Origin: Melaminivora jejuensis
Lineage (GTDB): Bacteria; Pseudomonadota; Gammaproteobacteria; Burkholderiales; Burkholderiaceae_C
Direction of reading: 5' to 3'
DNA length: 64,000 bases
NCBI RefSeq assembly: GCF_017811175.1
Contig: NZ_JACWIJ010000002.1
Span: 2,294,001 to 2,358,000, forward strand
Shown: positions 1 to 64,000 of the stretch, piece after piece
Position numbering within the stretch: the stretch's first letter is position 1
Layout: each line of letters begins with the position of its first letter
Position numbers and translations under genes: made by a program
The notes under the pieces: generated by a model
The model's input: only the letters and a program-made list of their open reading frames with translations
What the model was told of the DNA's origin: nothing
The model's database searches: none

Positions 1-175
1 CGGTGTAGGGGCCGGAGGTGTCATAGACGCTGACCACCTCGCCGTTGGTCAGCGTGATGTCGCGCACCGGCACGCGCAGGTCGGCGCGGCTGCCGGTGAT
101 GAAGGATTTGGTCGAGGCAGGAAACGGCTCGCGGGCGCGGGCCAGCAGATGGGAGAAATCGGCGGGGGCGTTCAT
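1..175 (-). CDS. thiC: Phosphomethylpyrimidine synthase ThiC, N-terminal part (runs off the window)
   Basis: Only the first 58 codons are inside the window; the gene continues beyond base 1. The visible protein contains [16 protein letters not shown] and ends near VYDTSGPYT, the conserved N-terminal block of ThiC. ThiC is the radical-SAM enzyme that converts aminoimidazole ribotide into the pyrimidine moiety of thiamine in the cytoplasm. The ATG at 175 has a GGAG about 8 bases upstream. A TPP riboswitch lies about 95 bases before the start, which independently supports the assignment and implies repression by thiamine pyrophosphate. The catalytic CxxxCx4C cluster motif is outside the window, so function rests on the N-terminus and the riboswitch. 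Confidence 0.93.
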
Positions 176-270
176 GGCAGGCACTCCAGTTCATGGTGAA
201 GGGAATGCTCCGCAATCGACAGGAAAGGGCTGGGCGCTCGCAAACGCACCCGGGCCATTCCTGCTGCAGC

Positions 271-362
271 TCTTCTTACGCTGGTGCTAACCAGATCAAG
301 TTCGCGGTTTTGGCGATCGGGTTCGCCATCTCAGCACGCCTGTCGTTCGTGCACCCCGGAGC
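271..362 (-). promoter_or_regulatory. TPP (THI-box) riboswitch upstream of thiC
   Basis: Read on the minus strand from 362 down, the sequence has the TPP aptamer landmarks in order: GGGGTGC, then GCTGAGATGGC, ACCCG, GAACTTGATCTGGTTAG and CACCAGCGTAAGAAG. CTGAGA is the pyrimidine-sensing loop and the CTTGATCTGG segment is the pyrophosphate-sensing helix side. About 95 bases of expression platform separate it from the thiC ATG. No strong T-run was seen, so translational control is more likely than termination (inference). Confidence 0.95.
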
Positions 363-436
363 GGGCGCAGTATAGGCGTTGGGCGTTGCTCACAGGGCGG
401 ACGCAAAACGCCCATCGCACAACTTTCCCCCCCTAC

Positions 437-613
437 TCAGGCCACGCGCTCCATGATCAGCACGGCAAAGAACATGCCGGCGGCGATCAGCGTCCACTTC
501 AGGATGATCCAACCCAGGCGCCGCCAGTGCGCCTGGCCGGTGCCGGCGTAGAAGGCAAAGCACACCGCCGCCACCAGCAACAGCAGCATGACCAGCCAGC
601 GAAACAGCAGCAT
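437..613 (-). CDS. Small hydrophobic membrane protein (58 aa), unknown function
   Basis: A 58-residue protein with two predicted membrane segments: residues about 4-23 (LLLLVAAVCFAFYAG) and 36-54 (IILKWTLIAAGMFFAVL). They are joined by a short basic loop, with Arg/Glu near the C-terminus. It starts 25 bases after the lpxC stop and on the same strand, so it is probably cotranscribed with lpxC. I do not recognise a named family. The hydrophobic pattern, the clean start and stop and the position directly behind lpxC make a real gene likely, but its role is unknown. Confidence 0.65.
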   Translation of the reverse strand: MLLFRWLVMLLLLVAAVCFAFYAGTGQAHWRRLGWIILKWTLIAAGMFFAVLIMERVA

Positions 614-637
614 GGCTTCAGCCCCACCAGCGCCTGC

Positions 638-1561
638 TCACCAGGCCCGCACCGCCCGGGCAAAGCCGCGCGGCGCCTGGCGCTCGTGCTCGAAGCTGAC
701 CAGCTCCCAGGCATCGCGCTGGGCCAGCAGCTCGCGCAGCAGCAGGTTGTTCATGGCATGGCCCGAGCGGAAGGCGCTGTAGGCGGCCAGCAGTGGCCGG
801 CCCACCAGGTACAGGTCGCCCATGGCGTCCAGGATCTTGTGGCGGGCAAATTCGGCGTCGTAGCGCAGGCCGTCGGCATTGAGCACGCGGTAGTCATCCA
901 TGACGATGGCATTGTCCAGCCCGCCGCCCAGGGCCAGGCCGCTGGCGCGCAGCATCTCCACGTCGCGCGTGAAGCCGAAGGTACGCGCGCGGGCGATGTC
1001 GCGCGCATAGTTACCCTCGCCCAGATCGAACTCAACGCTCTGGCCGGTCGAGTCCACCGCCGGGTGGGCAAAGTCGATCTCGAAGCGCAGCTTGAAGCCG
1101 TGGTAGGGCGCAAGGCGCGCCCACTTGAGGTTGCTGCCCTCGCCCTCGCGCACCTCCACCAGCCGCGTCACGCGGATGAAGCGCTTGGGCGCGTTCTGCA
1201 GCTCGATGCCAGCGCTTTGCAGCAGGAAGACGAAGGAGGCCGACGAGCCATCCAGGATGGGCACTTCCTCGGCGGTGATGTCGATGTAGAGGTTGTCCAG
1301 CCCCAGGCCGGCGCAGGCGGACATCAGGTGCTCCACGGTGTGTACCTTGGCGCCGCCGACACCGATGGTGGAGGCCATGCGCGTGTCCACCACTGCCTCG
1401 GCGCTGATGGGAATGTCCACCGGCTCGGGCAGATCGATCCGGCGAAAGACGATGCCGGTGTCGGGCGCCGCCGGGCGCAGGGTCAGCTCGACCCGCTGGC
1501 CGCTGTGCAGACCCATGCCCACGGCGCGCGTCAGGGTCTTGATGGTGCGTTGCTGGAGCAT
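638..1561 (-). CDS. lpxC: UDP-3-O-acyl-N-acetylglucosamine deacetylase LpxC
   Basis: LpxC is the zinc enzyme for the committed step of lipid A synthesis, deacetylating UDP-3-O-acyl-GlcNAc in the cytoplasm. The 307-aa length is typical. Visible active-site elements are HTVEHL (zinc ligand H78 and general base E77), HKILDAMGD (ligands H241 and D245) and SGHAMNN (H268). The N-terminal QQRTIK and GLHSG blocks match the family start. It follows ftsZ on the same strand, as in many proteobacteria. A terminator hairpin lies between them, so lpxC is likely to have its own promoter or rely on read-through. Confidence 0.97.
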
Positions 1562-1583
1562 CGGCAGATTCTAGGAAGCAATG

Positions 1584-1606
1584 AAAAACCGGGCTGACAA
1601 GCCCGG
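1584..1606 (-). terminator. Rho-independent terminator after ftsZ
   Basis: On the minus strand the perfect stem CCGGGC/GCCCGG with a 6-base loop is followed immediately by TTTTT. It lies between the ftsZ stop and the lpxC start and would end the long dcw transcript. Confidence 0.8.
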
Positions 1607-1640
1607 CCCTGGAGCAGGTGGCGGGCCAGCCCGCCGTCCA

Positions 1641-2855
1641 TCAGTCTGCCTGCTTGCGCAGGAAAGCCGGGATGTCCAGCTCGTCCATGCCGCCCGAGGA
1701 CAGGGCATCGACTCGCGCCGTGGCCTGCGTGCGATTGTTGCGCCAGACGCTGGGCACCGTCATGTTGCCGTAGTCGCCGCCGACCACTGCGCTGGCTGCC
1801 GTCGCAGAGCCAGCCCCGGGCATGGTGTAGGCGACGTTGTCGGTGCCGGTGCGCAGGCTGCCCTGCACCACCTGCATGGCCTGGCGACGCGCGCCGGCGC
1901 GTGCCAGTCCGGTGGCGATCACCGTGACGCGGATGGCGTCCTCCAGGGACTCGTCATAGGCGGCGCCAAAGATCACCTGGGCGTCCTGCGAAGCGTAGGC
2001 GTTGATGGTGGTCATGGCCAGTCGCGACTCGGCCAGCTTCAGGCTGCCCTTGGCCGCCGTGACCAGCACCAGCACGCCCTTGGCACCCGACAGGTCTATG
2101 CCCTCCAGCAGCGGACAGGCAATGGCCTGCTCGGCGGCGATGCGGGCGCGATCCGGGCCGCTGGCCGTGGCCGTGCCCATCATGGCGCGGCCCGGCTCGC
2201 CCATCACGGTGCGCACGTCCTCGAAGTCCACGTTCACCTGGCCGTACTCGTTGATGATCTCGGCAATGCCGCCCACGGCGTTCTTGAGCACGTCGTTGGC
2301 ATGGGCGAAGGCTTCCTCCTGGCCGATGTCGTCGCCCAGCACCTCCAGCAGCTTCTCGTTGAGCACGACGATCAGCGAGTCCACGTTGGCCTCCAGCTCG
2401 GCCAGGCCTTCTTCCGCGTTCTTCATCTTGCGGCTGCCTTCCCACTCGAAGGGCTTGGTGACCACGCCCACGGTGAGGATGCCCATCTCCTTGGCCACGC
2501 GCGCAATCACGGGCGCGGCGCCCGTGCCGGTGCCCCCGCCCATGCCGGCAGTGATGAACAGCATGTTGGCACCCTCGATCACCTGGCGGATATCTTCCTC
2601 GGCCTGGGTGGCGGCCTCGCGTGCGCGATCGGGCTTGTTGCCCGCGCCCAGGCCGTTGTGGCCGAGCTGGATAGTGCGGTGCGCCGAACTGCGCAGCAGC
2701 TGCTGCGCGTCGGTGTTGGCGCTGATGAACTCCACGCCCTGAACGTTGCGCGCGATCATGTGTTCGACGGCATTGCCGCCTCCGCCGCCCACCCCGATCA
2801 CCTTGATGCGCGTGCCCTGGTTGAACTCTTCGGACTCGATCATTTCGATGCTCAT
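1641..2855 (-). CDS. ftsZ: Cell division protein FtsZ
   Basis: FtsZ is the tubulin-like GTPase that polymerises into the Z-ring. I chose the ATG at 2855 (protein MSIEMIESEEFNQG, 404 aa) because it has a GGGAG site upstream and matches the usual N-terminus; an upstream in-frame start at 2912 would add 19 unsupported residues. The tubulin signature GGGTGTG is at residues 106-112. The T7 synergy loop NVDFEDV, which completes the partner's GTPase site, is near 208-214. The conserved C-terminal tail DELDIPAFLRKQ, which binds FtsA and ZipA, ends the protein after a linker. It is the last gene of the dcw cluster, 170 bases after ftsA. Confidence 0.98.
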   Translation of the reverse strand: MSIEMIESEEFNQGTRIKVIGVGGGGGNAVEHMIARNVQGVEFISANTDAQQLLRSSAHRTIQLGHNGLGAGNKPDRAREAATQAEEDIRQVIEGANMLFITAGMGGGTGTGAAPVIARVAKEMGILTVGVVTKPFEWEGSRKMKNAEEGLAELEANVDSLIVVLNEKLLEVLGDDIGQEEAFAHANDVLKNAVGGIAEIINEYGQVNVDFEDVRTVMGEPGRAMMGTATASGPDRARIAAEQAIACPLLEGIDLSGAKGVLVLVTAAKGSLKLAESRLAMTTINAYASQDAQVIFGAAYDESLEDAIRVTVIATGLARAGARRQAMQVVQGSLRTGTDNVAYTMPGAGSATAASAVVGGDYGNMTVPSVWRNNRTQATARVDALSSGGMDELDIPAFLRKQAD

Positions 2856-3024
2856 GTGCGTGCTCCCGTGTCTGCTTGCTGAAGTGGTGTAGCTGGAAAA
2901 AGAAATTGGCAAACTTTATTGCGTTTGTTGCGTTGCCGCGCCGGCCTCATCTGCCGGCCTCTGGCTTGAACTTGGCCTGGATTTTCGCCATCGCCCGCAC
3001 TTTCTGTGTTTGCGAAGGTACATG

Positions 3025-4254
3025 TCAGAAATTCCCCACAATGAAATCCTTGAAACGGCCAAAGGCCGTCTTCACGGTGCTGCTCTTGGCGGCCACCTTG
3101 AAGCCACGCAGGCGCGCCAGGCGGGCTTCCTCCAAAAGGCCCATAACGGTAGCCGCACGCGGCTGGGCAATCATGTCAGCCAAAGCGCCGGAATACTTCG
3201 GTATGCCACGGCGCACGGGCTTCAGAAAGATGTCCTCGCCCAGCTCCACCATGCCCGGCATGACGGCGCTGCCCCCGGTGAGCACTATCCCCGAGGACAG
3301 CACCTCTTCGTAGCCGGACTCGCGGATGACCTGCTGCACCAGCGAGAAAATCTCTTCCACACGCGGCTCGATGACGCCGGCCAGCGCCTGGCGCGACAAC
3401 ATGCGCGGGCTGCGGTCGCCCAGGCCCGGCACCTCGACCTGCCCCTCGGGGTCGGCCAGCAGCTGCTTGGCATAGCCGCTCTCGACCTTGATGTCCTCGG
3501 CGTCCTTGGTCGGCGTCCTGAGCGCCATGGCAATGTCGCTGGTAATCAAGTCCCCGGCAATCGGGATTACTGCGGTATGCCGGATGGCGCCACCGGTGAA
3601 CACGGCGATGTCGGTGGTGCCTGCGCCGATGTCCACCAGCGCCACGCCCAGCTCGCGCTCGTCATCGGTGAGCACGGCGTGGCTGGAGGCCAGCGGGTTG
3701 AGCATCAGCTGCTCGACCTCCAGGCCACAGCGGCGCACGCACTTGATGATGTTCTCCGCCGCACTCTGCGCGCCGGTGACGATGTGGATGTTGGCCTCCA
3801 GGCGGATGCCGCTCATGCCGATGGGCTCGCGCACATCCTGGCCGTCGATCACGAACTCCTGCGGCTCGACCAGCAGCAATCGCTGGTCGCTGGAGATGTT
3901 GATGGCCTTGGCCGTCTCGACCACCCGCGCCACGTCGGTGGCTGAGACCTCGCGATCCTTGATGGCCACCATGCCGCGCGAGTTGCGCCCACGGATATGG
4001 CTGCCAGTGATGCCGGTATAGACGCGCTGGATGCGGCAGTCGGCCATCAGCTCCGCCTCCTTGAGCGCCTGCTGGATGCTTTGCACCGTGGCATCGATGT
4101 TGACCACCACGCCGCGCTTGAGGCCATTGCCCGGGGCGATGCCCAAACCGGCGAGTTTCAGCTCGCCACCGGGCAGCACCTCGGCCACCACGGCCATGAC
4201 CTTGGCCGTGCCGATGTCCAGCCCCACCACGACGTCCTTGTATTCCCTTGCCAT
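3025..4254 (-). CDS. ftsA: Cell division protein FtsA
   Basis: FtsA is the actin-like ATPase that tethers FtsZ to the membrane. The 409-aa protein starts with a phosphate-1 loop, VVGLDIGTAKV. It contains VDIGAGTTDIAVF (phosphate 2) and LTGGSAVMPGM (adenosine motif). It ends with an amphipathic helix, FGRFKDFIVGNF, the expected membrane-targeting sequence. The gap between the ftsQ stop and this start is 2 bases, so the two are tightly coupled. The following 170-base gap before ftsZ is the longest within the cluster and could hold an extra ftsZ promoter, though I see no convincing sigma70 site. Confidence 0.97.
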   Translation of the reverse strand: MAREYKDVVVGLDIGTAKVMAVVAEVLPGGELKLAGLGIAPGNGLKRGVVVNIDATVQSIQQALKEAELMADCRIQRVYTGITGSHIRGRNSRGMVAIKDREVSATDVARVVETAKAINISSDQRLLLVEPQEFVIDGQDVREPIGMSGIRLEANIHIVTGAQSAAENIIKCVRRCGLEVEQLMLNPLASSHAVLTDDERELGVALVDIGAGTTDIAVFTGGAIRHTAVIPIAGDLITSDIAMALRTPTKDAEDIKVESGYAKQLLADPEGQVEVPGLGDRSPRMLSRQALAGVIEPRVEEIFSLVQQVIRESGYEEVLSSGIVLTGGSAVMPGMVELGEDIFLKPVRRGIPKYSGALADMIAQPRAATVMGLLEEARLARLRGFKVAAKSSTVKTAFGRFKDFIVGNF

Positions 4255-4256
4255 GC

Positions 4257-5150
4257 TTACCCTCGGTTGTTCTGTACGGCACGTCGCGCCGGTGTCGGTG
4301 TGGATGCCGCTGGCGCCGCACGCGGCGCTGCCGGCCTGGCGCGCGCGGCCCGGGCAGCCTCCTCGGCACTCATGGTCGTCACCCCGTGCAGGCGCACGGC
4401 GTAGCCGCCGGCGTGGCGCAGATCGGCGTATTCCAGCGCGCCCACGCTGCGTCCGCCGTGCTGCTGCGTCACCTGTGCCAGGGTATTGGCCAGGCGGCGC
4501 ACGCGCTCAAGCACCTCGGACTGCGTGCCGCTGCCCAGCTCCAGCACCGCGCCGCTGCCCAACTGCACGCGCCAGCCGCCGTGCGCCGTGAGCGTCAGCG
4601 TATCCACGGATGAGCCCAGCGGGGCCAGCGCCGTTGCAAGCAGCCGCAGCATGGCCAGCAATTCGCTGGCGCGCTCGGGCGTGCCGATCAGGCGCGGCAG
4701 GCGGCTTTCGTCCTGGTCGTCCTGGTCATCCGCCTCGGCCTCGAAGACCACGCCCTGGCCATCCATCAACATGCCGCTGCCTTCGGCGCCCCAATGGGCC
4801 ACGGCGTCGTGCTCGGTGAGCAGCACGCGCAGGCCGCTGGGAAACTCGCGGCGCACCTGCGCGCTGCGCACCCAGGGCACTTGCTCGAAGGCGCGGCGCG
4901 CAGCCTGCAGATCGAGCGTGAAGAAATTGCCCACCAGCTGCGGCGCGACGTTGGCGCGCAGGCTCATGGCGCTGGTGTGCGCCAGGTCGCCCTCGACCAC
5001 GATGCGTCCCACGGCAAACGCCGGGTGGCGCAGCAGCCACAGGCCGCCCGCCCACAGCACGGCCAGCAGCGCGCCCAGGAACACCACCGAGGCGGTGATG
5101 TTCATCAGGCGCACGTCCAGCGGTGCGGGCAGGGCGGCAGCGGCGTTCAT
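4257..5150 (-). CDS. ftsQ: Cell division protein FtsQ
   Basis: FtsQ is the bitopic scaffold of the FtsQBL complex in the divisome. With the ATG at 5150 ([17 protein letters not shown]) the protein has 297 aa and this start overlaps the ddl stop as ATGA. It has a short cytoplasmic tail, one membrane span at residues about 18-40 ([19 protein letters not shown]) and a POTRA domain beginning with [16 protein letters not shown]. The FtsQ-type periplasmic domain includes [14 protein letters not shown]. The C-terminus is extended and Ala/Pro/Arg rich from about residue 260, so it is likely disordered. Confidence 0.95.
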
Positions 5151-6151
5151 GGTGTCGCGCCGGCCTCGCAAGCTGCACGCCCCTGCAGCGCGTCCAGCGA
5201 CGCGCCGGCCAGGATGTGCAGGCACAGGTCTTCGTAGCTGATGCCGGCGGCGCGCGCCGACATCGGCACCAGCGAATGCCCGGTCATGCCCGGCGAGGTG
5301 TTGATCTCCAGCAAGAAGGGCTGGCGGTCGCTGGCGCGCACCATGATGTCGGCGCGCGCCCAGCCACGGCAGCCCAGCGAACGGTAGGCCTGCACGACCA
5401 GCTCTCGGATGGCCTGCTCCTCATGCTCGGGCAGGCCGCTGGGGCAGTGGTACTGCGTAGCGTCGGTGAAGTATTTGTTCTGGTAGTCGTAGTTGCCCTC
5501 GGGCGCGACGATGCGGATCAGCGGCAGCGCGGACGCAGCCGCGCCCTGGCCCAGCACCGGGCAGGTGGTCTCGTCGCCGTCGATGAACTGCTCGCACAGC
5601 ACTTCGGGGTCGAAGCGCGCGGCCAGGCGGTAGGCCTGCTCGCACTGGCCGATGGAGCTCACCCGGGTCAGGCCCAGCGTCGAGCCCTCGCGCGCAGGCT
5701 TGACGATCATGGGCGCGCCCAGCTCCTGGAAGGCGCGCGCCGTCTCGTCGGCGCTGGCCACCAGGCGCCAGTCGGGCGTGGGCAGGCCGTCGGCGCGCCA
5801 GATGCGCTTGGTCATGATCTTGTCCATGGACACGCTGGAGGCCAGCACGCCCGGGCCGGTGTAGGGGATACCCAGCAGCTCCAGCGCGCCCTGCACCGTG
5901 CCGTCCTCGCCGTGGCGGCCATGCAGCGCGATGAAGCAGCGCGCGTAGCCGTGCGCCTTGAGCTCGCCCAGATCGGCCTGCGCCGGATCGAAGGCATGGG
6001 CATCGACGCCGCGCGAGCGCAGCGCATTGAGCACGCCGCCACCCGACATCAGCGAGACCTCGCGCTCGGCGGACGAACCGCCCATCAGCACCGCCACCTT
6101 GCCCAGGGCAGCGCTGTCGATGTTTTCAATTTTTGAATCAAATTGGCTCAT
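5147..6151 (-). CDS. ddlB: D-alanine--D-alanine ligase (DdlB type)
   Basis: This ATP-grasp enzyme joins two D-Ala residues for the peptidoglycan stem peptide in the cytoplasm. The protein is 334 aa. Family landmarks are [17 protein letters not shown] near the N-terminus, [14 protein letters not shown] in the ATP-binding central domain, and [18 protein letters not shown], which carries the Mg-binding Glu/Asn and the substrate loop. The start overlaps the murC stop (ATGA) and the stop overlaps the ftsQ start (ATGA), the standard dcw arrangement. Confidence 0.97.
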
Positions 6152-7602
6152 AACCCGCTCCCAGCAAGCGCTGACAGCTCACTTTTTTGCAGCAAATCCA
6201 CCACCTGCCCGGCCACCGCACCGATGGAGCCGGCGCCCATGCACAGCACCACGTCGCCAGCGCGCGCCAGCTCGGCGATGCGCGCCGGCAGTTGGCACAC
6301 ATCAGGCTCGAACAGTGGTGCCGGCTGGCTGGCCGAGGCCCGGGTCTGGGCTGCCTGCACGGCCTGCGCCAGCGCCCGGCCATCGGCGCCGGCGATCGGC
6401 GCCTCGCCGGCAGCATAGACCTCGGTCAGCAGCAGCGCATCGGCACGCGCCAGCACGGCGGCGAAGTCGTCCAGGCAGTCGCGCGTGCGGCTGTAGCGGT
6501 GCGGCTGGAAGACCAGCACGATGCGCCGCCCCGGCCAGGCGCCGCGTGCGGCCTCCAGCGTGGCGGCCAGCTCGACCGGATGATGGCCGTAGTCCTCGAC
6601 CAGGGTGAAGCTGCCGCCGTCGCCGCTGGGCAGCTCGCCGTGGCTCTGGAAGCGCCGGCCCACGCCGCCGAAGCCGGCCAGCGCGCGCAGGAGCGCCGCA
6701 TCGTCCACCTCCAGCTCGGCGGCCACGGCAATCGCCGCCAGGGCGTTGAGCACGTTGTGCTGGCCGGGCAGGTTCAGCACCACGTCCAGCGCCGGCAGCG
6801 CTTGGCCGGCCGTCTCGCGCAGCACGCGAAAGTGCATCTGCGTGCCCACGGCGCGCACGTCCAGGGCGCGCACCTGGGCGTCGCCAGACAGGCCGTAGCG
6901 TGTCACGGGCCGCTGCAGCCGGGCGGCGATGGCGCGCACCGGCGCGTCGTCGATACAGACGATGGCCCGGCCATAGAAAGGCATACGGTGCAGGAAATCG
7001 ACGAAGGCCTGCTGCAGCCGGCCAAAGTCGTGGCCGTAGGTCTCCATGTGGTCGGCGTCGATGTTGGTGACCACGGCCAGCACCGGCAGCAGGTTCAGGA
7101 ACGACGCATCCGACTCGTCGGCCTCGACCACGATGTAGTCGCCGCTGCCGAGCCGGGCGTTGCTGCCGGCGCTGTTCAGGCGCCCGCCGATGACGTAGGT
7201 CGGATCCAGCCCGGCCTCGGCCAGGATGCTGGCCACCAGGCTGGTGGTCGTGGTCTTGCCGTGCGCGCCGGCAATCGCGATGCCGCGCTGAAAGCGCATC
7301 AGCTCGGCCAGCATCAGCGCGCGCGGCACCACCGGGATGCCGGCAGCGCGCGCCGCCTGCACCTCGGGGTTGTCCTCGGGCACCGCCGTGGAGGTGACCA
7401 CGGCATCGGCGCCGGCGATGTGCGCCGCCGCGTGGCCGAGGTGCGTGGCGATGCCCAGATCGGCCAGGCGCTGCAGCACGGCGCTGCCTTGCAGATCGGA
7501 GCCGGAGACCCGGTAACCCAGGTGGTGCAGCACCTCGGCAATGCCGCACATGCCCGAGCCGCCGATGCCGACGAAGTGGAGGTGGCGAATGGCGTGTTTC
7601 AT
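6148..7602 (-). CDS. murC: UDP-N-acetylmuramate--L-alanine ligase MurC
   Basis: MurC adds L-Ala to UDP-MurNAc, the first stem-peptide step. From the ATG at 7602 (overlapping the murG stop as ATGA) the protein is 484 aa. Visible motifs are [17 protein letters not shown] (Rossmann UDP-binding, residues about 9-25), [10 protein letters not shown] (ATP P-loop, 111-120) and [10 protein letters not shown] in the C-terminal domain. The last 14 residues, [14 protein letters not shown] plus L, are encoded by a copy of the 40-bp dispersed repeat (6151-6190), so the native C-terminus appears to have been replaced or extended by the repeat. Confidence 0.97.
6151..6190 (+). repeat. 40-bp dispersed repeat (3' end of murC)
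   Basis: AACCCGCTCCCAGCAAGCGC followed by TGACAGCTCACTTTTTTGC; it encodes the last residues of MurC and ends at the ddl start. Confidence 0.8.
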
Positions 7603-8666
7603 CGGGCGGCCAGCTCCTCGCAGGCCAGGGCCACCTCGCGGGCAGCTTGGGTCTTTTGCATCTTTTTGGCTTCCAGGGCGCACTGGACAAGCGCTGAACG
7701 CTGCATTTTAGATAGCAATTCGGCCAAACCCTGGGGTGTCAGGTCGCGCTGGGGCACCAGCCAGCCGCCGCCGGCATCGACCAGGAAGCGCGCATTGGCG
7801 CTCTGGTGGTCATCGACGGCGTGCGGAAAGGGCACGAACACGGCGGCGGCGCCCACGGCGGCGATCTCGGTCACGGTGCTGGCGCCGGCGCGGCAGACGA
7901 TGATGTCGGCCTCGGCGTAGGCGCTGGCGGTGTCGTCGATGAAGGGCGTGAGCGTGGCCTGCACGCCGGCGGCCTGGTAGTTGGCGCGCAGCCGCTCGAT
8001 CTGCGCCGCGCCGCTTTGGTGCGTGACCATGGGGCGCTGCGCTTCGGGCAGCAGCGCCAGCGCCTGCGGCACGATCTCGTTGAGCGCCTGTGCGCCCAGG
8101 CTGCCGCCCACGACCAGCAGTTTGAGCGACCCGCTGCGCCCGGCGAAGCGCTCGGCGGGGCCGGCTTGCCGGGTGAAGGCGGCGCGCAGCGGGTTGCCGA
8201 CCCAGCGGCCTTTTTTCAGCACCTCGGGGAAGGCGGTGAAGACCCGCTCGGCCACCAGCGCCAGCAGCCGGTTGGCCATGCCGGGCACGGAATTTTGCTC
8301 GTGTATCACCAGCGGGCAGCCCGTGGCCGAGGCCATCAGCCCGCCGGGGAAGGTGACGTAGCCGCCCAGGCCGACCACCACGTCGGGCCGGATGCGGCGC
8401 AGCAGCCGCCAGGACTGGGCCAGGGCGCGCAGCAGCCTGAGCGGCGCCAGCGCCAGCGTCAGCACGCCCTTGCCGCGCACGCCGGAGAACTCGATGGTCT
8501 CGAAGGCAAAGCCGTGCGGCGGCACGATGCGCGCCTCCATGCTGCCCGCCGTGCCCAGCCAATGCACACGCCAGCCGCGCGCGCGCAGCTCCTCGGCTAC
8601 AGCCAGGCCGGGGAAGATGTGGCCGCCGGTGCCGCCGGCCATGATGAGGGCGACCTTTTGCGTCAT
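7599..8666 (-). CDS. murG: UDP-GlcNAc:lipid I N-acetylglucosaminyltransferase MurG
   Basis: MurG is the membrane-associated glycosyltransferase that turns lipid I into lipid II. The start at 8666 overlaps the ftsW stop (ATGA), giving 355 aa. Key motifs are [19 protein letters not shown] (first G-loop, residues 9-16), [12 protein letters not shown] (second G-loop), [11 protein letters not shown] (UDP-GlcNAc site) and [15 protein letters not shown] with the following [10 protein letters not shown]. Part of the C-terminal helix region ([13 protein letters not shown]) is encoded by a degenerate copy of the 40-bp repeat at 7684-7717. Confidence 0.97.
7684..7717 (+). repeat. 40-bp dispersed repeat (3' part of murG)
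   Basis: TGGACAAGCGCTGAACGCTG followed by CATTTTAGATAGC; degenerate, read in frame. Confidence 0.65.
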
Positions 8667-9940
8667 GCACGCCCTCCGCGCATCAAAACCTTGTTCTCGT
8701 AATCCACGCGCAGCACCACCGCAATCGCCACCAAATTCATCAGGATGGCCGAGCCGCCGAAGCTCATGAGCGGCAGCGTCAGGCCCTTGGTCGGCAGCGC
8801 GCCCAGGTTCACGCCCATGTTGATGAAGGATTGAAAGCCGAACCAGATGGCCACGCCCTGCGCCACCAGGCCGGAGAACACCCGATCCAGTGCAATCGCC
8901 TGCCGCCCGATCTGCATCAGTCGGCGCGTGAGCCACAGAAAGGCCACGATCAGCACCAGCACGCCAACCAGGCCGAACTCCTCGCCAATCACGGCCAACA
9001 GGAAGTCGGTGTGCGCCTCGGGCAGCCAGTGCAGCTTTTCCACGCTGGCGCCCAGGCCCACGCCAAACAGTTCGCCCCGGCCAATGGCGATCAAGGCGTG
9101 CGAGAGCTGGTAGCCCTTGCCCAGGGCGTGCGCCTCGGAAAACGGATCGAGGTAGGCGAAGATGCGCTCGCGCCGCCAGGGCGAGAGCCAGACCATGGCG
9201 GCAAAGGCCAGCACCAGAACCAGCGCGATCAGGAAGAACATGCGCGCGTTGACCCCGCCCAGGAACAGGATGCCCATGGCGATCACGGCAATGACCATGA
9301 AGGCGCCCATGTCCGGCTCGCCCAGCAGCAGGCCGCCGACGATGCCCACGGCCAGTCCCATGGGCAGCACGGCGCGAAAGAAGCGCTCCTTCACATCCAT
9401 GCGCCGCACCATGTAGTCGGCGGCATACAGCAGCACCGCGAACTTGGCCAGCTCCGAGGGCTGGAAGTTCATGAAACCCAGGCTCAGCCAGCGCCGGGCA
9501 CCGTTGACCATCAGGCCCACGTGCGGGATCAGCACGGCAATCAGCAGCAGCAACGAGACCACGAACAGCCACGGCGCCAGGCGCTCCCAGGTGTTCATGG
9601 ACACCTGGAAGGCCAGCAGCGCGCAGACGAAGCCGATGCCAATCGCCATGACGTGGCGCACCACGAAATGCGTCGGCGCAATCGCCCCGAAGCGCGGGTT
9701 GTCCGGCATGGCGATCGAGGCTGAATAGACCATGACCACGCTGAAGGCCAGCAGCAGCACCACCATCCACAAAAGCGCCTCGTCGAAGCCCAGCACACGC
9801 GCCGGCGTGGCGGCGGTGCCGCGCAGCTCGGTGCCGGCCACGCGCACCGGCAGCACGTCCACGGCGTCGGGCGCGCGCCGGCCCAGGCGCGCGCGCAGGC
9901 GCGCCAGCAGACCGGCGCTGGCGGCAGCGGTGTCGCTCAT
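8663..9940 (-). CDS. ftsW: Septal peptidoglycan glycosyltransferase FtsW
   Basis: FtsW is a SEDS-family membrane enzyme that polymerises lipid II at the septum together with FtsI. The 425-aa protein has about ten membrane segments after a roughly 45-residue cytoplasmic N-terminus. Typical SEDS stretches include [33 protein letters not shown], which carries the conserved acidic residue, and [17 protein letters not shown] near the C-terminus. Both ends overlap neighbours by 4 bases (murD and murG). Confidence 0.96.
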
Positions 9941-11673
9941 GCCGCGCCTCCCCCCATGAAGGGCTGGCCGGCGTCCTCGGCCAGCTCCCGCACGGCGGCG
10001 CGGAAGACGCGGGCGCGCTCCTCGTAGCCGTTGAACATGTCCCAGCTGGCGCAGGCCGGCGACAGCAGCACGGCGTCACCCGCGTGCGCCCGCGCCGCCG
10101 CCTGGCGCACGGCCTGGGGCAGCGTGGCGGCATCCTCCAGCGGCACGGCGCAGCCGTGCAGCGCAGCGCGGATGCGCGGTGCATCGCGCCCGATCAGCAC
10201 CACGGCGCGGGCGTGGCGCGCCACCGGTGCAGCCAGCGGCGCGAAGTCCTGCCCCTTGCCGTCGCCGCCCAAAATGACCACCAGCCGGCGCTCGGCGCCC
10301 AGGCCGGCCAGCGCGGCCACGGTGGCGCCGACGTTGGTGCCCTTGCTGTCGTCGAAATACTCCACGTCCTGCACGATGGCCACCGGCTCGACCCGATGCG
10401 GCTCGCCCCGGTACTCGCGCAGGCCGTGCAGCAGCGGGGCGAGCTGGCAGCCCGCCGCCTGCGCCAGCGCCAGCGCCGCCAAGGCATTGGTGGCGTTGTG
10501 CCGGCCCCGGATGCGCAGCGCCTCGGCGGGCATCAGGCGCTGGATGTGCAGCTCCTCGTCCTGCCGGCTGGCGCGGCGCGCAGTCTCGTCGGCCTCGTGG
10601 GCGCGCACCAGCCAGGCCATGCCGGCGGCCACTTCGATGCCGAAGTCGCCGGGGCGCTGCGGCATGTCGGCGCCAAAAGTCACATGGGCGCGCTGCTGGG
10701 GCTTTTGCAGCCGGACGCGCACCGGCTCGGGCAGCATGGCCAGCACCGCCGGGTCGTCGCGGTTGAGCACCATCAGCGCCTGCTGGCCGAAGATGCGCGC
10801 CTTGGCCGCGCCGTAGGCCGCCATGCTGCCGTGCCAGTCCAGATGATCCTGCGTCAGGTTCAGCACCGTGGCCGCCGTGGGCTCGAAGCCCTCCTGGCTG
10901 CCATCGAGCTGGAAGCTCGACAGCTCCAACACCCAGGCGCGCGGCAGGGCATCAACGCCGCCCGTGGCCTCGGCGTCCAGGCACCGGGCCAGCGTGTCCA
11001 GCAGCGACGGGCCGATGTTGCCGGCCACCGCCACGGGCACGCCGGCCCAGGCCAGCAGATGGCCGGTCAGCGCTGTCACCGTGGTCTTGCCGTTGGTGCC
11101 GGTCACGGCCAGCACGGCGGGGGCGTAGCCGCCCTGCGCGCGCAGCAATGCCAGCGCCTCCGAAAACAAGTCTAATTCGCCGCAAACCCTTATCTGACAA
11201 GCGTTGGCAGCTATCAACAAAGGAGCAATCTCGGCGGACATCAGGCCGGGCGAGCGCAGCAGCACATCCAGCGCTGCGCCCTCGACCAAGCGGGCATCGA
11301 ACGGCCCGGCAACAAAGCGCACCTGCGGCAGCTGCGCGCGCAGCACGGCCAGTTGCGGCGGGTTGTCGCGCGTGTCGGCCACGGTGACCTCGGCCCCGCA
11401 GCGCAGGCACCAGCGCGCCATGGCCAGGCCCGAGGTGCCCAGGCCCAGCACCAGCACGCGCTGCCCGGCCATGCTGGTGGCCAGCGCAGCGCGCAGCGCC
11501 GGCAGCTCGGGTGTGGCTGCCGGCGGCGCCATCCATGCAGCCGTTGCAGCGTCCCCACCCATGTCCGCACCCGTATCTGCGTCTGCATCCGGGCCCGCAT
11601 CCGCACGCTGCACATCGGCAAAGATGCGCGCCACGAACTGCGCCGCCTCGGCAGCGGCACTCGGCACCGGCAC
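9937..11673 (-). CDS. murD: UDP-N-acetylmuramoylalanine--D-glutamate ligase MurD (5' end probably frameshifted)
   Basis: MurD adds D-Glu to UDP-MurNAc-L-Ala. The canonical part begins at [16 protein letters not shown] (residues about 73-88 from a GTG at 11673). The ATP loop [13 protein letters not shown] and the C-terminal domain with [14 protein letters not shown] follow. No good ribosome site precedes the GTG. A better start is the ATG at 11750, five bases after the mraY stop with GGTGAG upstream, but it is one base out of frame. Adding one C to a C-run (11725-11737) would give one continuous 604-aa protein with an Ala/Pro-rich N-terminal extension. Alternatively translation begins at an internal ATG near residue 48. 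A 40-bp repeat copy (11171-11221) encodes [14 protein letters not shown] in frame. Confidence 0.9.
11171..11221 (+). repeat. 40-bp dispersed repeat (inside murD)
   Basis: CCGCAAACCCTTATCTGACA followed by AGCGTTGGCAGCTATCAAC; read in frame. Confidence 0.85.
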
Positions 11674-11755
11674 GGCAGCGGGCGGCGCGGTGTCCGCAGC
11701 CGCAGCCGGGACGGCAGGGGTGGAGGGGGCACGGGGGCTTGCTCGCTCATCGCAC

Positions 11756-12934
11756 TCACCGCAGCTTCAGCGTGGACAGGCCGATCAGGCACAGCAGCAT
11801 GGTGATGATCCAGAAACGCACCACGACCTGCGTCTCCTTCCAGCCGCTTTTCTCGAAATGGTGGTGCAGCGGCGCCATCTTCAGCAGCCGCCGGCCCTCG
11901 CCGTAGCGCCGCTTGGTGTACTTGAACCACAGCACCTGGGCCATGACCGACAGCGCCTCGACCACGAAGATGCCGCCCATGATGGCCAGCACGATCTCCT
12001 GACGCACGATGACGGCGATGGTGCCCAGGGCGCCGCCCAGCGCCAGCGCGCCCACGTCGCCCATGAAGACCTGCGCCGGGTGCGCGTTGAACCACAGGAA
12101 GGCCAGCCCGGCGCCAGCCATGGCGGCGCAGAAGATCAGCAGCTCGCCGGCGCCGGGGATGTGCGGGAACAGCAGATATTTGGAATAACTGGCGCTGCCC
12201 GTGACATAGGCAAAAATGCCCAGCGCCGAGCCGACCATGATGACCGGCATGATGGCCAGGCCGTCCAGGCCGTCGGTCAGGTTCACGGCGTTGCTCGCGC
12301 CCACGATGACCAGGTAGGTCAGGATGACGAAGCCCAGCACGCCCAGCGGGTAGGTGACCTCCTTGAAGAAGGGCACCAGCAGGCCGGCCTTCGGCGGCAA
12401 ATCCAGCGAAAAGCCCGACTGCACCCAGGTCACGAACAGCTCGAACACGCGGGCGTTGGAGTTCTCGGAAATCGAGAACACCAGGTACAGCGCCGCCAGC
12501 AGGCCAATGAGCGACTGCCAGAAGTATTTCTCGCGCGAGCGCATCCCTTCCGGATCCTTGCGCACCACCTTGCGCCAGTCGTCCACCCAGCCAATCGCCC
12601 CAAAGCCCAGCGTCACCGCCAGCACGATCCAGACGAAACGGTTCGACAGGTCGAACCACAGCAGCGTGGAGATGGCAATCGCCAGCAGGATCAGCACCCC
12701 GCCCATGGTCGGCGTGCCGTTCTTGGCCAGGTGCGTCTGCATGGCGTAGCTGCGCACTGGCTGGCCGATCTTGAGCGCCGCCAGCACGCGGATCACGCGC
12801 GGGCCGGCGACCAGGCCGATCAACAGCGCCGTCAGCGCCGCCATCACCGCGCGCATGGTCAGGTATTGAAAGACGCGCAGAAAGCCCAGCTCGGGCGAGA
12901 GGCCTTGCAGCCACTGGGTCAGCATCAGGAGCAT
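11756..12934 (-). CDS. mraY: Phospho-N-acetylmuramoyl-pentapeptide transferase MraY
   Basis: MraY transfers phospho-MurNAc-pentapeptide to undecaprenyl phosphate, making lipid I in the inner membrane. The 392-aa protein has about ten membrane spans. Motifs seen are [30 protein letters not shown] with catalytic aspartates near residue 220, [21 protein letters not shown], and [13 protein letters not shown] with the conserved histidines. The ATG at 12934 has GAGG 7 bases upstream and overlaps the end of murF by 10 bases. Confidence 0.97.
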
Positions 12935-14547
12935 GGCGCTGCCTCCTGCTGCTCGATGGCCTGCACCACCTGTTCCATCTTCATGAAGCGTGATCCTTTC
13001 ACCAGCACGCTGCCCAGTTTCGGCAGCGCGGCGCGCACCGCAGTCGTGAGCGCGGCCATGTTGTCATCAAAATGCCGGGCGCCGGGGCCGCCGGCCTGGG
13101 CGGTGTGGGTGCTCAAGGCGCCCAGCGTGTACAAATGCTCGATGCCGGCAGCGCGGGCGTACGCGCCGGCCTCGGCGTGGAACTGCGGCCCCTGCTCGCC
13201 GACCTCGCCCATGTCGCCCAGCACCAGCAGGCGCGGGCCGGGCAGCGCGGCCAGCACGTCGATGGCGGCACGCACCGAGTCGGGGTTGGCGTTGTAGCTG
13301 TCGTCGACCACGGTGACGGCGCGCCCCTCCTGTTGCACGGTAAGGGCGCGCGAGCGGCCGGTGACGGGGCGAAAGTCCTGCAGGCCGCGGGCGATGGCGT
13401 CCAGTGGCGCGCCGACGGCCAGCGCGCAGGCGGTGGCGGCCAGGGCGTTGGCGACGTTGTGCTGGCCGGCGATGTGCAGCCGGGTGTCGAAGTCGCCTTG
13501 CGGGGTGGCGATGCGCACCTGCCAGGCGCCGTCCTGCCAGCGGGCGGCGGTGCAGGCGATGTCGGCGCGCGGGACGCGCTGGCCCTCACCCCAGCCCTCT
13601 TCCAGTGGGAGAGGGAGCAAAACCGGGGGCGCCGTGACTTCCTGAGTGCTCTGGGCAGCCAGCACATCCGCGCCCTCGTCCGCCAAAGCAGTTGGCATGG
13701 CCGCTCCCTTCTCCACCGAGGCCTGCAGCGCCTGCGTTCCCTCTCCCCTCTGGGGAGAGGGCTGGGGTGAGGGGCCGGCGCAGCCGGAAAAGGTCAGGCA
13801 GCGCCGCCCGCCGGCCAGTTCGCGCCATAGCGGCGCAAACGCATCATCCGCCGGAAACACCGCCGTGCCGTCTGCCGGCAGCGCCGTCAGCACGCTGCCG
13901 TTCTCGCGCGCCACGGCTTCGACCGTGTGCATGAATTCCAGGTGCTCGCGCTGCGCGTTGTTGACCAGCGCCACCGTGGGCTGGGCCAGAGCGGCCAGGC
14001 GTGCGATCTCGCCCGGGTGGTTCATGCCCAGCTCGACCACGGCGGCGCGGTGCTCAGGCAGCAGACGCAAGAGCGTCAGCGGCACGCCGATTTCGTTGTT
14101 GAAGTTGCCGCGCGTGGCCAGGGCAGCCTCGCCCAGCCAGGCGCGCAGCACGGCGGCGATCATCTGCGTCACCGTGGTCTTGCCGTTGCTGCCGGTGACG
14201 GCGACGAGCGGCAGCGCAAACTGCGCGCGCCAGCCCGCCGCCAGGGCGCCCAGCGCGGCCAGGCTGTCGGGTGCCTCGATGCCGGGCAGGCCGGCAGCCT
14301 CCACGCCGCGCTGCGCCAGCACCGCCACCGCCCCGGCAGCCCTGGCCTGCGCCAGGAAGTCATGCGCGTCGAAGCGCTCGCCGGCCAGCGCCACGAACAG
14401 GTCGCCTGCGCCCAGGCTGCGGGTGTCGGTATGCACACGCCCGATGGGCGTGTCGCCTGCACCCAGCAGGCGCGCGCCCGGCAGGCGCGTGCGGATCAGC
14501 GCGCAGGCCTGGGCCAGGGTCATGAGCGGGGACTCGGTGGCGTTCAC
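12925..14547 (-). CDS. murF: UDP-MurNAc-tripeptide D-alanyl-D-alanine ligase MurF with an in-frame repeat insertion
   Basis: MurF adds D-Ala-D-Ala to the UDP-MurNAc-tripeptide. Core motifs are [15 protein letters not shown] (ATP loop, residues about 117-128), [22 protein letters not shown] and [14 protein letters not shown]. At 540 aa it is roughly 70 residues longer than usual. The excess is residues 258-322, encoded by 13583-13777, which is bounded by two inverted copies of a GC-rich palindrome. Canonical sequence resumes with [16 protein letters not shown]. The insert lies in the central domain, after CLTFSG. The start overlaps the murE stop (ATGA). Confidence 0.96.
13583..13618 (+). repeat. 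GC-rich palindromic repeat, copy A (inside murF)
   Basis: Starts CCCTCACCCCAGCCCTCTTC and ends in GGGAGAGGGAGC, with a CCCTCT/AGAGGG stem. It is read through in the murF frame as [13 protein letters not shown]. Confidence 0.85.
13739..13777 (-). repeat. GC-rich palindromic repeat, copy B (inside murF, inverted to copy A)
   Basis: CCCTCTCCCC..GGGGAGAGGG followed by CTGGGGTGAGGGGCCGG. Its reverse complement aligns with copy A. It is read in frame by murF as [12 protein letters not shown]. Confidence 0.85.
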
Positions 14548-16070
14548 TGGTTCTCTTTGTCGGCTGTCGATCCCGGGCGGCGCGCCAGCGCGGCGCGCGC
14601 GTGCTCCAGGTCGGAAAAAGGCCGGCGCACGCCCGCCGTTTCCTGGTAGTCCTCGTGGCCCTTGCCGGCGATCAGCAGCACGTCGCGTGCCTCAGCGCCG
14701 GCGATGGCCTGGGCGATGGCGGTGGCCCGATCCGGCTCGGCTTCGATGTGCGTGCTGGCGATGGTGCCCGCCAGGATCTGCTGGATGATGGCCGCCGGCG
14801 CCTCGCCGCGCGGGTTGTCGCTGGTCACGATGACGCGCTCGGCGCCCTGCTGCGCCACCGCGCCCATGAGCGGGCGCTTGGCCGCATCGCGGTTGCCGCC
14901 GCAGCCAAACACGCACCACAGCCGACCGCCACGCTGCGCCGCCATGGGGGCCAGCGCCGCCAGCGCCTGCGCCAGCGCGTCGGGCGTGTGCGCGTAGTCC
15001 ACGGCCACCAGCGGCTGGCCGGCGCCGCCGAGCTGCTGCATCCGCCCAGGCACCGGATCGAGCCGGGCGCAGGCGCAGACCGCCGCCTCCAGCGGCACGC
15101 CCAGCGCGCGCAGGCCGGCAATCACGCCCAGCAGGTTGGAGACGTTGAACAGGCCGACCAGCCGCGTCTGCAGCGTCACGGTGTGGACGCCCTCAGCCAC
15201 GGTGAAGGCCAGGCCGGCGCCGGTGGCCCGCACATCGCGCGCCTGCAGCCGTGCCGGCACGTGCCGCGACACGCTCCACACGTCCAGCGCCCGGCCCTGC
15301 AGCGACTCATGCAAGCTGGCGCCGCGCGTGTCGTCGATGTTGACCACCGCCGCCTGCAGGCCCGGCCAGTCGAACAGCACGCTCTTGGCCTGCCAGTAGT
15401 CGGCCATGCTGGCGTGGTAGTCCAGATGATCCTGGGTGAAATTGGTGAACAGCGCGACGCGGATACGCGTGCCGGCCAGGCGCTGCTCGGCCAGGCCGAT
15501 GGACGAGGCCTCGATGGCGCAGGCGCTGCGCCCGTCCTGCACGAAGCGGGCCAAGGCGCGCTGCAGTTGCACCGGGTCGGGCGTGGTCAGGCCGGTGGGC
15601 GCCAGATCGGGCGGCACACCAATGCCCAAAGTGCCGATCAAGCCACACCCAGCTTGCGCTGACAGCTCATTTTTAGATAGCACATTGAGCGCCTCGGCGA
15701 GCCACCAGGCGCTGCTGGTCTTGCCATTGGTGCCGGTCACGGCCAGCACGTCCAGGCGTGCGCTCGGGTGGCCAAACCATTCGGCGGCGATCAGTCCGGT
15801 GGCCGCCTTGAGGCCGTGCAGCGCGGCGATGCGTTCGTCGCCGCCGAAGTCGAAGGCCTGTATGCCTTCGCCCTCGACCAGGCAGGCGGCAGCGCCGCGC
15901 GCCAAGGCATCGGCCACGTGGGCGCGCCCGTCGGTGGCGGCACCTGGCCAGGCGATGAAGGCGTCGCCCGGCGCTACCTGCCGGCTGTCGGTGTGCAAGG
16001 TGCCGGGCAAGCGCGCGCGCAGCCAGGCGACGGCCTCGGGCAGGGTGGCCAGGGTCAGGGGGGTGTTCAC
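14544..16070 (-). CDS. murE: UDP-MurNAc-L-Ala-D-Glu:meso-diaminopimelate ligase MurE
   Basis: MurE adds the third stem residue. I take the GTG at 16070 as start (508 aa): it overlaps the ftsI stop as GTGA and has a strong GGAGGAA 6 bases upstream. Motifs are [15 protein letters not shown] (ATP loop, about 109-121), NFTQDHLDYH, VDYAHTPDAL and TSDNPRGE. The DNPR motif indicates meso-diaminopimelate rather than lysine as substrate. Residues about 131-145 (LSKNELSAQAGCG) come from a 40-bp dispersed repeat copy at 15641-15682, inserted in frame just after the ATP-loop helix. Confidence 0.96.
   Translation of the reverse strand: MNTPLTLATLPEAVAWLRARLPGTLHTDSRQVAPGDAFIAWPGAATDGRAHVADALARGAAACLVEGEGIQAFDFGGDERIAALHGLKAATGLIAAEWFGHPSARLDVLAVTGTNGKTSSAWWLAEALNVLSKNELSAQAGCGLIGTLGIGVPPDLAPTGLTTPDPVQLQRALARFVQDGRSACAIEASSIGLAEQRLAGTRIRVALFTNFTQDHLDYHASMADYWQAKSVLFDWPGLQAAVVNIDDTRGASLHESLQGRALDVWSVSRHVPARLQARDVRATGAGLAFTVAEGVHTVTLQTRLVGLFNVSNLLGVIAGLRALGVPLEAAVCACARLDPVPGRMQQLGGAGQPLVAVDYAHTPDALAQALAALAPMAAQRGGRLWCVFGCGGNRDAAKRPLMGAVAQQGAERVIVTSDNPRGEAPAAIIQQILAGTIASTHIEAEPDRATAIAQAIAGAEARDVLLIAGKGHEDYQETAGVRRPFSDLEHARAALARRPGSTADKENQ
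15641..15682 (+). repeat. 40-bp dispersed repeat (inside murE)
   Basis: AGCCACACCCAGCTTGCGCT followed by GACAGCTCATTTTTAGATAGC; read in frame. Confidence 0.8.
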
Positions 16071-17818
16071 AGCGATTCCTCCACCGGGTCGGCCACGATC
16101 AGCGGCTTGACGGCCATGTCCGGCGGCACGCCCATCAGGCGCAGGGTTTGCTGCACCACTTCGCTGAAGACCGGCGCGGCCACGGCGCCGCCGTAGATCA
16201 CGCCGTTGCTGGGTTCGTCGATCATGACGGCGACGATGATGCGCGGGTTGTCCACCGGCGCCAGGCCGGTGAACCAGGCGCGGTACTTGCCGCTGGCGTA
16301 GCTCTTGCCCACCTGTTTGCGCGCCGTACCCGACTTGCCACCCACCGAGTAGCCCACGGTCTGCGCCTTCTGGCCGGTGCCGCCCGGGCCAGCGGCCATC
16401 TGCAGCATCTTGCGTACCTGATCGGCAGTGCGCTCGGAAAACACCGGCACGCCCACCGCCGGCTGGTCGCTCTTGAGCATGGTCGCCTGGATGACGCGGC
16501 CGCCGTTGGCGAACACGGTGTAGGAGCGCGCCATCTGGAACAGGCTGGCCGACAGGCCGTAGCCATAGCTCATGGTGGCCTGCTCGATGGGCCGCCAGCT
16601 CTTGTAGGGGCGCAGGCGCCCGCTCACGGCGCCGGGGAAGGCGAGCGTGGGCTTTTGCCCGAAGCCCAGGGCGGAGAAGGTCTCCCACATCTCGCGCGCC
16701 GGCATCTGCATGGCGATCTTCGTGGTGCCGACGTTGCTGGACTTCTGGATCACGCCCTCCACGGTGAGCAGGCCGTAGTTGTGCGTGTCGTTGATGGTCG
16801 AGCCGGTGATGGTCAGCCGCCCGGGCGAGGTGTCGATGGGCGTCTCGGGGCGCACCCGACCGGACTCCAGCGCCAGGCCGACGGTGATGGGTTTCATGGT
16901 CGAGCCGGGTTCGAAGGTGTCGGTGAGCGCGCGGTTGCGCAGCTGCTCGCCTGTCAGGTTGCGCCGCTTGTCGGGCACGTAGCTGGGGTAGTTGGCCAGC
17001 GCCAGCACCTCGCCGGTATGGGCGTCCAGCACCACCACGCTGCCGGCCTTGGCCTTGTGCTCGGCCACGGTGTCGCGCAGCTTCTGGTAGGCGAAGAACT
17101 GCACCTTGCTGTCGATGGACAGCTGCATGTCGCGCCCGTTCATGGGCGGCACCTCGGCGCCCACGCCCTCGACCACGCGGCCCAGGCGATCCTTGATGAC
17201 GCGCATGGAGCCGGGCTTGCCGGCGAGTTCCTTGTCGAAGGCCAGCTCCATGCCCTCCTGGCCGTGGTCTTCGACATTGGTGAAGCCGACGATGTGCGCC
17301 GCCGACTCGCCCTCGGGGTACTGGCGCTTGTATTCCTTGCGGTGGTAGATGCCCTTGATGCCCAGCGCCATGATCTGCTGGCCCACGTCCCAGTCGAGCT
17401 GGCGCTTGAGCCAGACGAAGGTCTTGTCCTCGTCGGCCAGCTTGGCGATCAGCTGCGGCAGGGGCATCTCCAGCAGCCGCGCCAGCTCCCTGAGCTTCGG
17501 CGCCGCCTCGGCGTCGTCCGTGTCCACGTCCTCGGGGATGGCCCAGATGCTGGCCGCCGGCACGCTGGAGGCCAGGATCAAGCCGTTGCGATCGAGGATG
17601 CGGCCCCGGTTGGCCGGCAGCTCCAGGGTGCGGGCAAAACGCACCTCGCCCTGGCGCAGGAAGAAGTCGTTGCCGAAGACCTGCACATAGGCCGCCCGCG
17701 CCGCCAGGCCGCAAAAACCCAGCGCCACCAGCACCACGATGAAGCTGCTGCGCCAGGCCGGCGTCTTGGCCGCCAGCAGCGGACTGGAGGCGTAGTTCAC
17801 GCCGCGCACGCTGTTCAT
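16067..17818 (-). CDS. ftsI: Septal peptidoglycan transpeptidase FtsI (PBP3)
   Basis: FtsI is the class B penicillin-binding protein that cross-links septal peptidoglycan with FtsW. The ATG at 17818 has GGAGGT upstream and overlaps the ftsL stop (ATGA), giving 583 aa. It has one N-terminal membrane span (about residues 28-48, IVVLVALGFCGLAARAAY), a pedestal domain, and the transpeptidase domain with FEPGSTMKPIT (active-site Ser and Lys), KSSNVGT (SxN) and GGKSGTARK (KSGT). Confidence 0.97.
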   Translation of the reverse strand: MNSVRGVNYASSPLLAAKTPAWRSSFIVVLVALGFCGLAARAAYVQVFGNDFFLRQGEVRFARTLELPANRGRILDRNGLILASSVPAASIWAIPEDVDTDDAEAAPKLRELARLLEMPLPQLIAKLADEDKTFVWLKRQLDWDVGQQIMALGIKGIYHRKEYKRQYPEGESAAHIVGFTNVEDHGQEGMELAFDKELAGKPGSMRVIKDRLGRVVEGVGAEVPPMNGRDMQLSIDSKVQFFAYQKLRDTVAEHKAKAGSVVVLDAHTGEVLALANYPSYVPDKRRNLTGEQLRNRALTDTFEPGSTMKPITVGLALESGRVRPETPIDTSPGRLTITGSTINDTHNYGLLTVEGVIQKSSNVGTTKIAMQMPAREMWETFSALGFGQKPTLAFPGAVSGRLRPYKSWRPIEQATMSYGYGLSASLFQMARSYTVFANGGRVIQATMLKSDQPAVGVPVFSERTADQVRKMLQMAAGPGGTGQKAQTVGYSVGGKSGTARKQVGKSYASGKYRAWFTGLAPVDNPRIIVAVMIDEPSNGVIYGGAVAAPVFSEVVQQTLRLMGVPPDMAVKPLIVADPVEESL

Positions 17819-18147
17819 CGCACACCTCCGGGGGAGCTGGCCGGGACTGCCGCATTGGCTGCGCCGGACGCGCCAGGCCTGCTGCCGTCGTCGCTCACCC
17901 ACTGGGTGATGGCCGGCGTGGCCATGCGCATGTTCAGGCGCTCGTGCGCCAGGCGCTCGATGCGCAGCGGCGTGGCCTGGGCGCGGCGCTCGACCTGCAG
18001 GCGCTGGTGCTCGGTGGCTAGCTGGCGCGCCTCGGCCTGGGCGCGGTGCATCTCGGTGTAGAGGCGGCGCGCCTGGTACTGGCTGTGTACCAAAAGCATG
18101 GCGCTGGCCATGACGGCCAGCAGCAGCATGGCACTGATGCGGGTCAT
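17815..18147 (-). CDS. ftsL: Cell division protein FtsL
   Basis: FtsL is a small bitopic divisome protein that pairs with FtsB and FtsQ. The 110-aa protein has a membrane span at residues 4-21 (ISAMLLLAVMASAMLLVH). A leucine-zipper-like coiled coil follows (SQYQARRLYTEMHRAQAEAR, then LATEHQRLQVE), with the RLNMRMATPAITQWV block typical of betaproteobacterial FtsL. A Pro/Ala/Gly-rich tail closes it. The start overlaps a 20-codon ORF and the stop overlaps ftsI. Confidence 0.93.
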   Translation of the reverse strand: MTRISAMLLLAVMASAMLLVHSQYQARRLYTEMHRAQAEARQLATEHQRLQVERRAQATPLRIERLAHERLNMRMATPAITQWVSDDGSRPGASGAANAAVPASSPGGVR

Positions 18148-18206
18148 GCGCGCGCCCTTGCCGGGCGGCGCAGCGCCAGGCCGACGCCGGCGGCCAGCGC
18201 TCTCAT
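18144..18206 (-). CDS. Putative 20-codon coupling ORF between rsmH and ftsL
   Basis: ATG at 18206 overlaps the rsmH stop (ATGA) and its TGA at 18146-18144 overlaps the ftsL ATG (ATGA). The peptide would be [20 protein letters not shown]. No family is recognisable. Because the interval is exactly bridged by two ATGA overlaps, it may carry terminating ribosomes from rsmH to ftsL; the peptide itself need not have a function. A chance arrangement cannot be excluded. Confidence 0.4.
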
Positions 18207-19132
18207 GCCGGCACCTCAGTGCGCTCGGCCACGCGCATCACGGCGCTGCGCGCGCGCGGGTTGGCCGCCACCTCGGCAGCGCCCGGCTTGATGCGCTCCA
18301 GTGCGCGCAGGTGCATGGGCTGGGGCGCGGCAAAGGGCGCGCGCCGGTCATAGACCTCCTTGGCGTGCTGGGCGATGAATTGCTTGACGATGCGGTCTTC
18401 CAGCGAGTGAAAGCTGATGACCACCAGCCGCCCGCCCGGCGCCAGCACCGACAGGCTGGCTGCGAGTGCCTGGCGCAGCTCCTGCAGCTCGGCGTTGATG
18501 TGGATGCGCAAGGCCTGAAAGGTGCGCGTGGCCGGGTGCTGGCCCGGCTCGCGCGTCCGGACGGTGGCGGCCACGATGTCGGCCAGCTGCGCCGTGCGCG
18601 TGATCGGGCCGTGCTTGTCGCGCCAGGCCACCAGCGCCTTGGCAATGGGGCCGGCGAACCGCTCCTCGCCGTAGTCGCGTATCACCTGGGCGATGGCTGG
18701 CGGCTCGGCGCCGGCCAGCCACTCGGCCACGCTGTGCCCGCGTGTGGTGTCCATGCGCATGTCCAGCGGGCCGTCGAAGCGGAAGCTGAAGCCGCGCTCG
18801 GGCGTGTCGATCTGCGGCGAGCTGACGCCCAGATCCAGCAGCACGCCGCTGACGCTGCCCGGCGGCAGCTCGGCGATGCCGCAAAAGCCTTCGTGGCGGA
18901 TGGCAAAGCGCGCATCCGCCGCCAGCGGCGCGGCCTCGGCGATGGCCTGCGGATCCTTGTCGAAGGCGATCAGGCGGGCATCGGCGCCCAGGCGCGAGAG
19001 GATCAGCCGCGAATGCCCGCCGCGCCCGAAGGTGCCATCGACGAAGCAGCCGCGTGCGCCCAGCGGGCCACCGAGCAGGTGCTCGACGGCTTCGTGCAGC
19101 AAGACGGTGGTGTGCCCAGGGGCCTGGTTCAT
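18203..19132 (-). CDS. rsmH: 16S rRNA (cytosine1402-N4)-methyltransferase RsmH (MraW)
   Basis: RsmH is the SAM-dependent methyltransferase for C1402 of 16S rRNA. From the ATG at 19132 ([16 protein letters not shown]) the protein is 309 aa; a TTG 8 codons upstream is less likely. Motifs are [16 protein letters not shown] (SAM motif I), [12 protein letters not shown] and [19 protein letters not shown] near the C-terminus, all diagnostic. It is the first gene of the dcw operon here because mraZ is absent. Confidence 0.97.
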
Positions 19133-19449
19133 GTGCCGCACCCCTTCAGCAGGCAAAAAACTGCGCCCCGGCGGACGGGGCGGACAGGATGAACGGGGGC
19201 GCCGGCATGGCCGGGGCCTGCGGGCTCAGCGATGAAGAAGGCCCTGGCAACACGGGAAGACAACCCTCGGACGGATATGGCCGGCACGGCATGGAGAAGA
19301 GAGCAAACCTGAAAAAACACGCGCCGAGGGCAACTTCTCCCACTTTCTGGCACTTTCAGGCACGGCACTTTAGCAGGAAACCCCTGCCCGCCATGACCGT
19401 CTCCGGCAGCCCGCGCTCGCGCACCCGCGCGGGGATCGTAAACACGCTC
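19133..19449. other. 317-bp gap upstream of rsmH where mraZ would be expected
   Basis: This gap separates rsmH from hslU and must hold the main dcw promoter. It contains three 10-bp direct repeats (19334-19363) and a partial repeat end at the hslU stop. I find no MraZ-like reading frame in either strand. A full mraZ needs about 430 bp and does not fit. Confidence 0.7.
19334..19363 (-). promoter_or_regulatory. Putative MraZ operator (three 10-bp direct repeats)
   Basis: On the minus strand three units follow head to tail: GTGCCTGAAA, GTGCCAGAAA, GTGGGAGAAG. GTG(G)-type boxes repeated every 10 bp are the known MraZ-binding pattern upstream of dcw operons. Two of the three have CC in place of GG, so the site may be weakened. 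A fourth AAAGTGCC lies just upstream, off the 10-bp phase. Confidence 0.55.
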
Positions 19450-19452
19450 TCA
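19413..19452 (-). repeat. Partial copy (one end) of the 167-bp quasi-palindromic element
   Basis: About 40 bp identical or nearly identical to the right end of the full copies. On the minus strand it reads TGAGAGCGTGTTTACGATCC and then continues GC-rich. Its first three bases are the hslU stop codon. Confidence 0.85.
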
Positions 19453-20769
19453 GAGAATGAAGCGCGACAAATCCTCGTCCTGGCTCAGGTCGCCCAGGCG
19501 GGCCTGCACATACGCGGCATCGATGGTCACGCTCTGGCCGGACAGGTGGGCGGCACCGAAGCTGACCTCATCGAGCAGGCGCTCCATGACCGTGGACAGG
19601 CGGCGCGCGCCGATGTTTTCCGTGCGCTCGTTGACATCGCAGGCGATGTGCGCCAGCCGGGTGATGCCCTCGGGCGTGAATTCAAGCCGCACGCCCTCGG
19701 TGGCCAGCAGCGCCTGGTACTGGCGCGTGAGCGAGGCATCGGTCTGCGTCAGGATGGCCTCGAAGTCCTGCACCGACAGCGACGTCAGCTCGACGCGGAT
19801 CGGAAAACGCCCCTGCAGTTCGGGAATCAGGTCGCTGGGCTTGGCCAGGTGAAAGGCCCCGGACGCGATGAACAGCATGTGGTCGGTCTTGACGATGCCG
19901 TATTTGGTGGACACCGAGGTGCCCTCGACCAGCGGCAGCAGGTCGCGCTGCACGCCCTGGCGCGAGACATCGGCGCCGCCGGCCTCCTGGCGCGCGGCCA
20001 CCTTGTCGATCTCGTCGATGAAGACGATGCCGTTTTGCTCGGCGTTGTGCAGGGCGCGGGAACGCACCTCGTCCTCGTTGACCAGCCGGGCCGCCTCCTC
20101 GTCGGTCAGCAGGCGCAGTGCCTCGGCGATCTTGAGCTTGCGCGTGTGCCGCCGCTCCTGGCCCATCTGGCTGAACATGCCGCGCAGCTGCTCGGCCATC
20201 TCCTCCATGCCCGCCGGGCCCATGATCTCCAGTTGCGGGCGGGCGTCGGCCAGGTCGATCTCGATGTCCTTGTCATCCAGCTGGCCCTCGCGCAGCTTCT
20301 TGCGAAAGGCCTGGCGCGTGGCGTTGCCCTCGGCAGGCTCGCTGCCGCGCGCCGGTGGCAACAGCACATCCAGGATGCGCTCCTCGGCAGCATCCTCGGC
20401 GCGGGTGCGCAGCTTCTTCATGTCGGCCTCGCGCGTTTGCTTGACGGCGACTTCGACCAGATCGCGCACGATGGAGTCCACGTCCTTGCCGACGTAGCCG
20501 ACTTCGGTGAACTTGGTTGCCTCGACCTTGATGAAGGGCGCATCGGCCAGGCGCGCCAGGCGCCGCGCGATCTCGGTCTTGCCCACGCCAGTGGGGCCGA
20601 TCATCAGGATGTTCTTGGGCGTGATCTCCTGGCGCAGACCGGCGTCCACTTGCTGGCGGCGCCAGCGGTTGCGCAGCGCAATCGCCACCGCCCGCTTGGC
20701 CGGCGCCTGGCCGACGATGTGGCGGTCGAGTTCGGAGACGATCTCCTGCGGGGTCATGGAAAGAGACAT
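19450..20769 (-). CDS. hslU: ATP-dependent protease ATPase subunit HslU (ClpY)
   Basis: HslU is the AAA+ unfoldase of the HslUV protease in the cytoplasm. The ATG at 20769 gives 439 aa starting [15 protein letters not shown]. Motifs are [15 protein letters not shown] (Walker A), [11 protein letters not shown] (Walker B), the insertion (I) domain with acidic and charged repeats, [15 protein letters not shown] (sensor 2) and the C-terminal DLSRFIL, which inserts into HslV. The stop codon is shared with the end of a dispersed repeat. hslV is 92 bases upstream, so the two form an operon. Confidence 0.97.
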
Positions 20770-20800
20770 GCAGCAGCCTGGCAAAAATACAATGAAATCA

Positions 20801-20846
20801 GCCGCAAACCCTTGCTGGGCAAGCGCTGACAGCTATCAAAAAAGTG
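20801..20846 (+). repeat. 40-bp dispersed repeat (hslV-hslU spacer)
   Basis: CCGCAAACCCTTGCTGGGCA followed by AGCGCTGACAGCTATC and AAAAAA; this is the cleanest copy of the family in the window. It sits between hslV and hslU. Confidence 0.9.
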
Positions 20847-20861
20847 TAATACCACCCACGC

Positions 20862-21410
20862 TCACAGCGTTTCGATGGTGTGGTGCATGTTGGTATAGAT
20901 GCACAGCTCGCCGGCGATCTCCAGCGCCTTCTTCACGATGTCGGGTGCGCCCAGCTCGGTGCTGTCCAGCAGCGCCTTGGCGGCGGCGTGGGCGTAGGCG
21001 CCGCCCGAGCCGATGGCGACGATGCCGGCTTCAGGCTCCAGCACGTCGCCATTGCCGGTGATGATCAGCGAGGCGCTGGCATCCGCCACGGCCAGCATGG
21101 CTTCGAGGCGGCGCAGCACGCGGTCGGTGCGCCAGTCGCGCGTCAGCTCGATGGCGGCGCGCGTCAGGTGGCCCTGGTGCTTGTCCAACTTGGCCTCGAA
21201 GCGCTCGAACAGGGTGAAGGCGTCGGCGGTGGCGCCGGCAAAGCCGGCCAGCACCTTGCCGTGGTGCAGGCGGCGCACCTTGCGCGCCGAGCCCTTGACG
21301 ACGATATTGCCCAGGGTGACCTGGCCGTCGCCGCCCAGGGCGACCTGGACGCTGCCGTCGGCCAGCGTGCGACGCACGCTCAGGATGGTGGTGCCGTGAA
21401 ATTGTTCCAT
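20862..21410 (-). CDS. hslV: ATP-dependent protease proteolytic subunit HslV (ClpQ)
   Basis: HslV is the N-terminal-nucleophile threonine peptidase of HslUV. I chose the ATG at 21410 ([14 protein letters not shown], 182 aa) because processing after HG exposes the catalytic Thr, followed by the conserved TILSVRR. Further landmarks are [20 protein letters not shown] and [13 protein letters not shown]. An open frame extends upstream for 74 codons but is not family-like. Confidence 0.97.
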
Positions 21411-21480
21411 GGTGGGGAGATATGAGGCCCGGGGGCTGAGTTTGCAAGAAGCCGGGCCACGGGCCGCGCGCCCGGCAGGG

Positions 21481-23352
21481 TCAATCGCTGCGCGACACCA
21501 CCCGGGCGTGCTCGTTGATACCGATGACGTTGAAGAACACCGCCACCAGCCGATGCAGGTTGCGAAACTCCAGCACCGCCCCGCTCGCCTGCTGGCTGGC
21601 TGCCCAGTTGAGCACGCCGCCGCCAGCGGCAAAGTCGATGCGCACCAGCTGGTCGCAGGCCACCACCAGCGGCACGCCGGGACGCATCAGCTCCTGCAGG
21701 GCCTGCAGCGCGGCGCTGGCGTCGCCCTCGATGACGCCCAGCAGCGAGGGCACCGGCCCCTGCTCGCTGCCCGGCGGCACCGACAGGGCAAAGCCGGACT
21801 GCATGGAGGGCAGGTAGCTGTCCGGCCCTGCGCCCTGGAGCGGGTCAGCATCAGCGCCGGGCTGCGCCAAGGCCTGGGCATCGCCGCTGAAGGTGCAGCG
21901 CGGCGGCACCCAGGACGGTGGCGAGACCTCGTAGGTCACGCAGTAGTCCAGGGCCGCCAGCTCGAACTCGTCGGGCAGATCCATCAGGCGCAGCAGCGCC
22001 ATGTGCAGCCGCCACCACTGCGGGTCGCGCGTGCGCTCGCCGGAAGGGGTGTTGCCCTGCACGATGGCCTGCAGCTGCGGCACGCCGACGAAGCGCAACT
22101 GCGCCGGCTCGTCTGCCAGGCGCTCGACGAGATCGGCCAACAGCGGCACGACCGACGGCTCGATATCGCCCAGGCGGCTCCACGACAGCGTCCACGGCTG
22201 GGCCGCCCGCGCCAGCGCGGCCTGCAGGCTGGCGATCGACTGCGCCGTCAGCAGGGCTGGAGCATTCCAGCTCAGCTCGCGCTGGGCTGCTGCGGGCTTG
22301 GCGCCGGTTTCGACCAGCGCCGGCAGGCCCAGCTGCTGGGGCAGGGAGAACCACAGCGGCGCGGTGTGGTGAAAGCGCGCCGCGTATTCGATGGCCAGGG
22401 CCTCGAACGGCTCGTGCTGCCCGGTGGCACGAAACAGGTCGAACAGCGTCAGCCAGACGATGCGCGCCTCCTGCTGGGCTGGCGCAGCATCGGCTGCGGC
22501 CAGGTCGGCGGCAGCGGCGCGCTCGCGGCGCGCCAGCACTTCGCGCAGGGCCGTCTCGGCGCCGGCATGGTCGGCGCTGGCAAAGCGGATGGCGGCCTCC
22601 TCCAGCTCGGGGTCATGAACGAAGCTGGTGCCAGGCGGTGCGGCTGCGGCTGCGGGCGCGGCTGTCGGCGCGGCGGGGGCAGCAGGGGCAGGGGCAGAAG
22701 GGGCAAACGCCAACGACGGCTCCAGCGCCGCCGGCTGCGTCAGCCCGGCGGTGTCGGCTGCCGGCGGCAGGGTCAGCGGCGCCGTCGGCGCAAAGGCCTT
22801 GGCGTGCTCGCCAGTGGCGAAGGGAGAGTTGGCCAGGGCAGTGGCCATGGCCTGCGCAGCGGGCGAGAGTTGCGCTGCGGCGCTGTCCGGTTGGGGCGCT
22901 GCGGCAGGCGCGGCCTGTGCGGGCGCAGCCGCTGGCGCCGCCCCGGCCCGGCCCTTCCACCACTGGTGCGACATCTGCGCCTCGATCTCGTCGATCTTGC
23001 GCAGGGTGTCGGCGCGCTCGTCGGGCGAGCTGATGCTGCTTTGGAACAGCGAGGTACGGATCGACGAGACCTCGGCTTCGGCCTCGGGCTGCGCGCGCGC
23101 GCCCTCGCGGCTGCGCAGCTTGCGCAATTGATCGAACTCGCGCCGGCGCACGAAGTCGTTGCGCCGCTTGCGCTCGATCATGTCCTTGAGCATCTGCTTG
23201 CTGTACTGGCTCTCGCGCTCCTCGTCCAGATTGTCGATCTCGGACCAGTTCACGGTGGGGTGGCGCACGAAGCGCACCATCTTGGACAGCAGCCCGCGCC
23301 CTGATGAGGGCGGCGGGCCGGCGGGGGACTCATCCTTGCTCATGCGGGTCAT
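21481..23352 (-). CDS. Large conserved hypothetical protein with C-terminal STAS-like domain
   Basis: A 623-aa protein of unknown function. Residues about 20-130 are highly charged, with predicted coiled coil ([20 protein letters not shown]). Residues 130-250 are Ala/Pro-rich linker. A helical repeat-like middle part follows ([17 protein letters not shown]). The C-terminal 100 residues ([18 protein letters not shown] and the following [17 protein letters not shown]) look like a STAS/MlaB fold ending with an interaction helix. No signal peptide or membrane segment is seen, so it is probably cytoplasmic. It lies between hslV and dksA on the same strand. The family appears to be Burkholderiales-restricted (recollection, not tested). 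Confidence 0.75.
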
Positions 23353-23400
23353 TGTGCCTTGCGGGCGCCGCGCGCAATCCCTGGAAAAGCCCGGTTGCCG

Positions 23401-23892
23401 TCAGTCGCCAAACATCTTCTGCTTGAGTTCGCGCCGCTGCTGCGCCTCCAGCGACAGCGAGGCCGTGGGACGCGCGATCAGCCGGCCCACGCCGATAGGC
23501 TCGCCGGTCTCGTCGCAGTAGCCGTAGTCGCCGGCGTCGATGCGGTCGATGGACTGCTCGATTTTCTTGAGCAGCTTCCTCTCGCGGTCGCGCGTGCGCA
23601 ACTCCAGGGCGTGCTCTTCCTCGATGGTGGCGCGGTCAGCGGGGTCGGGCACGACCACCGTGTCCTCGCGCAGGTTTTCCGTGGTCTCGTCGGCGTTGGC
23701 GTGGATTTCCTGCTTGAGCAGCACCAGCTTGTGCCGAAAGAACGCCATCTGCTTGTCGTTCATGTACTCGGCATCGGGCATGGCCAGCACTTCGGCGTCG
23801 GTCAACTCCTCGGCGCTCTTGGTCTTCCAGTTGTTGGCCAGCTTGGAGTCCTTCTTGGCGGCCGCCACAGATTTTTGCAGGGTCGTAGTCAT
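23401..23892 (-). CDS. dksA: RNA polymerase-binding transcription factor DksA (zinc-ligand-poor form)
   Basis: DksA binds the secondary channel of RNA polymerase and acts with ppGpp in the stringent response. From the ATG at 23892 the protein is 163 aa. It has the coiled-coil region with the DPADRATIEEE tip and the C-terminal segment GYCDETGEPIGVGRL, then ARPTASLSLEAQQRRELKQK. Three of the four zinc-finger cysteines of E. coli DksA are replaced here (T, S and E/A positions), leaving one Cys. Zn-less variants are common in alpha- and many betaproteobacteria. The next upstream gene encodes a COG0523 GTPase. Confidence 0.93.
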   Translation of the reverse strand: MTTTLQKSVAAAKKDSKLANNWKTKSAEELTDAEVLAMPDAEYMNDKQMAFFRHKLVLLKQEIHANADETTENLREDTVVVPDPADRATIEEEHALELRTRDRERKLLKKIEQSIDRIDAGDYGYCDETGEPIGVGRLIARPTASLSLEAQQRRELKQKMFGD

Positions 23893-24154
23893 GGTCTGAA
23901 TTGATGAAGCTGGCACGGCAGGGCAAGCCTGCCGCTGGTTGCCGAAAGTGGAACAAACAGCCTGATTGCCGTCTCGTCCTCTCGTGGAGGAGGCGACGCG
24001 GCGGTCAGGCCAGCGATGGTGCGCGCTGCGCCGGGCCGGCAGTGTAGTGCTTGTGCCGCCGGCGGCTGTCAGACAACGGGGCGCGATTGTAGGGCGGGGC
24101 CCCGGGCGCAGCCCATCCATGCCGCACGCCGGCGCTGCGGCATCGCCGCCCCGC
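23893..24154. other. dksA upstream region
   Basis: About 260 bp between the dksA start and the large repeat element. It must hold the dksA promoter. I see no RNA gene, reading frame or clear operator in it. Confidence 0.5.
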
Positions 24155-24321
24155 TCAGAGCGTGTTCACGGTCTCCGCGCGCAGGGGCGCGAGTGCGGAT
24201 CGGGCTGGGCTGCCAGGCGCAAACCGCAGCGATAGCCCGTGCTATCGTGAGGATTTGCAACGCCGCAGACCGCCCGAGGCCGCGCTCGAGCACCCGCGCG
24301 GGGATCGTAAACACGCTCTCA
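24155..24321 (-). repeat. Full copy 1 of the 167-bp quasi-palindromic element
   Basis: Terminal inverted repeats TCAGAGCGTGTTCACG and CGTAAACACGCTCTCA flank a GC-rich interior with a central stem-loop (CGATAGC/GCTATCG). The right end coincides with the stop codon of the COG0523 gene. It is inverted relative to the copy at 27100 and about seven bases differ by eye. No reading frame or transposase is present. Confidence 0.9.
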
Positions 24322-25398
24322 GGCCAAGCACTGGCCCAGGCCCTGCTCCAGGATGTCGCGCGGCAGGTCGATGCCGATGAAGACCATGCGGCTGACGCGC
24401 GGCTCGCCCTGCTGCCACTCGGGGCCCAGGTCGCTGCCCATGAGCTGATGCACGCCCTGGAAGATGACCTTGCGGTTGGTGCCTTGCATGTCCAGCACGC
24501 CCTTGTAGCGCAACATGCGCGGGCCATAGACGTTGACGATGGCGCCCAGGAAGTCCTCCAGCCGCGCAGGATCGAAAGGCCGCCCGGCGCGATAGACGAA
24601 GCTTTTCACGTCGTCGTCGTGATGGTGGTGGTGCGGGTGGCTGCAGTGCCCGCCGTGCTCATGCCCATGCTCGTGGCCGTGCTGCTCGTGCCCGCAGTGC
24701 TCGTCGTGGACATGGCCGTGGCTGTGGTCGTGGCCATCGCCCTCCTTCAGGAAGTCCGGGTCGATGTCCAGCCGCGCATTCAGGTTGAAGCCGCGCAAGT
24801 CCAGCACCTCGGCCAGCGGCACCTCGCCGAAATGCACGGCCTTGATGGGTGCGCGCGGGTTCATGTGCTTCAAGCGATGGATCAGCGCGTGCTTTTCGTC
24901 CTCGCTCACCAGGTCGGTCTTGGACAGGAAGATCTGGTCGGCAAAGCCCACCTGGCGGCGCGCCTCCTGGCGCTGGTCGAGCTGCGCGCCGGCGTGCTTG
25001 GCATCGACCACGGTGATGATCGAATCGACCAGATAGGTCTCGGCGATCTCGTCGTCCATGAAGAAGGTCTGCACCACCGGGCCGGGGTCGGCCAGGCCCG
25101 TGGTCTCGATGATCACGCGCTCGAAGTCCAGCAGGCCCTTGCGCCGCTTGGCCGCCAGCAGCTGCAGCGTCTCGCGCAGGTCTTCGCGGATGGTGCAGCA
25201 GATGCAGCCGTTGCTCATCTGCACGATCTGCTCTTTCGAGTCCGTGACCAGGATGTCGTTGTCGATGTTTTCCTCGCCGAACTCGTTTTCGATCACGGCG
25301 ATTTTTTGCCCGTGCGCCTCGGTCAGCACGCGCTTGAGCAGGGTGGTTTTGCCGGCGCCGAGGAAGCCGGTGAGGATGGTGGCGGGAATCAGGGACAT
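24319..25398 (-). CDS. COG0523 (CobW/ZNG1-like) G3E GTPase, putative zinc metallochaperone
   Basis: A 359-aa G3E P-loop GTPase starting MSLIPATILTGFLGAGKTT (Walker A at 11-19). NGCICC (Cys 65-68, the CxCC metal motif) and SKTDLV (guanine specificity) follow. A His-rich loop comes next with HDHSHGHVHDEHCGHEQHGH and later HPHHHHHDDD, then the CobW C-terminal domain. Family members deliver zinc (or cobalt) to client proteins. The adjacent DksA gene lacks zinc ligands, as in known Zur-linked DksA2/COG0523 pairs, but no Zur box was identified. The metal is inferred; cobalt for B12 synthesis is less likely without cob genes nearby. Confidence 0.85.
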   Translation of the reverse strand: MSLIPATILTGFLGAGKTTLLKRVLTEAHGQKIAVIENEFGEENIDNDILVTDSKEQIVQMSNGCICCTIREDLRETLQLLAAKRRKGLLDFERVIIETTGLADPGPVVQTFFMDDEIAETYLVDSIITVVDAKHAGAQLDQRQEARRQVGFADQIFLSKTDLVSEDEKHALIHRLKHMNPRAPIKAVHFGEVPLAEVLDLRGFNLNARLDIDPDFLKEGDGHDHSHGHVHDEHCGHEQHGHEHGHEHGGHCSHPHHHHHDDDVKSFVYRAGRPFDPARLEDFLGAIVNVYGPRMLRYKGVLDMQGTNRKVIFQGVHQLMGSDLGPEWQQGEPRVSRMVFIGIDLPRDILEQGLGQCLA

Positions 25399-25556
25399 GG
25401 TGAAGGGCTTTGCTGAGGGGTGCGGCTGGCAACGAAAGCGCCCGCGCGCTGGCCCTGGCGGGACGGCGCACGGGCGCGGTGGGCCTGACTGTAGCGAAGC
25501 CGGGCAGACCCTGGGCTGCAGGCCCGCCAAAAGGCTGATTTTCAGAGTGTTTTCAG

Positions 25557-25612
25557 CCTAAAAGCCTTGTGCAGAAAGCGCTGATAGCTATGTTTTACAT
25601 AGCAAATAACAG
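25557..25612 (+). repeat. 40-bp dispersed repeat (downstream of the heme-protein gene)
   Basis: Variant copy: AAGCGCTGATAGCTATG with a TTTTACATAGCAAATAAC tail; it lies in the gap between the COG0523 gene and the small heme protein. Confidence 0.8.
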
Positions 25613-25631
25613 ATAGCCAAAAGGCTGTGGG

Positions 25632-25862
25632 TCACTTGCGCCAGTAATTGTTGGCTGCCGCCACGGTCTGGAAGTTGATGGCCACGACCTGCGAGGCCGC
25701 CGTCAGCGCCTCGTGGCTGTTGGCGTATTCGGGGCGCAGCTTGTGCAGCACTTCGGCGTCGGGCTGGGTGTATTTCACGCCGCGGCGGCTCAGGGTGATG
25801 GCCAGCTCGAAGCCTTGCTGGGGCGTGTCGGTGATGAGCGAGGTCAGCCAAGTATCGGCCAT
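25632..25862 (-). CDS. Hexameric tyrosine-coordinated heme protein (HTHP) homologue
   Basis: The 76-aa protein starts MADTWLTSLITDTPQQGFEL and has TQPDAEVLHKLRPEYANS and VVAINFQTVAAANNYW. From memory this matches the 76-residue HTHP of marine Ruegeria (Silicibacter), which forms a hexamer with one heme per subunit, ligated by a tyrosine, and has weak peroxidase/catalase activity. The candidate heme-ligating residue here is Y46 in RPEYAN, aligned with Tyr45 of the mature reference. A GGAGAA ribosome site lies directly upstream. It is monocistronic between the COG0523 gene and a divergent phosphoesterase. Confidence 0.8.
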   Translation of the reverse strand: MADTWLTSLITDTPQQGFELAITLSRRGVKYTQPDAEVLHKLRPEYANSHEALTAASQVVAINFQTVAAANNYWRK

Positions 25863-26022
25863 GGGGTTCTCCTTTCGTGGGTGGTGGTGAAAAAGTGCAG
25901 CAAGGATGCCACTTAACGGGCCGTCCGGCGAGTGGCGCGCCCGATAGGCCCACAGCCAGCGCCAGCGCGCGCCAGGCGCAAGCCCGCACAATCCCCCGGT
26001 CACATCACGCTGGAGCAATTGC

Positions 26023-27102
26023 ATGAGTCTGGTTCAACCCCTGCCGCCCGGCCCGCTGGACATCGTGGGCGACATCCACGGTGAATTCGCCGCGCTGCAG
26101 GCGCTGTTGCAGCACCTGGGCTATGACGCGCAGGGCCGCCACCCGCAGGGCCGCACGCTGGTCTTCGTGGGCGATTTCTGCGACCGTGGCCCGGACAGTC
26201 CCGCCGTGCTGGCGCTGGCGCAGCAGCTGGTCGAGGCGGGCCGCGCCGTGGCGGTGCTGGGCAACCACGAGATGAATCTGCTCAACGGCGACGCCAAGGA
26301 CGGCTCGGGCTGGTTCTTCGACGAGCGCGTGGCGCACGACCAGGACAAATACGCCCCCTATGCCCGCCCCACGGCGCCCGAGCGCCAGGCCATCGTGGAC
26401 TGGCTGGCCGGCCTGCCCATCGCCCTGGAGCGCGCGGATCTGCGCGTGGTTCACGCCGTCTGGCTGGACGAGGCCATCGCCGCCGCGCGCGCCGTGCCCC
26501 TGGGTCAGGCCGGCCCGGCCTACACGCGCTGGGAGCGCAGCGCGCTGGAGCACGGCCACAGCACCGGCCTGGCCGAGCGCGTGCGCGCCGAGCTGCAGGC
26601 CTGCCCGCAGGGTCTGGAGCAGGAAGATTGCCCGCCACCCTTTCTGCACGCCTACGCACAAAACGAGGCCAACAAGCAGATGTTCAACCCGCTCAAGGTG
26701 CTGACCTCGGGCGTCGAGCGCAAGGCCGAGCAGCCCTTCTTCACCAGCGGCAAGTGGCGCTTTGCCGCGCGCGTGGCCTGGTGGAACGAGTACGCCGACC
26801 CGCGCGCCGTGGTGGTCGGGCACTACTGGCGCAGCGCCCGGCCCATGAACCGGCGCGATGTCGGCAAGGGCGACGCCGATCTGTTCAGCGCCATAGACCC
26901 GCTGCGCTGGCACGGGCAGCGCGGCAACGTGTTCTGCGTGGACTACTCGGTGGGCGGGCGCTGGCGCGAGCGGCGCGAGCCGCAGCGCGCACCGGGCGAC
27001 TTCCGCCTGGCCACCCTGCGCTGGCCCGAGCGCACGCTGCAGTTCGACGACGGCAGCGTCCAGCCGACGCTGGGCTTTGGCCAGCAAGAGAGGGGTGCCT
27101 GA
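26023..27102 (+). CDS. Calcineurin-like metallophosphoesterase
   Basis: A 359-aa protein of the PP2A/ApaH-like phosphoesterase fold. The dinuclear-metal motifs are GDIHG (16-20), GDFCDRG (50-56) and GNHE (80-83), with later histidines in VVHAV and VVVGHYW. The substrate is unknown; relatives hydrolyse phosphoproteins or dinucleoside polyphosphates. No signal peptide is seen. Its TGA stop (27100-27102) is the first three bases of the large repeat element, so the element begins exactly at the gene end. Confidence 0.85.
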   Translation: MSLVQPLPPGPLDIVGDIHGEFAALQALLQHLGYDAQGRHPQGRTLVFVGDFCDRGPDSPAVLALAQQLVEAGRAVAVLGNHEMNLLNGDAKDGSGWFFDERVAHDQDKYAPYARPTAPERQAIVDWLAGLPIALERADLRVVHAVWLDEAIAAARAVPLGQAGPAYTRWERSALEHGHSTGLAERVRAELQACPQGLEQEDCPPPFLHAYAQNEANKQMFNPLKVLTSGVERKAEQPFFTSGKWRFAARVAWWNEYADPRAVVVGHYWRSARPMNRRDVGKGDADLFSAIDPLRWHGQRGNVFCVDYSVGGRWRERREPQRAPGDFRLATLRWPERTLQFDDGSVQPTLGFGQQERGA

Positions 27103-27267
27103 GAGCGTGTTTACGATCCCCGCGCGGGTGCGCGAGCGCGGCCTCGGGCGGTCTGCGGCGTTGCAAATCCTCGCGATAGCACGGGCTATCGCTGCGGTTT
27201 GCGCCTGGCAGCCCATCCCGATCCGCACCCGCGCCCCTGCGTGCGGAGATCGTAAACACGCTCTGAG
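27100..27267 (+). repeat. Full copy 2 of the 167-bp quasi-palindromic element
   Basis: Begins TGAGAGCGTGTTTACGATCC and ends GATCGTAAACACGCTCTGAG. The central stem is CGATAGC-ACGG-GCTATCG. Its left end here is the same end that touches the stop codons of hslU and the COG0523 gene. The other end stops about 20 bases short of the convergent xerC stop codon. Confidence 0.9.
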
Positions 27268-27287
27268 GGCGTGCGCCGGCCCCGGCC

Positions 27288-28280
27288 TCAATCCTTGGGC
27301 GTGCGCCGCTTGGCGCGCGGGTGCGCCTGGTCATAGACCTGCGCCAGATGCTGGAAGTCCAGCCGGGTGTAGGCCTGGGTGGTGGTGATGCTGGCGTGGC
27401 CCAGCAGTTCCTGCACGGCGCGCAAGTCCTGGCTGGACTGCAGCAGGTGGCTGGCAAACGAGTGGCGCAGCATGTGCGGATGCACCGGCGTGCTCAGGCT
27501 GGCGGCGGCGCTGCGCTGGCGCAGGCGCAGCCAGACCATGTGCGCCGTGATGCGCGCGCCGCGCACGCCGACGAACAGCGCATCGGCATCCAGGCGCAGC
27601 GCCCGCACGCCGCCAAAGGGCCGGGCGCGCTGCACCAGCCAGGCCTGCACGGCGCGCACGGCGGGCGGCCCCATGGGCACGCTGCGCCGGCGCCCGCCCT
27701 TGCCCAGGACATGCGCCTCGGCGCCGTCCAGATCCAGCCAGCCACGGCCCTGGCGGTGCGCGGCGCTGCTGGCCGCGACATCCAGCCCGACCAGCTCGCC
27801 CACACGCAGGCCGCAGCCGTACAGCAGCTCGACCATGGCGGCGTCGCGCGCTTCCTCCCACGGGTCGGCCTGCGGCTCGCAGTGCTCGGCCAGATGCACG
27901 GCCTCGTCCACCGCCAGCGCCTTGGGCAGTGGCCGGGGTGCCTTGGGGGCGCGCACGCCCTGCGCCGGGTTGCGCTCCAGCAACCCCTGGCGCGCCGCCC
28001 AGGTGTAGAAGCCGCGCCAGCCCGACAGGATCAGCGCAATGCCGCGCGCGCTGCGCCCGCTGGCGTGCAGCTGCGCGGCAAAGCGGCGCAGGTGAGCGCT
28101 GGTGAGCGCCAGCAGCGGCAGGCCGAGGGGCTGCGCCGCTGCCTGCAGGCGCTGCAAGTCCTGGGTATAGAGCTGCAGCGTGCGCTCGGCCAGGCGCTTT
28201 TGCACGCGTGCGTGCTCCAGGTAGGCCAGCGCCTCGGCAGGCAGGGCCGGCGGGGCTGCGCCCGGCGCGCGCCGGGCCAT
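27288..28280 (-). CDS. xerC: Tyrosine recombinase XerC
   Basis: XerC resolves chromosome dimers at dif with XerD. The 330-aa protein has the N-terminal core-binding SAM-like domain and a catalytic domain with all expected residues: R159 (CGLRVGEL), K194 (LGKGGRRR), H269 and R272 (HMLRHSFASH), H295 (LGHASITTTQ) and the nucleophile Y304. It is preceded by a DUF484 gene with 1 base between stop and start, the same linkage as in E. coli, which supports XerC rather than a phage integrase. Confidence 0.95.
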   Translation of the reverse strand: MARRAPGAAPPALPAEALAYLEHARVQKRLAERTLQLYTQDLQRLQAAAQPLGLPLLALTSAHLRRFAAQLHASGRSARGIALILSGWRGFYTWAARQGLLERNPAQGVRAPKAPRPLPKALAVDEAVHLAEHCEPQADPWEEARDAAMVELLYGCGLRVGELVGLDVAASSAAHRQGRGWLDLDGAEAHVLGKGGRRRSVPMGPPAVRAVQAWLVQRARPFGGVRALRLDADALFVGVRGARITAHMVWLRLRQRSAAASLSTPVHPHMLRHSFASHLLQSSQDLRAVQELLGHASITTTQAYTRLDFQHLAQVYDQAHPRAKRRTPKD

Positions 28281-28281
28281 G

Positions 28282-28968
28282 TCAGATCAGCCGCTGCAGG
28301 GCGCTGGCCGCCAGCTCGGCCATGCGCGTCAGAAAGTCCGTGCCCATGGTGGCGTCGAAGCGCTCGGCATCGGGCGAACCCAGCACCAGCAGACCGAAGG
28401 CCGGCTGTGCCGTGTCGTCCAGCGCTCCCGGGCGCAGCGGCAGCAGGGCCAGCGACTGCACATCCTGCCCCTGCTCCAGCCAGCCCACGGCCTCGAAGCC
28501 CAGGTTGGGGCCGCAAAACGGCATGGTCAGCGATGAGGCAAAGGCACGCACGTCGTCGCTTGCGCCCTGGGCGAAGGGCGCCTGGGCGTGTTCGGCGGCA
28601 ACGCCCCACAGCCGCAGCGCCACCTGCGGCACGTCGAACAGCGTGGCCATGCCCTGCTGCACGGCCTGCGGCACGTCGGCGGCTGCGCGCACCGCCGCCA
28701 GCTGGCGCGCCCACTGGTGGATCTTGCCGGCGATGGTGGCGTTTTCGTGGCTGTTGCGCACCATGTCCATGACGCGCTGCTCCAGATCCTTGATCTTGCC
28801 GCGCAGCATCTCGGCCTGGCGCTCCTGCAGGCTGACGGCGCGCTGGCCGTGCGGGCTGGTCAGGGTGACGATGGACAGCAGCTCGGCGTGGCGCTCGAAA
28901 AAGCCCGGCGTGCTGGCCAGGTACTGGGCGATGTCGTCTTCGGTGATGGGATTGAGGGGCTGGGTCAT
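28282..28968 (-). CDS. DUF484 family protein
   Basis: A 228-aa protein with an N-terminal helical segment (DDIAQYLASTPGFFERHAEL) and coiled coil (RGKIKDLEQRVMDMVRN), then a GAF-like domain containing LLPLRPGALDD and GLLVLGSPDAERF. This is the DUF484 family, whose gene usually precedes xerC. Function is not established; the GAF fold suggests ligand or protein sensing. It is translationally adjacent to xerC. The start ATG at 28968 has only a weak ribosome site. Confidence 0.9.
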   Translation of the reverse strand: MTQPLNPITEDDIAQYLASTPGFFERHAELLSIVTLTSPHGQRAVSLQERQAEMLRGKIKDLEQRVMDMVRNSHENATIAGKIHQWARQLAAVRAAADVPQAVQQGMATLFDVPQVALRLWGVAAEHAQAPFAQGASDDVRAFASSLTMPFCGPNLGFEAVGWLEQGQDVQSLALLPLRPGALDDTAQPAFGLLVLGSPDAERFDATMGTDFLTRMAELAASALQRLI

Positions 28969-29061
28969 GGGTCAGGTACGCAAGGTTGAGCTGGCCGGGG
29001 GATTATCCCGGTGGCACGCGGGAGACGCACGGACAGCGCCGGGCCTCGCCATAATCAGCCG

Positions 29062-30758
29062 ATGCCCCGCGACAACCAATACCTGCATCCCCGCCGCACC
29101 CCGCCCACCCCACTGCAGGCGGCCACCGTGCTGCTGCTGCGCGACGCGCCCGGCGCCGATGGCACCCCGGCGCTGCAAGTGCTGATGACGCGCCGCTCGG
29201 CCAAGGCCAGCTTCGTGCCTGGTGCCTACGTCTTCCCGGGCGGCGGCATCGAGGCGCAGGACGCCGCGCCCGAAGCGCACGCCCTGGCCGACCATCGCCC
29301 GGCGCAGACCGGCCAACGCCTGACCGAGGCCCTGGCCGCACTGCGCGAGAGCTTCGAGGAGCTGGGCATCCTGCTGGCGCGCCACCCCAATGGCCGCTGG
29401 GCCGATGCCGGCGACATCGCCGCGCTCGACCGCAAGGCCGACTTTGCCCCGCAGTGCGCCGCACGCGGCCTGCGCCTGGCCGCCGACGCCATGTACCAGC
29501 TGGCGCACTGGACGGCCGATCGCAACCTGCCTAAGCGCTTTGCCGTGCCCTTCCTGGTCGCCCGTATGCCGCCCGGCCAGGAGCCGGTGGCCGACGAGGC
29601 CGAGCAGTTCGAGCCGGTGTGGGTGCGCCCGCAGGACGCGCTGGCACGCCACGAGGCCGGGCAATTCTTCATGATTTTCCCGACCATTCGCACGCTGGAG
29701 CGCCTGGCGCAGTACGCCAGCGCGCAGGAGGTGCTGGATGCGGTGGCGCACGAGCAGCCGCTGTGGACGACCTGCCCGCGCTCGGGCCTGGTGGCCGGCA
29801 AGGTCGAGCACTTCATGGAACACGAGCCGGCCTATGGCGAGCTGGCCCTGGTCTGCCCGGATGGCCACCACCAGCACCCGCTGGACTGGCAGTGCGAGCG
29901 CGTGCTGCCGCTGCTCAAGAACGTGCAGCGCCTCACGGCACCCAACCCCGGCGTCATGACCGGCCCGGGCACCAACAGCTATCTGGTGGGCGAGCCAGCC
30001 ACTGGCTACATCGCCATCGACCCCGGCCCGGCCGAGCCCGAGCACATCGAGCGCCTGTGGCGCGCCGCTGGCGGCGACATCCGCGCCATCGTCTGCACGC
30101 ACTCGCACCCCGACCACTTCCCGGGCGCGGCGCCGTTGCAGGCGCTGGTGGCCGCGCATGGCCGCGCCGCGCCACCCATCCTGGGCCTGCCCTCGGCCCC
30201 ACGGCACGCGCCGCCAGCCAGTTCACGCCCGACCGAGCGCTATCGAATGGTGAGCTGCTCACGCTTGCTGGACAAGGGCTAGAGGGCAAAATCACCCATA
30301 CCCTGGAAGTCGTCCACACGCCCGGCCACGCGGCCAACCACATCTGCCTGATCCTGCGCGAGGACGGGCTGCTGTTCTCGGGCGACCACATCCTGAACGG
30401 CAGCACCACCATCATCGACCCGCCCGACGGCAACATGGCCGACTACCTGGACTCGCTCGAGCGCCTGGACGCGCTGTGCGCCGAGCACGGCGTGGACTAC
30501 ATCGCCCCGGCGCATGGCTATGTGCTGGGCGATGCGCGCCGCGTCATCGCCGGCCTGCAGGCGCACCGCCTGGCACGCGAGGCCAAGGTGCTGGCCGCCA
30601 TGCAGGCGCGCCCGGGCGGCAGCATAGAGGACTGGGTGCGCCTGGCCTATGGCGACGTGCCCGAGCGCATGTGGCCGCTGGCGCAGCGCTCGCTGCTGGC
30701 GCACGTGGAGCGCATCCGCGCCCTGGAGCCGGGCAACAACCTGACGGAGCTGACGTGA
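29062..30758 (+). CDS. NUDIX hydrolase / metallo-beta-lactamase fusion protein (apparent frameshift)
   Basis: The N-terminal ~230 residues form a NUDIX domain (FPGGGIEAQDA and LRESFEELGILL supplying the REx2EE box). The C-terminal ~300 residues form an MBL-fold hydrolase of the LACTB2/RNase type: GPGTNSYLV, THSHPDHFPGA, HTPGHAANHI, SGDHILNG, and AHGYVLG. The frame breaks at CCCC (30197-30200); one extra C restores a 565-aa protein. A 40-bp repeat copy directly after the break encodes ALSNGELLTLAGQGLEG in the restored frame. The combination suggests hydrolysis of a CoA- or nucleotide-linked ester, but the substrate is unknown. The stop overlaps the next start (GTGA). Confidence 0.85.
30240..30283 (-). 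repeat. 40-bp dispersed repeat (inside the NUDIX-MBL gene)
   Basis: Degenerate copy: CTATCGAATGGTGAGCTGCT followed by CACGCTTGCTGGACAAGGGC. It is in frame with the MBL domain. Confidence 0.65.
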
Positions 30759-31543
30759 CCGACCCGGGGCAGGCGCCGGCCATCCGCCTGGCCAAGCGCC
30801 TGGCTGCCGAGGTCGGCTGCTCGCGCCGCGAGGCCGAGCTGTACATCGAGGGCGGCCACGTCAGCGTCGATGGCCGGGTGGTCGAGGAGCCGGGCGCCCG
30901 CGTCGGTGCGCAGCAGCAGGTGCGCCTGGCCTCCGGCGCGCGCGCCGAGGAGTTGCCGCCGGTCACGCTGCTGCTGCACAAGCCGCCGGGCTTCGAGGCC
31001 GGGCTGGGCCTGGGGCAGACCCCGGGCGAGGCGCACGCCAGCCGCAGCCGGGGCGAGGCGCCCCTGGCGCTGGAGCTGCTGCGCCCGGACAGCCACCACG
31101 TAGGCGAAGGCCCGCCGGTGCGCGTGCTGGGCCGGCACTTCAAGAACCTGGCCTGCCACACGCCCCTGCCCACCGAGGCCAGCGGCCTGGTGGTCTATAC
31201 CCAGGATGGCCGCGTGGCGCGCAAGCTGCAGCAGGACGCCGAGACGCTGGAGCACGAGTGCATCGTCCAAGTGGCCGGCCAGATCGCCGACGGCGGCCTG
31301 CAGCGCCTGTGCCACGGCCTGGAGTTCAATGGCCGGCCCCTGCCGCCCATCAAGGTCAGCTGGCAAAGCGAGCAGCGCCTGCGCTTTGCCTTGAAGGGCA
31401 TCCGGCCTGGCCAGGTGCCGGCGATGTGCGCCGCCGTGGGCCTCTCGGTCACGGCGCTCAGGCGCCTGCGCATTGGCCGCATCGCCCTGGCCCCGCTGGC
31501 CGAGGGGCAGTGGCGTTATGTGTTGCCGTGGGAGCGGTTCTGA
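30755..31543 (+). CDS. RsuA/RluF-family pseudouridine synthase homologue lacking the catalytic Asp
   Basis: A 262-aa protein starting with GTG at 30755 (GTGA overlap with the previous stop). It has an S4 RNA-binding domain at residues about 5-60 (RLAKRLAAEVGCSRREAELY) and a PSUS fold (LLLHKPPGFE, later SGLVVYTQDGR and PIKVSWQSEQRLRFALKG). In true synthases the motif is GRLDxDxxGL with a nucleophilic Asp; here the aligned stretch is TPLPTEASGL, so the Asp is Pro. It is probably an RNA-binding protein without pseudouridylation activity, or uses a different residue. The two genes together form an operon. Confidence 0.8.
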   Translation: MTDPGQAPAIRLAKRLAAEVGCSRREAELYIEGGHVSVDGRVVEEPGARVGAQQQVRLASGARAEELPPVTLLLHKPPGFEAGLGLGQTPGEAHASRSRGEAPLALELLRPDSHHVGEGPPVRVLGRHFKNLACHTPLPTEASGLVVYTQDGRVARKLQQDAETLEHECIVQVAGQIADGGLQRLCHGLEFNGRPLPPIKVSWQSEQRLRFALKGIRPGQVPAMCAAVGLSVTALRRLRIGRIALAPLAEGQWRYVLPWERF

Positions 31544-31554
31544 AACGCCCGGTT

Positions 31555-31600
31555 TCGCTATTGAAAATATAGCTTCTTGCGCTTGCCCCATCAGGGCTGG
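31555..31600 (-). repeat. 40-bp dispersed repeat (before rnpB 3' end)
   Basis: CGCTATTGAAAATATAGCTT followed by CTTGCGCTTGCCCCATCAGG, a diverged copy between the convergent ends of the S4-domain gene and rnpB. It contains an AT-rich inverted repeat (CTATTGAAAATATAG) and may act as a terminator. Confidence 0.7.
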
Positions 31601-31619
31601 AGCACGAAACGACAGAAAG

Positions 31620-31952
31620 TGTGAAGCCTGCCGATAAGCCGGATTCTGTGCATCCGCACGCCCCTTGCAGGGCTGCGCGGATGTGACCGCCATTACTCTG
31701 GGCCGGGGGTCGCCCACCCGGCTCGATGCCACCTACCCGCACACTCCGGGGGCCCCGTCAACGTGTGCCTACTTGGTGTTGCTGCGCGTAGAGATTGCCC
31801 GTTTCATCCGAACTGAATCGGCTCGTCTCTGTTGCTCTGATCCTCACCTCACGGTGGACAGCCGTTAGCTGCTACGCTGCCCTGTGCAGTCCGGACGTTC
31901 CTCCAGTGCGGCCTTTCGGCACATGCACCAGCGGCGGTCTGGCAGGCTTCAC
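31620..31952 (-). ncRNA. rnpB: RNase P RNA (class A)
   Basis: The minus strand begins GAAGCCTGCCAGACCGCC. It has the conserved P4 5' strand and neighbours (AGGAACGTCCGGAC), GCAGCTAACGGC, CACAGAGACGAGCC-like CAACAGAGACGAG, GATGAAACGGG, and the 3' universal region GGTAGGTGGCATCGAGC, GGCCCAGAGTAATGGC and ACAGAATCCGGCTTATCGGC, pairing back to the 5' end as GCCTGCC/GGCAGGC. Length about 333 nt is typical. It is the catalytic RNA for tRNA 5' maturation. A GATAAT lies 7-13 bases upstream of the 5' end as a possible -10 box. Confidence 0.97.
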
Positions 31953-32095
31953 AGCGCGCGATTATCGCTGCGCTGTGCGCCCGGGCCGCTGGCGGGAAGG
32001 GCATATCCATATCACGCGCGCGCAAAAGATGTCCGCCACAATGGCCGCCATCCTTTCCCGCCCACTGGGGTGCAACCTTCTTCCGGAGCTTCGAC

Positions 32096-33013
<918 letters not shown>

Positions 33014-33027
33014 AGCCGGCAGACAGC

Positions 33028-33333
33028 TCACGATGCAGCACGCCTGTTGCGGTGCAACAGGACATGCTCCTTGAGCACCGCATCCATCCGCGCCTGCCAG
33101 CCCTCGCCGGTACTGCGGAAATATTCGACGACCTCCGGGCTGTAGCGCACCGACAGGAGCACCTTGGGAGCTGCGGACTTCGGGCGCCCGCCCCGGTTGA
33201 CCCGGGCGCGCGCCAGCATCTCGTCGGTCAGTTCCGGCAGTTCGTCATATTCCGCAGCGCCTACCTGATGGGCATCGACCCGCTGCAGGTCAGAGCCCAA
33301 GCAGCGTGCCGATCCGGTCTTTCTCGCGCTCAT
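33028..33333 (-). CDS. brnA: BrnA-family antitoxin (DUF4415)
   Basis: A 101-aa protein with LPELTDEMLARARVNRGGRP, then KVLLSVRYSPEVVEYFRS and GWQARMDAVLKEHV. This is the DUF4415 ribbon-helix-helix C-terminus typical of BrnA antitoxins, which bind DNA and neutralise the BrnT RNase. It overlaps the end of the brnT remnant, as is normal for brnTA. Since the toxin is deleted, this is an orphan antitoxin that could still repress its own promoter. Confidence 0.85.
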   Translation of the reverse strand: MSARKTGSARCLGSDLQRVDAHQVGAAEYDELPELTDEMLARARVNRGGRPKSAAPKVLLSVRYSPEVVEYFRSTGEGWQARMDAVLKEHVLLHRNRRAAS

Positions 33334-33471
33334 TGGCCTTCCTCATGCTGAAGACATGGCGGGCCGCGCCACGCGGGGTGTAGCCGACAACCACCATGCG
33401 CCCGGCCAGCAGGCCATAGCACAGGATGCGGGTTTCACCATAGTCTTGGCGGGGTCGAAGGTCACGCGCAT
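33290..33471 (-). pseudogene. brnT: brnT toxin remnant with an internal deletion
   Basis: The start ATG at 33471 encodes MRVTFDPAK, then the frame is lost. In another frame the sequence resumes as YGETRILCYGLLAGRMVVVG followed by YTPRGAARHVFSMRKANERE, the C-terminal beta sheet and RKAN motif of BrnT. Roughly 25-30 codons of the middle are missing with a length not divisible by three, so no toxin can be made. The stop lies at 33290, inside brnA. This is a genuine deletion, not a one-base indel. Confidence 0.8.
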
Positions 33472-33477
33472 GACGTT

Positions 33478-33489
33478 ATTGTAGCTACA
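33478..33489 (-). promoter_or_regulatory. Putative brnTA promoter/operator
   Basis: The perfect 10-bp palindrome TGTAGCTACA overlaps a TACAAT -10-like box, about 8 bases before the brnT ATG. An antitoxin-bound operator covering the -10 is what autoregulation by BrnA would predict (inference). Confidence 0.4.
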
Positions 33490-33647
33490 CGAATCCAGGC
33501 TTCGACAGCCGTGCCAACAGTGGCGGGACGCCCGCTTGCGCCGTGCTCACGCACAGGCAGGCTGCTGCGTCCTACAGCCGGTGCCAGGGCCGGGGCGAAG
33601 AATGGCTGGGGCCGTACCCGCCCAGCCGCCCTGCCCATCGCCCGCCC

Positions 33648-34421
33648 ATGCCAGATTTCTCCTCCGCCCCCGCCGCCCGCCTGGCGTTCAAGGTGCTCAC
33701 CGTGAACGTCCACAAGGGCTTCACCTCCTTCAATCGCCGCTTCATGCTGCATGAGCTGCGCGAGGCGGTGCGGCAGGTGGCGGCGGACGTGGTCTTTCTG
33801 CAGGAGGTGCTGGGCACGCACCAGCGCCACGCCAGCCGGGTGCGCAATTTCCCCGCGCAGCCGCACTACGAGTTCCTGGCCGACTCCATCTGGAGCCAGT
33901 ACGCCTATGGCCGCAACGCCGTCTATGACAGCGGCCACCACGGCAACGCGCTGCTGTCCAAGTTCCCCATCGTGCATTTCGAGAACCACGACATCTCGAT
34001 CGCTGGCCCGGAGCGCCGCGGCATGTTGCACTGCGTGCTGCAGCCGCCCACTCTGGCCACGCCGGTACATGCCATCTGCGTACACCTGGGCCTGCAGGAG
34101 GCGCACCGCCACCAGCAGTTGCACCGCATGGCGGCGCTGGTGCGCTCGCTGCCCGAGAGCGAGCCCATCATCGTCGCCGGCGACTTCAACGACTGGCGGG
34201 GCCGGGCGCACACGCTGCTGGCCCGCGAGGCCGGGCTGCGCGAGGTCTTCGTGCATTCCCTGGGCCGGGCGCTGCGCACCTTCCCGGCGCCCATGCCGCT
34301 CTTGCCGCTGGATCGCATCTACGTGCGCGGCGTGGCCATCCACGCGCCGGTGCCGCTGCCCCGGCGGCCCTGGAGCCGGCTGTCCGACCATGCCCCGCTG
34401 GCGGCGGAGATCGCACTGTGA
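33648..34421 (+). CDS. ybhP: Endonuclease/exonuclease/phosphatase family protein (YbhP-like)
   Basis: A 257-aa EEP-fold protein starting MPDFSSAPAARLAFKVLTVN. Metal and catalytic motifs are VNVHKGF, FLQEVLGTH (Glu), GHHGNALLSKFP, IVAGDFNDWRG and SDHAPLAAE (the terminal His). It is the first gene of a three-gene set with clsB and a YbhN-like protein, exactly as in E. coli ybhP-clsB-ybhN. The stop overlaps the clsB GTG start. A role in phospholipid or phosphodiester metabolism is inferred from the context. Confidence 0.88.
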   Translation: MPDFSSAPAARLAFKVLTVNVHKGFTSFNRRFMLHELREAVRQVAADVVFLQEVLGTHQRHASRVRNFPAQPHYEFLADSIWSQYAYGRNAVYDSGHHGNALLSKFPIVHFENHDISIAGPERRGMLHCVLQPPTLATPVHAICVHLGLQEAHRHQQLHRMAALVRSLPESEPIIVAGDFNDWRGRAHTLLAREAGLREVFVHSLGRALRTFPAPMPLLPLDRIYVRGVAIHAPVPLPRRPWSRLSDHAPLAAEIAL

Positions 34422-35665
34422 AGCCCGCCCCTACAGCCACCCGGCCCGCACCACGGCGCGCCTCGCGCTGGGTGCCGGGCAACCATTTCGAGCTGCTGGA
34501 AAACGGCGAGGAGTTCTTCCCCGCCGTGTTCGAGGCCATCCGCAGCGCCCGGCACGAGGTACTGCTGGAGACCTTCATCCTGTTCGACGACAAGATCGGC
34601 CGCGCCCTGCACGCTGCACTCTTGCAGGCGGCGCAGCAGGGCGTGCAGGTGCATGTGCTGGTGGATGGCTTTGGCTCGCCCGACCTGCCGCCCGAGTTCA
34701 TCGCCGCGCTGGTGCAGGCCGGCGTGCATTACCGTGTGTTCGACCCAGGCGGGCGGCGCCTGTTCGGCCAGCGGCTGAACGTGCTGCGCCGGATGCACCG
34801 CAAGATCGTTGTGGTCGATGGCCAGCTGGCCTTCATCGGCGGCATCAACTACTCGGCCGACCACGTGGCCGACTTCGGCCCGCAGGCCAAGCAGGACTGG
34901 GCGGTGCGCGTGCGCGGGCCCATCGTGGCGCACATTCAGCGCTTTGCCCGCTGCGCCGTGCTGCCGCGGGGCGATGAGCGCCGGCGCAAGCTGCGCGCAC
35001 CCCTGCCCGAACTGGCGCACGCCGGCATGGCAGACGCCATCTTCGTCACGCGCGACAACGACCTACACACCACCGACATCGAGCGCCACTACCGCATCGC
35101 CCTGCGCATTGCGCGCCAGCGGGTGGTGATTGCCAATGCCTATTTCTTCCCCGGCTGGCGCTTGGTACGCGCCATGCGCCGGGCGGCGCGCCGGGGCGTG
35201 CAGGTCACGCTGATCCTGCAGGGCGAGCCGGACATGCCCATCGTCAAGACGGCCGCCAGCCTGCTGTACGACCACCTGCTGCGCGCCGGCGTGCGCATCT
35301 TCGAATACTGCGAACGGCCACTGCATGGCAAGGTGGCGCTGGTCGATGGCGAGTGGGCCACGGTAGGTTCGAGCAACCTCGATCCGCTCAGCCTGTCGCT
35401 GAACCTGGAGGCCAACGTCATCATCCGCGACGCTGGCTTCAACGCCCGGCTGCACGCGCGCCTGGCACGCCTGATGCGCGAGGCCTGCACCCAGGTGCAG
35501 GCCCAGCCCAAGGGCGCTTTCGAAGGCCTGCGGCTGCTGCGCGGCTATCTGCTGTACCACCTGATGCGCTGGTTCCCGACCTGGGCCGGCTGGCTGCCGC
35601 GCCACCAGCCGCATATCTCGCTGGTGCAGCCCGAGGCCGGCCATGCGGGCAGCACCACCCGTTGA
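34418..35665 (+). CDS. clsB: Cardiolipin synthase B (phospholipase D family)
   Basis: A 415-aa phospholipase-D-superfamily enzyme that forms cardiolipin at the inner membrane. Two HKD motifs are present: HRKIVVVDGQLAFIGGIN and HGKVALVDGEWATVGSSN, each followed by the conserved Asn/Asp region. No N-terminal membrane spans, unlike ClsA, which fits ClsB. It starts at a GTG (GTGA overlap) and its end overlaps the next gene by 23 bases. Confidence 0.93.
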   Translation: MKPAPTATRPAPRRASRWVPGNHFELLENGEEFFPAVFEAIRSARHEVLLETFILFDDKIGRALHAALLQAAQQGVQVHVLVDGFGSPDLPPEFIAALVQAGVHYRVFDPGGRRLFGQRLNVLRRMHRKIVVVDGQLAFIGGINYSADHVADFGPQAKQDWAVRVRGPIVAHIQRFARCAVLPRGDERRRKLRAPLPELAHAGMADAIFVTRDNDLHTTDIERHYRIALRIARQRVVIANAYFFPGWRLVRAMRRAARRGVQVTLILQGEPDMPIVKTAASLLYDHLLRAGVRIFEYCERPLHGKVALVDGEWATVGSSNLDPLSLSLNLEANVIIRDAGFNARLHARLARLMREACTQVQAQPKGAFEGLRLLRGYLLYHLMRWFPTWAGWLPRHQPHISLVQPEAGHAGSTTR

Positions 35666-36659
35666 GCAGCAGCACCAGCCCGGACGCTGGCGCACTCTGC
35701 TGGCCAGCCGCGCCTGGCGCTGGCTGGGCGGTGCGCTGATGGCACTGGTGGCGCTGGCCGTCGCCACGCTGCTGGTGCAGCGCGCCATGCAGGTGGACTG
35801 GCCAGCGGTGTGGCGCGCGCTGCGCGCACTGCCGGCGGCCACGCTGGCGCTGGGGGCAGCACTGGCCTGGGCCAGCCACCTGGCCTATGGCTGCTTCGAC
35901 CTGTTTGGCCGGCACGTCGTGCGCCACCCCCTGGGCGTGTCCCGCACCATGGCCATCACGCTGATCGCCTATCCGTTCACGCTCAACCTGGGCTCGCTGA
36001 TCGGCGGGGTGTCGGTGCGCTGGCGGCTGTACTCGCGCCAGGGCCTGGACGTGGGGCAGATCGCACAGGTTGTCGTGCTGTCCATCGTCACCAATTGGGT
36101 GGGCTACTTCCTGCTGGCCTGCGCCGTGTTCTGGCGCTGGACGCCGCAACTGCCAGGCAGCTGGCAGATCGGCGCGCTGCAGCTGCGCTGGCTGGGCGTG
36201 GCGCTGGCGGCGGTGAGCGTGCTGTACGTGCTGCTGTGCGCGCTGCGGGGCGGCCAGCCTTTCATTTTTCGCGGGCGCAGCCTGCCGCTGCCGACCTGGC
36301 GCGTGGCGCTGCTGCAGCTACTGCTGTCGAGCCTGAACTGGGCGCTGATGGGCGCTGCCGTGTGGGCGCTGGCGCAGGGCCAGGCGCCCTACCCGGCTGC
36401 GCTGGCCACGGTGCTGCTGGGGGCGGTGGTCGGCCTGGTGTCGCGCATTCCCGCCGGGCTGGGCGTGCTGGAGGCGGTGGGCACCGCCGTGCTCTCGGGC
36501 TACCTACCCGCCAGCCAGGCGCTGGCGGTGGTATTGGCGTTTCGCGCGCTGTACTACCTGGCGCCGCTGGCCGTGGCAGCGCTGGCACTGCTGGCCACCG
36601 AGCTGCTGTGGCGCCGCCAGGCGCCCACGCGCGCCGGCAGCCTGCCAGGCCTCAGCTGA
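35643..36659 (+). CDS. ybhN: YbhN/UPF0104-family membrane protein (lysylphosphatidylglycerol synthase TM region)
   Basis: A 338-aa polytopic protein with about eight membrane segments, including WLGGALMALVALAVATLLVQ near the N-terminus and LAVVLAFRALYYLAPLAVAA near the C-terminus. The motif LIGGVSVRWRLYSRQGL and SRIPAGLGVLEAVG are typical of the UPF0104/LPG-synthase TM family, proposed to move lipids. It completes the ybhP-clsB-ybhN-like operon. Its 3' end overlaps the convergent Bug gene by 8 bases. Confidence 0.88.
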   Translation: MRAAPPVEQQHQPGRWRTLLASRAWRWLGGALMALVALAVATLLVQRAMQVDWPAVWRALRALPAATLALGAALAWASHLAYGCFDLFGRHVVRHPLGVSRTMAITLIAYPFTLNLGSLIGGVSVRWRLYSRQGLDVGQIAQVVVLSIVTNWVGYFLLACAVFWRWTPQLPGSWQIGALQLRWLGVALAAVSVLYVLLCALRGGQPFIFRGRSLPLPTWRVALLQLLLSSLNWALMGAAVWALAQGQAPYPAALATVLLGAVVGLVSRIPAGLGVLEAVGTAVLSGYLPASQALAVVLAFRALYYLAPLAVAALALLATELLWRRQAPTRAGSLPGLS

Positions 36660-37640
36660 CCTTGAAGCCGGTCTCCTTGACGATGCGCTTCCAGCGCTCG
36701 TTGTCGGCGGCGATCATCTTGCCGAACTCCTCGGGCGTGGTGCGCCGGGGCGTGTAGTTGTAGCTGCGCAGCTTGGCCTGCACGTCCTCCAGTTGCATGA
36801 CCTTGTCCATCTCGTGCGCCAGATAGGCCACGGCCTCCTTGGGCGTTCCCTTGGGGCCAGCAGGCCGGCCCAGGAAGCGAAATCCATGCCCTCGATGCCC
36901 TGCTCCCTGAGCGTGGGCACATCCGGAAAAGACGCCGCGCGCTGCGGCATGACCACGCCCAGCGCCTTGACGCGCCCGGCGCGGATCATCTCCACGGCGG
37001 CGAACGAGTCCAGCGAAAAATCCACCTCGCCCGACACCACCGCCTGCATCTGCGGCGCCGTGCCCTTGTACTGGGCGTTGATGGTCTCGGGGGCGCCGAT
37101 GATGCGCTTGAACTCCTCGCTCATCAGGTTGATCATGCTGCTGCCCGAGGACATGGACAGGGGCTGCGGCCCGCGCGCCAGGGCAATCAGCTCCTTCATG
37201 TTGTTTGCCGGCAAGTCCTTGCGCGCAATCACGATGAAGCCCACGTCGCAGATGTGCGTGACCGGCTCGAAGCTGGCCAGCGCCTCGTAGCCGACCTTGT
37301 AGATGACCGGGCTGAGCGTCTGCGCACCGGCGGTGTTGATCAGCAGCGTGTAGCCATCGGGCGCGCTGCGCGCCACCTGCTCGGTGCCGATGGAGCCGCC
37401 CGCGCCGCCCTTGTTCTCGACGATGAAGGACTGGCCGACCTGCTCGCCGAGCTTTTGCAGCACCAGCCGCGCCACCACGTCGGTGGTGCCTCCGGCGGCA
37501 AAGGGCACGATGACGCGCACCGGCTTGTTCGGGTAGCCGCTGGCGCTGGCCGCCATGGCCCAGCCGGGCGCAGCTGCGGCGGCGGCCAGGCCCAGGCCCT
37601 GCATCAGCCATTGGCGGCGCGTGCTGTGGGGTGCATTCAT
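36652..37640 (-). CDS. Bug-family (tripartite tricarboxylate transporter-type) substrate-binding protein, apparent frameshift
   Basis: A periplasmic binding protein with an RR-containing signal (STRRQWLMQGLGLAAAAAAP, cleavage after GWAMA). Bug hallmarks are YPNKPVRVIVPFAAGGTTDVVAR, FIVENKGGAGGSIGTEQVA, and PDGYTLL. The frame breaks in the run at 36853-36856: adding one base continues APRERP as APKGTPKEAVAYLAHEMDKV and gives a normal 329-aa protein ending VKETGFKVS. The ligand is unknown; proximity to the CoA-ligase/beta-oxidation block suggests an organic acid feeding that pathway. Confidence 0.85.
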
Positions 37641-37777
37641 GCGTTTTGTCTCCTGTCGAAATCCAGGCCCGGCGCCCAAGTGGCCGGGGAGGAAATTTCA
37701 ATTGTGGAAACACCGTGCCAGCACGTCCAATTGCAAAAAACTCTGCGTCGATTCGCTGCGCCAATCAGGTGCATCGT

Positions 37778-39316
37778 TCAGGCCGGGGCGCTGCCGTAGT
37801 CCTGGCGCAGCTCGCGCTTGAGCACCTTGCCGATGGCGCTGCGCGGCAGCTCATCGACCAGGCGCAGATCGGCCAGGCGCTGGGTCTTGCCGGCGCGCTG
37901 GTTGAACCACGCGCGCAGCGCCTGCGCATCGGCTGGCTGGCCGGCGCGCGGCACGACGAAGGCCACCGGGGTCTCGCCCCACTGGCGCGAGGGCACGCCG
38001 ACCACGGCCACGTCGGCCACCGCCGGGTGCGCACGCAACTGCGCCTCCAGATCGCTGGGGTAGATGTTGAAGCCGCCGCTGATGATCATGTCCTTGCGCC
38101 GATCCAGCAGCGTCAGAAAGCCCTCGGCATCGAAGCGGCCCACGTCGCCGGTGCGGATGAAGCGCTTGCCCTGGGCGTCGAACCACTCGGCCTCGCGCGT
38201 CTTTTCCGGCTGGTTGTGGTAGCCGGTCATCATGCCGGGCGAGTGGCCCACGACTTCGCCGGCCTCGCCAGGCGCCGCTTCGCGGCCCTCCTCGTCGATC
38301 AGCCGGATGTCGTGGCCGGCGGCGGGGCGGCCCACGGTGTGCAGCTTGTCCGGGTGCAGGTGCGCCTCCAGGATGCAGGTGCCGCCGCCCTCGGTCATGC
38401 CGTAGAACTCGACCAGCGCGCCAGGCCAGCGCGCCAGCACGTCGGCCTTGAGCTCGGCGCGAAACGGCGCGCTGGTGCAGAACTTGTGCGTGAAGCTGGA
38501 CAGATCGTGGCTGCCGAAATCGGGCTGATCCATGATGCGCTGGTACTGCACCGGCACCAGCATGGTGTGCGTGACGCGCAGCTGCTGCGCCAGCTGCAGG
38601 TAGCGCGCCGCGTCGAACTTGGCCATCAGCGCCACTGTGCCGCCATAGGCCAGCGTCGGGAAGAACACCACCAGCGTGGTGTTGGAGTACAGCGGCGTGG
38701 ACAGCAGCGTCGTGCCCTGCGGGCCGTAGCCCTGCGTGGCGCCGCGCCGGATGTGCGCCCAGCGCATACCGTGCGACTGCACGATGCCCTTCGGAATGCC
38801 GGTGGTGCCCGACGAGTAGATGATGTTGAACGCCGCCTCGGGCGGCACCGCCACCGGCTGCGGCTGCGCGCCCTCGGGGGCCAGCCACGCGTCCCAGGCC
38901 TGGCCGGGGGCCACGCCGTCCAGCGAGATGCGCGCCACCTGCGTGCCGGGCCAGTCCTGCGGCGCGGCCTGGTCGGCAAACAGCAGCCGCGCGCCGGCGT
39001 CGCCCAGCATGACGGCCAGCGTCTCGGGCGCGGCACTGGGCGGCAGCGGCGCGACCACCACGCCGGCGCGCAAAGCGCCCAGGAACAGCGCGCCATAGCG
39101 CACCGAGTTCAGCGCGCAGATGGCGATCGCCTGGCCTGGCAGCACGCCGCCTTGCTGCAAGGCGGCGGCGATGCGATCCATCAGGACATCGAGCTGGGCG
39201 TAGCTCAGGGCCTCGCCCTCGCCCGTCAGCGCCAGGCGCTCTGCCTGCCGGCGTGCGTGCTCGCGGATCAGGTCGGACAGGGGCTGGTAGGGAACGTCAG
39301 GCGCGGCGGGCTGCAT
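37778..39316 (-). CDS. Acyl-CoA synthetase (AMP-forming, class I adenylating enzyme)
   Basis: A 512-aa ANL-superfamily ligase that activates a carboxylic acid with ATP and CoA. Motifs are IIYSSGTTGIPKGIV (P-loop), FYGMTEGGG (A5), RTGDVGRFDAEGFLTLLDR (A7-A8) and PRSAIGKVLKREL, whose lysine is the catalytic A10 residue. It is the likely entry step of the downstream beta-oxidation genes. The substrate cannot be read from sequence; PimA-like dicarboxylate or aryl acid activation is possible. Confidence 0.88.
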   Translation of the reverse strand: MQPAAPDVPYQPLSDLIREHARRQAERLALTGEGEALSYAQLDVLMDRIAAALQQGGVLPGQAIAICALNSVRYGALFLGALRAGVVVAPLPPSAAPETLAVMLGDAGARLLFADQAAPQDWPGTQVARISLDGVAPGQAWDAWLAPEGAQPQPVAVPPEAAFNIIYSSGTTGIPKGIVQSHGMRWAHIRRGATQGYGPQGTTLLSTPLYSNTTLVVFFPTLAYGGTVALMAKFDAARYLQLAQQLRVTHTMLVPVQYQRIMDQPDFGSHDLSSFTHKFCTSAPFRAELKADVLARWPGALVEFYGMTEGGGTCILEAHLHPDKLHTVGRPAAGHDIRLIDEEGREAAPGEAGEVVGHSPGMMTGYHNQPEKTREAEWFDAQGKRFIRTGDVGRFDAEGFLTLLDRRKDMIISGGFNIYPSDLEAQLRAHPAVADVAVVGVPSRQWGETPVAFVVPRAGQPADAQALRAWFNQRAGKTQRLADLRLVDELPRSAIGKVLKRELRQDYGSAPA

Positions 39317-39340
39317 GGGCGGTGTCTCCAGATGTCGTGG

Positions 39341-39392
39341 ATTATTAAAAATAATAGCTATCAGCGCTTGACTGGCAAGGGTTTGCGCCGGA
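39341..39392 (-). repeat. 40-bp dispersed repeat (ligase-etfA spacer)
   Basis: ATAATAGCTATCAGCGCTTG followed by ACTGGCAAGGGTTTGCGCCGG, close to consensus. It lies 25 bases upstream of the acyl-CoA synthetase start and 44 bases downstream of the etfA stop. Confidence 0.9.
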
Positions 39393-39435
39393 TTTCATGC
39401 AAATTTCCAGCAGCAAACCGGTGCCAGGCAGGCGG

Positions 39436-40371
39436 TCACTGCAGGGCCTGCAGCATCTGCGGCACGGCCTCGAACAGATCGGCCTCCAGGCCGTAGTCGG
39501 CCACGCTGAAGATGGGCGCTTCCGCATCCTTGTTGATGGCCACGATGACCTTGGAGTCCTTCATGCCCGCCAGGTGCTGGATGGCCCCGCTGATGCCCAC
39601 GGCGATGTACAGCTGGGGCGCCACGATCTTGCCGGTCTGGCCGACCTGCAGGTCGTTGGGCGCGTAGCCGGCATCGACTGCGGCGCGGCTGGCGCCGATG
39701 GCCGCGCCCAGCTTGTCGGCCAGCGGCGTGAGCACGGCCTGGAACTTCTCGGCGCTGCCCAGCGCCCGGCCACCGGAGACGATGACCTTGGCGGCGGTGA
39801 GCTCGGGGCGGTCGCTCTTGGTGACTTCGCGGCCCACGAAGGCGCTTTTGCCAGAGTCCTGCACAGCGTCGATCCTGTCCACGCTGGCGCTGCCGCTGCT
39901 TGCATCGGCGGCATCAAAGCCGGTGCCGCGCACGGTGATGACCTTGACGCTGTCCACGCTTTGCACGGTGGCGATGGCGTTGCCGGCGTAGATGGGGCGC
40001 TCGAAGGTGTCGCTGCTGACCACCTTGGTGATGTCGCTGATTTGCGCCACGTCCAGCTTGGCGGCCACGCGCGGCGCGACGTTCTTGCCGCTGGCGGTGG
40101 CCGGGAACACGATGTGGCTGTAGTGGCCGGCAATTTGCAGCACCTGGGCAGCGACGTTCTCGGCCAGCGCGTCCTTGAGGCTGGCGCCGTCGGCCAGCAG
40201 TACCTTGGCGACGCCGGCAATTTTTGCCGCAGCGTCGGCGGCGGCCTGGGCGTTCTCGCCAGCGACCAGCACGTGGACGTCGCCGCCGCAGGCAGCGGCG
40301 GCGGTGACGGCGTTGAGCGTGGCGCCCTTGAGGCTTTGGTTGTCGTGTTCGGCAATGACGAGTGCTGTCAT
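39436..40371 (-). CDS. etfA: Electron transfer flavoprotein subunit alpha
   Basis: EtfA (311 aa) with EtfB accepts electrons from acyl-CoA dehydrogenases and passes them to ETF:quinone oxidoreductase. The C-terminal FAD domain has [45 protein letters not shown] and [16 protein letters not shown], all diagnostic. It follows etfB with 24 bases between them and serves the acyl-CoA dehydrogenases of this block. Confidence 0.96.
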
Positions 40372-40395
40372 GTCTTGTGTCCTTGTCCTTATCCC

Positions 40396-41151
40396 TTAGA
40401 TGACCTTGGCTTCGCCGCGCAGCTTGGCCACCAGCGTGGCCACGTCGGGCACCTTGACGCCAGCGCCGCGCTTGGCCGGCTCGGCCACCTTGAGTGTCTT
40501 CAGGCGCGGGGCGACATCGACGCCCAGCTCTTCGGGCTTGAGCGTCTCGAGGGGCTTTTTCTTGGCCTTCATGATGTTGGGCAGCGTGACGTAGCGCGGC
40601 TCGTTGAGGCGCAGGTCGGTGGTGACCACCGCCGGCAGCGACAGCTGCACGGTCTCCAGCCCGCCATCGACTTCGCGCGTGACGCTGGCCTTGCCGTCGG
40701 CCACTTCCACTTTGCTGGCGAAGGTGCCCTGGGGCAGCTCGGCCAGCGCGGCCAGCATCTGGCCGACTTGGTTGGCGTCGTCGTCGATGGCCTGCTTGCC
40801 CAGGATGATCAGCTGGGGCTGCTCCTTGTCCACCACGGCCTTGAGCAGCTTGGCCACCGCCAGCGGCTGCAGCTCGGCGTCCGCCGGCGTCTCCACCAGG
40901 ATGGCCCGGTCGGCGCCGATGGCCATGGCGGTGCGCAGCGTCTCCTGCGCCTGCGCCACCCCGCACGAGACGGCGATCACTTCCGTGACCACGCCCTTTT
41001 CCTTCAGGCGAACCGCCTCCTCCACGGCGATCTCGTCAAAGGGGTTCATGCTCATCTTGACGTTGGCCGTGTCCACACCGCTGCCATCCGATTTCACCCG
41101 GACTTTCACGTTGTAGTCCACCACGCGCTTGACGGGAACGAGAATTTTCAT
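40396..41151 (-). CDS. etfB: Electron transfer flavoprotein subunit beta
   Basis: EtfB (251 aa) begins [20 protein letters not shown]. It contains [20 protein letters not shown], the AMP-binding region [27 protein letters not shown], and the conserved recognition loop [14 protein letters not shown] that contacts dehydrogenases. It is transcribed before etfA. A short remnant of a nitronate monooxygenase lies just upstream. Confidence 0.96.
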
Positions 41152-41179
41152 AAGTGCAATCTCTGTTGGTTGGAAAAAA

Positions 41180-41257
41180 TCAGCGCAGCAGCCCGGCCAG
41201 GCGGGCCGAGATGATGGGGCGCTCGATGCCCAGCAATTCGGTGATGCGGGTTTTCAT
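41180..41257 (-). pseudogene. N-terminal stub of a nitronate monooxygenase
   Basis: A 25-codon reading frame, [20 protein letters not shown] ending AGLLR. The first 16 residues match the family N-terminus (usual form MxTRITELxGIxHPIIQGGM). After HPII the glycine-rich FMN-binding start is replaced, and the frame stops. It looks like what remains after a large deletion; roughly 300 codons are missing. Confidence 0.65.
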
Positions 41258-41291
41258 GGTGTCTGCCTGTTTCCTCTGATGGACAAATGGC

Positions 41292-42296
41292 TCAGTCCTG
41301 GCTGATGCCCTTGTCGCGGATGATCTGGCCCCAGCGCTGGTAGTCCTGCTGCAGGCGCTGTGCCAGCTCGGCGGGCGGCTGGTAGCGGGCGATGGCACCG
41401 GCGCTGATCATGCCCTCCTGCATGTCCTTGTCGGCCAGGATCTGGCGCACTTCGCCGGCGATGCGCTCGACGATGGGCTTGGGCGTGCCCGCCGGCGCCA
41501 GCAGCGCGCCCCAGGACACGGCGTCGTAGCCCTCGATGCCCTGCTCGGAGATGGTCTGCACCTGCGGCAGCATCTGCACGCGCTCGGGCGAGCCGACGGC
41601 GATGGCGCGCAGCTTGCCGGCCTGGATGTGCGGCAGCGCGGCCACCAGATCCGAGTACATGACCGGCACCTGGCCGCCGATGGTGTCGGTGATCGCCGGC
41701 ACCCCGCCCTTGTAGGGCACGTGCTGCATGTCGAAGCCCGCCATCTGCTTGAGCAGCTCCATGCTCAGGTGGCCAAAGCTGCCGGTGCCCGAACTGGTGT
41801 AGTTCAGCGGGGCTTTTTGCGCCTTGGCGTGCGCGATGAGCGACTTCAGGTCGGTCACCTGGGGCAGCAGCTTCGGGTTGACGACGATGACGATGGGCAG
41901 GTCATAGACCGTGGCCACGGGCGTGAAATCCCGGGCCGTGTCGTAGCCGAGCTTTCTGTACAGGTGCGGCGCCAGCATGGTCGGCGTGGCCAGCATCATC
42001 AGCGTGTAGCCGTCGGGCTCGGCCTTCCTGACCTGGGCGGCAGCGATGGAGCCCGAGGCGCCCGCGCGGTTTTCCACGATGACCGACTGGCCCAGGCGCT
42101 CGCCCAGCTTCTGGCCGACCAGGCGCGAGACGGTGTCGGTGGGCCCGCCGGGCGGGAAGGGCACGACCAGCCGGATCGGCTTGTTGGGCCAGGCCTTGGC
42201 ACCTTGCGCCGCAGCGCTGCCCAGCCAGCCGGTGGCGCCCAACGCGGCTGCGCCCTGCAGCAATGCACGGCGTTGCTTGTCGATGAATTGCATCAT
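41292..42296 (-). CDS. Bug-family substrate-binding protein
   Basis: A 334-aa periplasmic binding protein with an RR-containing N-terminal signal (KQRRALLQGAAALGATGWLG, cleavage after AAAQG). Landmarks are WPNKPIRLVVPFPPGGPTDT, VIVENRAGASGSIAAAQV, PDGYTLMM and YKGGVPAITDTIGGQV. Bug proteins bind carboxylic acids for TctAB-type transporters, but this genome segment has no intact membrane partner. It is intact, unlike the frameshifted copy at 36652. Confidence 0.92.
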   Translation of the reverse strand: MMQFIDKQRRALLQGAAALGATGWLGSAAAQGAKAWPNKPIRLVVPFPPGGPTDTVSRLVGQKLGERLGQSVIVENRAGASGSIAAAQVRKAEPDGYTLMMLATPTMLAPHLYRKLGYDTARDFTPVATVYDLPIVIVVNPKLLPQVTDLKSLIAHAKAQKAPLNYTSSGTGSFGHLSMELLKQMAGFDMQHVPYKGGVPAITDTIGGQVPVMYSDLVAALPHIQAGKLRAIAVGSPERVQMLPQVQTISEQGIEGYDAVSWGALLAPAGTPKPIVERIAGEVRQILADKDMQEGMISAGAIARYQPPAELAQRLQQDYQRWGQIIRDKGISQD

Positions 42297-42384
42297 TTTT
42301 CTCCCTGGATGCCGGCCACGGCGGCAGCTCGGCAGGCAGCGCCTGCCGTGGCCCTTGAAACAAAAAAAAGGGGGGTGCGGGCGG

Positions 42385-43632
42385 TCAGCCCGTGCGCTGC
42401 GGCAGCGTCAGCACGCCTGCGGATTGCAGGCGCGCCAGCGCCTCGTCGTCCAGCGCCAGCAGCTGGTGCAGCACCTCGCGCGTGCCCTCGCCCAGAGTGG
42501 GCGGCGCGCGGCGGATCGGCAGGCGCTGGCCGTCCAGGCGGTAGGGCGGCGCAAACACCGGCGTTGTGCCGGCCACCGGGTGGGGCATGTCCTGCACCAG
42601 GCGGCCACGGCGCGTGCGCTCGCTGGTCAGCGCCTCGTGCAGCCCGGCCACGCGCCCGCACGGGATGCCGGCTGCCGTCAGGCGCTCAAGCAGCAGCTCG
42701 CGCGGGAAGGTGCGGATCAGCTCCTTGAGCAGCGGGCCCAGCGCCAGACGGTTCTTCGCGCGCTCGACGTTGGTGGCAAAGCGCGGGTCTTGCACGATGT
42801 CCGGGCGCTCGATGACCTGGCGGCAGAACTTGTCGAACTGCGCGTTGTTGCCCACGGCGATGATCAAGGGGCCATCGGCCGCCTCGTACATGCCGTAGGG
42901 CACGATGGAGGGATGGGCATTGCCGTAGCGCTCGGGGTCGTGGCCGAGCTGGAGCGCGTCCAGGCCGTAGTAGCCGGTAATCGTCAGGCCGCAGTCGTAC
43001 AGCGCCATCTCGATGAAGCGCCCCCGGCCCTGGCGCTGGCGCTGGTACAGCGCTGCCAGGATGGCCTGCGCCGCATACATGCCGGTCATCAGATCGACCA
43101 CCGCCACGCCGAACTTCAGCGGCGGCGTGCCGGCCTCGCCGTTGAGCGCCATCAGACCGGCCTCGCCCTGGATGACCAGGTCATAGCCGGGCCGGCGCGC
43201 CTCGGGCCCACTGGTGTCGTAGCCCGCCACGGCGCAGTAGATCAGGTCGTCCTTGAGGGCCTTGAGCTGCTCGTAGCCCACGCCGAGCTTTTCCGCGCCG
43301 CCGGTCTTGAAGTTGTGGATGACCACGTCGCACTGCGGCACCAGCTCGCGCACGATCCCCAGCCCCTCGGGGCTTTGCAGATCCAGCGTGATGGAGCGCT
43401 TGTTGCGGTTCATGCTGTTGTAGTAGGTGGTCTCGGTCTGGCCGATGCGCAGGCCCCAGTCGCGCGTGTCGTCGCCACGCCCGGGGTGCTCGACCTTGAT
43501 GACTTCGGCGCCCAGGTCGCCCAGCACCATGGCGCACATGGGGCCGGCGAACACGCGCGAGAGGTCGAGCACGCGCACGCCGGCCAGCGGCAGGTCGAGG
43601 CGGTGCGGGTCTTGATCTTGGATGGTGGTCAT
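42385..43632 (-). CDS. CaiB/BaiF-family (class III) CoA-transferase
   Basis: A 415-aa formyl-CoA-transferase-fold enzyme that moves CoA between acids. It has VRVLDLSRVFAGPMCAMVLGD near the N-terminus, EVIKVEHPGRGDDTR, NMNRNKRSITLDL-like NRNKRSITLDLQSPEG, and RRPGYDLVIQGEAGLMALNG where the aspartate is the expected catalytic residue. Together with the ligase it offers two CoA-activation routes for the pathway acid. The two neighbours are a Bug protein downstream and a thioesterase upstream. Confidence 0.9.
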   Translation of the reverse strand: MTTIQDQDPHRLDLPLAGVRVLDLSRVFAGPMCAMVLGDLGAEVIKVEHPGRGDDTRDWGLRIGQTETTYYNSMNRNKRSITLDLQSPEGLGIVRELVPQCDVVIHNFKTGGAEKLGVGYEQLKALKDDLIYCAVAGYDTSGPEARRPGYDLVIQGEAGLMALNGEAGTPPLKFGVAVVDLMTGMYAAQAILAALYQRQRQGRGRFIEMALYDCGLTITGYYGLDALQLGHDPERYGNAHPSIVPYGMYEAADGPLIIAVGNNAQFDKFCRQVIERPDIVQDPRFATNVERAKNRLALGPLLKELIRTFPRELLLERLTAAGIPCGRVAGLHEALTSERTRRGRLVQDMPHPVAGTTPVFAPPYRLDGQRLPIRRAPPTLGEGTREVLHQLLALDDEALARLQSAGVLTLPQRTG

Positions 43633-43657
43633 GGCTCGGTACTGTCTGCTGTCCAGG

Positions 43658-44083
43658 TCACTCGGATTTCGGGGCGCCCATCAGGGCGATCGTGCCCTGG
43701 GCGATGGCGCACAGCTTTTCCACGCCCGCAGCATCCACCGCGTACACATCGCAGCGGCATACCGCCTGGGAGCGTCCTGCATGGACGACCGAGGCACGCG
43801 CCACCAGCTGCCGGCCCATGGCAGGCCGCACATAGTTGATCTTGTACTCAGAGGTCACCACGGCTGGCCCCAGGGCTGCGCCACCGGCGAAGGTGAGCGC
43901 GTTGTCGGCCAGATAGGACACCACGCCGCCATGCACGAAGCCGTGCTGCTGCTGGATTTTCTGGGCGACGGGCAGGCGCAGCTCCACTCCCTCGCAGGTG
44001 TAGCGCGTCAGTTCGGCCTGCACGAGCTGGCTGAAGGGCTGCGCATCCAGAACACTGCGCGCGTCCTCGATCATTCGGTTCAT
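43658..44083 (-). CDS. PaaI-family hotdog thioesterase
   Basis: A 141-aa hotdog-fold protein starting MNRMIEDARSVLDAQPFSQL. The diagnostic HGFVHGGVVSYLADNALTFA carries the active-site region of PaaI-type acyl-CoA thioesterases, and SEYKINYVRPA continues the fold. It is likely to release CoA from stalled intermediates. The alternative upstream start would add 25 residues encoded within the enoyl-CoA hydratase end and is not supported. Confidence 0.88.
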   Translation of the reverse strand: MNRMIEDARSVLDAQPFSQLVQAELTRYTCEGVELRLPVAQKIQQQHGFVHGGVVSYLADNALTFAGGAALGPAVVTSEYKINYVRPAMGRQLVARASVVHAGRSQAVCRCDVYAVDAAGVEKLCAIAQGTIALMGAPKSE

Positions 44084-44117
44084 GGCGTTTCCTCGCTGGT
44101 AGGTATTGAGAGCATGG

Positions 44118-44933
44118 TCATGCGCGCGGCGCCGCAGAAGGCTTGCGCAGGCGGGCAAAGTCGGCCGGGCGCTTTTCCAGGAAGGCGGCGATGCCCTCGC
44201 GCGACTCCTCGGTTCCCTGCGACAGCGGCATGTACAGGGCTTCGAGTTCGAGCTGCTGCTCCAGCGTGTTGCGCGGCGCCATGCGGCACAGGTGCTTGAT
44301 GCGGCCCATGGCCAGCTCGGGGCCGCGCGCGATCTGCTGCGCCAGCTCCAGCGCCTGCTGCAGCGCCTGGCCCGGCTCGGCCAGGCGGTTGACCACGCCC
44401 AGCTGGTGCAGGCGCTCGCCGCTGACCGGCTGGCCCGTCAGGCACAGCTCGGTCAGCAGCTGGCGCGACAGATGCTCGGCCAGCAGCGCCGTGGCGCCGC
44501 CGTCGGGCGTGAGGCCGACCTTGACGTAGGCCACCGCGAACACGGCGTTCCTGGCCGCCACCAGCATGTCGCCAGCCAGCGCCAGCGACAGGCCGGCGCC
44601 GGCGGCGGCGCCCTCCACGGCGACGATGACCGGCTTGGGGCAGTCGCGCAGCGTGCGGATCAGGTCGTGCAGGCCTTCGAGCTTTTGCCGGCGCGCGGCC
44701 ATCGGCAGCTCGCGCCGGGTGGCCAACTGGCGCAGGTCGCCGCCCGCGCAGAAATGCCCGCCCTCGCCCGTCAGCACCACGGCGCCGACGCTGCTGTCGG
44801 CGCCGGCGGCGTGCAGCGCCTCGGTCATGCCCTGGTAGAAGCCGGGGGTGAGCGCGTTGCGCGCCGCCGGGTTGTTGTTAGACAGGATGAGTACCGCGCC
44901 ATCGCGGCGGGCGAGCAAGGCTGGGGCATCCAT
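44118..44933 (-). CDS. Enoyl-CoA hydratase/isomerase family protein
   Basis: A 271-aa crotonase-fold enzyme. The ATG at 44933 has GGAGG 8 bases upstream and is preferred over a GTG two codons earlier. Oxyanion-hole motifs are GGHFCAGGDLRQLA and EGAAAGAGLSLALAGD; VGLTPDGGATALL follows. The usual catalytic glutamates are partly replaced (G/D in TPDGG), so the exact reaction (hydration, isomerisation or ring chemistry as in PaaG-like members) is uncertain. Confidence 0.88.
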   Translation of the reverse strand: MDAPALLARRDGAVLILSNNNPAARNALTPGFYQGMTEALHAAGADSSVGAVVLTGEGGHFCAGGDLRQLATRRELPMAARRQKLEGLHDLIRTLRDCPKPVIVAVEGAAAGAGLSLALAGDMLVAARNAVFAVAYVKVGLTPDGGATALLAEHLSRQLLTELCLTGQPVSGERLHQLGVVNRLAEPGQALQQALELAQQIARGPELAMGRIKHLCRMAPRNTLEQQLELEALYMPLSQGTEESREGIAAFLEKRPADFARLRKPSAAPRA

Positions 44934-44957
44934 GGCCACTTCCTCCAGGGTCTGATT

Positions 44958-45002
44958 GATACTATTTTGATAGCTGTCAACGCTTGCCAGGCAAGGGTTT
45001 TT
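44958..45002 (-). repeat. 40-bp dispersed repeat (upstream of the enoyl-CoA hydratase)
   Basis: ATACTATTTTGATAGCTGTC followed by AACGCTTGCCAGGCAAGGGT. It separates the acyl-CoA dehydrogenase stop from the hydratase start. Confidence 0.88.
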
Positions 45003-45042
45003 GGCTGTTTTGACTGTTTTTTCAGACTGCTTTTCGGCAGTT

Positions 45043-46173
45043 TCAGTCGCGCAGCGCCATCCAGCGCGCCAGGTGGTGATCCATGTCGCCGAGCTGGTGG
45101 TCGATCATGACCAGGCGCTTGGCGTAGTGCGCCAGCGGCAGCTCCCAGGTCACGCCGATGCCGCCGTGCAGCTGGATGGCCTCCTCGGCCACCAGCGTGC
45201 CGATCCTGCCGACGCTGTACTTGGCCGCCGACAAGGCCTTCTCGCGCGCGATGCGCTCGTCGCCCTCAATGGCAGCGGCGGCATTGATGACCGCCGAGCG
45301 CGCCTGCTCGACCTCCAGCAGGAGGTCGGCCATGCGGTGCTGCAGCGCCTGGAAGCTGCCGATCGGCACGCCGAACTGCCGGCGCGTGCGCAGGTATTCC
45401 AGCGTGTCCATCTTGGCGCGCTCCATGGCGCCCAGCGACTCGGCCGACAGCGCCAGCAGGCCATAGCCCACCACCCGCTCCAGCAGCGCCAGGCCCTGGC
45501 CTTCGGCGCCCAGCAGCGCATCGGCGCCCAGCTGCACGTTCTCGAACGTCAGCTCGGCGGCATGGCCGCCGTCGATGCGGCCATAGCCGCGCGCCTTGAT
45601 GCCCGGCGCGTCGCCCGGCACCAGGAACAGCGAGATGCCCTGCGCATCGCCCACCTCGCCTGCGGTGCGCGCGCTGACCAGCAGCAGCTGCGCCTGGTCG
45701 CCAAACGGCACCACGGCCTTGGCGCCGTCGAGCACCCAGCCCTCGCCCGCGCGCCGCGCGCTGGTGGCCACGCGCTCCAGCTCGTAGTGGCTGGCCGGCT
45801 CGTCGTGCGCCAGAGAGGCGATGGTGCTGCCGTCGATGAGGCCGGCCAGCCGCTCCTTTTGCGCAGCACTGCCGGCCAGCACCAGGGCGCGCCCGACCAG
45901 CAGCGCGCCCAGCACCGGCTCGGCCACCAGGTGGTTACCCAGCACCTCGAACACCAGGGCGATGTCGGCGCCCGCGCCGCCAAAGCCGCCCTCGTCCTCG
46001 GGCAGCAGCGCGCCGATGGCGCCGATCTCGGCAAGTTTCGCGTGGATTTCGGGGCTCCAGCCCTGCGCGCCGTAGGCCGTGCGGTTGCGTACCTCGGCCG
46101 GGTACTGCTCGGACAGGAAGCGGCCCAGGGCGTCCGCCAACATGCGGCGGTCTTCGTTCAGTTCAAAGTTCAT
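45043..46173 (-). CDS. Acyl-CoA dehydrogenase, small subunit of a pair (PimD-like)
   Basis: A 376-aa FAD-dependent acyl-CoA dehydrogenase-fold protein. It starts MNFELNEDRRMLADALGRF and contains LPEDEGGFGGAGADIALVFE, RTRRQFGVPIGSFQALQHRM and AIQLHGGIGVTWELPLAHY. It is 15 bases downstream of a second, larger dehydrogenase gene; such pairs act as heteromers on dicarboxyl-CoA, aromatic or steroid substrates. The order matches pimC-pimD. Confidence 0.9.
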   Translation of the reverse strand: MNFELNEDRRMLADALGRFLSEQYPAEVRNRTAYGAQGWSPEIHAKLAEIGAIGALLPEDEGGFGGAGADIALVFEVLGNHLVAEPVLGALLVGRALVLAGSAAQKERLAGLIDGSTIASLAHDEPASHYELERVATSARRAGEGWVLDGAKAVVPFGDQAQLLLVSARTAGEVGDAQGISLFLVPGDAPGIKARGYGRIDGGHAAELTFENVQLGADALLGAEGQGLALLERVVGYGLLALSAESLGAMERAKMDTLEYLRTRRQFGVPIGSFQALQHRMADLLLEVEQARSAVINAAAAIEGDERIAREKALSAAKYSVGRIGTLVAEEAIQLHGGIGVTWELPLAHYAKRLVMIDHQLGDMDHHLARWMALRD

Positions 46174-46188
46174 GGCTCAGTCAACCCC

Positions 46189-47397
46189 TCACAGCCCCAG
46201 GATGGTCTTGGAGATGATGTTCTTCTGGATCTCGTTGGAGCCGCCGAAGATGGACAGCTTGCGGTAGTTGAAGTAGGCCGCCGCTGCCGTGGCCGCCTCG
46301 GGCGGGCCGACCGGCGGCTCGGCCCAGCCGGCGTGCTGCGCCTGCTCGATGTAGGGCAGCGCATACGGCCCCATGGCGCGGCGGATGAGCGACAGCAGCT
46401 CCTGGCGGATCACCGTGCCGCGAATCTTGAGCATGGAGCTCTCCGCCCCCGGCACGCCCCCGCCCTGCACGGCAGCGAGCACGCGCAAGTTGGTGGTCTT
46501 CATGTTCTCCAGGTCGATCTCGACCTGCGCCATGCGCGTGGCGAACTGCGGATCCTCGGCCAGCGGCTTGCCGTTTCGCTGCACGCGGCTGGCGATGAGC
46601 TTGAGCTTTTCCAGCGCGGCGACGGACAGGCCCACGCCGGCGATGCCGGTGCGCTCATAGGTCAGCAAATACTTGGCGTAAGTCCAGCCCTTGTTTTCCT
46701 CGCCGACCAGGTTCTCCAGCGGCACGCGCACGTCGGTCAGGAAGACCTCGTTGACCTCGGCGTCGCCGTCCAGCGTGCGGATGGGGCGCACCTCCACGCC
46801 CGGCTGGTTCATGTCGATCAGCAAAAAGCTGATGCCCGACTGCGCCTTGGCCGCGCGGTCGGTGCGCGCCAGGCAAAACATCATGTTGGCGTGCTGGCCC
46901 TGCGTCGTCCAGGTCTTCTGGCCATTGACGAGGTAGTAGTCGCCTGCGGCGTCCGAGACCCGCACCGCCGTGGTCTTGAGGCTGGCCAGATCCGAGCCGG
47001 CGCCCGGCTCGGAGTAGCCCTGGCACCACCAGTCGGAGCCATCCAGGATGCGCGGCAGCCAGCGCTTTTTCTGCTCCTGGCTGCCGTACTGGATCAGCAC
47101 CGGCCCCAACATGCTGATGCCGAACGGCACCAAGCGCGGGCCGCCGGCGCGGGCGCTCTCGTCGTCGAAGATGAACTTCTGCACCGGCGTCCAGGCCGTG
47201 CCGCCCCACTCGGTCGGCCAGTGGTAGGCCAGCCAGCCCTTCCTGTTCAGGATGGCGTGCCAGTTTTCCTGGTCGAAGCGCGTCAGGCGCTGGCCGGCGC
47301 GAACCTTGGCCGCCAGGTCGCGCGGCAGGTGCTCTTGCAGGAAGGCGCGCACCTCGGCGCGGAACGCTTCTTCCTCTGGCGTGAATTGCAAGTCCAT
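46189..47397 (-). CDS. Acyl-CoA dehydrogenase, large subunit of a pair (PimC-like)
   Basis: A 402-aa acyl-CoA dehydrogenase starting MDLQFTPEEEAFRAEVRAFL. It has WPTEWGGTAWTPVQKFIFDD, CQGYSEPGAGSDLASLKTTA (FAD/substrate region), NGQKTWTTQGQHANMMFCLAR, and the C-terminal YRKLSIFGGSNEIQKNIISK. These features fit the PimC/large-subunit clade. It is followed by its partner gene and preceded by a thiolase, all the same strand. Confidence 0.9.
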   Translation of the reverse strand: MDLQFTPEEEAFRAEVRAFLQEHLPRDLAAKVRAGQRLTRFDQENWHAILNRKGWLAYHWPTEWGGTAWTPVQKFIFDDESARAGGPRLVPFGISMLGPVLIQYGSQEQKKRWLPRILDGSDWWCQGYSEPGAGSDLASLKTTAVRVSDAAGDYYLVNGQKTWTTQGQHANMMFCLARTDRAAKAQSGISFLLIDMNQPGVEVRPIRTLDGDAEVNEVFLTDVRVPLENLVGEENKGWTYAKYLLTYERTGIAGVGLSVAALEKLKLIASRVQRNGKPLAEDPQFATRMAQVEIDLENMKTTNLRVLAAVQGGGVPGAESSMLKIRGTVIRQELLSLIRRAMGPYALPYIEQAQHAGWAEPPVGPPEAATAAAAYFNYRKLSIFGGSNEIQKNIISKTILGL

Positions 47398-47410
47398 GTC
47401 CTGCCCGCCT

Positions 47411-48610
47411 TCAGAAAATCTCGAACAGGCCGGCTGCACCCATGCCGCCGCCGATGCACATGGTCACCACGCCCCACTTCGCTTTCTCGCCGCGCTGCTT
47501 GCGCCGCTGGCCTTCCAGCAGGATGTGGCCGGCCAGGCGCGCGCCGGTCATGCCGAAGGGGTGGCCGATGGAGATGGCGCCGCCGTTGACGTTCAGCCGC
47601 TCCATCGGGATGTCCAGCTTGCGCTGGCAGTACAGGGCCTGCGAGGCGAAGGCCTCGTTGAGCTCCCACAGGTCGATGTCCTGCACCTTCAGGCCGGCGC
47701 GCTCCAGCAGGCGCGGCACGGCAAAGACCGGGCCGATGCCCATCTCGTCAGGCTCGCAGCCGGCAATGGCAAAGCCACGGAAGGCGCCCAGGGGCGACAG
47801 GCCCAGGCGCTCGGCCTCCTTGGCTTCCATGATCACGCAGGCGGCTGCGCCGTCGGACAGCTGCGAGGCATTGCCGGCGGTGACGAACTTGCCCGCGCCC
47901 TTGACCGGCTCCAGCTTGGCCAGGCCTTCCAGGGTGGTGGAGGGGCGGTTGCAGTTGTCCATGGTGGCCACGGCCTGGCGGTAGGTGACCTCGCCGGTCT
48001 CCTTGTTCTTTTCCGCCATGCGCGTGGTGCAGTGGACGATCTCGTTGTCGAACACGCCGGAGCTTTGGGCTGCTGCTGTGCGCTGCTGGCTTTGCAGGGC
48101 AAAGGCGTCCTGATCCTCGCGCGAGATGCCGTAGCGCTGGGCCACCACGTCGGCGGTGTCGATCATCTCCATGAACAGCTCGGGCTTGTGTTCGACCAGC
48201 CAGGGGTCGAGGTGCGCGGCGCCGCTGCGCCCGGCCGGGTTCAGCAGCGAGATGCTCTCGGCGCCGCCGGCGATGATGGCCGGCACGCCTTCCAGCACCA
48301 CCCGGCCGGCGGCCACGGCAATCGCCTGCAGGCCCGAGGAGCAGAAACGGTTGATGACGGTGCCGCCTACCGTGACCGGCAGGCCGGCGCGCAGGGCGGT
48401 CTGGCGGCCGATGTTGCGGCCCATGGAGTTTTCCGGGTAGCCGCAGCCCCAGATCAGGTCTTCGATCAGGTTGGGATCAACGCCCGAGCGCTCGACAGCA
48501 GCGCGCACGGCAAAGGCGCCCAGCTCGGGGCCGGGCGTGGCGTTGAATTCGCCCCGGTGCGCCTTGGTCAGCGGCGTGCGGGCGGTGGAGACGATGACGG
48601 CTTCGCGCAT
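47411..48610 (-). CDS. Acetyl-CoA acetyltransferase / thiolase (PimB-like)
   Basis: A 399-aa thiolase that cleaves 3-ketoacyl-CoA. Catalytic residues are visible as C90 ([13 protein letters not shown]), the His of [15 protein letters not shown] and the Cys of [12 protein letters not shown]. It starts [14 protein letters not shown]. The gene lies between the FadB-like fusion and the dehydrogenase pair, giving a complete beta-oxidation set. Confidence 0.95.
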
Positions 48611-48636
48611 GGGAAATACCTCGTAGGGGTTGAATG

Positions 48637-48677
48637 CAAAATTGATAGCTATCAGCGCTTGACTGGCAAGGGCTGGA
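48637..48677 (-). repeat. 40-bp dispersed repeat (upstream of the thiolase)
   Basis: AAAATTGATAGCTATCAGCG followed by CTTGACTGGCAAGGGCTGG, near consensus, in the gap between the FadB-like gene and the thiolase. Confidence 0.9.
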
Positions 48678-48693
48678 GGCGTTTTTCACTGTT

Positions 48694-48727
48694 TTCCCCT
48701 TTCCCCAGAAGGGGAGGGAGTGGGGAT
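48694..48727 (+). repeat. GC-rich palindromic repeat, copy C (intergenic)
   Basis: CCCCTTTCCCCAGAAGGGGA followed by GGGAGTGGGG, ending next to the stop codon of the FadB-like gene. Same family as the copies inside murF and uvrA. Confidence 0.7.
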
Positions 48728-48729
48728 GC

Positions 48730-50844
48730 TCAGGCGGCGCGGTTCAGGCTGTCGAAATCGCGGCCTTCGGCAACCAGCTTTTCCAGCAGCGGCGCGGGCT
48801 GCCAGAACAGCGGGTCTTCCTGGGCGAACTCGCGGATGTCGGCCAGCACCTTGGGCAGGCCCTGCATGTCGGCCCACTTCATCGGGCCGCCGCGCCAGCG
48901 CGGAAAGCCGTAGCCGAACAAAAAGGTGACGTCGATGTCCAGCGGACGCAGGGCGATGCCTTCTTCGAGCACGCGCGCGCCCTCGTTGACCATGGCGGCC
49001 ATGTAGCGGCGCATGATGTCCTCGTGCGTGAAGCTGCGCGGGGCAATGCCTTTCTTCGCGCGCTCGGCATCGACGATGGCCAGCACCTCGGGGTCTTCCT
49101 GGCCGATGCGCGCGCCCTGCGGGTACAGGTACCAGCCGCGCCCGGTCTTCTGGCCATACCAGCCGCGCTCGGCGATGCGGTCGGCAATCTCCACGTAGCG
49201 CGCCCTGGGGTCGCGCGTGGCGGCCTTGCGCTTGCGCGTGGCCCAGCCGATGTCGCCGCCGGCCAGGTCAGACACCTGGAACGGCCCCATGGGGTAGCCG
49301 AAGGCGCGCACTGCAGCGTCGATCTCGTAGGGGCTGGCGCCATCTTCCAGCACGTGGTTGGCGGCCTCGCGATAGACGGCCAGGATGCGGTTGCCGATGA
49401 AGCCGTCGCACACGCCGGCGCGCACCGGCACTTTCTTCATGCGTTTGGCCAGCTCGAAGGCCGTGGCCACCACGTCGGGCGCGGTCTTGGCGGCGACCAC
49501 GATCTCCAGCAGCTTCATGATGTTGGCCGGGCTGAAGAAATGCAGGCCGATCACGTCCTGCGGGCGCTGGGTGACGGCGGCAATCGCGTCGATGTCCAGG
49601 TAGGAGGTGTTGGTGGCCAGCACGCAGCCGCTCTTGCACACACGGTCGAGTTCGCGGAACACGGCCTTCTTGACCTCGATGTCCTCGAACACGGCCTCGA
49701 TGACCAGATCGACGTCCGCGATGTCGTCGTAGGACGTGCTGGGCGTATAGCGTGCCATGGTGGCAGCCTTGGCCTCGGCGCTCATGCGGCCCTTGGCGAT
49801 CAGGCCGTCATAGACTTTCTCCACGTTGGCCTGGCCACGGGCGATGGATTCGGCATCGCGCTCGATCATGGTCACCGACAGGCCGGCGTCCAGCGCCGAC
49901 ACGGCAATGCCGGCGCCCATGGTGCCGCCGCCGATGATGGCCACGTGGGCGAACGGGCGCGGCGCGGCGGCTTTGGCCTCGGGGATCTTGGCCGTCTCGC
50001 GCTCGGCGAAGAAGGCGTGTACCAGGCCGGCGCGCTGCGGGCTGTTCAGGCACTCCAGGAACAGCTCGCGCTCGCGCTTGAGGCCTTGCTCGAAGGTGAG
50101 CTCCAGCGCCGCGCGCACGCACTCGATGATCTTGGCGGGCGAGAACAGGCCGCGCGCCTTCCTGGCGGTGTCGGCAGCGAGTTGCTCGAGCTGCGCTGGC
50201 GCAGTGGCCGCGTCGGGGATGGGCAGGTCGCGGGTGCGGCGCACGCCAGCGCCGCTGGCCAGCAGCTCCCGGGCATAGGCCAGGCCGGCAGCCGTGGGGT
50301 CGTCGCCCTCGGCCAGCCTGTCCACCAGGCCGGCGGCCTGCGCGGCCTTGGCCGACAGATGCTTGCCCGAGAGCATCAGCTCGGCTGCGGCCACGGCGCC
50401 CATCAGGCGTGGCGAGCGCTGCGTGCCGCCGGCGCCGGGCAGCAGGCCCAGGTTCACTTCGGGCAGGCCCAGCTTGGCCCCAGGCAGCGCCAGCCGCCAG
50501 TGCGCGGCCATGGCCACTTCCAGCCCGCCGCCCAGCGCCGGGCCGTGGATGGCGGCGATGACCGGCTTGTCCAGCAGCTCCATGCAGTCGAGGACTTCGG
50601 GCAGCGCCGGCGGCTGCGGCGGCTTGCCGAACTCGCGGATGTCGGCGCCGGCGATGAAGGCGCGGCCCGCGCCCACCAGCAGCACGGCGCGCACGGCGGC
50701 GTCGCCCTGCGCCTGCCGGACGGCGGCCAGCAGGCCGGCGCGCACCGCCTGGCCCAGCGCATTCACCGGCGGGTTGTCGATACTGACCACCAGCACTTCG
50801 CCATCGAGGCGTGTGCTGACGGGAGAGGAAGTGGACTCGTTCAT
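48730..50844 (-). CDS. Bifunctional enoyl-CoA hydratase / 3-hydroxyacyl-CoA dehydrogenase (FadB/PimF-like)
   Basis: A 704-aa fusion. The N-terminal crotonase domain has GAGRAFIAGADIREFGKPPQ, HGPALGGGLEVAMAAHWRLA and LGLPEVNLGLLPGAGGTQR with both catalytic glutamates. The C-terminal dehydrogenase begins with VAIIGGGTMGAGIAVSALDA (NAD site) and has HFFSPANIMKLLEIV. It carries out hydration and the NAD-dependent oxidation. It is the first enzyme gene of the presumed catabolic operon; the transporter chimera lies just upstream. Confidence 0.95.
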   Translation of the reverse strand: MNESTSSPVSTRLDGEVLVVSIDNPPVNALGQAVRAGLLAAVRQAQGDAAVRAVLLVGAGRAFIAGADIREFGKPPQPPALPEVLDCMELLDKPVIAAIHGPALGGGLEVAMAAHWRLALPGAKLGLPEVNLGLLPGAGGTQRSPRLMGAVAAAELMLSGKHLSAKAAQAAGLVDRLAEGDDPTAAGLAYARELLASGAGVRRTRDLPIPDAATAPAQLEQLAADTARKARGLFSPAKIIECVRAALELTFEQGLKRERELFLECLNSPQRAGLVHAFFAERETAKIPEAKAAAPRPFAHVAIIGGGTMGAGIAVSALDAGLSVTMIERDAESIARGQANVEKVYDGLIAKGRMSAEAKAATMARYTPSTSYDDIADVDLVIEAVFEDIEVKKAVFRELDRVCKSGCVLATNTSYLDIDAIAAVTQRPQDVIGLHFFSPANIMKLLEIVVAAKTAPDVVATAFELAKRMKKVPVRAGVCDGFIGNRILAVYREAANHVLEDGASPYEIDAAVRAFGYPMGPFQVSDLAGGDIGWATRKRKAATRDPRARYVEIADRIAERGWYGQKTGRGWYLYPQGARIGQEDPEVLAIVDAERAKKGIAPRSFTHEDIMRRYMAAMVNEGARVLEEGIALRPLDIDVTFLFGYGFPRWRGGPMKWADMQGLPKVLADIREFAQEDPLFWQPAPLLEKLVAEGRDFDSLNRAA

Positions 50845-50904
50845 GGTGGTGTCTCCGGATGGGGGTTGATCAATCAGGTCAATCAGGGGCGCGGCGGCCT
50901 CAGC

Positions 50905-51474
50905 CTACGGCAGGCACGCGAGCCTGGGGCGGCGCAGCCTGCGCAGTGCCACGTAGAGCATCATCACAATGGTGATGGCCATGAAGGCGCCGCTCAGCGG
51001 GCGCGTGAAGAACACGCTGAAGTCGCCGCGCGCCAGCAGCAGCGCGCGGCGGAAGTTCTCCTCGACCATGGGCCCCAGCACGAAACCCAGCAGCAGCGGC
51101 GCAGGCGGAAAGCCCAGCGCGGCAAACAGGTAGCCGGCCACGCCCAGGGCAATGACCACGCCCACGTCGAACAGGTTGTTGTTGCCGCTGTAGACGCCCA
51201 CCATGCCGCCGATGATGGCGCTCCAGGGGCGCAGGTGCGCACGCACCACCTGGGAAAACGGCTCCTGCCGGCTGTCGGCCAGGACTTCATCGGGCGAGTC
51301 GGGCGTGACCGCGATCAACAGGCCGATGGCCAGCATGATGACGCCCAGCAGGAGGGGGAAGAGGCCCGGCCCCATGCGGGCCAGAGAGCCTATGGTGTAG
51401 TTGTTGCTGCCCACGATGGTGCCCAGCCCGACCAGGGCCATCAGGCCGCCGGACAGGTACTTGTGCTTGATCAT
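50905..51474 (-). CDS. Chimeric TctB-TctA protein (remnant of a tripartite tricarboxylate transporter)
   Basis: A 189-aa membrane protein made of two unrelated parts in one frame. Residues 1-90 (NYTIGSLARMGPGLFPLLLG, then VIMLAIGLLIAV, ending RPWSAIIGG) are the TctB small subunit N-terminal half. Residues 92-189 (VGVYSGNNNLFDVGVVIALG, FPPAPLLLGFVLGPMVEEN and ARGDFSVFFTRPLSG) are the C-terminal end of the TctA large subunit. A deletion of the rest of tctB and most of tctA with an in-frame join near 51205 explains it. Transport function is very unlikely, though the product could still insert in the membrane. Confidence 0.85.
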   Translation of the reverse strand: MIKHKYLSGGLMALVGLGTIVGSNNYTIGSLARMGPGLFPLLLGVIMLAIGLLIAVTPDSPDEVLADSRQEPFSQVVRAHLRPWSAIIGGMVGVYSGNNNLFDVGVVIALGVAGYLFAALGFPPAPLLLGFVLGPMVEENFRRALLLARGDFSVFFTRPLSGAFMAITIVMMLYVALRRLRRPRLACLP

Positions 51475-51632
51475 TGCCGTGTGTCTCCTGAGTGGCAAGC
51501 GGCGGTGCCAATCCGCAAATCTCTGCCTTGACGCACCACTGAGCGAGGCTTTTTCTGACACGGCATATCGGATTGGCGGGACGGGATGGCTCATTTTGCT
51601 TGGCTAGCTGTTTTTTACAATCCCATGTTTCA

Positions 51633-51647
51633 TTGACAGAGCGTCAA
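51633..51647. promoter_or_regulatory. Putative LysR-type operator
   Basis: Perfect inverted repeat TTGAC-AGAGC-GTCAA in the divergent region between the LysR gene and the Tct chimera, 21 bases before the LysR ATG. A second TTGACG half-site follows at 51655. Its position suits autoregulation and control of the divergent operon (inference). Confidence 0.55.
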
Positions 51648-51667
51648 AATAAATTTGACGATACGAC

Positions 51668-52573
51668 ATGGACTTGCAATCGCTGACCCTGCTGGTGGAG
51701 ATCATCGACAACGGCAACCTGAGCCAGGCCGCACGCAAGCTGCGCATGACCCGCGCCAACGTCAGTTACCACCTGACGCAGCTGGAAAAATCGGTGGGCG
51801 CGCAGCTGATCCGCCGCACCACGCGCCGCGCCGAGCCCACCGAGGTCGGCCTGCGCCTGTACGAGCATGGCCGCGCCATCCACAACGAGATGACCGCCGC
51901 GCGCGAGACCATTGCCAACCTGGGCCAGGGCCTGCAGGGCCGCGTCGGCATCAGCGTGCCCAGCGGCTATGGGCAAATGGTGATGGGCGACTGGCTGATC
52001 GAGTTCAAGCGCCTGTATCCGGGCATCGTGCTGGACGTGCTGTTCGAGAACCGCGCCGACCACCTGCGCGACGAGGTGGACATCGCCGTGCGCGTGATCT
52101 CCGAGCCGCCGCTGTCAGTGGTGGCGCGCAGCCTGGGCGAGATGCGCTACATCGCCTGCGCCTCGCGCGCCTGGGCTGCGGAGCACGGCCTGCCGCGCAC
52201 GCTGCACGAGCTGCGCGCCAGCCCGGTCATCACTTCGGGCGTGCTGGGGCGGCAGCTGCGCCTGTCGGCCTACCAGGGCGACGAGCGCCAGGAGGTCATG
52301 CTGGAGCCGACGCTGATCTCCGAGCACTTCCCGTTTCTGCGCCAGGGCATCCTGGCCGGCCTGGGCGTGGGCCTGGTGCCCGACTACGTGGTGCAGCAGG
52401 AGGTGGCCAGCGGCCAGGTGCTGGTCACGCTGCAGGACTACCGCCTGAGCATCTTCGGCACGCACCTGTATTTGCTGTACCTGCCCAACCGGCACCAGAC
52501 ACGGGCGGTGCGCACCTGCATCGAATTCCTGCTGGCCAAGGCGGGGCAAAGGGCAGAACCGGCAGCCCATTGA
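51668..52573 (+). CDS. LysR-type transcriptional regulator
   Basis: A 301-aa LTTR with an N-terminal winged helix-turn-helix (SLTLLVEIIDNGNLSQAARK and LRMTRANVSYHLTQLEKSVG), a linker helix and a two-lobed effector domain (GRVGISVPSGYGQMVMGDWL, AVRVISEPP, and ILAGLGVGLVPDYVV). It is divergent from the Tct chimera and the catabolic genes, so it probably regulates them in response to a pathway acid-CoA. The operator candidate lies just upstream. Confidence 0.93.
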   Translation: MDLQSLTLLVEIIDNGNLSQAARKLRMTRANVSYHLTQLEKSVGAQLIRRTTRRAEPTEVGLRLYEHGRAIHNEMTAARETIANLGQGLQGRVGISVPSGYGQMVMGDWLIEFKRLYPGIVLDVLFENRADHLRDEVDIAVRVISEPPLSVVARSLGEMRYIACASRAWAAEHGLPRTLHELRASPVITSGVLGRQLRLSAYQGDERQEVMLEPTLISEHFPFLRQGILAGLGVGLVPDYVVQQEVASGQVLVTLQDYRLSIFGTHLYLLYLPNRHQTRAVRTCIEFLLAKAGQRAEPAAH

Positions 52574-52621
52574 CCCGCTGCGCCTGTGGACGCACTATGA
52601 ACAAATAGTGCGCCCGCAACC

Positions 52622-53500
52622 TCAAGCCCCCTGGCGCGCCTGCAGCGCCGCCACGCGCTCCTCGATGGGCGGGTGCGAGGAAAACAGCTTGCCCAGGCTG
52701 CCGGTGATGCCCATGGCCTGCAGGCTCTTGGGCATCTCGCCGGGCACCATGCCGCCCAGGCGGTGCAGGGCGTTGATCATGGGCTGCTTGCGGCCCATGA
52801 GCTGCGCGGCGCCGGCATCGGCGCGGAACTCGCGCTGGCGCGAGAACCAGGCCACGATGATGGCCGCCAGAAAGCCCAGCAGGATGTCCAGCACGATGGT
52901 CGTGACCATGTAGCCGATGCCGGGGCCGGCATTGCTTTCATCGTTCTTGCGCAAGAAGCTGTCCACGGCATAGCCGATGGCGCGCGACAGGAACACCACA
53001 AAAGTGTTCATCACGCCCTGGATCAGCGCCATGGTCACCATGTCTCCATTGGCCACGTGGGCGACCTCGTGCCCGATCACGGCCTCGACCTCCTCGCGCG
53101 TCATGCCCTGCAGCAGGCCAGTGGACACCGCCACCAGGGCGGAATTCTTGAAGGCGCCGGTGGCAAAGGCATTGGCCTCGCCCTCGTAGATGCCGACCTC
53201 GGGCATGGCGATGCCGGCCTTGTCGGCGAAGCGCCGCACGGTCTCGACGATCCAGGCCTCGTCCTGGTTGCGCGGGGCGTTGATGATCGTGACGCCCATG
53301 CTCATCTTGGCAATGGGCTTGCTCATGAGCAGCGAGATGATGGCGCCGCCAAAGCCCATGACGAAGGCAAAGCCCAGCAGCGCGCCGAAGTTCATGCCAT
53401 TGGCCGTCATGTAGCGATTGACGCCCAGCAGGCTGGCGACGATGCCCAGCACCACCACCACGGCGACGTTGGTCAGCAGGAAAAGCGCTATGCGTTTCAT
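52622..53500 (-). CDS. htpX: Membrane zinc protease HtpX
   Basis: HtpX is an M48 metalloprotease for quality control of inner-membrane proteins. The 292-aa protein has two N-terminal membrane spans (about 4-24 and 36-58), the zinc motif HEVAH (144-148), two further spans around 160-215, and the third zinc ligand in [18 protein letters not shown]. It ends near [19 protein letters not shown]. It is convergent with the LysR gene. Confidence 0.96.
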
Positions 53501-53594
53501 GTCGAAAAAGGGAAAAAGACTCCACGGGGGAAGAAAAACCGCTTCGGCCAGGATGCCGGCGCGTCCGGCCTATGTGGGGCGCGCGCCAGCCGGT

Positions 53595-54386
53595 TCAAGC
53601 CGTGCGGGGTGGCCGGAAAACGAGCGGGTCATCATAAAAGCCCGCCGCCGCATTGCCCTCATCCCAGCCGGGTACACCCAGAACCGGCACCGGATTGAAG
53701 GGCTTGCCGGCCAGGGCCTCGGCGCTCAGCTGCGTGGCCAGCCAGGCATCGGCAGATGCTACTGTTTCAATAGCTGGAAGCGCTTGCAGGACATGGGCTG
53801 TGATGGGTTTTCGTGGTTGAACCAGCTTTTCCAGCAGCGCATGGCCGAACAGATGCAGCCGCGCCTGGCGCCACAGCGGACGCAGTTCGAGAAAGGCCCG
53901 CTGCCACTGCCGCTGCTCCAGCGCCGCCACCAGCGCAGGCGGGGCGCACAACAGCGCGCCGTTCTCGTCCAGCAGCGTGATGGCGTCGCGCAGCGGCCCG
54001 CGCCGGGCGCCGATGCCGTCCTGGGCAATGGCCTGCGCCTGCCAGGCGTTGAGCTGGCGCTTGGCGCGTGGCCAGTGCAGCCAGATCAGGCCGTTGAAAA
54101 AGTCATGCAGGTGCTCGCGCGTGGGCACGCGGCGCTGCTCGAAGATGAAGCGCTCGTAGGACAGGCCGGCGGGCAGCGCATCCTGGGCGGCGAAGTACAC
54201 GCCCGGGTCGGGCACCTGGCCCTGCTCGACCAGCGCATTGAGCGCCTGTGCCACGCCGGCGCCCTGCACCACTTGCTGCACGGCGAGTTGGCCCAGGACG
54301 CGATACGGCGCCAGCCAGGGGCGTTGCCAGTCGATGGCCGCCAGCGCCCTGGCGGCATCGGCGGCGCTCAGGCCGCCAGCCGCCAC
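53595..54386 (-). CDS. DUF3025 family protein
   Basis: A protein of about 263 aa from a GTG at 54386; the start is uncertain because no ribosome site is clear and the frame stays open further into pyrC. Family-like blocks are [37 protein letters not shown] followed by [20 protein letters not shown], and [18 protein letters not shown]. Function is unknown. A 40-bp repeat copy (53757-53805) encodes [12 protein letters not shown] in frame. Its start overlaps the end of pyrC, so the two are likely coupled. Confidence 0.82.
53757..53805 (-). repeat. 40-bp dispersed repeat (inside the DUF3025 gene)
   Basis: GCTACTGTTTCAATAGCTGG followed by AAGCGCTTGCAGGACATGGG; diverged copy read in frame by the host gene. 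Confidence 0.7.
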
Positions 54387-55420
54387 GCCAGTTGTTCGCC
54401 GCCGCGCAGCGGCTTCAGTTCGGCCTCGCCGAAGGCATAGCGCTCGGGGGCCGTCCAGGCCTCGCGGCGCAGGGTGATGGTGCTGCAATTGCGCGGCAGG
54501 CCGTAGAAATCCGCGCCGTGGAAGCTGGCAAAACCCTCCAGCCGATCCAGCGCACCGGCGGCGTCGAAGGCTTCGGCGTACAGCTCGATGGCAGCGTGCG
54601 CGGTGTAGCAGCCGGCGCAGCCGCTGGCGTGCTCCTTGAGATGCGCCGGGTGCGGGGCGCTATCGGTGCCCAGGAAGAATTTGTTGCTGCCGCTGGTGGC
54701 GGCCTGCACCAATGCCTGGCGGTGTACCTCGCGCTTGAGCACCGGCAGGCAGTAGTAGTGCGGGCGGATGCCGCCGGTGAAGATGGCGTTGCGGTTGTAC
54801 AGCAGGTGGTGCGCGGTGATAGTGGCGCCGGTGTGCGCATCGCTGTCTGCCACGTACTGCGCCGCCTCGCGGGTCGTGATGTGCTCAAAGACGATCTTCA
54901 GCCCGGGGAAGTCGCGCCGCAGCGGGATCAGCTGCTGCTCGATGAACACCGCCTCGCGGTCGAACAGGTCGATGTCCGGGCTGGTCACTTCGCCATGCAC
55001 CAGCAGCAGCATCCCGGCCTTCTGCATGGCCTCCAGCACCGGATGAATTCTGCGCAGGTCGGTCACGCCGGCGTCGCTGTTGGTCGTGGCGCCGGCCGGG
55101 TACAGCTTGGCGGCATGGATGCCGGCGGCCTTGGCGCGGGCGATCTCCTCGGGCGCCAGGTTGTCGGTCAGGTACAGCGTCATCAGGGGCTCGAACTGCA
55201 GGCCCGGCGGCACGGCGGCCAGGATGCGCTCCCTGTACGCCAGCGCCTGGGCGGCGGTGGTCACCGGCGGGCGCAGGTTGGGCATGATGATGGCGCGCCC
55301 GAACTGGGCGGCAGTGTGCGGCACCACGGTAGCCAGCGGCGCGCCATCGCGCACATGCAGATGCCAGTCGTCCGGGCGGGTCAGGGTCAAGGTGTCGGCG
55401 GGGGCGGCAGTATGTGTCAT
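54368..55420 (-). CDS. pyrC: Dihydroorotase PyrC
   Basis: PyrC (350 aa) closes carbamoyl-aspartate to dihydroorotate in pyrimidine synthesis. From the ATG at 55420 it contains [11 protein letters not shown] (zinc HxH), [24 protein letters not shown] with the carboxylated lysine, [16 protein letters not shown] and FLGTDSAPH with the catalytic Asp. This is the class II (PyrC) type. It precedes the DUF3025 gene with an overlap. Confidence 0.96.
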
Positions 55421-55446
55421 GGGACGCGATTGTCCCATCGCGCCCC

Positions 55447-55482
55447 AAGAAAAAGCCCCGGCTGCGCTGCGGCAGCCGGGGC
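55447..55482 (-). terminator. Rho-independent terminator after uvrA
   Basis: On the minus strand an 11-bp stem GCCCCGGCTGC/GCAGCCGGGGC is followed by TTTTTCTT. It lies between the uvrA stop and pyrC. Confidence 0.85.
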
Positions 55483-55596
55483 AAACCCCATTGAAGGGGC
55501 GAGGGGTAACTCATGCAAATGACTGACGCGGATCCTAGAAAGGGGCGGGCTGGCGCCGCGTGGGTCACGGCCCGAACCCCTTGTAGGACTTGGACT

Positions 55597-61522
<5,926 letters not shown>

Positions 61523-61548
61523 GGGGGCGAAGGTGAGGCCGGGCGGCC

Positions 61549-61578
61549 AAAAAAAAACCCTGCACGGGTGTGCAGGGT
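61549..61578 (-). terminator. Rho-independent terminator after the porin gene
   Basis: On the minus strand the 8-bp stem ACCCTGCA/TGCAGGGT with a 6-base loop is followed by nine T. It lies between the porin stop and the uvrA start and separates the two units. Confidence 0.9.
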
Positions 61579-61652
61579 CTCTGGATTTCCAGTGGCAGGC
61601 CGTTTGCGCTGATGGCACGGCCCGCAGGGGGAGCAGCTTGCGCTGCCGGAAA

Positions 61653-62642
61653 TCAGAAGTTGTGGCGCAGGCCGACGGCGAAGGAGCTGAAATCCACGCC
61701 GGCAGCGCCGGTCATGTAGTCTGCGCCAGCCTTGTTGTCCACCTTGGTGTAGAAGGCATAGGCCTTGGTGCGCTTGCTCAGGTTGTAGTTGTAGCCCAGC
61801 GTCCACTGCGTGGCGGCGCTGTCGGCGACGTTCTTCCACTTGCTGGCGCGGCCTACGTTCACGTGGAACTCGGAGGCGCCCATCATGTAGGCCAGGGCCA
61901 GGCGGTAGTTGTTGCGCGTGCCCAGGATGTCCTCGTCGTTGCGCTGGTAGTAGCCGCCAACCACGAACTGGCCCATGGTGTACAGGCCACGCAGGCCCAG
62001 CTGCTTGTTGCCATCGGTCTGGCTGTAGCCGGCGCCGAGGTTGATGGCGCCGACGTTGTAGTTGGCTGCCAGGTCATAGCCGTTCTTGCCCCCGGTGGTC
62101 TGCTCGTGCAGATTCACCGCCACGTCCAGCGTGAGGCCGCCGAGGCTGGGGGTGCGATAGCCGATCTTGTTCTTGGTGCTCAGGCCGCCGAACCACACGG
62201 GGTCGTAGTAGAAAGCGTCAGAGGACGTGCCGGTGTCATGGTTGTGCATGCTCACGTAGTCGGCGGTGGCGAAATAGGACTCGGGCGTGAAGTTGCCCAG
62301 GCGCACCATGCCGAAGCCGCCCGACAGGTTGACTTCGCTCTGACGGGCGAAGCTCAGGCCGGTGCCGGTGTTGTGCGTCCAGCCCGAGCCGGCGCCATCG
62401 TCCGAATTGAAGCCGCTTTCCAGCTGGAAGCCAGCCTTCAGGCCGCCGCCCAGGTCTTCCACGCCCTTGAAGCCGAAGCGCGAGGAGTTGTTCTGCATCA
62501 CGGTCTTGCTCTCGTCGCCCACCTTCTGGCGCTCGACGGTGGTGTTCACGCGGCCATACAGCGTGACGCTGCTCTGGGCGAAGACAGCGGAGGTACCCAG
62601 CAGGGCGACGGTGGCCAGCAGCAGGCGATTGACTTTTTGCAT
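61653..62642 (-). CDS. Gram-negative general porin (Burkholderiales type)
   Basis: A 329-aa outer-membrane trimeric porin. The ATG at 62642 has AAGGAA upstream and gives a signal peptide MQKVNRLLLATVALLGTSAV ending FA, with mature protein starting QSSVTLYGRVN. Typical blocks are SRFGFKGVEDLGGGLKAGFQ, beta-strand alternation throughout, and the C-terminal FAVGLRHNF with the terminal Phe recognised by the BAM complex. It has its own terminator. Expression is likely high; no clear promoter was picked out. Confidence 0.95.
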   Translation of the reverse strand: MQKVNRLLLATVALLGTSAVFAQSSVTLYGRVNTTVERQKVGDESKTVMQNNSSRFGFKGVEDLGGGLKAGFQLESGFNSDDGAGSGWTHNTGTGLSFARQSEVNLSGGFGMVRLGNFTPESYFATADYVSMHNHDTGTSSDAFYYDPVWFGGLSTKNKIGYRTPSLGGLTLDVAVNLHEQTTGGKNGYDLAANYNVGAINLGAGYSQTDGNKQLGLRGLYTMGQFVVGGYYQRNDEDILGTRNNYRLALAYMMGASEFHVNVGRASKWKNVADSAATQWTLGYNYNLSKRTKAYAFYTKVDNKAGADYMTGAAGVDFSSFAVGLRHNF

Positions 62643-62840
62643 GTGGATTCCTTGTGAGATCGTGTGTCTATTGGGGATTCGGATGAGGCATCCGGCTTCT
62701 GAAACCACCACTGGCCCGCAGACGCCCTGGGCACCCAAGGGCAGGATTTTAGGTGGCGCGGCAGGGCAAACCGGTGCAGAAAGCAGGAGCTTCGAGGCTG
62801 CTGATGTTTTGCTGCAACAACTGCGCGCGAGACGATACGC

Positions 62841-62864
62841 CAAAGCCCTCTTGCGAGGGCTTTG
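62841..62864 (-). terminator. Hairpin downstream of the MFS gene
   Basis: Perfect 10-bp stem CAAAGCCCTC/GAGGGCTTTG with a 4-base loop, between the MFS stop and the porin promoter. It lacks a long T-run on the minus strand, so it is only a probable terminator. Confidence 0.6.
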
Positions 62865-62902
62865 GGGCAGCCGTTCAGGCGCGGCAGCGATTCAGCCAGC
62901 CA

Positions 62903-64000
<1,098 letters not shown>

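Follow-up and report, generated by a model that had tools for sequence, protein, structure and literature searches.

Why does the same end of a repeated, non-coding element lie exactly at the TGA stop codons of three genes in the window, the stretch of 64,000 nucleotides of Melaminivora jejuensis DNA analysed here? The repeated unit is a non-autonomous mini-transposon (MITE), 161 bp long, that has inverted ends of ~16 bp and lies between 3-bp TNA duplications. The TGA (TCA on the opposite strand) is the target-site duplication and lies outside the element, as the same trinucleotide stands at both ends of both full copies in the window. The copy beside the COG0523 gene reads TCA + 161 bp + TCA on the forward strand (24155-24321), and the copy beside the metallophosphoesterase gene reads TGA + 161 bp + TGA (27100-27266). 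The two full copies and one further end that the earlier note had described are present, but its size of 167 bp had counted the TNA duplications in, and its second copy (27100-27267), correctly located, was drawn one base too far; the true end is 27266. The features, with the two ends of the element called A and B, are as follows.

27103-27263, plus strand: full MITE copy of 161 bp with the A end leading, adjoining the stop of the metallophosphoesterase gene
27100-27102, plus strand: target-site duplication TGA, the stop codon of the metallophosphoesterase gene (26023-27102)
27264-27266, plus strand: second copy of the target-site duplication TGA
27161-27205, plus strand: 45-nt core hairpin, common to other MITE types (genome C2:2321161-2321205)
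24158-24318, minus strand: full 161-bp MITE copy, A end adjoining the stop of the COG0523 gene
24319-24321, minus strand: target-site duplication, which supplies the TGA stop of the minus-strand COG0523 gene (24319-25398)
24155-24157, minus strand: second copy of the target-site duplication of the COG0523-side MITE
24216-24260, minus strand: 45-nt core hairpin (genome C2:2318216-2318260)
19408-19449, minus strand: A-end remnant at hslU (42 bp), the remaining element and second duplication having been lost
19450-19452, minus strand: TGA stop of hslU, the sole target duplication left and a native TGA in relatives

The hslU remnant has 98% identity over its 42-bp alignment (19408-19449). The 16-bp end motif, with at most 3 mismatches, has five matches in the window, where shuffled sequence predicts 0.22. 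At all three sites the same end, pointing the same way, meets the TGA stop of the neighbouring gene, as first noticed. A strand of each full copy folds into a long hairpin, and the strongly negative z values (-7.5 for one copy, as DNA; -8.0 for the other, as RNA) bear out the folding proposed from sequence. The element was also said to carry no ORF; the gene caller places no gene within any full copy, a weak call (score 14) extends 77 bp into one of them, and ORFs crossing the element are mechanical.

The proposal that the host C-termini are native agrees with the stops of relatives, whose gene-end alignments end up to 14 nt before the stop. TGA is found at the same codon in 4/4 relatives for hslU and 3/4 for the COG0523 gene; the phosphoesterase stops at the same codon in 1/2 relatives and one codon later in the other. 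In the relatives compared, the orthologous gene ends of the three window loci are empty sites without the element.

Across the genome, 85 matches to the end motif were paired by hand into 49 places. Ten of these were excluded from stop and target counts as lacking a matching two-sided TNA repeat: the related IS, the hslU remnant and eight single or degraded ends. Three excluded places touch a stop (2313434, 2886244 and 3640605). The genome holds 32 full copies, with identical TNA repeats on both sides in 31, and 7 shortened copies that also have TNA repeats, having been selected for them. The 39 sites give a palindromic target consensus, GNYCTNAGRNC. The median identity of full copies to the one at 27103 is 98.8%, which indicates recent spread. 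None of the copies is contained entirely in a called gene; the calls come from a simple in-house model (81% coding) that would miss broken genes. TGA makes up 275 of 330 called stops.

A related insertion sequence is present. A single IS5-family element of 846 bp, bounded by these ends, lies at C2:299659-300504, with its transposase in pieces that match transpos_IS5_3, DUF4096 and DDE_Tnp_1, and with mismatched flanks (TAA/TTA). This resident IS looks inactive, and the genome yielded no functional mobiliser that has such ends. In two relatives, ISs of 843 and 846 bp share these ends and are flanked by matching TNA duplications. The MITE and the resident IS have only ~21 bp in common, and the MITE interior does not derive from that IS. 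IS1031-group elements prefer TNA and generate a 3-bp duplication, according to the portion of the account available (PMC12016507). IS-matched inverted repeats, the TNA duplication, the lack of coding capacity and dispersed near-identical copies with empty sites place the element among MITEs of the IS1031 group of the IS5 family.

Judged from sequence, the element is very probably a MITE that an IS1031-type transposase of the IS5 family cross-mobilises, and its target rule together with purifying selection would account for most of the coincidence with stops. Such a transposase would act, presumably in trans, on the ~16-bp ends GAGCGTGTTTACGATC and insert at TNA within GNYCTNAGRNC, duplicating three bases. 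TGA and TAA both fit TNA. Since the target is duplicated, insertion exactly at either of these stops re-creates it beside the element, and the protein would be unaltered. Copies landing inside genes would be lost, probably through selection. A transposon could thus reach gene ends without recognising them, as two stop codons out of three fit TNA and are rebuilt by the duplication. The suggestion of a non-autonomous mobile element is supported by the ends, the TNA duplications, the related IS and the empty sites.

How much of the stop coincidence the target rule explains depends on the null model. Seventeen of the 32 full copies (53%) lie on a called stop, as do 22 of 39 when shortened copies are added, and target preference with absence from coding DNA predicts 29-50% (23-46% with a narrower matrix). 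With an 11-bp matrix built from non-stop sites only, the expected fraction is 0.42 for intergenic runs of at most 1000 bp (P 0.14 for 32 copies, 0.05 for 39), 0.50 for runs of at most 300 bp (P 0.42 and 0.25) and 0.29 for unlimited runs (P 0.0032 and 0.00027). A narrower 5-bp non-stop matrix expects 0.23-0.46 (P 0.00023 to 0.28 for 32; 8e-6 to 0.14 for 39), and the partly circular all-sites matrix expects 0.29-0.62, with a smaller excess. Without target weighting the expectation is 0.11-0.27 (P 3.6e-9 to 0.0018 for 32). The target preference at gene ends suggested earlier is mostly explained by the TNA target, the absence of genic copies and TGA-rich stops; a small extra preference for stops beyond the target rule is possible.

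That excess under looser nulls, together with the 13 of 32 full copies lying between convergent genes, is what would favour active recognition of gene 3' ends by the mobilising machinery, for example through termination, transcription or supercoiling between convergent genes. We regard this as improbable, as no clear excess is seen with target-weighted nulls limited to ordinary intergenic gaps, and 3/32 copies lie between divergent genes. Copies away from stops, which the earlier note had named as evidence against its own reading, were found in part: 15/32 full copies touch no called stop. A crude test in other genomes, applied to 43 elements that carry this end motif between intact TNA repeats, likewise found 30 that do not touch a stop. 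A role for the RNA hairpin as a 3' UTR, terminator or mRNA stabiliser that keeps the element at stops draws on a very stable hairpin directly behind 17 stop codons, on the A end facing the gene in 13 of these 17 copies (P 0.049) and on co-directional settings in this genome (10 sense, 6 antisense), and is likewise unlikely. A scan of 24050-27400 found no intrinsic terminator (GC hairpin plus T-run) in the two full copies. The core has no sense bias in two genomes with many copies, G029 (14 vs 13; 102 core matches) and G027 (7 vs 7; 42 core matches), in counts that cover about half of the matches, with 1/51 and 1/24 places, respectively, dropped at stretch edges. Orientation follows the target base: at both TAA stops it is the B end that faces the gene, and in the A-first frame the duplicated trinucleotide at non-stop sites is TGA in five cases and TCA in none. 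Over all sites the ratio is 18 TGA to 2 TCA, with the copy at 2091266, which has TTA and TGA on its two sides, entered as TTA. The A end would then tend toward TGA through an asymmetric reading of the middle target base, not through gene direction. Recruitment as a terminator or 3' UTR, the other option offered at the outset, was rejected as the main explanation on these three grounds. No Rfam covariance model matched the elements at E values up to 0.1 (window positions 19000-28000); a mir-598 match at 24663-24738 is far below the gathering score and was taken as chance.

The centre of the TNA-targeting MITE appears to be a separate conserved module. In its apical 45-nt hairpin the unpaired T's are nearly invariant, and compensatory changes occur in 11 of 16 pairs. 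The hairpin also occurs in elements whose ends differ, IS630-type ones among them. Counting this genome both times, it recurs in 13 of 150 genomes from the order Burkholderiales but in 2 of 185 from the class. End types carrying it belong to at least two transposase families, those tied to a transposase here being TNA/IS5 and CTAG/IS630 only; the automatic end-finder gave 52 end-type rows, a number with unclear boundaries, and clear rows alone were used. Loci for core alignment A2 were chosen by a pattern fixing positions 1-7, 9-14 and 31-45 with 4 substitutions allowed, so the conservation of T11 and T33 is partly selected there. A check on 25 distinct model-found matches in other families is less exposed to that selection, and alignments A3 and A4, being fits to the model, are biased in its favour. 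Wobble pairs on the core sense strand number 10 G.T against 23 A.C (P 0.035, from copies that are not independent), a difference too weak to assign the folding strand.

By comparison of these sequences, the core is most likely a structured module common to MITEs of different transposases. It may, as a tentative reading, be a functional module shared or captured by successive MITEs, placed at the apex of elements with ends for unrelated transposases (IS5-type with TNA targets, IS630-type with TA targets), that aids spread or persistence, for instance through a host factor recognising the folded single strand or cruciform. If so, bacterial MITEs of the order Burkholderiales would have in it an 'engine' that does not depend on the transposase. 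Common descent from one old MITE is also possible, with ends swapped by recombination and a functionless hairpin kept passively, such as by arm conversion. In several end types the distance from the left end to the core is 56-61 bp, as one ancestor predicts, and some also have sequence beside the core in common; yet the unpaired T's are kept whereas changes at paired positions are compensatory, decay or arm-to-arm conversion should erase asymmetric bulges, and the end types come from more than one transposase family. Whether a selected interior exists independently of the moving transposase is a question that end-based MITE classification masks. Searches by core strings and by MITE, Burkholderiales and shared-core topics found no paper describing the shared hairpin, and the exact end string had no match in the literature searched. 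One 14-mer of the exact core strings occurs in the available part of a copepod paper, and the portions available of papers on MITEs with IS1031/TNA, stop codons, Melaminivora or Burkholderiales describe nothing like this element.

Several known systems invite comparison. REP/BIME sequences are repeated extragenic palindromes moved by RAYT. Like them, the core is a repeated extragenic bulged hairpin, but here it sits inside TIR-bounded elements with target duplications. A REP/RAYT origin was rejected for this genome, where the only Y1 transposase trace (Y1_Tnp) is fragments at C2:580-582 kb; the closest core, at 598 kb, is about 16 kb away. RUP of pneumococcus is an IS630-related MITE with a TA target, mobilised by an IS630-type transposase, and in this it resembles the CTAG-flanked core-carrying elements; its host group differs, and we know of no shared core in it. 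ISLrh, of the IS1031 group in the IS5 family, is 857 bp long with ends GAACCTGTCTAGTATCT (PMC12016507). As far as the available text describes that group, the present element is alike in its GA(A/G) end start and its TNA target with a 3-bp repeat, and its relatives of ~850 bp, whose IS5 transposase spans two reading frames, are alike as well, whereas the 161-bp MITE encodes nothing recognisable and has an interior that does not come from the resident IS. MITEAba12 generates 9-bp duplications, with no sequence arrangement identified at its target in the part of the report available (PMC6382973). On the same partial account, both elements are short and non-coding, with ends common to a resident IS, target duplications and highly similar copies, but the element described here has a strict TNA target that coincides with stops and a centre common to other end types.

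The earlier note described two full copies of a repeat and one hslU end, and all three are confirmed in the window:

24155-24321, COG0523 gene: first full copy, with a TCA target-site duplication at 24155-24157 and 24319-24321
27100-27266, metallophosphoesterase gene: second full copy, with a TGA target-site duplication at 27100-27102 and 27264-27266
hslU: 42-bp remnant of one end, adjoining the hslU TGA stop

Each full copy is 161 bp flanked by identical trinucleotides. The 167 bp given in the note include the flanking trinucleotides, which are a target-site duplication, not part of the element. The element strand folds strongly. A match to Rfam mir-598 at 24663-24738 (E 0.0045, well below the gathering score), inside the COG0523 gene, was taken as chance.

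In the 3.75-Mb genome of M. jejuensis, the 16-bp end has 85 matches with up to two mismatches, and the reversed pattern has 0. These pair into 49 places, of which 32 hold full copies (161 bp in 31 cases, 149 bp in one), 7 hold shortened copies of 16-56 bp with TNA at both sides, one is an 846-bp insertion sequence (IS), and the remaining 9, the one at hslU among them, are single or degraded ends. The TNA flanks are identical in 31 of the 32 full copies, the sole exception having TTA and TGA, and 39 sites give the palindromic target consensus GNYCTNAGRNC. The copies are near-identical, with a median identity of 98.8% to the copy at 27103. In four shortened copies (C2:2379579, 2412882, 3012620 and 3319067, in coordinates of the genome's contig), one 16-bp end is all that stands between the two intact TNA repeats. 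It is as though the remainder had been lost by deletion through the hairpin, and these copies are possible footprints of palindrome-mediated deletion. At C2:3319067-3319246, a full copy lies directly behind a 16-bp remnant on a stop codon, and the TGA is shared between both. In BLAST searches with the element, close copies are far fewer in the four other genomes of the genus: G001 and G003 have one nearly identical full-length copy each, G004 has diverged copies (77-90%), and G002 has partial matches only. A 161-bp copy is present on a Melaminivora alkalimesophila contig.

The 846-bp element at C2:299659-300504 is the only IS found in this genome with the same ends. It is flanked by TAA and TTA, and its transposase is fragmented into pieces that match DUF4096, DDE_Tnp_1 and transpos_IS5_3. 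The IS5_3 model has 27 matches in the genome, several of which are parts of one transposase. Given the fragmented transposase and these flanks, the mobiliser behind the burst of the 161-bp element may be lost in this genome. In two relatives, elements of 843 and 846 bp share these ends, and each has TNA repeats that match and a pair of overlapping reading frames; relatives with two such frames exist at loci L036 and L058. Elements of the IS1031 group are described as having TNA targets and 3-bp repeats, and in some of them a -1 frameshift joins two ORFs (PMC12016507). Together with the shared ends, the TNA repeats and the two-frame relatives, this description leads us to interpret the 161-bp element as an IS1031-group MITE, and we infer that an IS1031-type transposase moves it.

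The earlier note had placed one end of the element on three TGA stop codons. Across the genome, the TNA doubles as the stop codon of the adjacent gene in 17 of the 32 full copies and in 22 of the 39 counted copies; the other 15 full copies lie off called stops. A simple trained gene model called 349 genes over 403 kb, and 275 of 330 called stops are TGA. None of the 49 places is wholly inside a called gene, and four have one end overlapping such a gene: the overlap is 1-8 bp in three, and 77 bp in the fourth, where the call is weak. Under an unweighted null, where all non-coding TNA are equal, the expected share on stops is 0.11-0.27, varying with the intergenic runs allowed, and full copies are in strong excess (P 3.6e-9 to 0.0018). 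The weighted null takes its weights from an 11-bp target matrix trained on non-stop sites alone; a narrower 5-bp matrix was also used.

Expected share of copies on stops under the weighted null, by limit on intergenic runs (P for 32 full copies; P for 39 counted copies)
11-bp, no limit: 0.29 (0.0032; 0.00027)
11-bp, up to 1000 bp: 0.42 (0.14; 0.05)
11-bp, up to 500 bp: 0.45 (0.21; 0.094)
11-bp, up to 300 bp: 0.50 (0.42; 0.25)
5-bp, no limit: 0.23 (0.00023; 8e-6)
5-bp, up to 1000 bp: 0.38 (0.052; 0.013)
5-bp, up to 500 bp: 0.41 (0.11; 0.034)
5-bp, up to 300 bp: 0.46 (0.28; 0.14)

With a matrix from all sites, which is partly circular, the expected share is 0.29-0.62, and little excess remains unless runs are unlimited. 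Judged by the weighted-null shares, most of the coincidence with stops is accounted for by the target rule together with the lack of copies in coding DNA, and a modest additional preference for stops could still exist. Relatives show the element-free state, and 4 of 4 genomes have the hslU TGA at the same codon. Of 43 elements elsewhere that combine this end motif with intact TNA repeats, a crude test places 13 on a stop. One terminus, the A end, is towards the gene at 13 of the 17 stops (P 0.049). Read with the A end first, the duplication is TGA in 18 copies, TCA in 2, TAA in 6 and TTA in 6, one copy counted as TTA having TGA at its other side. The non-stop sites have TGA 5, TCA 0, TAA 6 and TTA 4, and one of the five TGA copies is directly behind a shortened copy on a stop. 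At both TAA stops, the opposite terminus (B end) is towards the gene. Thus, in these small numbers, the orientation bias appears to track the middle base of the target and not gene direction.

The centre of the MITE, a 45-nt bulged hairpin (the core), is more widespread. In G002, bases 58-106 of the 161-bp element aligned at four places and bases 98-162 at a fifth. The four (L199, L204, L208 and L215) are MITEs with other ends, GAACGTGTGAA, between TGA repeats, and the first eight bases of these ends are those of the resident IS. M. jejuensis is counted in each of the following sets. In the family, the core pattern matches 10 of 40 genomes, with a maximum of 102 copies per genome, and the reversed pattern matches 0. 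A 45-position covariance model at E 1e-5 or better matches 13 of 150 genomes in the order and 2 of 185 in the class. In many elements, about 160-190 bp long, the core is 56-61 bp from the left end and close to the apex of a quasi-palindromic rod. At L273 (G009, 1501-1647), a pair of oppositely oriented cores, about 57 bp from each other, suggests nested or composite elements. At L275 (G019, about 1441-1602), a core-bearing element appears, by eye, to interrupt a tRNA-like sequence (tagctcagtcggtagagc and ggttcgatccc on either side).

Among 44 distinct cores aligned without structure, standard pairs fill 95.7% of pair cells, and 6 of 16 pairs have two-sided changes; slid versions of the core pair at 27-41%. 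For four of five measures, 0 of 500 shuffles reached the value of the cores; for the fifth, the number of further pair types, 245 did. A second alignment of 68 distinct model-fitted matches from more families, which leans to structure, has two-sided changes in 11 of 16 pairs (91 cells), and all five measures were reached by 0 of 500 shuffles, which did not keep relatedness. An unpaired T is found at position 33 in 44 of 44 cores, at 11 in 43 and at 8 in 42, partly imposed by the picking pattern, and at the same positions in 25, 24 and 23 of the 25 distinct matches that the model gave at order level. The conserved bulges and covarying stems argue that a folded strand is recognised. In co-directional settings, the core is oriented 14 v 13 (G029), 7 v 7 (G027) and 10 v 6 (M. 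jejuensis) relative to genes, which speaks against a role in sense mRNA.

The clear ends of core-bearing elements form at least three groups:

(i) TNA duplications: GAGCGTGTTTACGATC, GAGGCTGTGAGT or GAACGTGTGAA
(ii) 4-bp TTAA or TTAG repeats: GGCAACGCTGAACAAGTC
(iii) CTAG or TA, readable as C-TA-G: TGTAGTGCTTC, GTGCACTGTCCCG, GTGTCCTGAGTTGC or TGTCTCGACAAGG

An IS630-family transposase (199.7 bits; cut-off 100) is encoded in G113 by an element of 1.17 kb whose ends are CTAGTGTAGTGCTTC, and IS630 elements duplicate TA on insertion. One core is thus common to IS5-type and IS630-type ends, the types through which groups (i) and (iii) are tied to a transposase. Our favoured guess is a role for the core as DNA, in which binding of a cruciform or single-strand hairpin by a host factor would aid MITE spread whatever the transposase. 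Exact-string and topic searches of the open-access literature, which misses most subscription papers, found no description of the core, and the term "stop codon" is absent from the main text of a review on prokaryotic MITEs (PMC10969869). MITEs and TNA-targeting elements of the IS1031 type are themselves already known.
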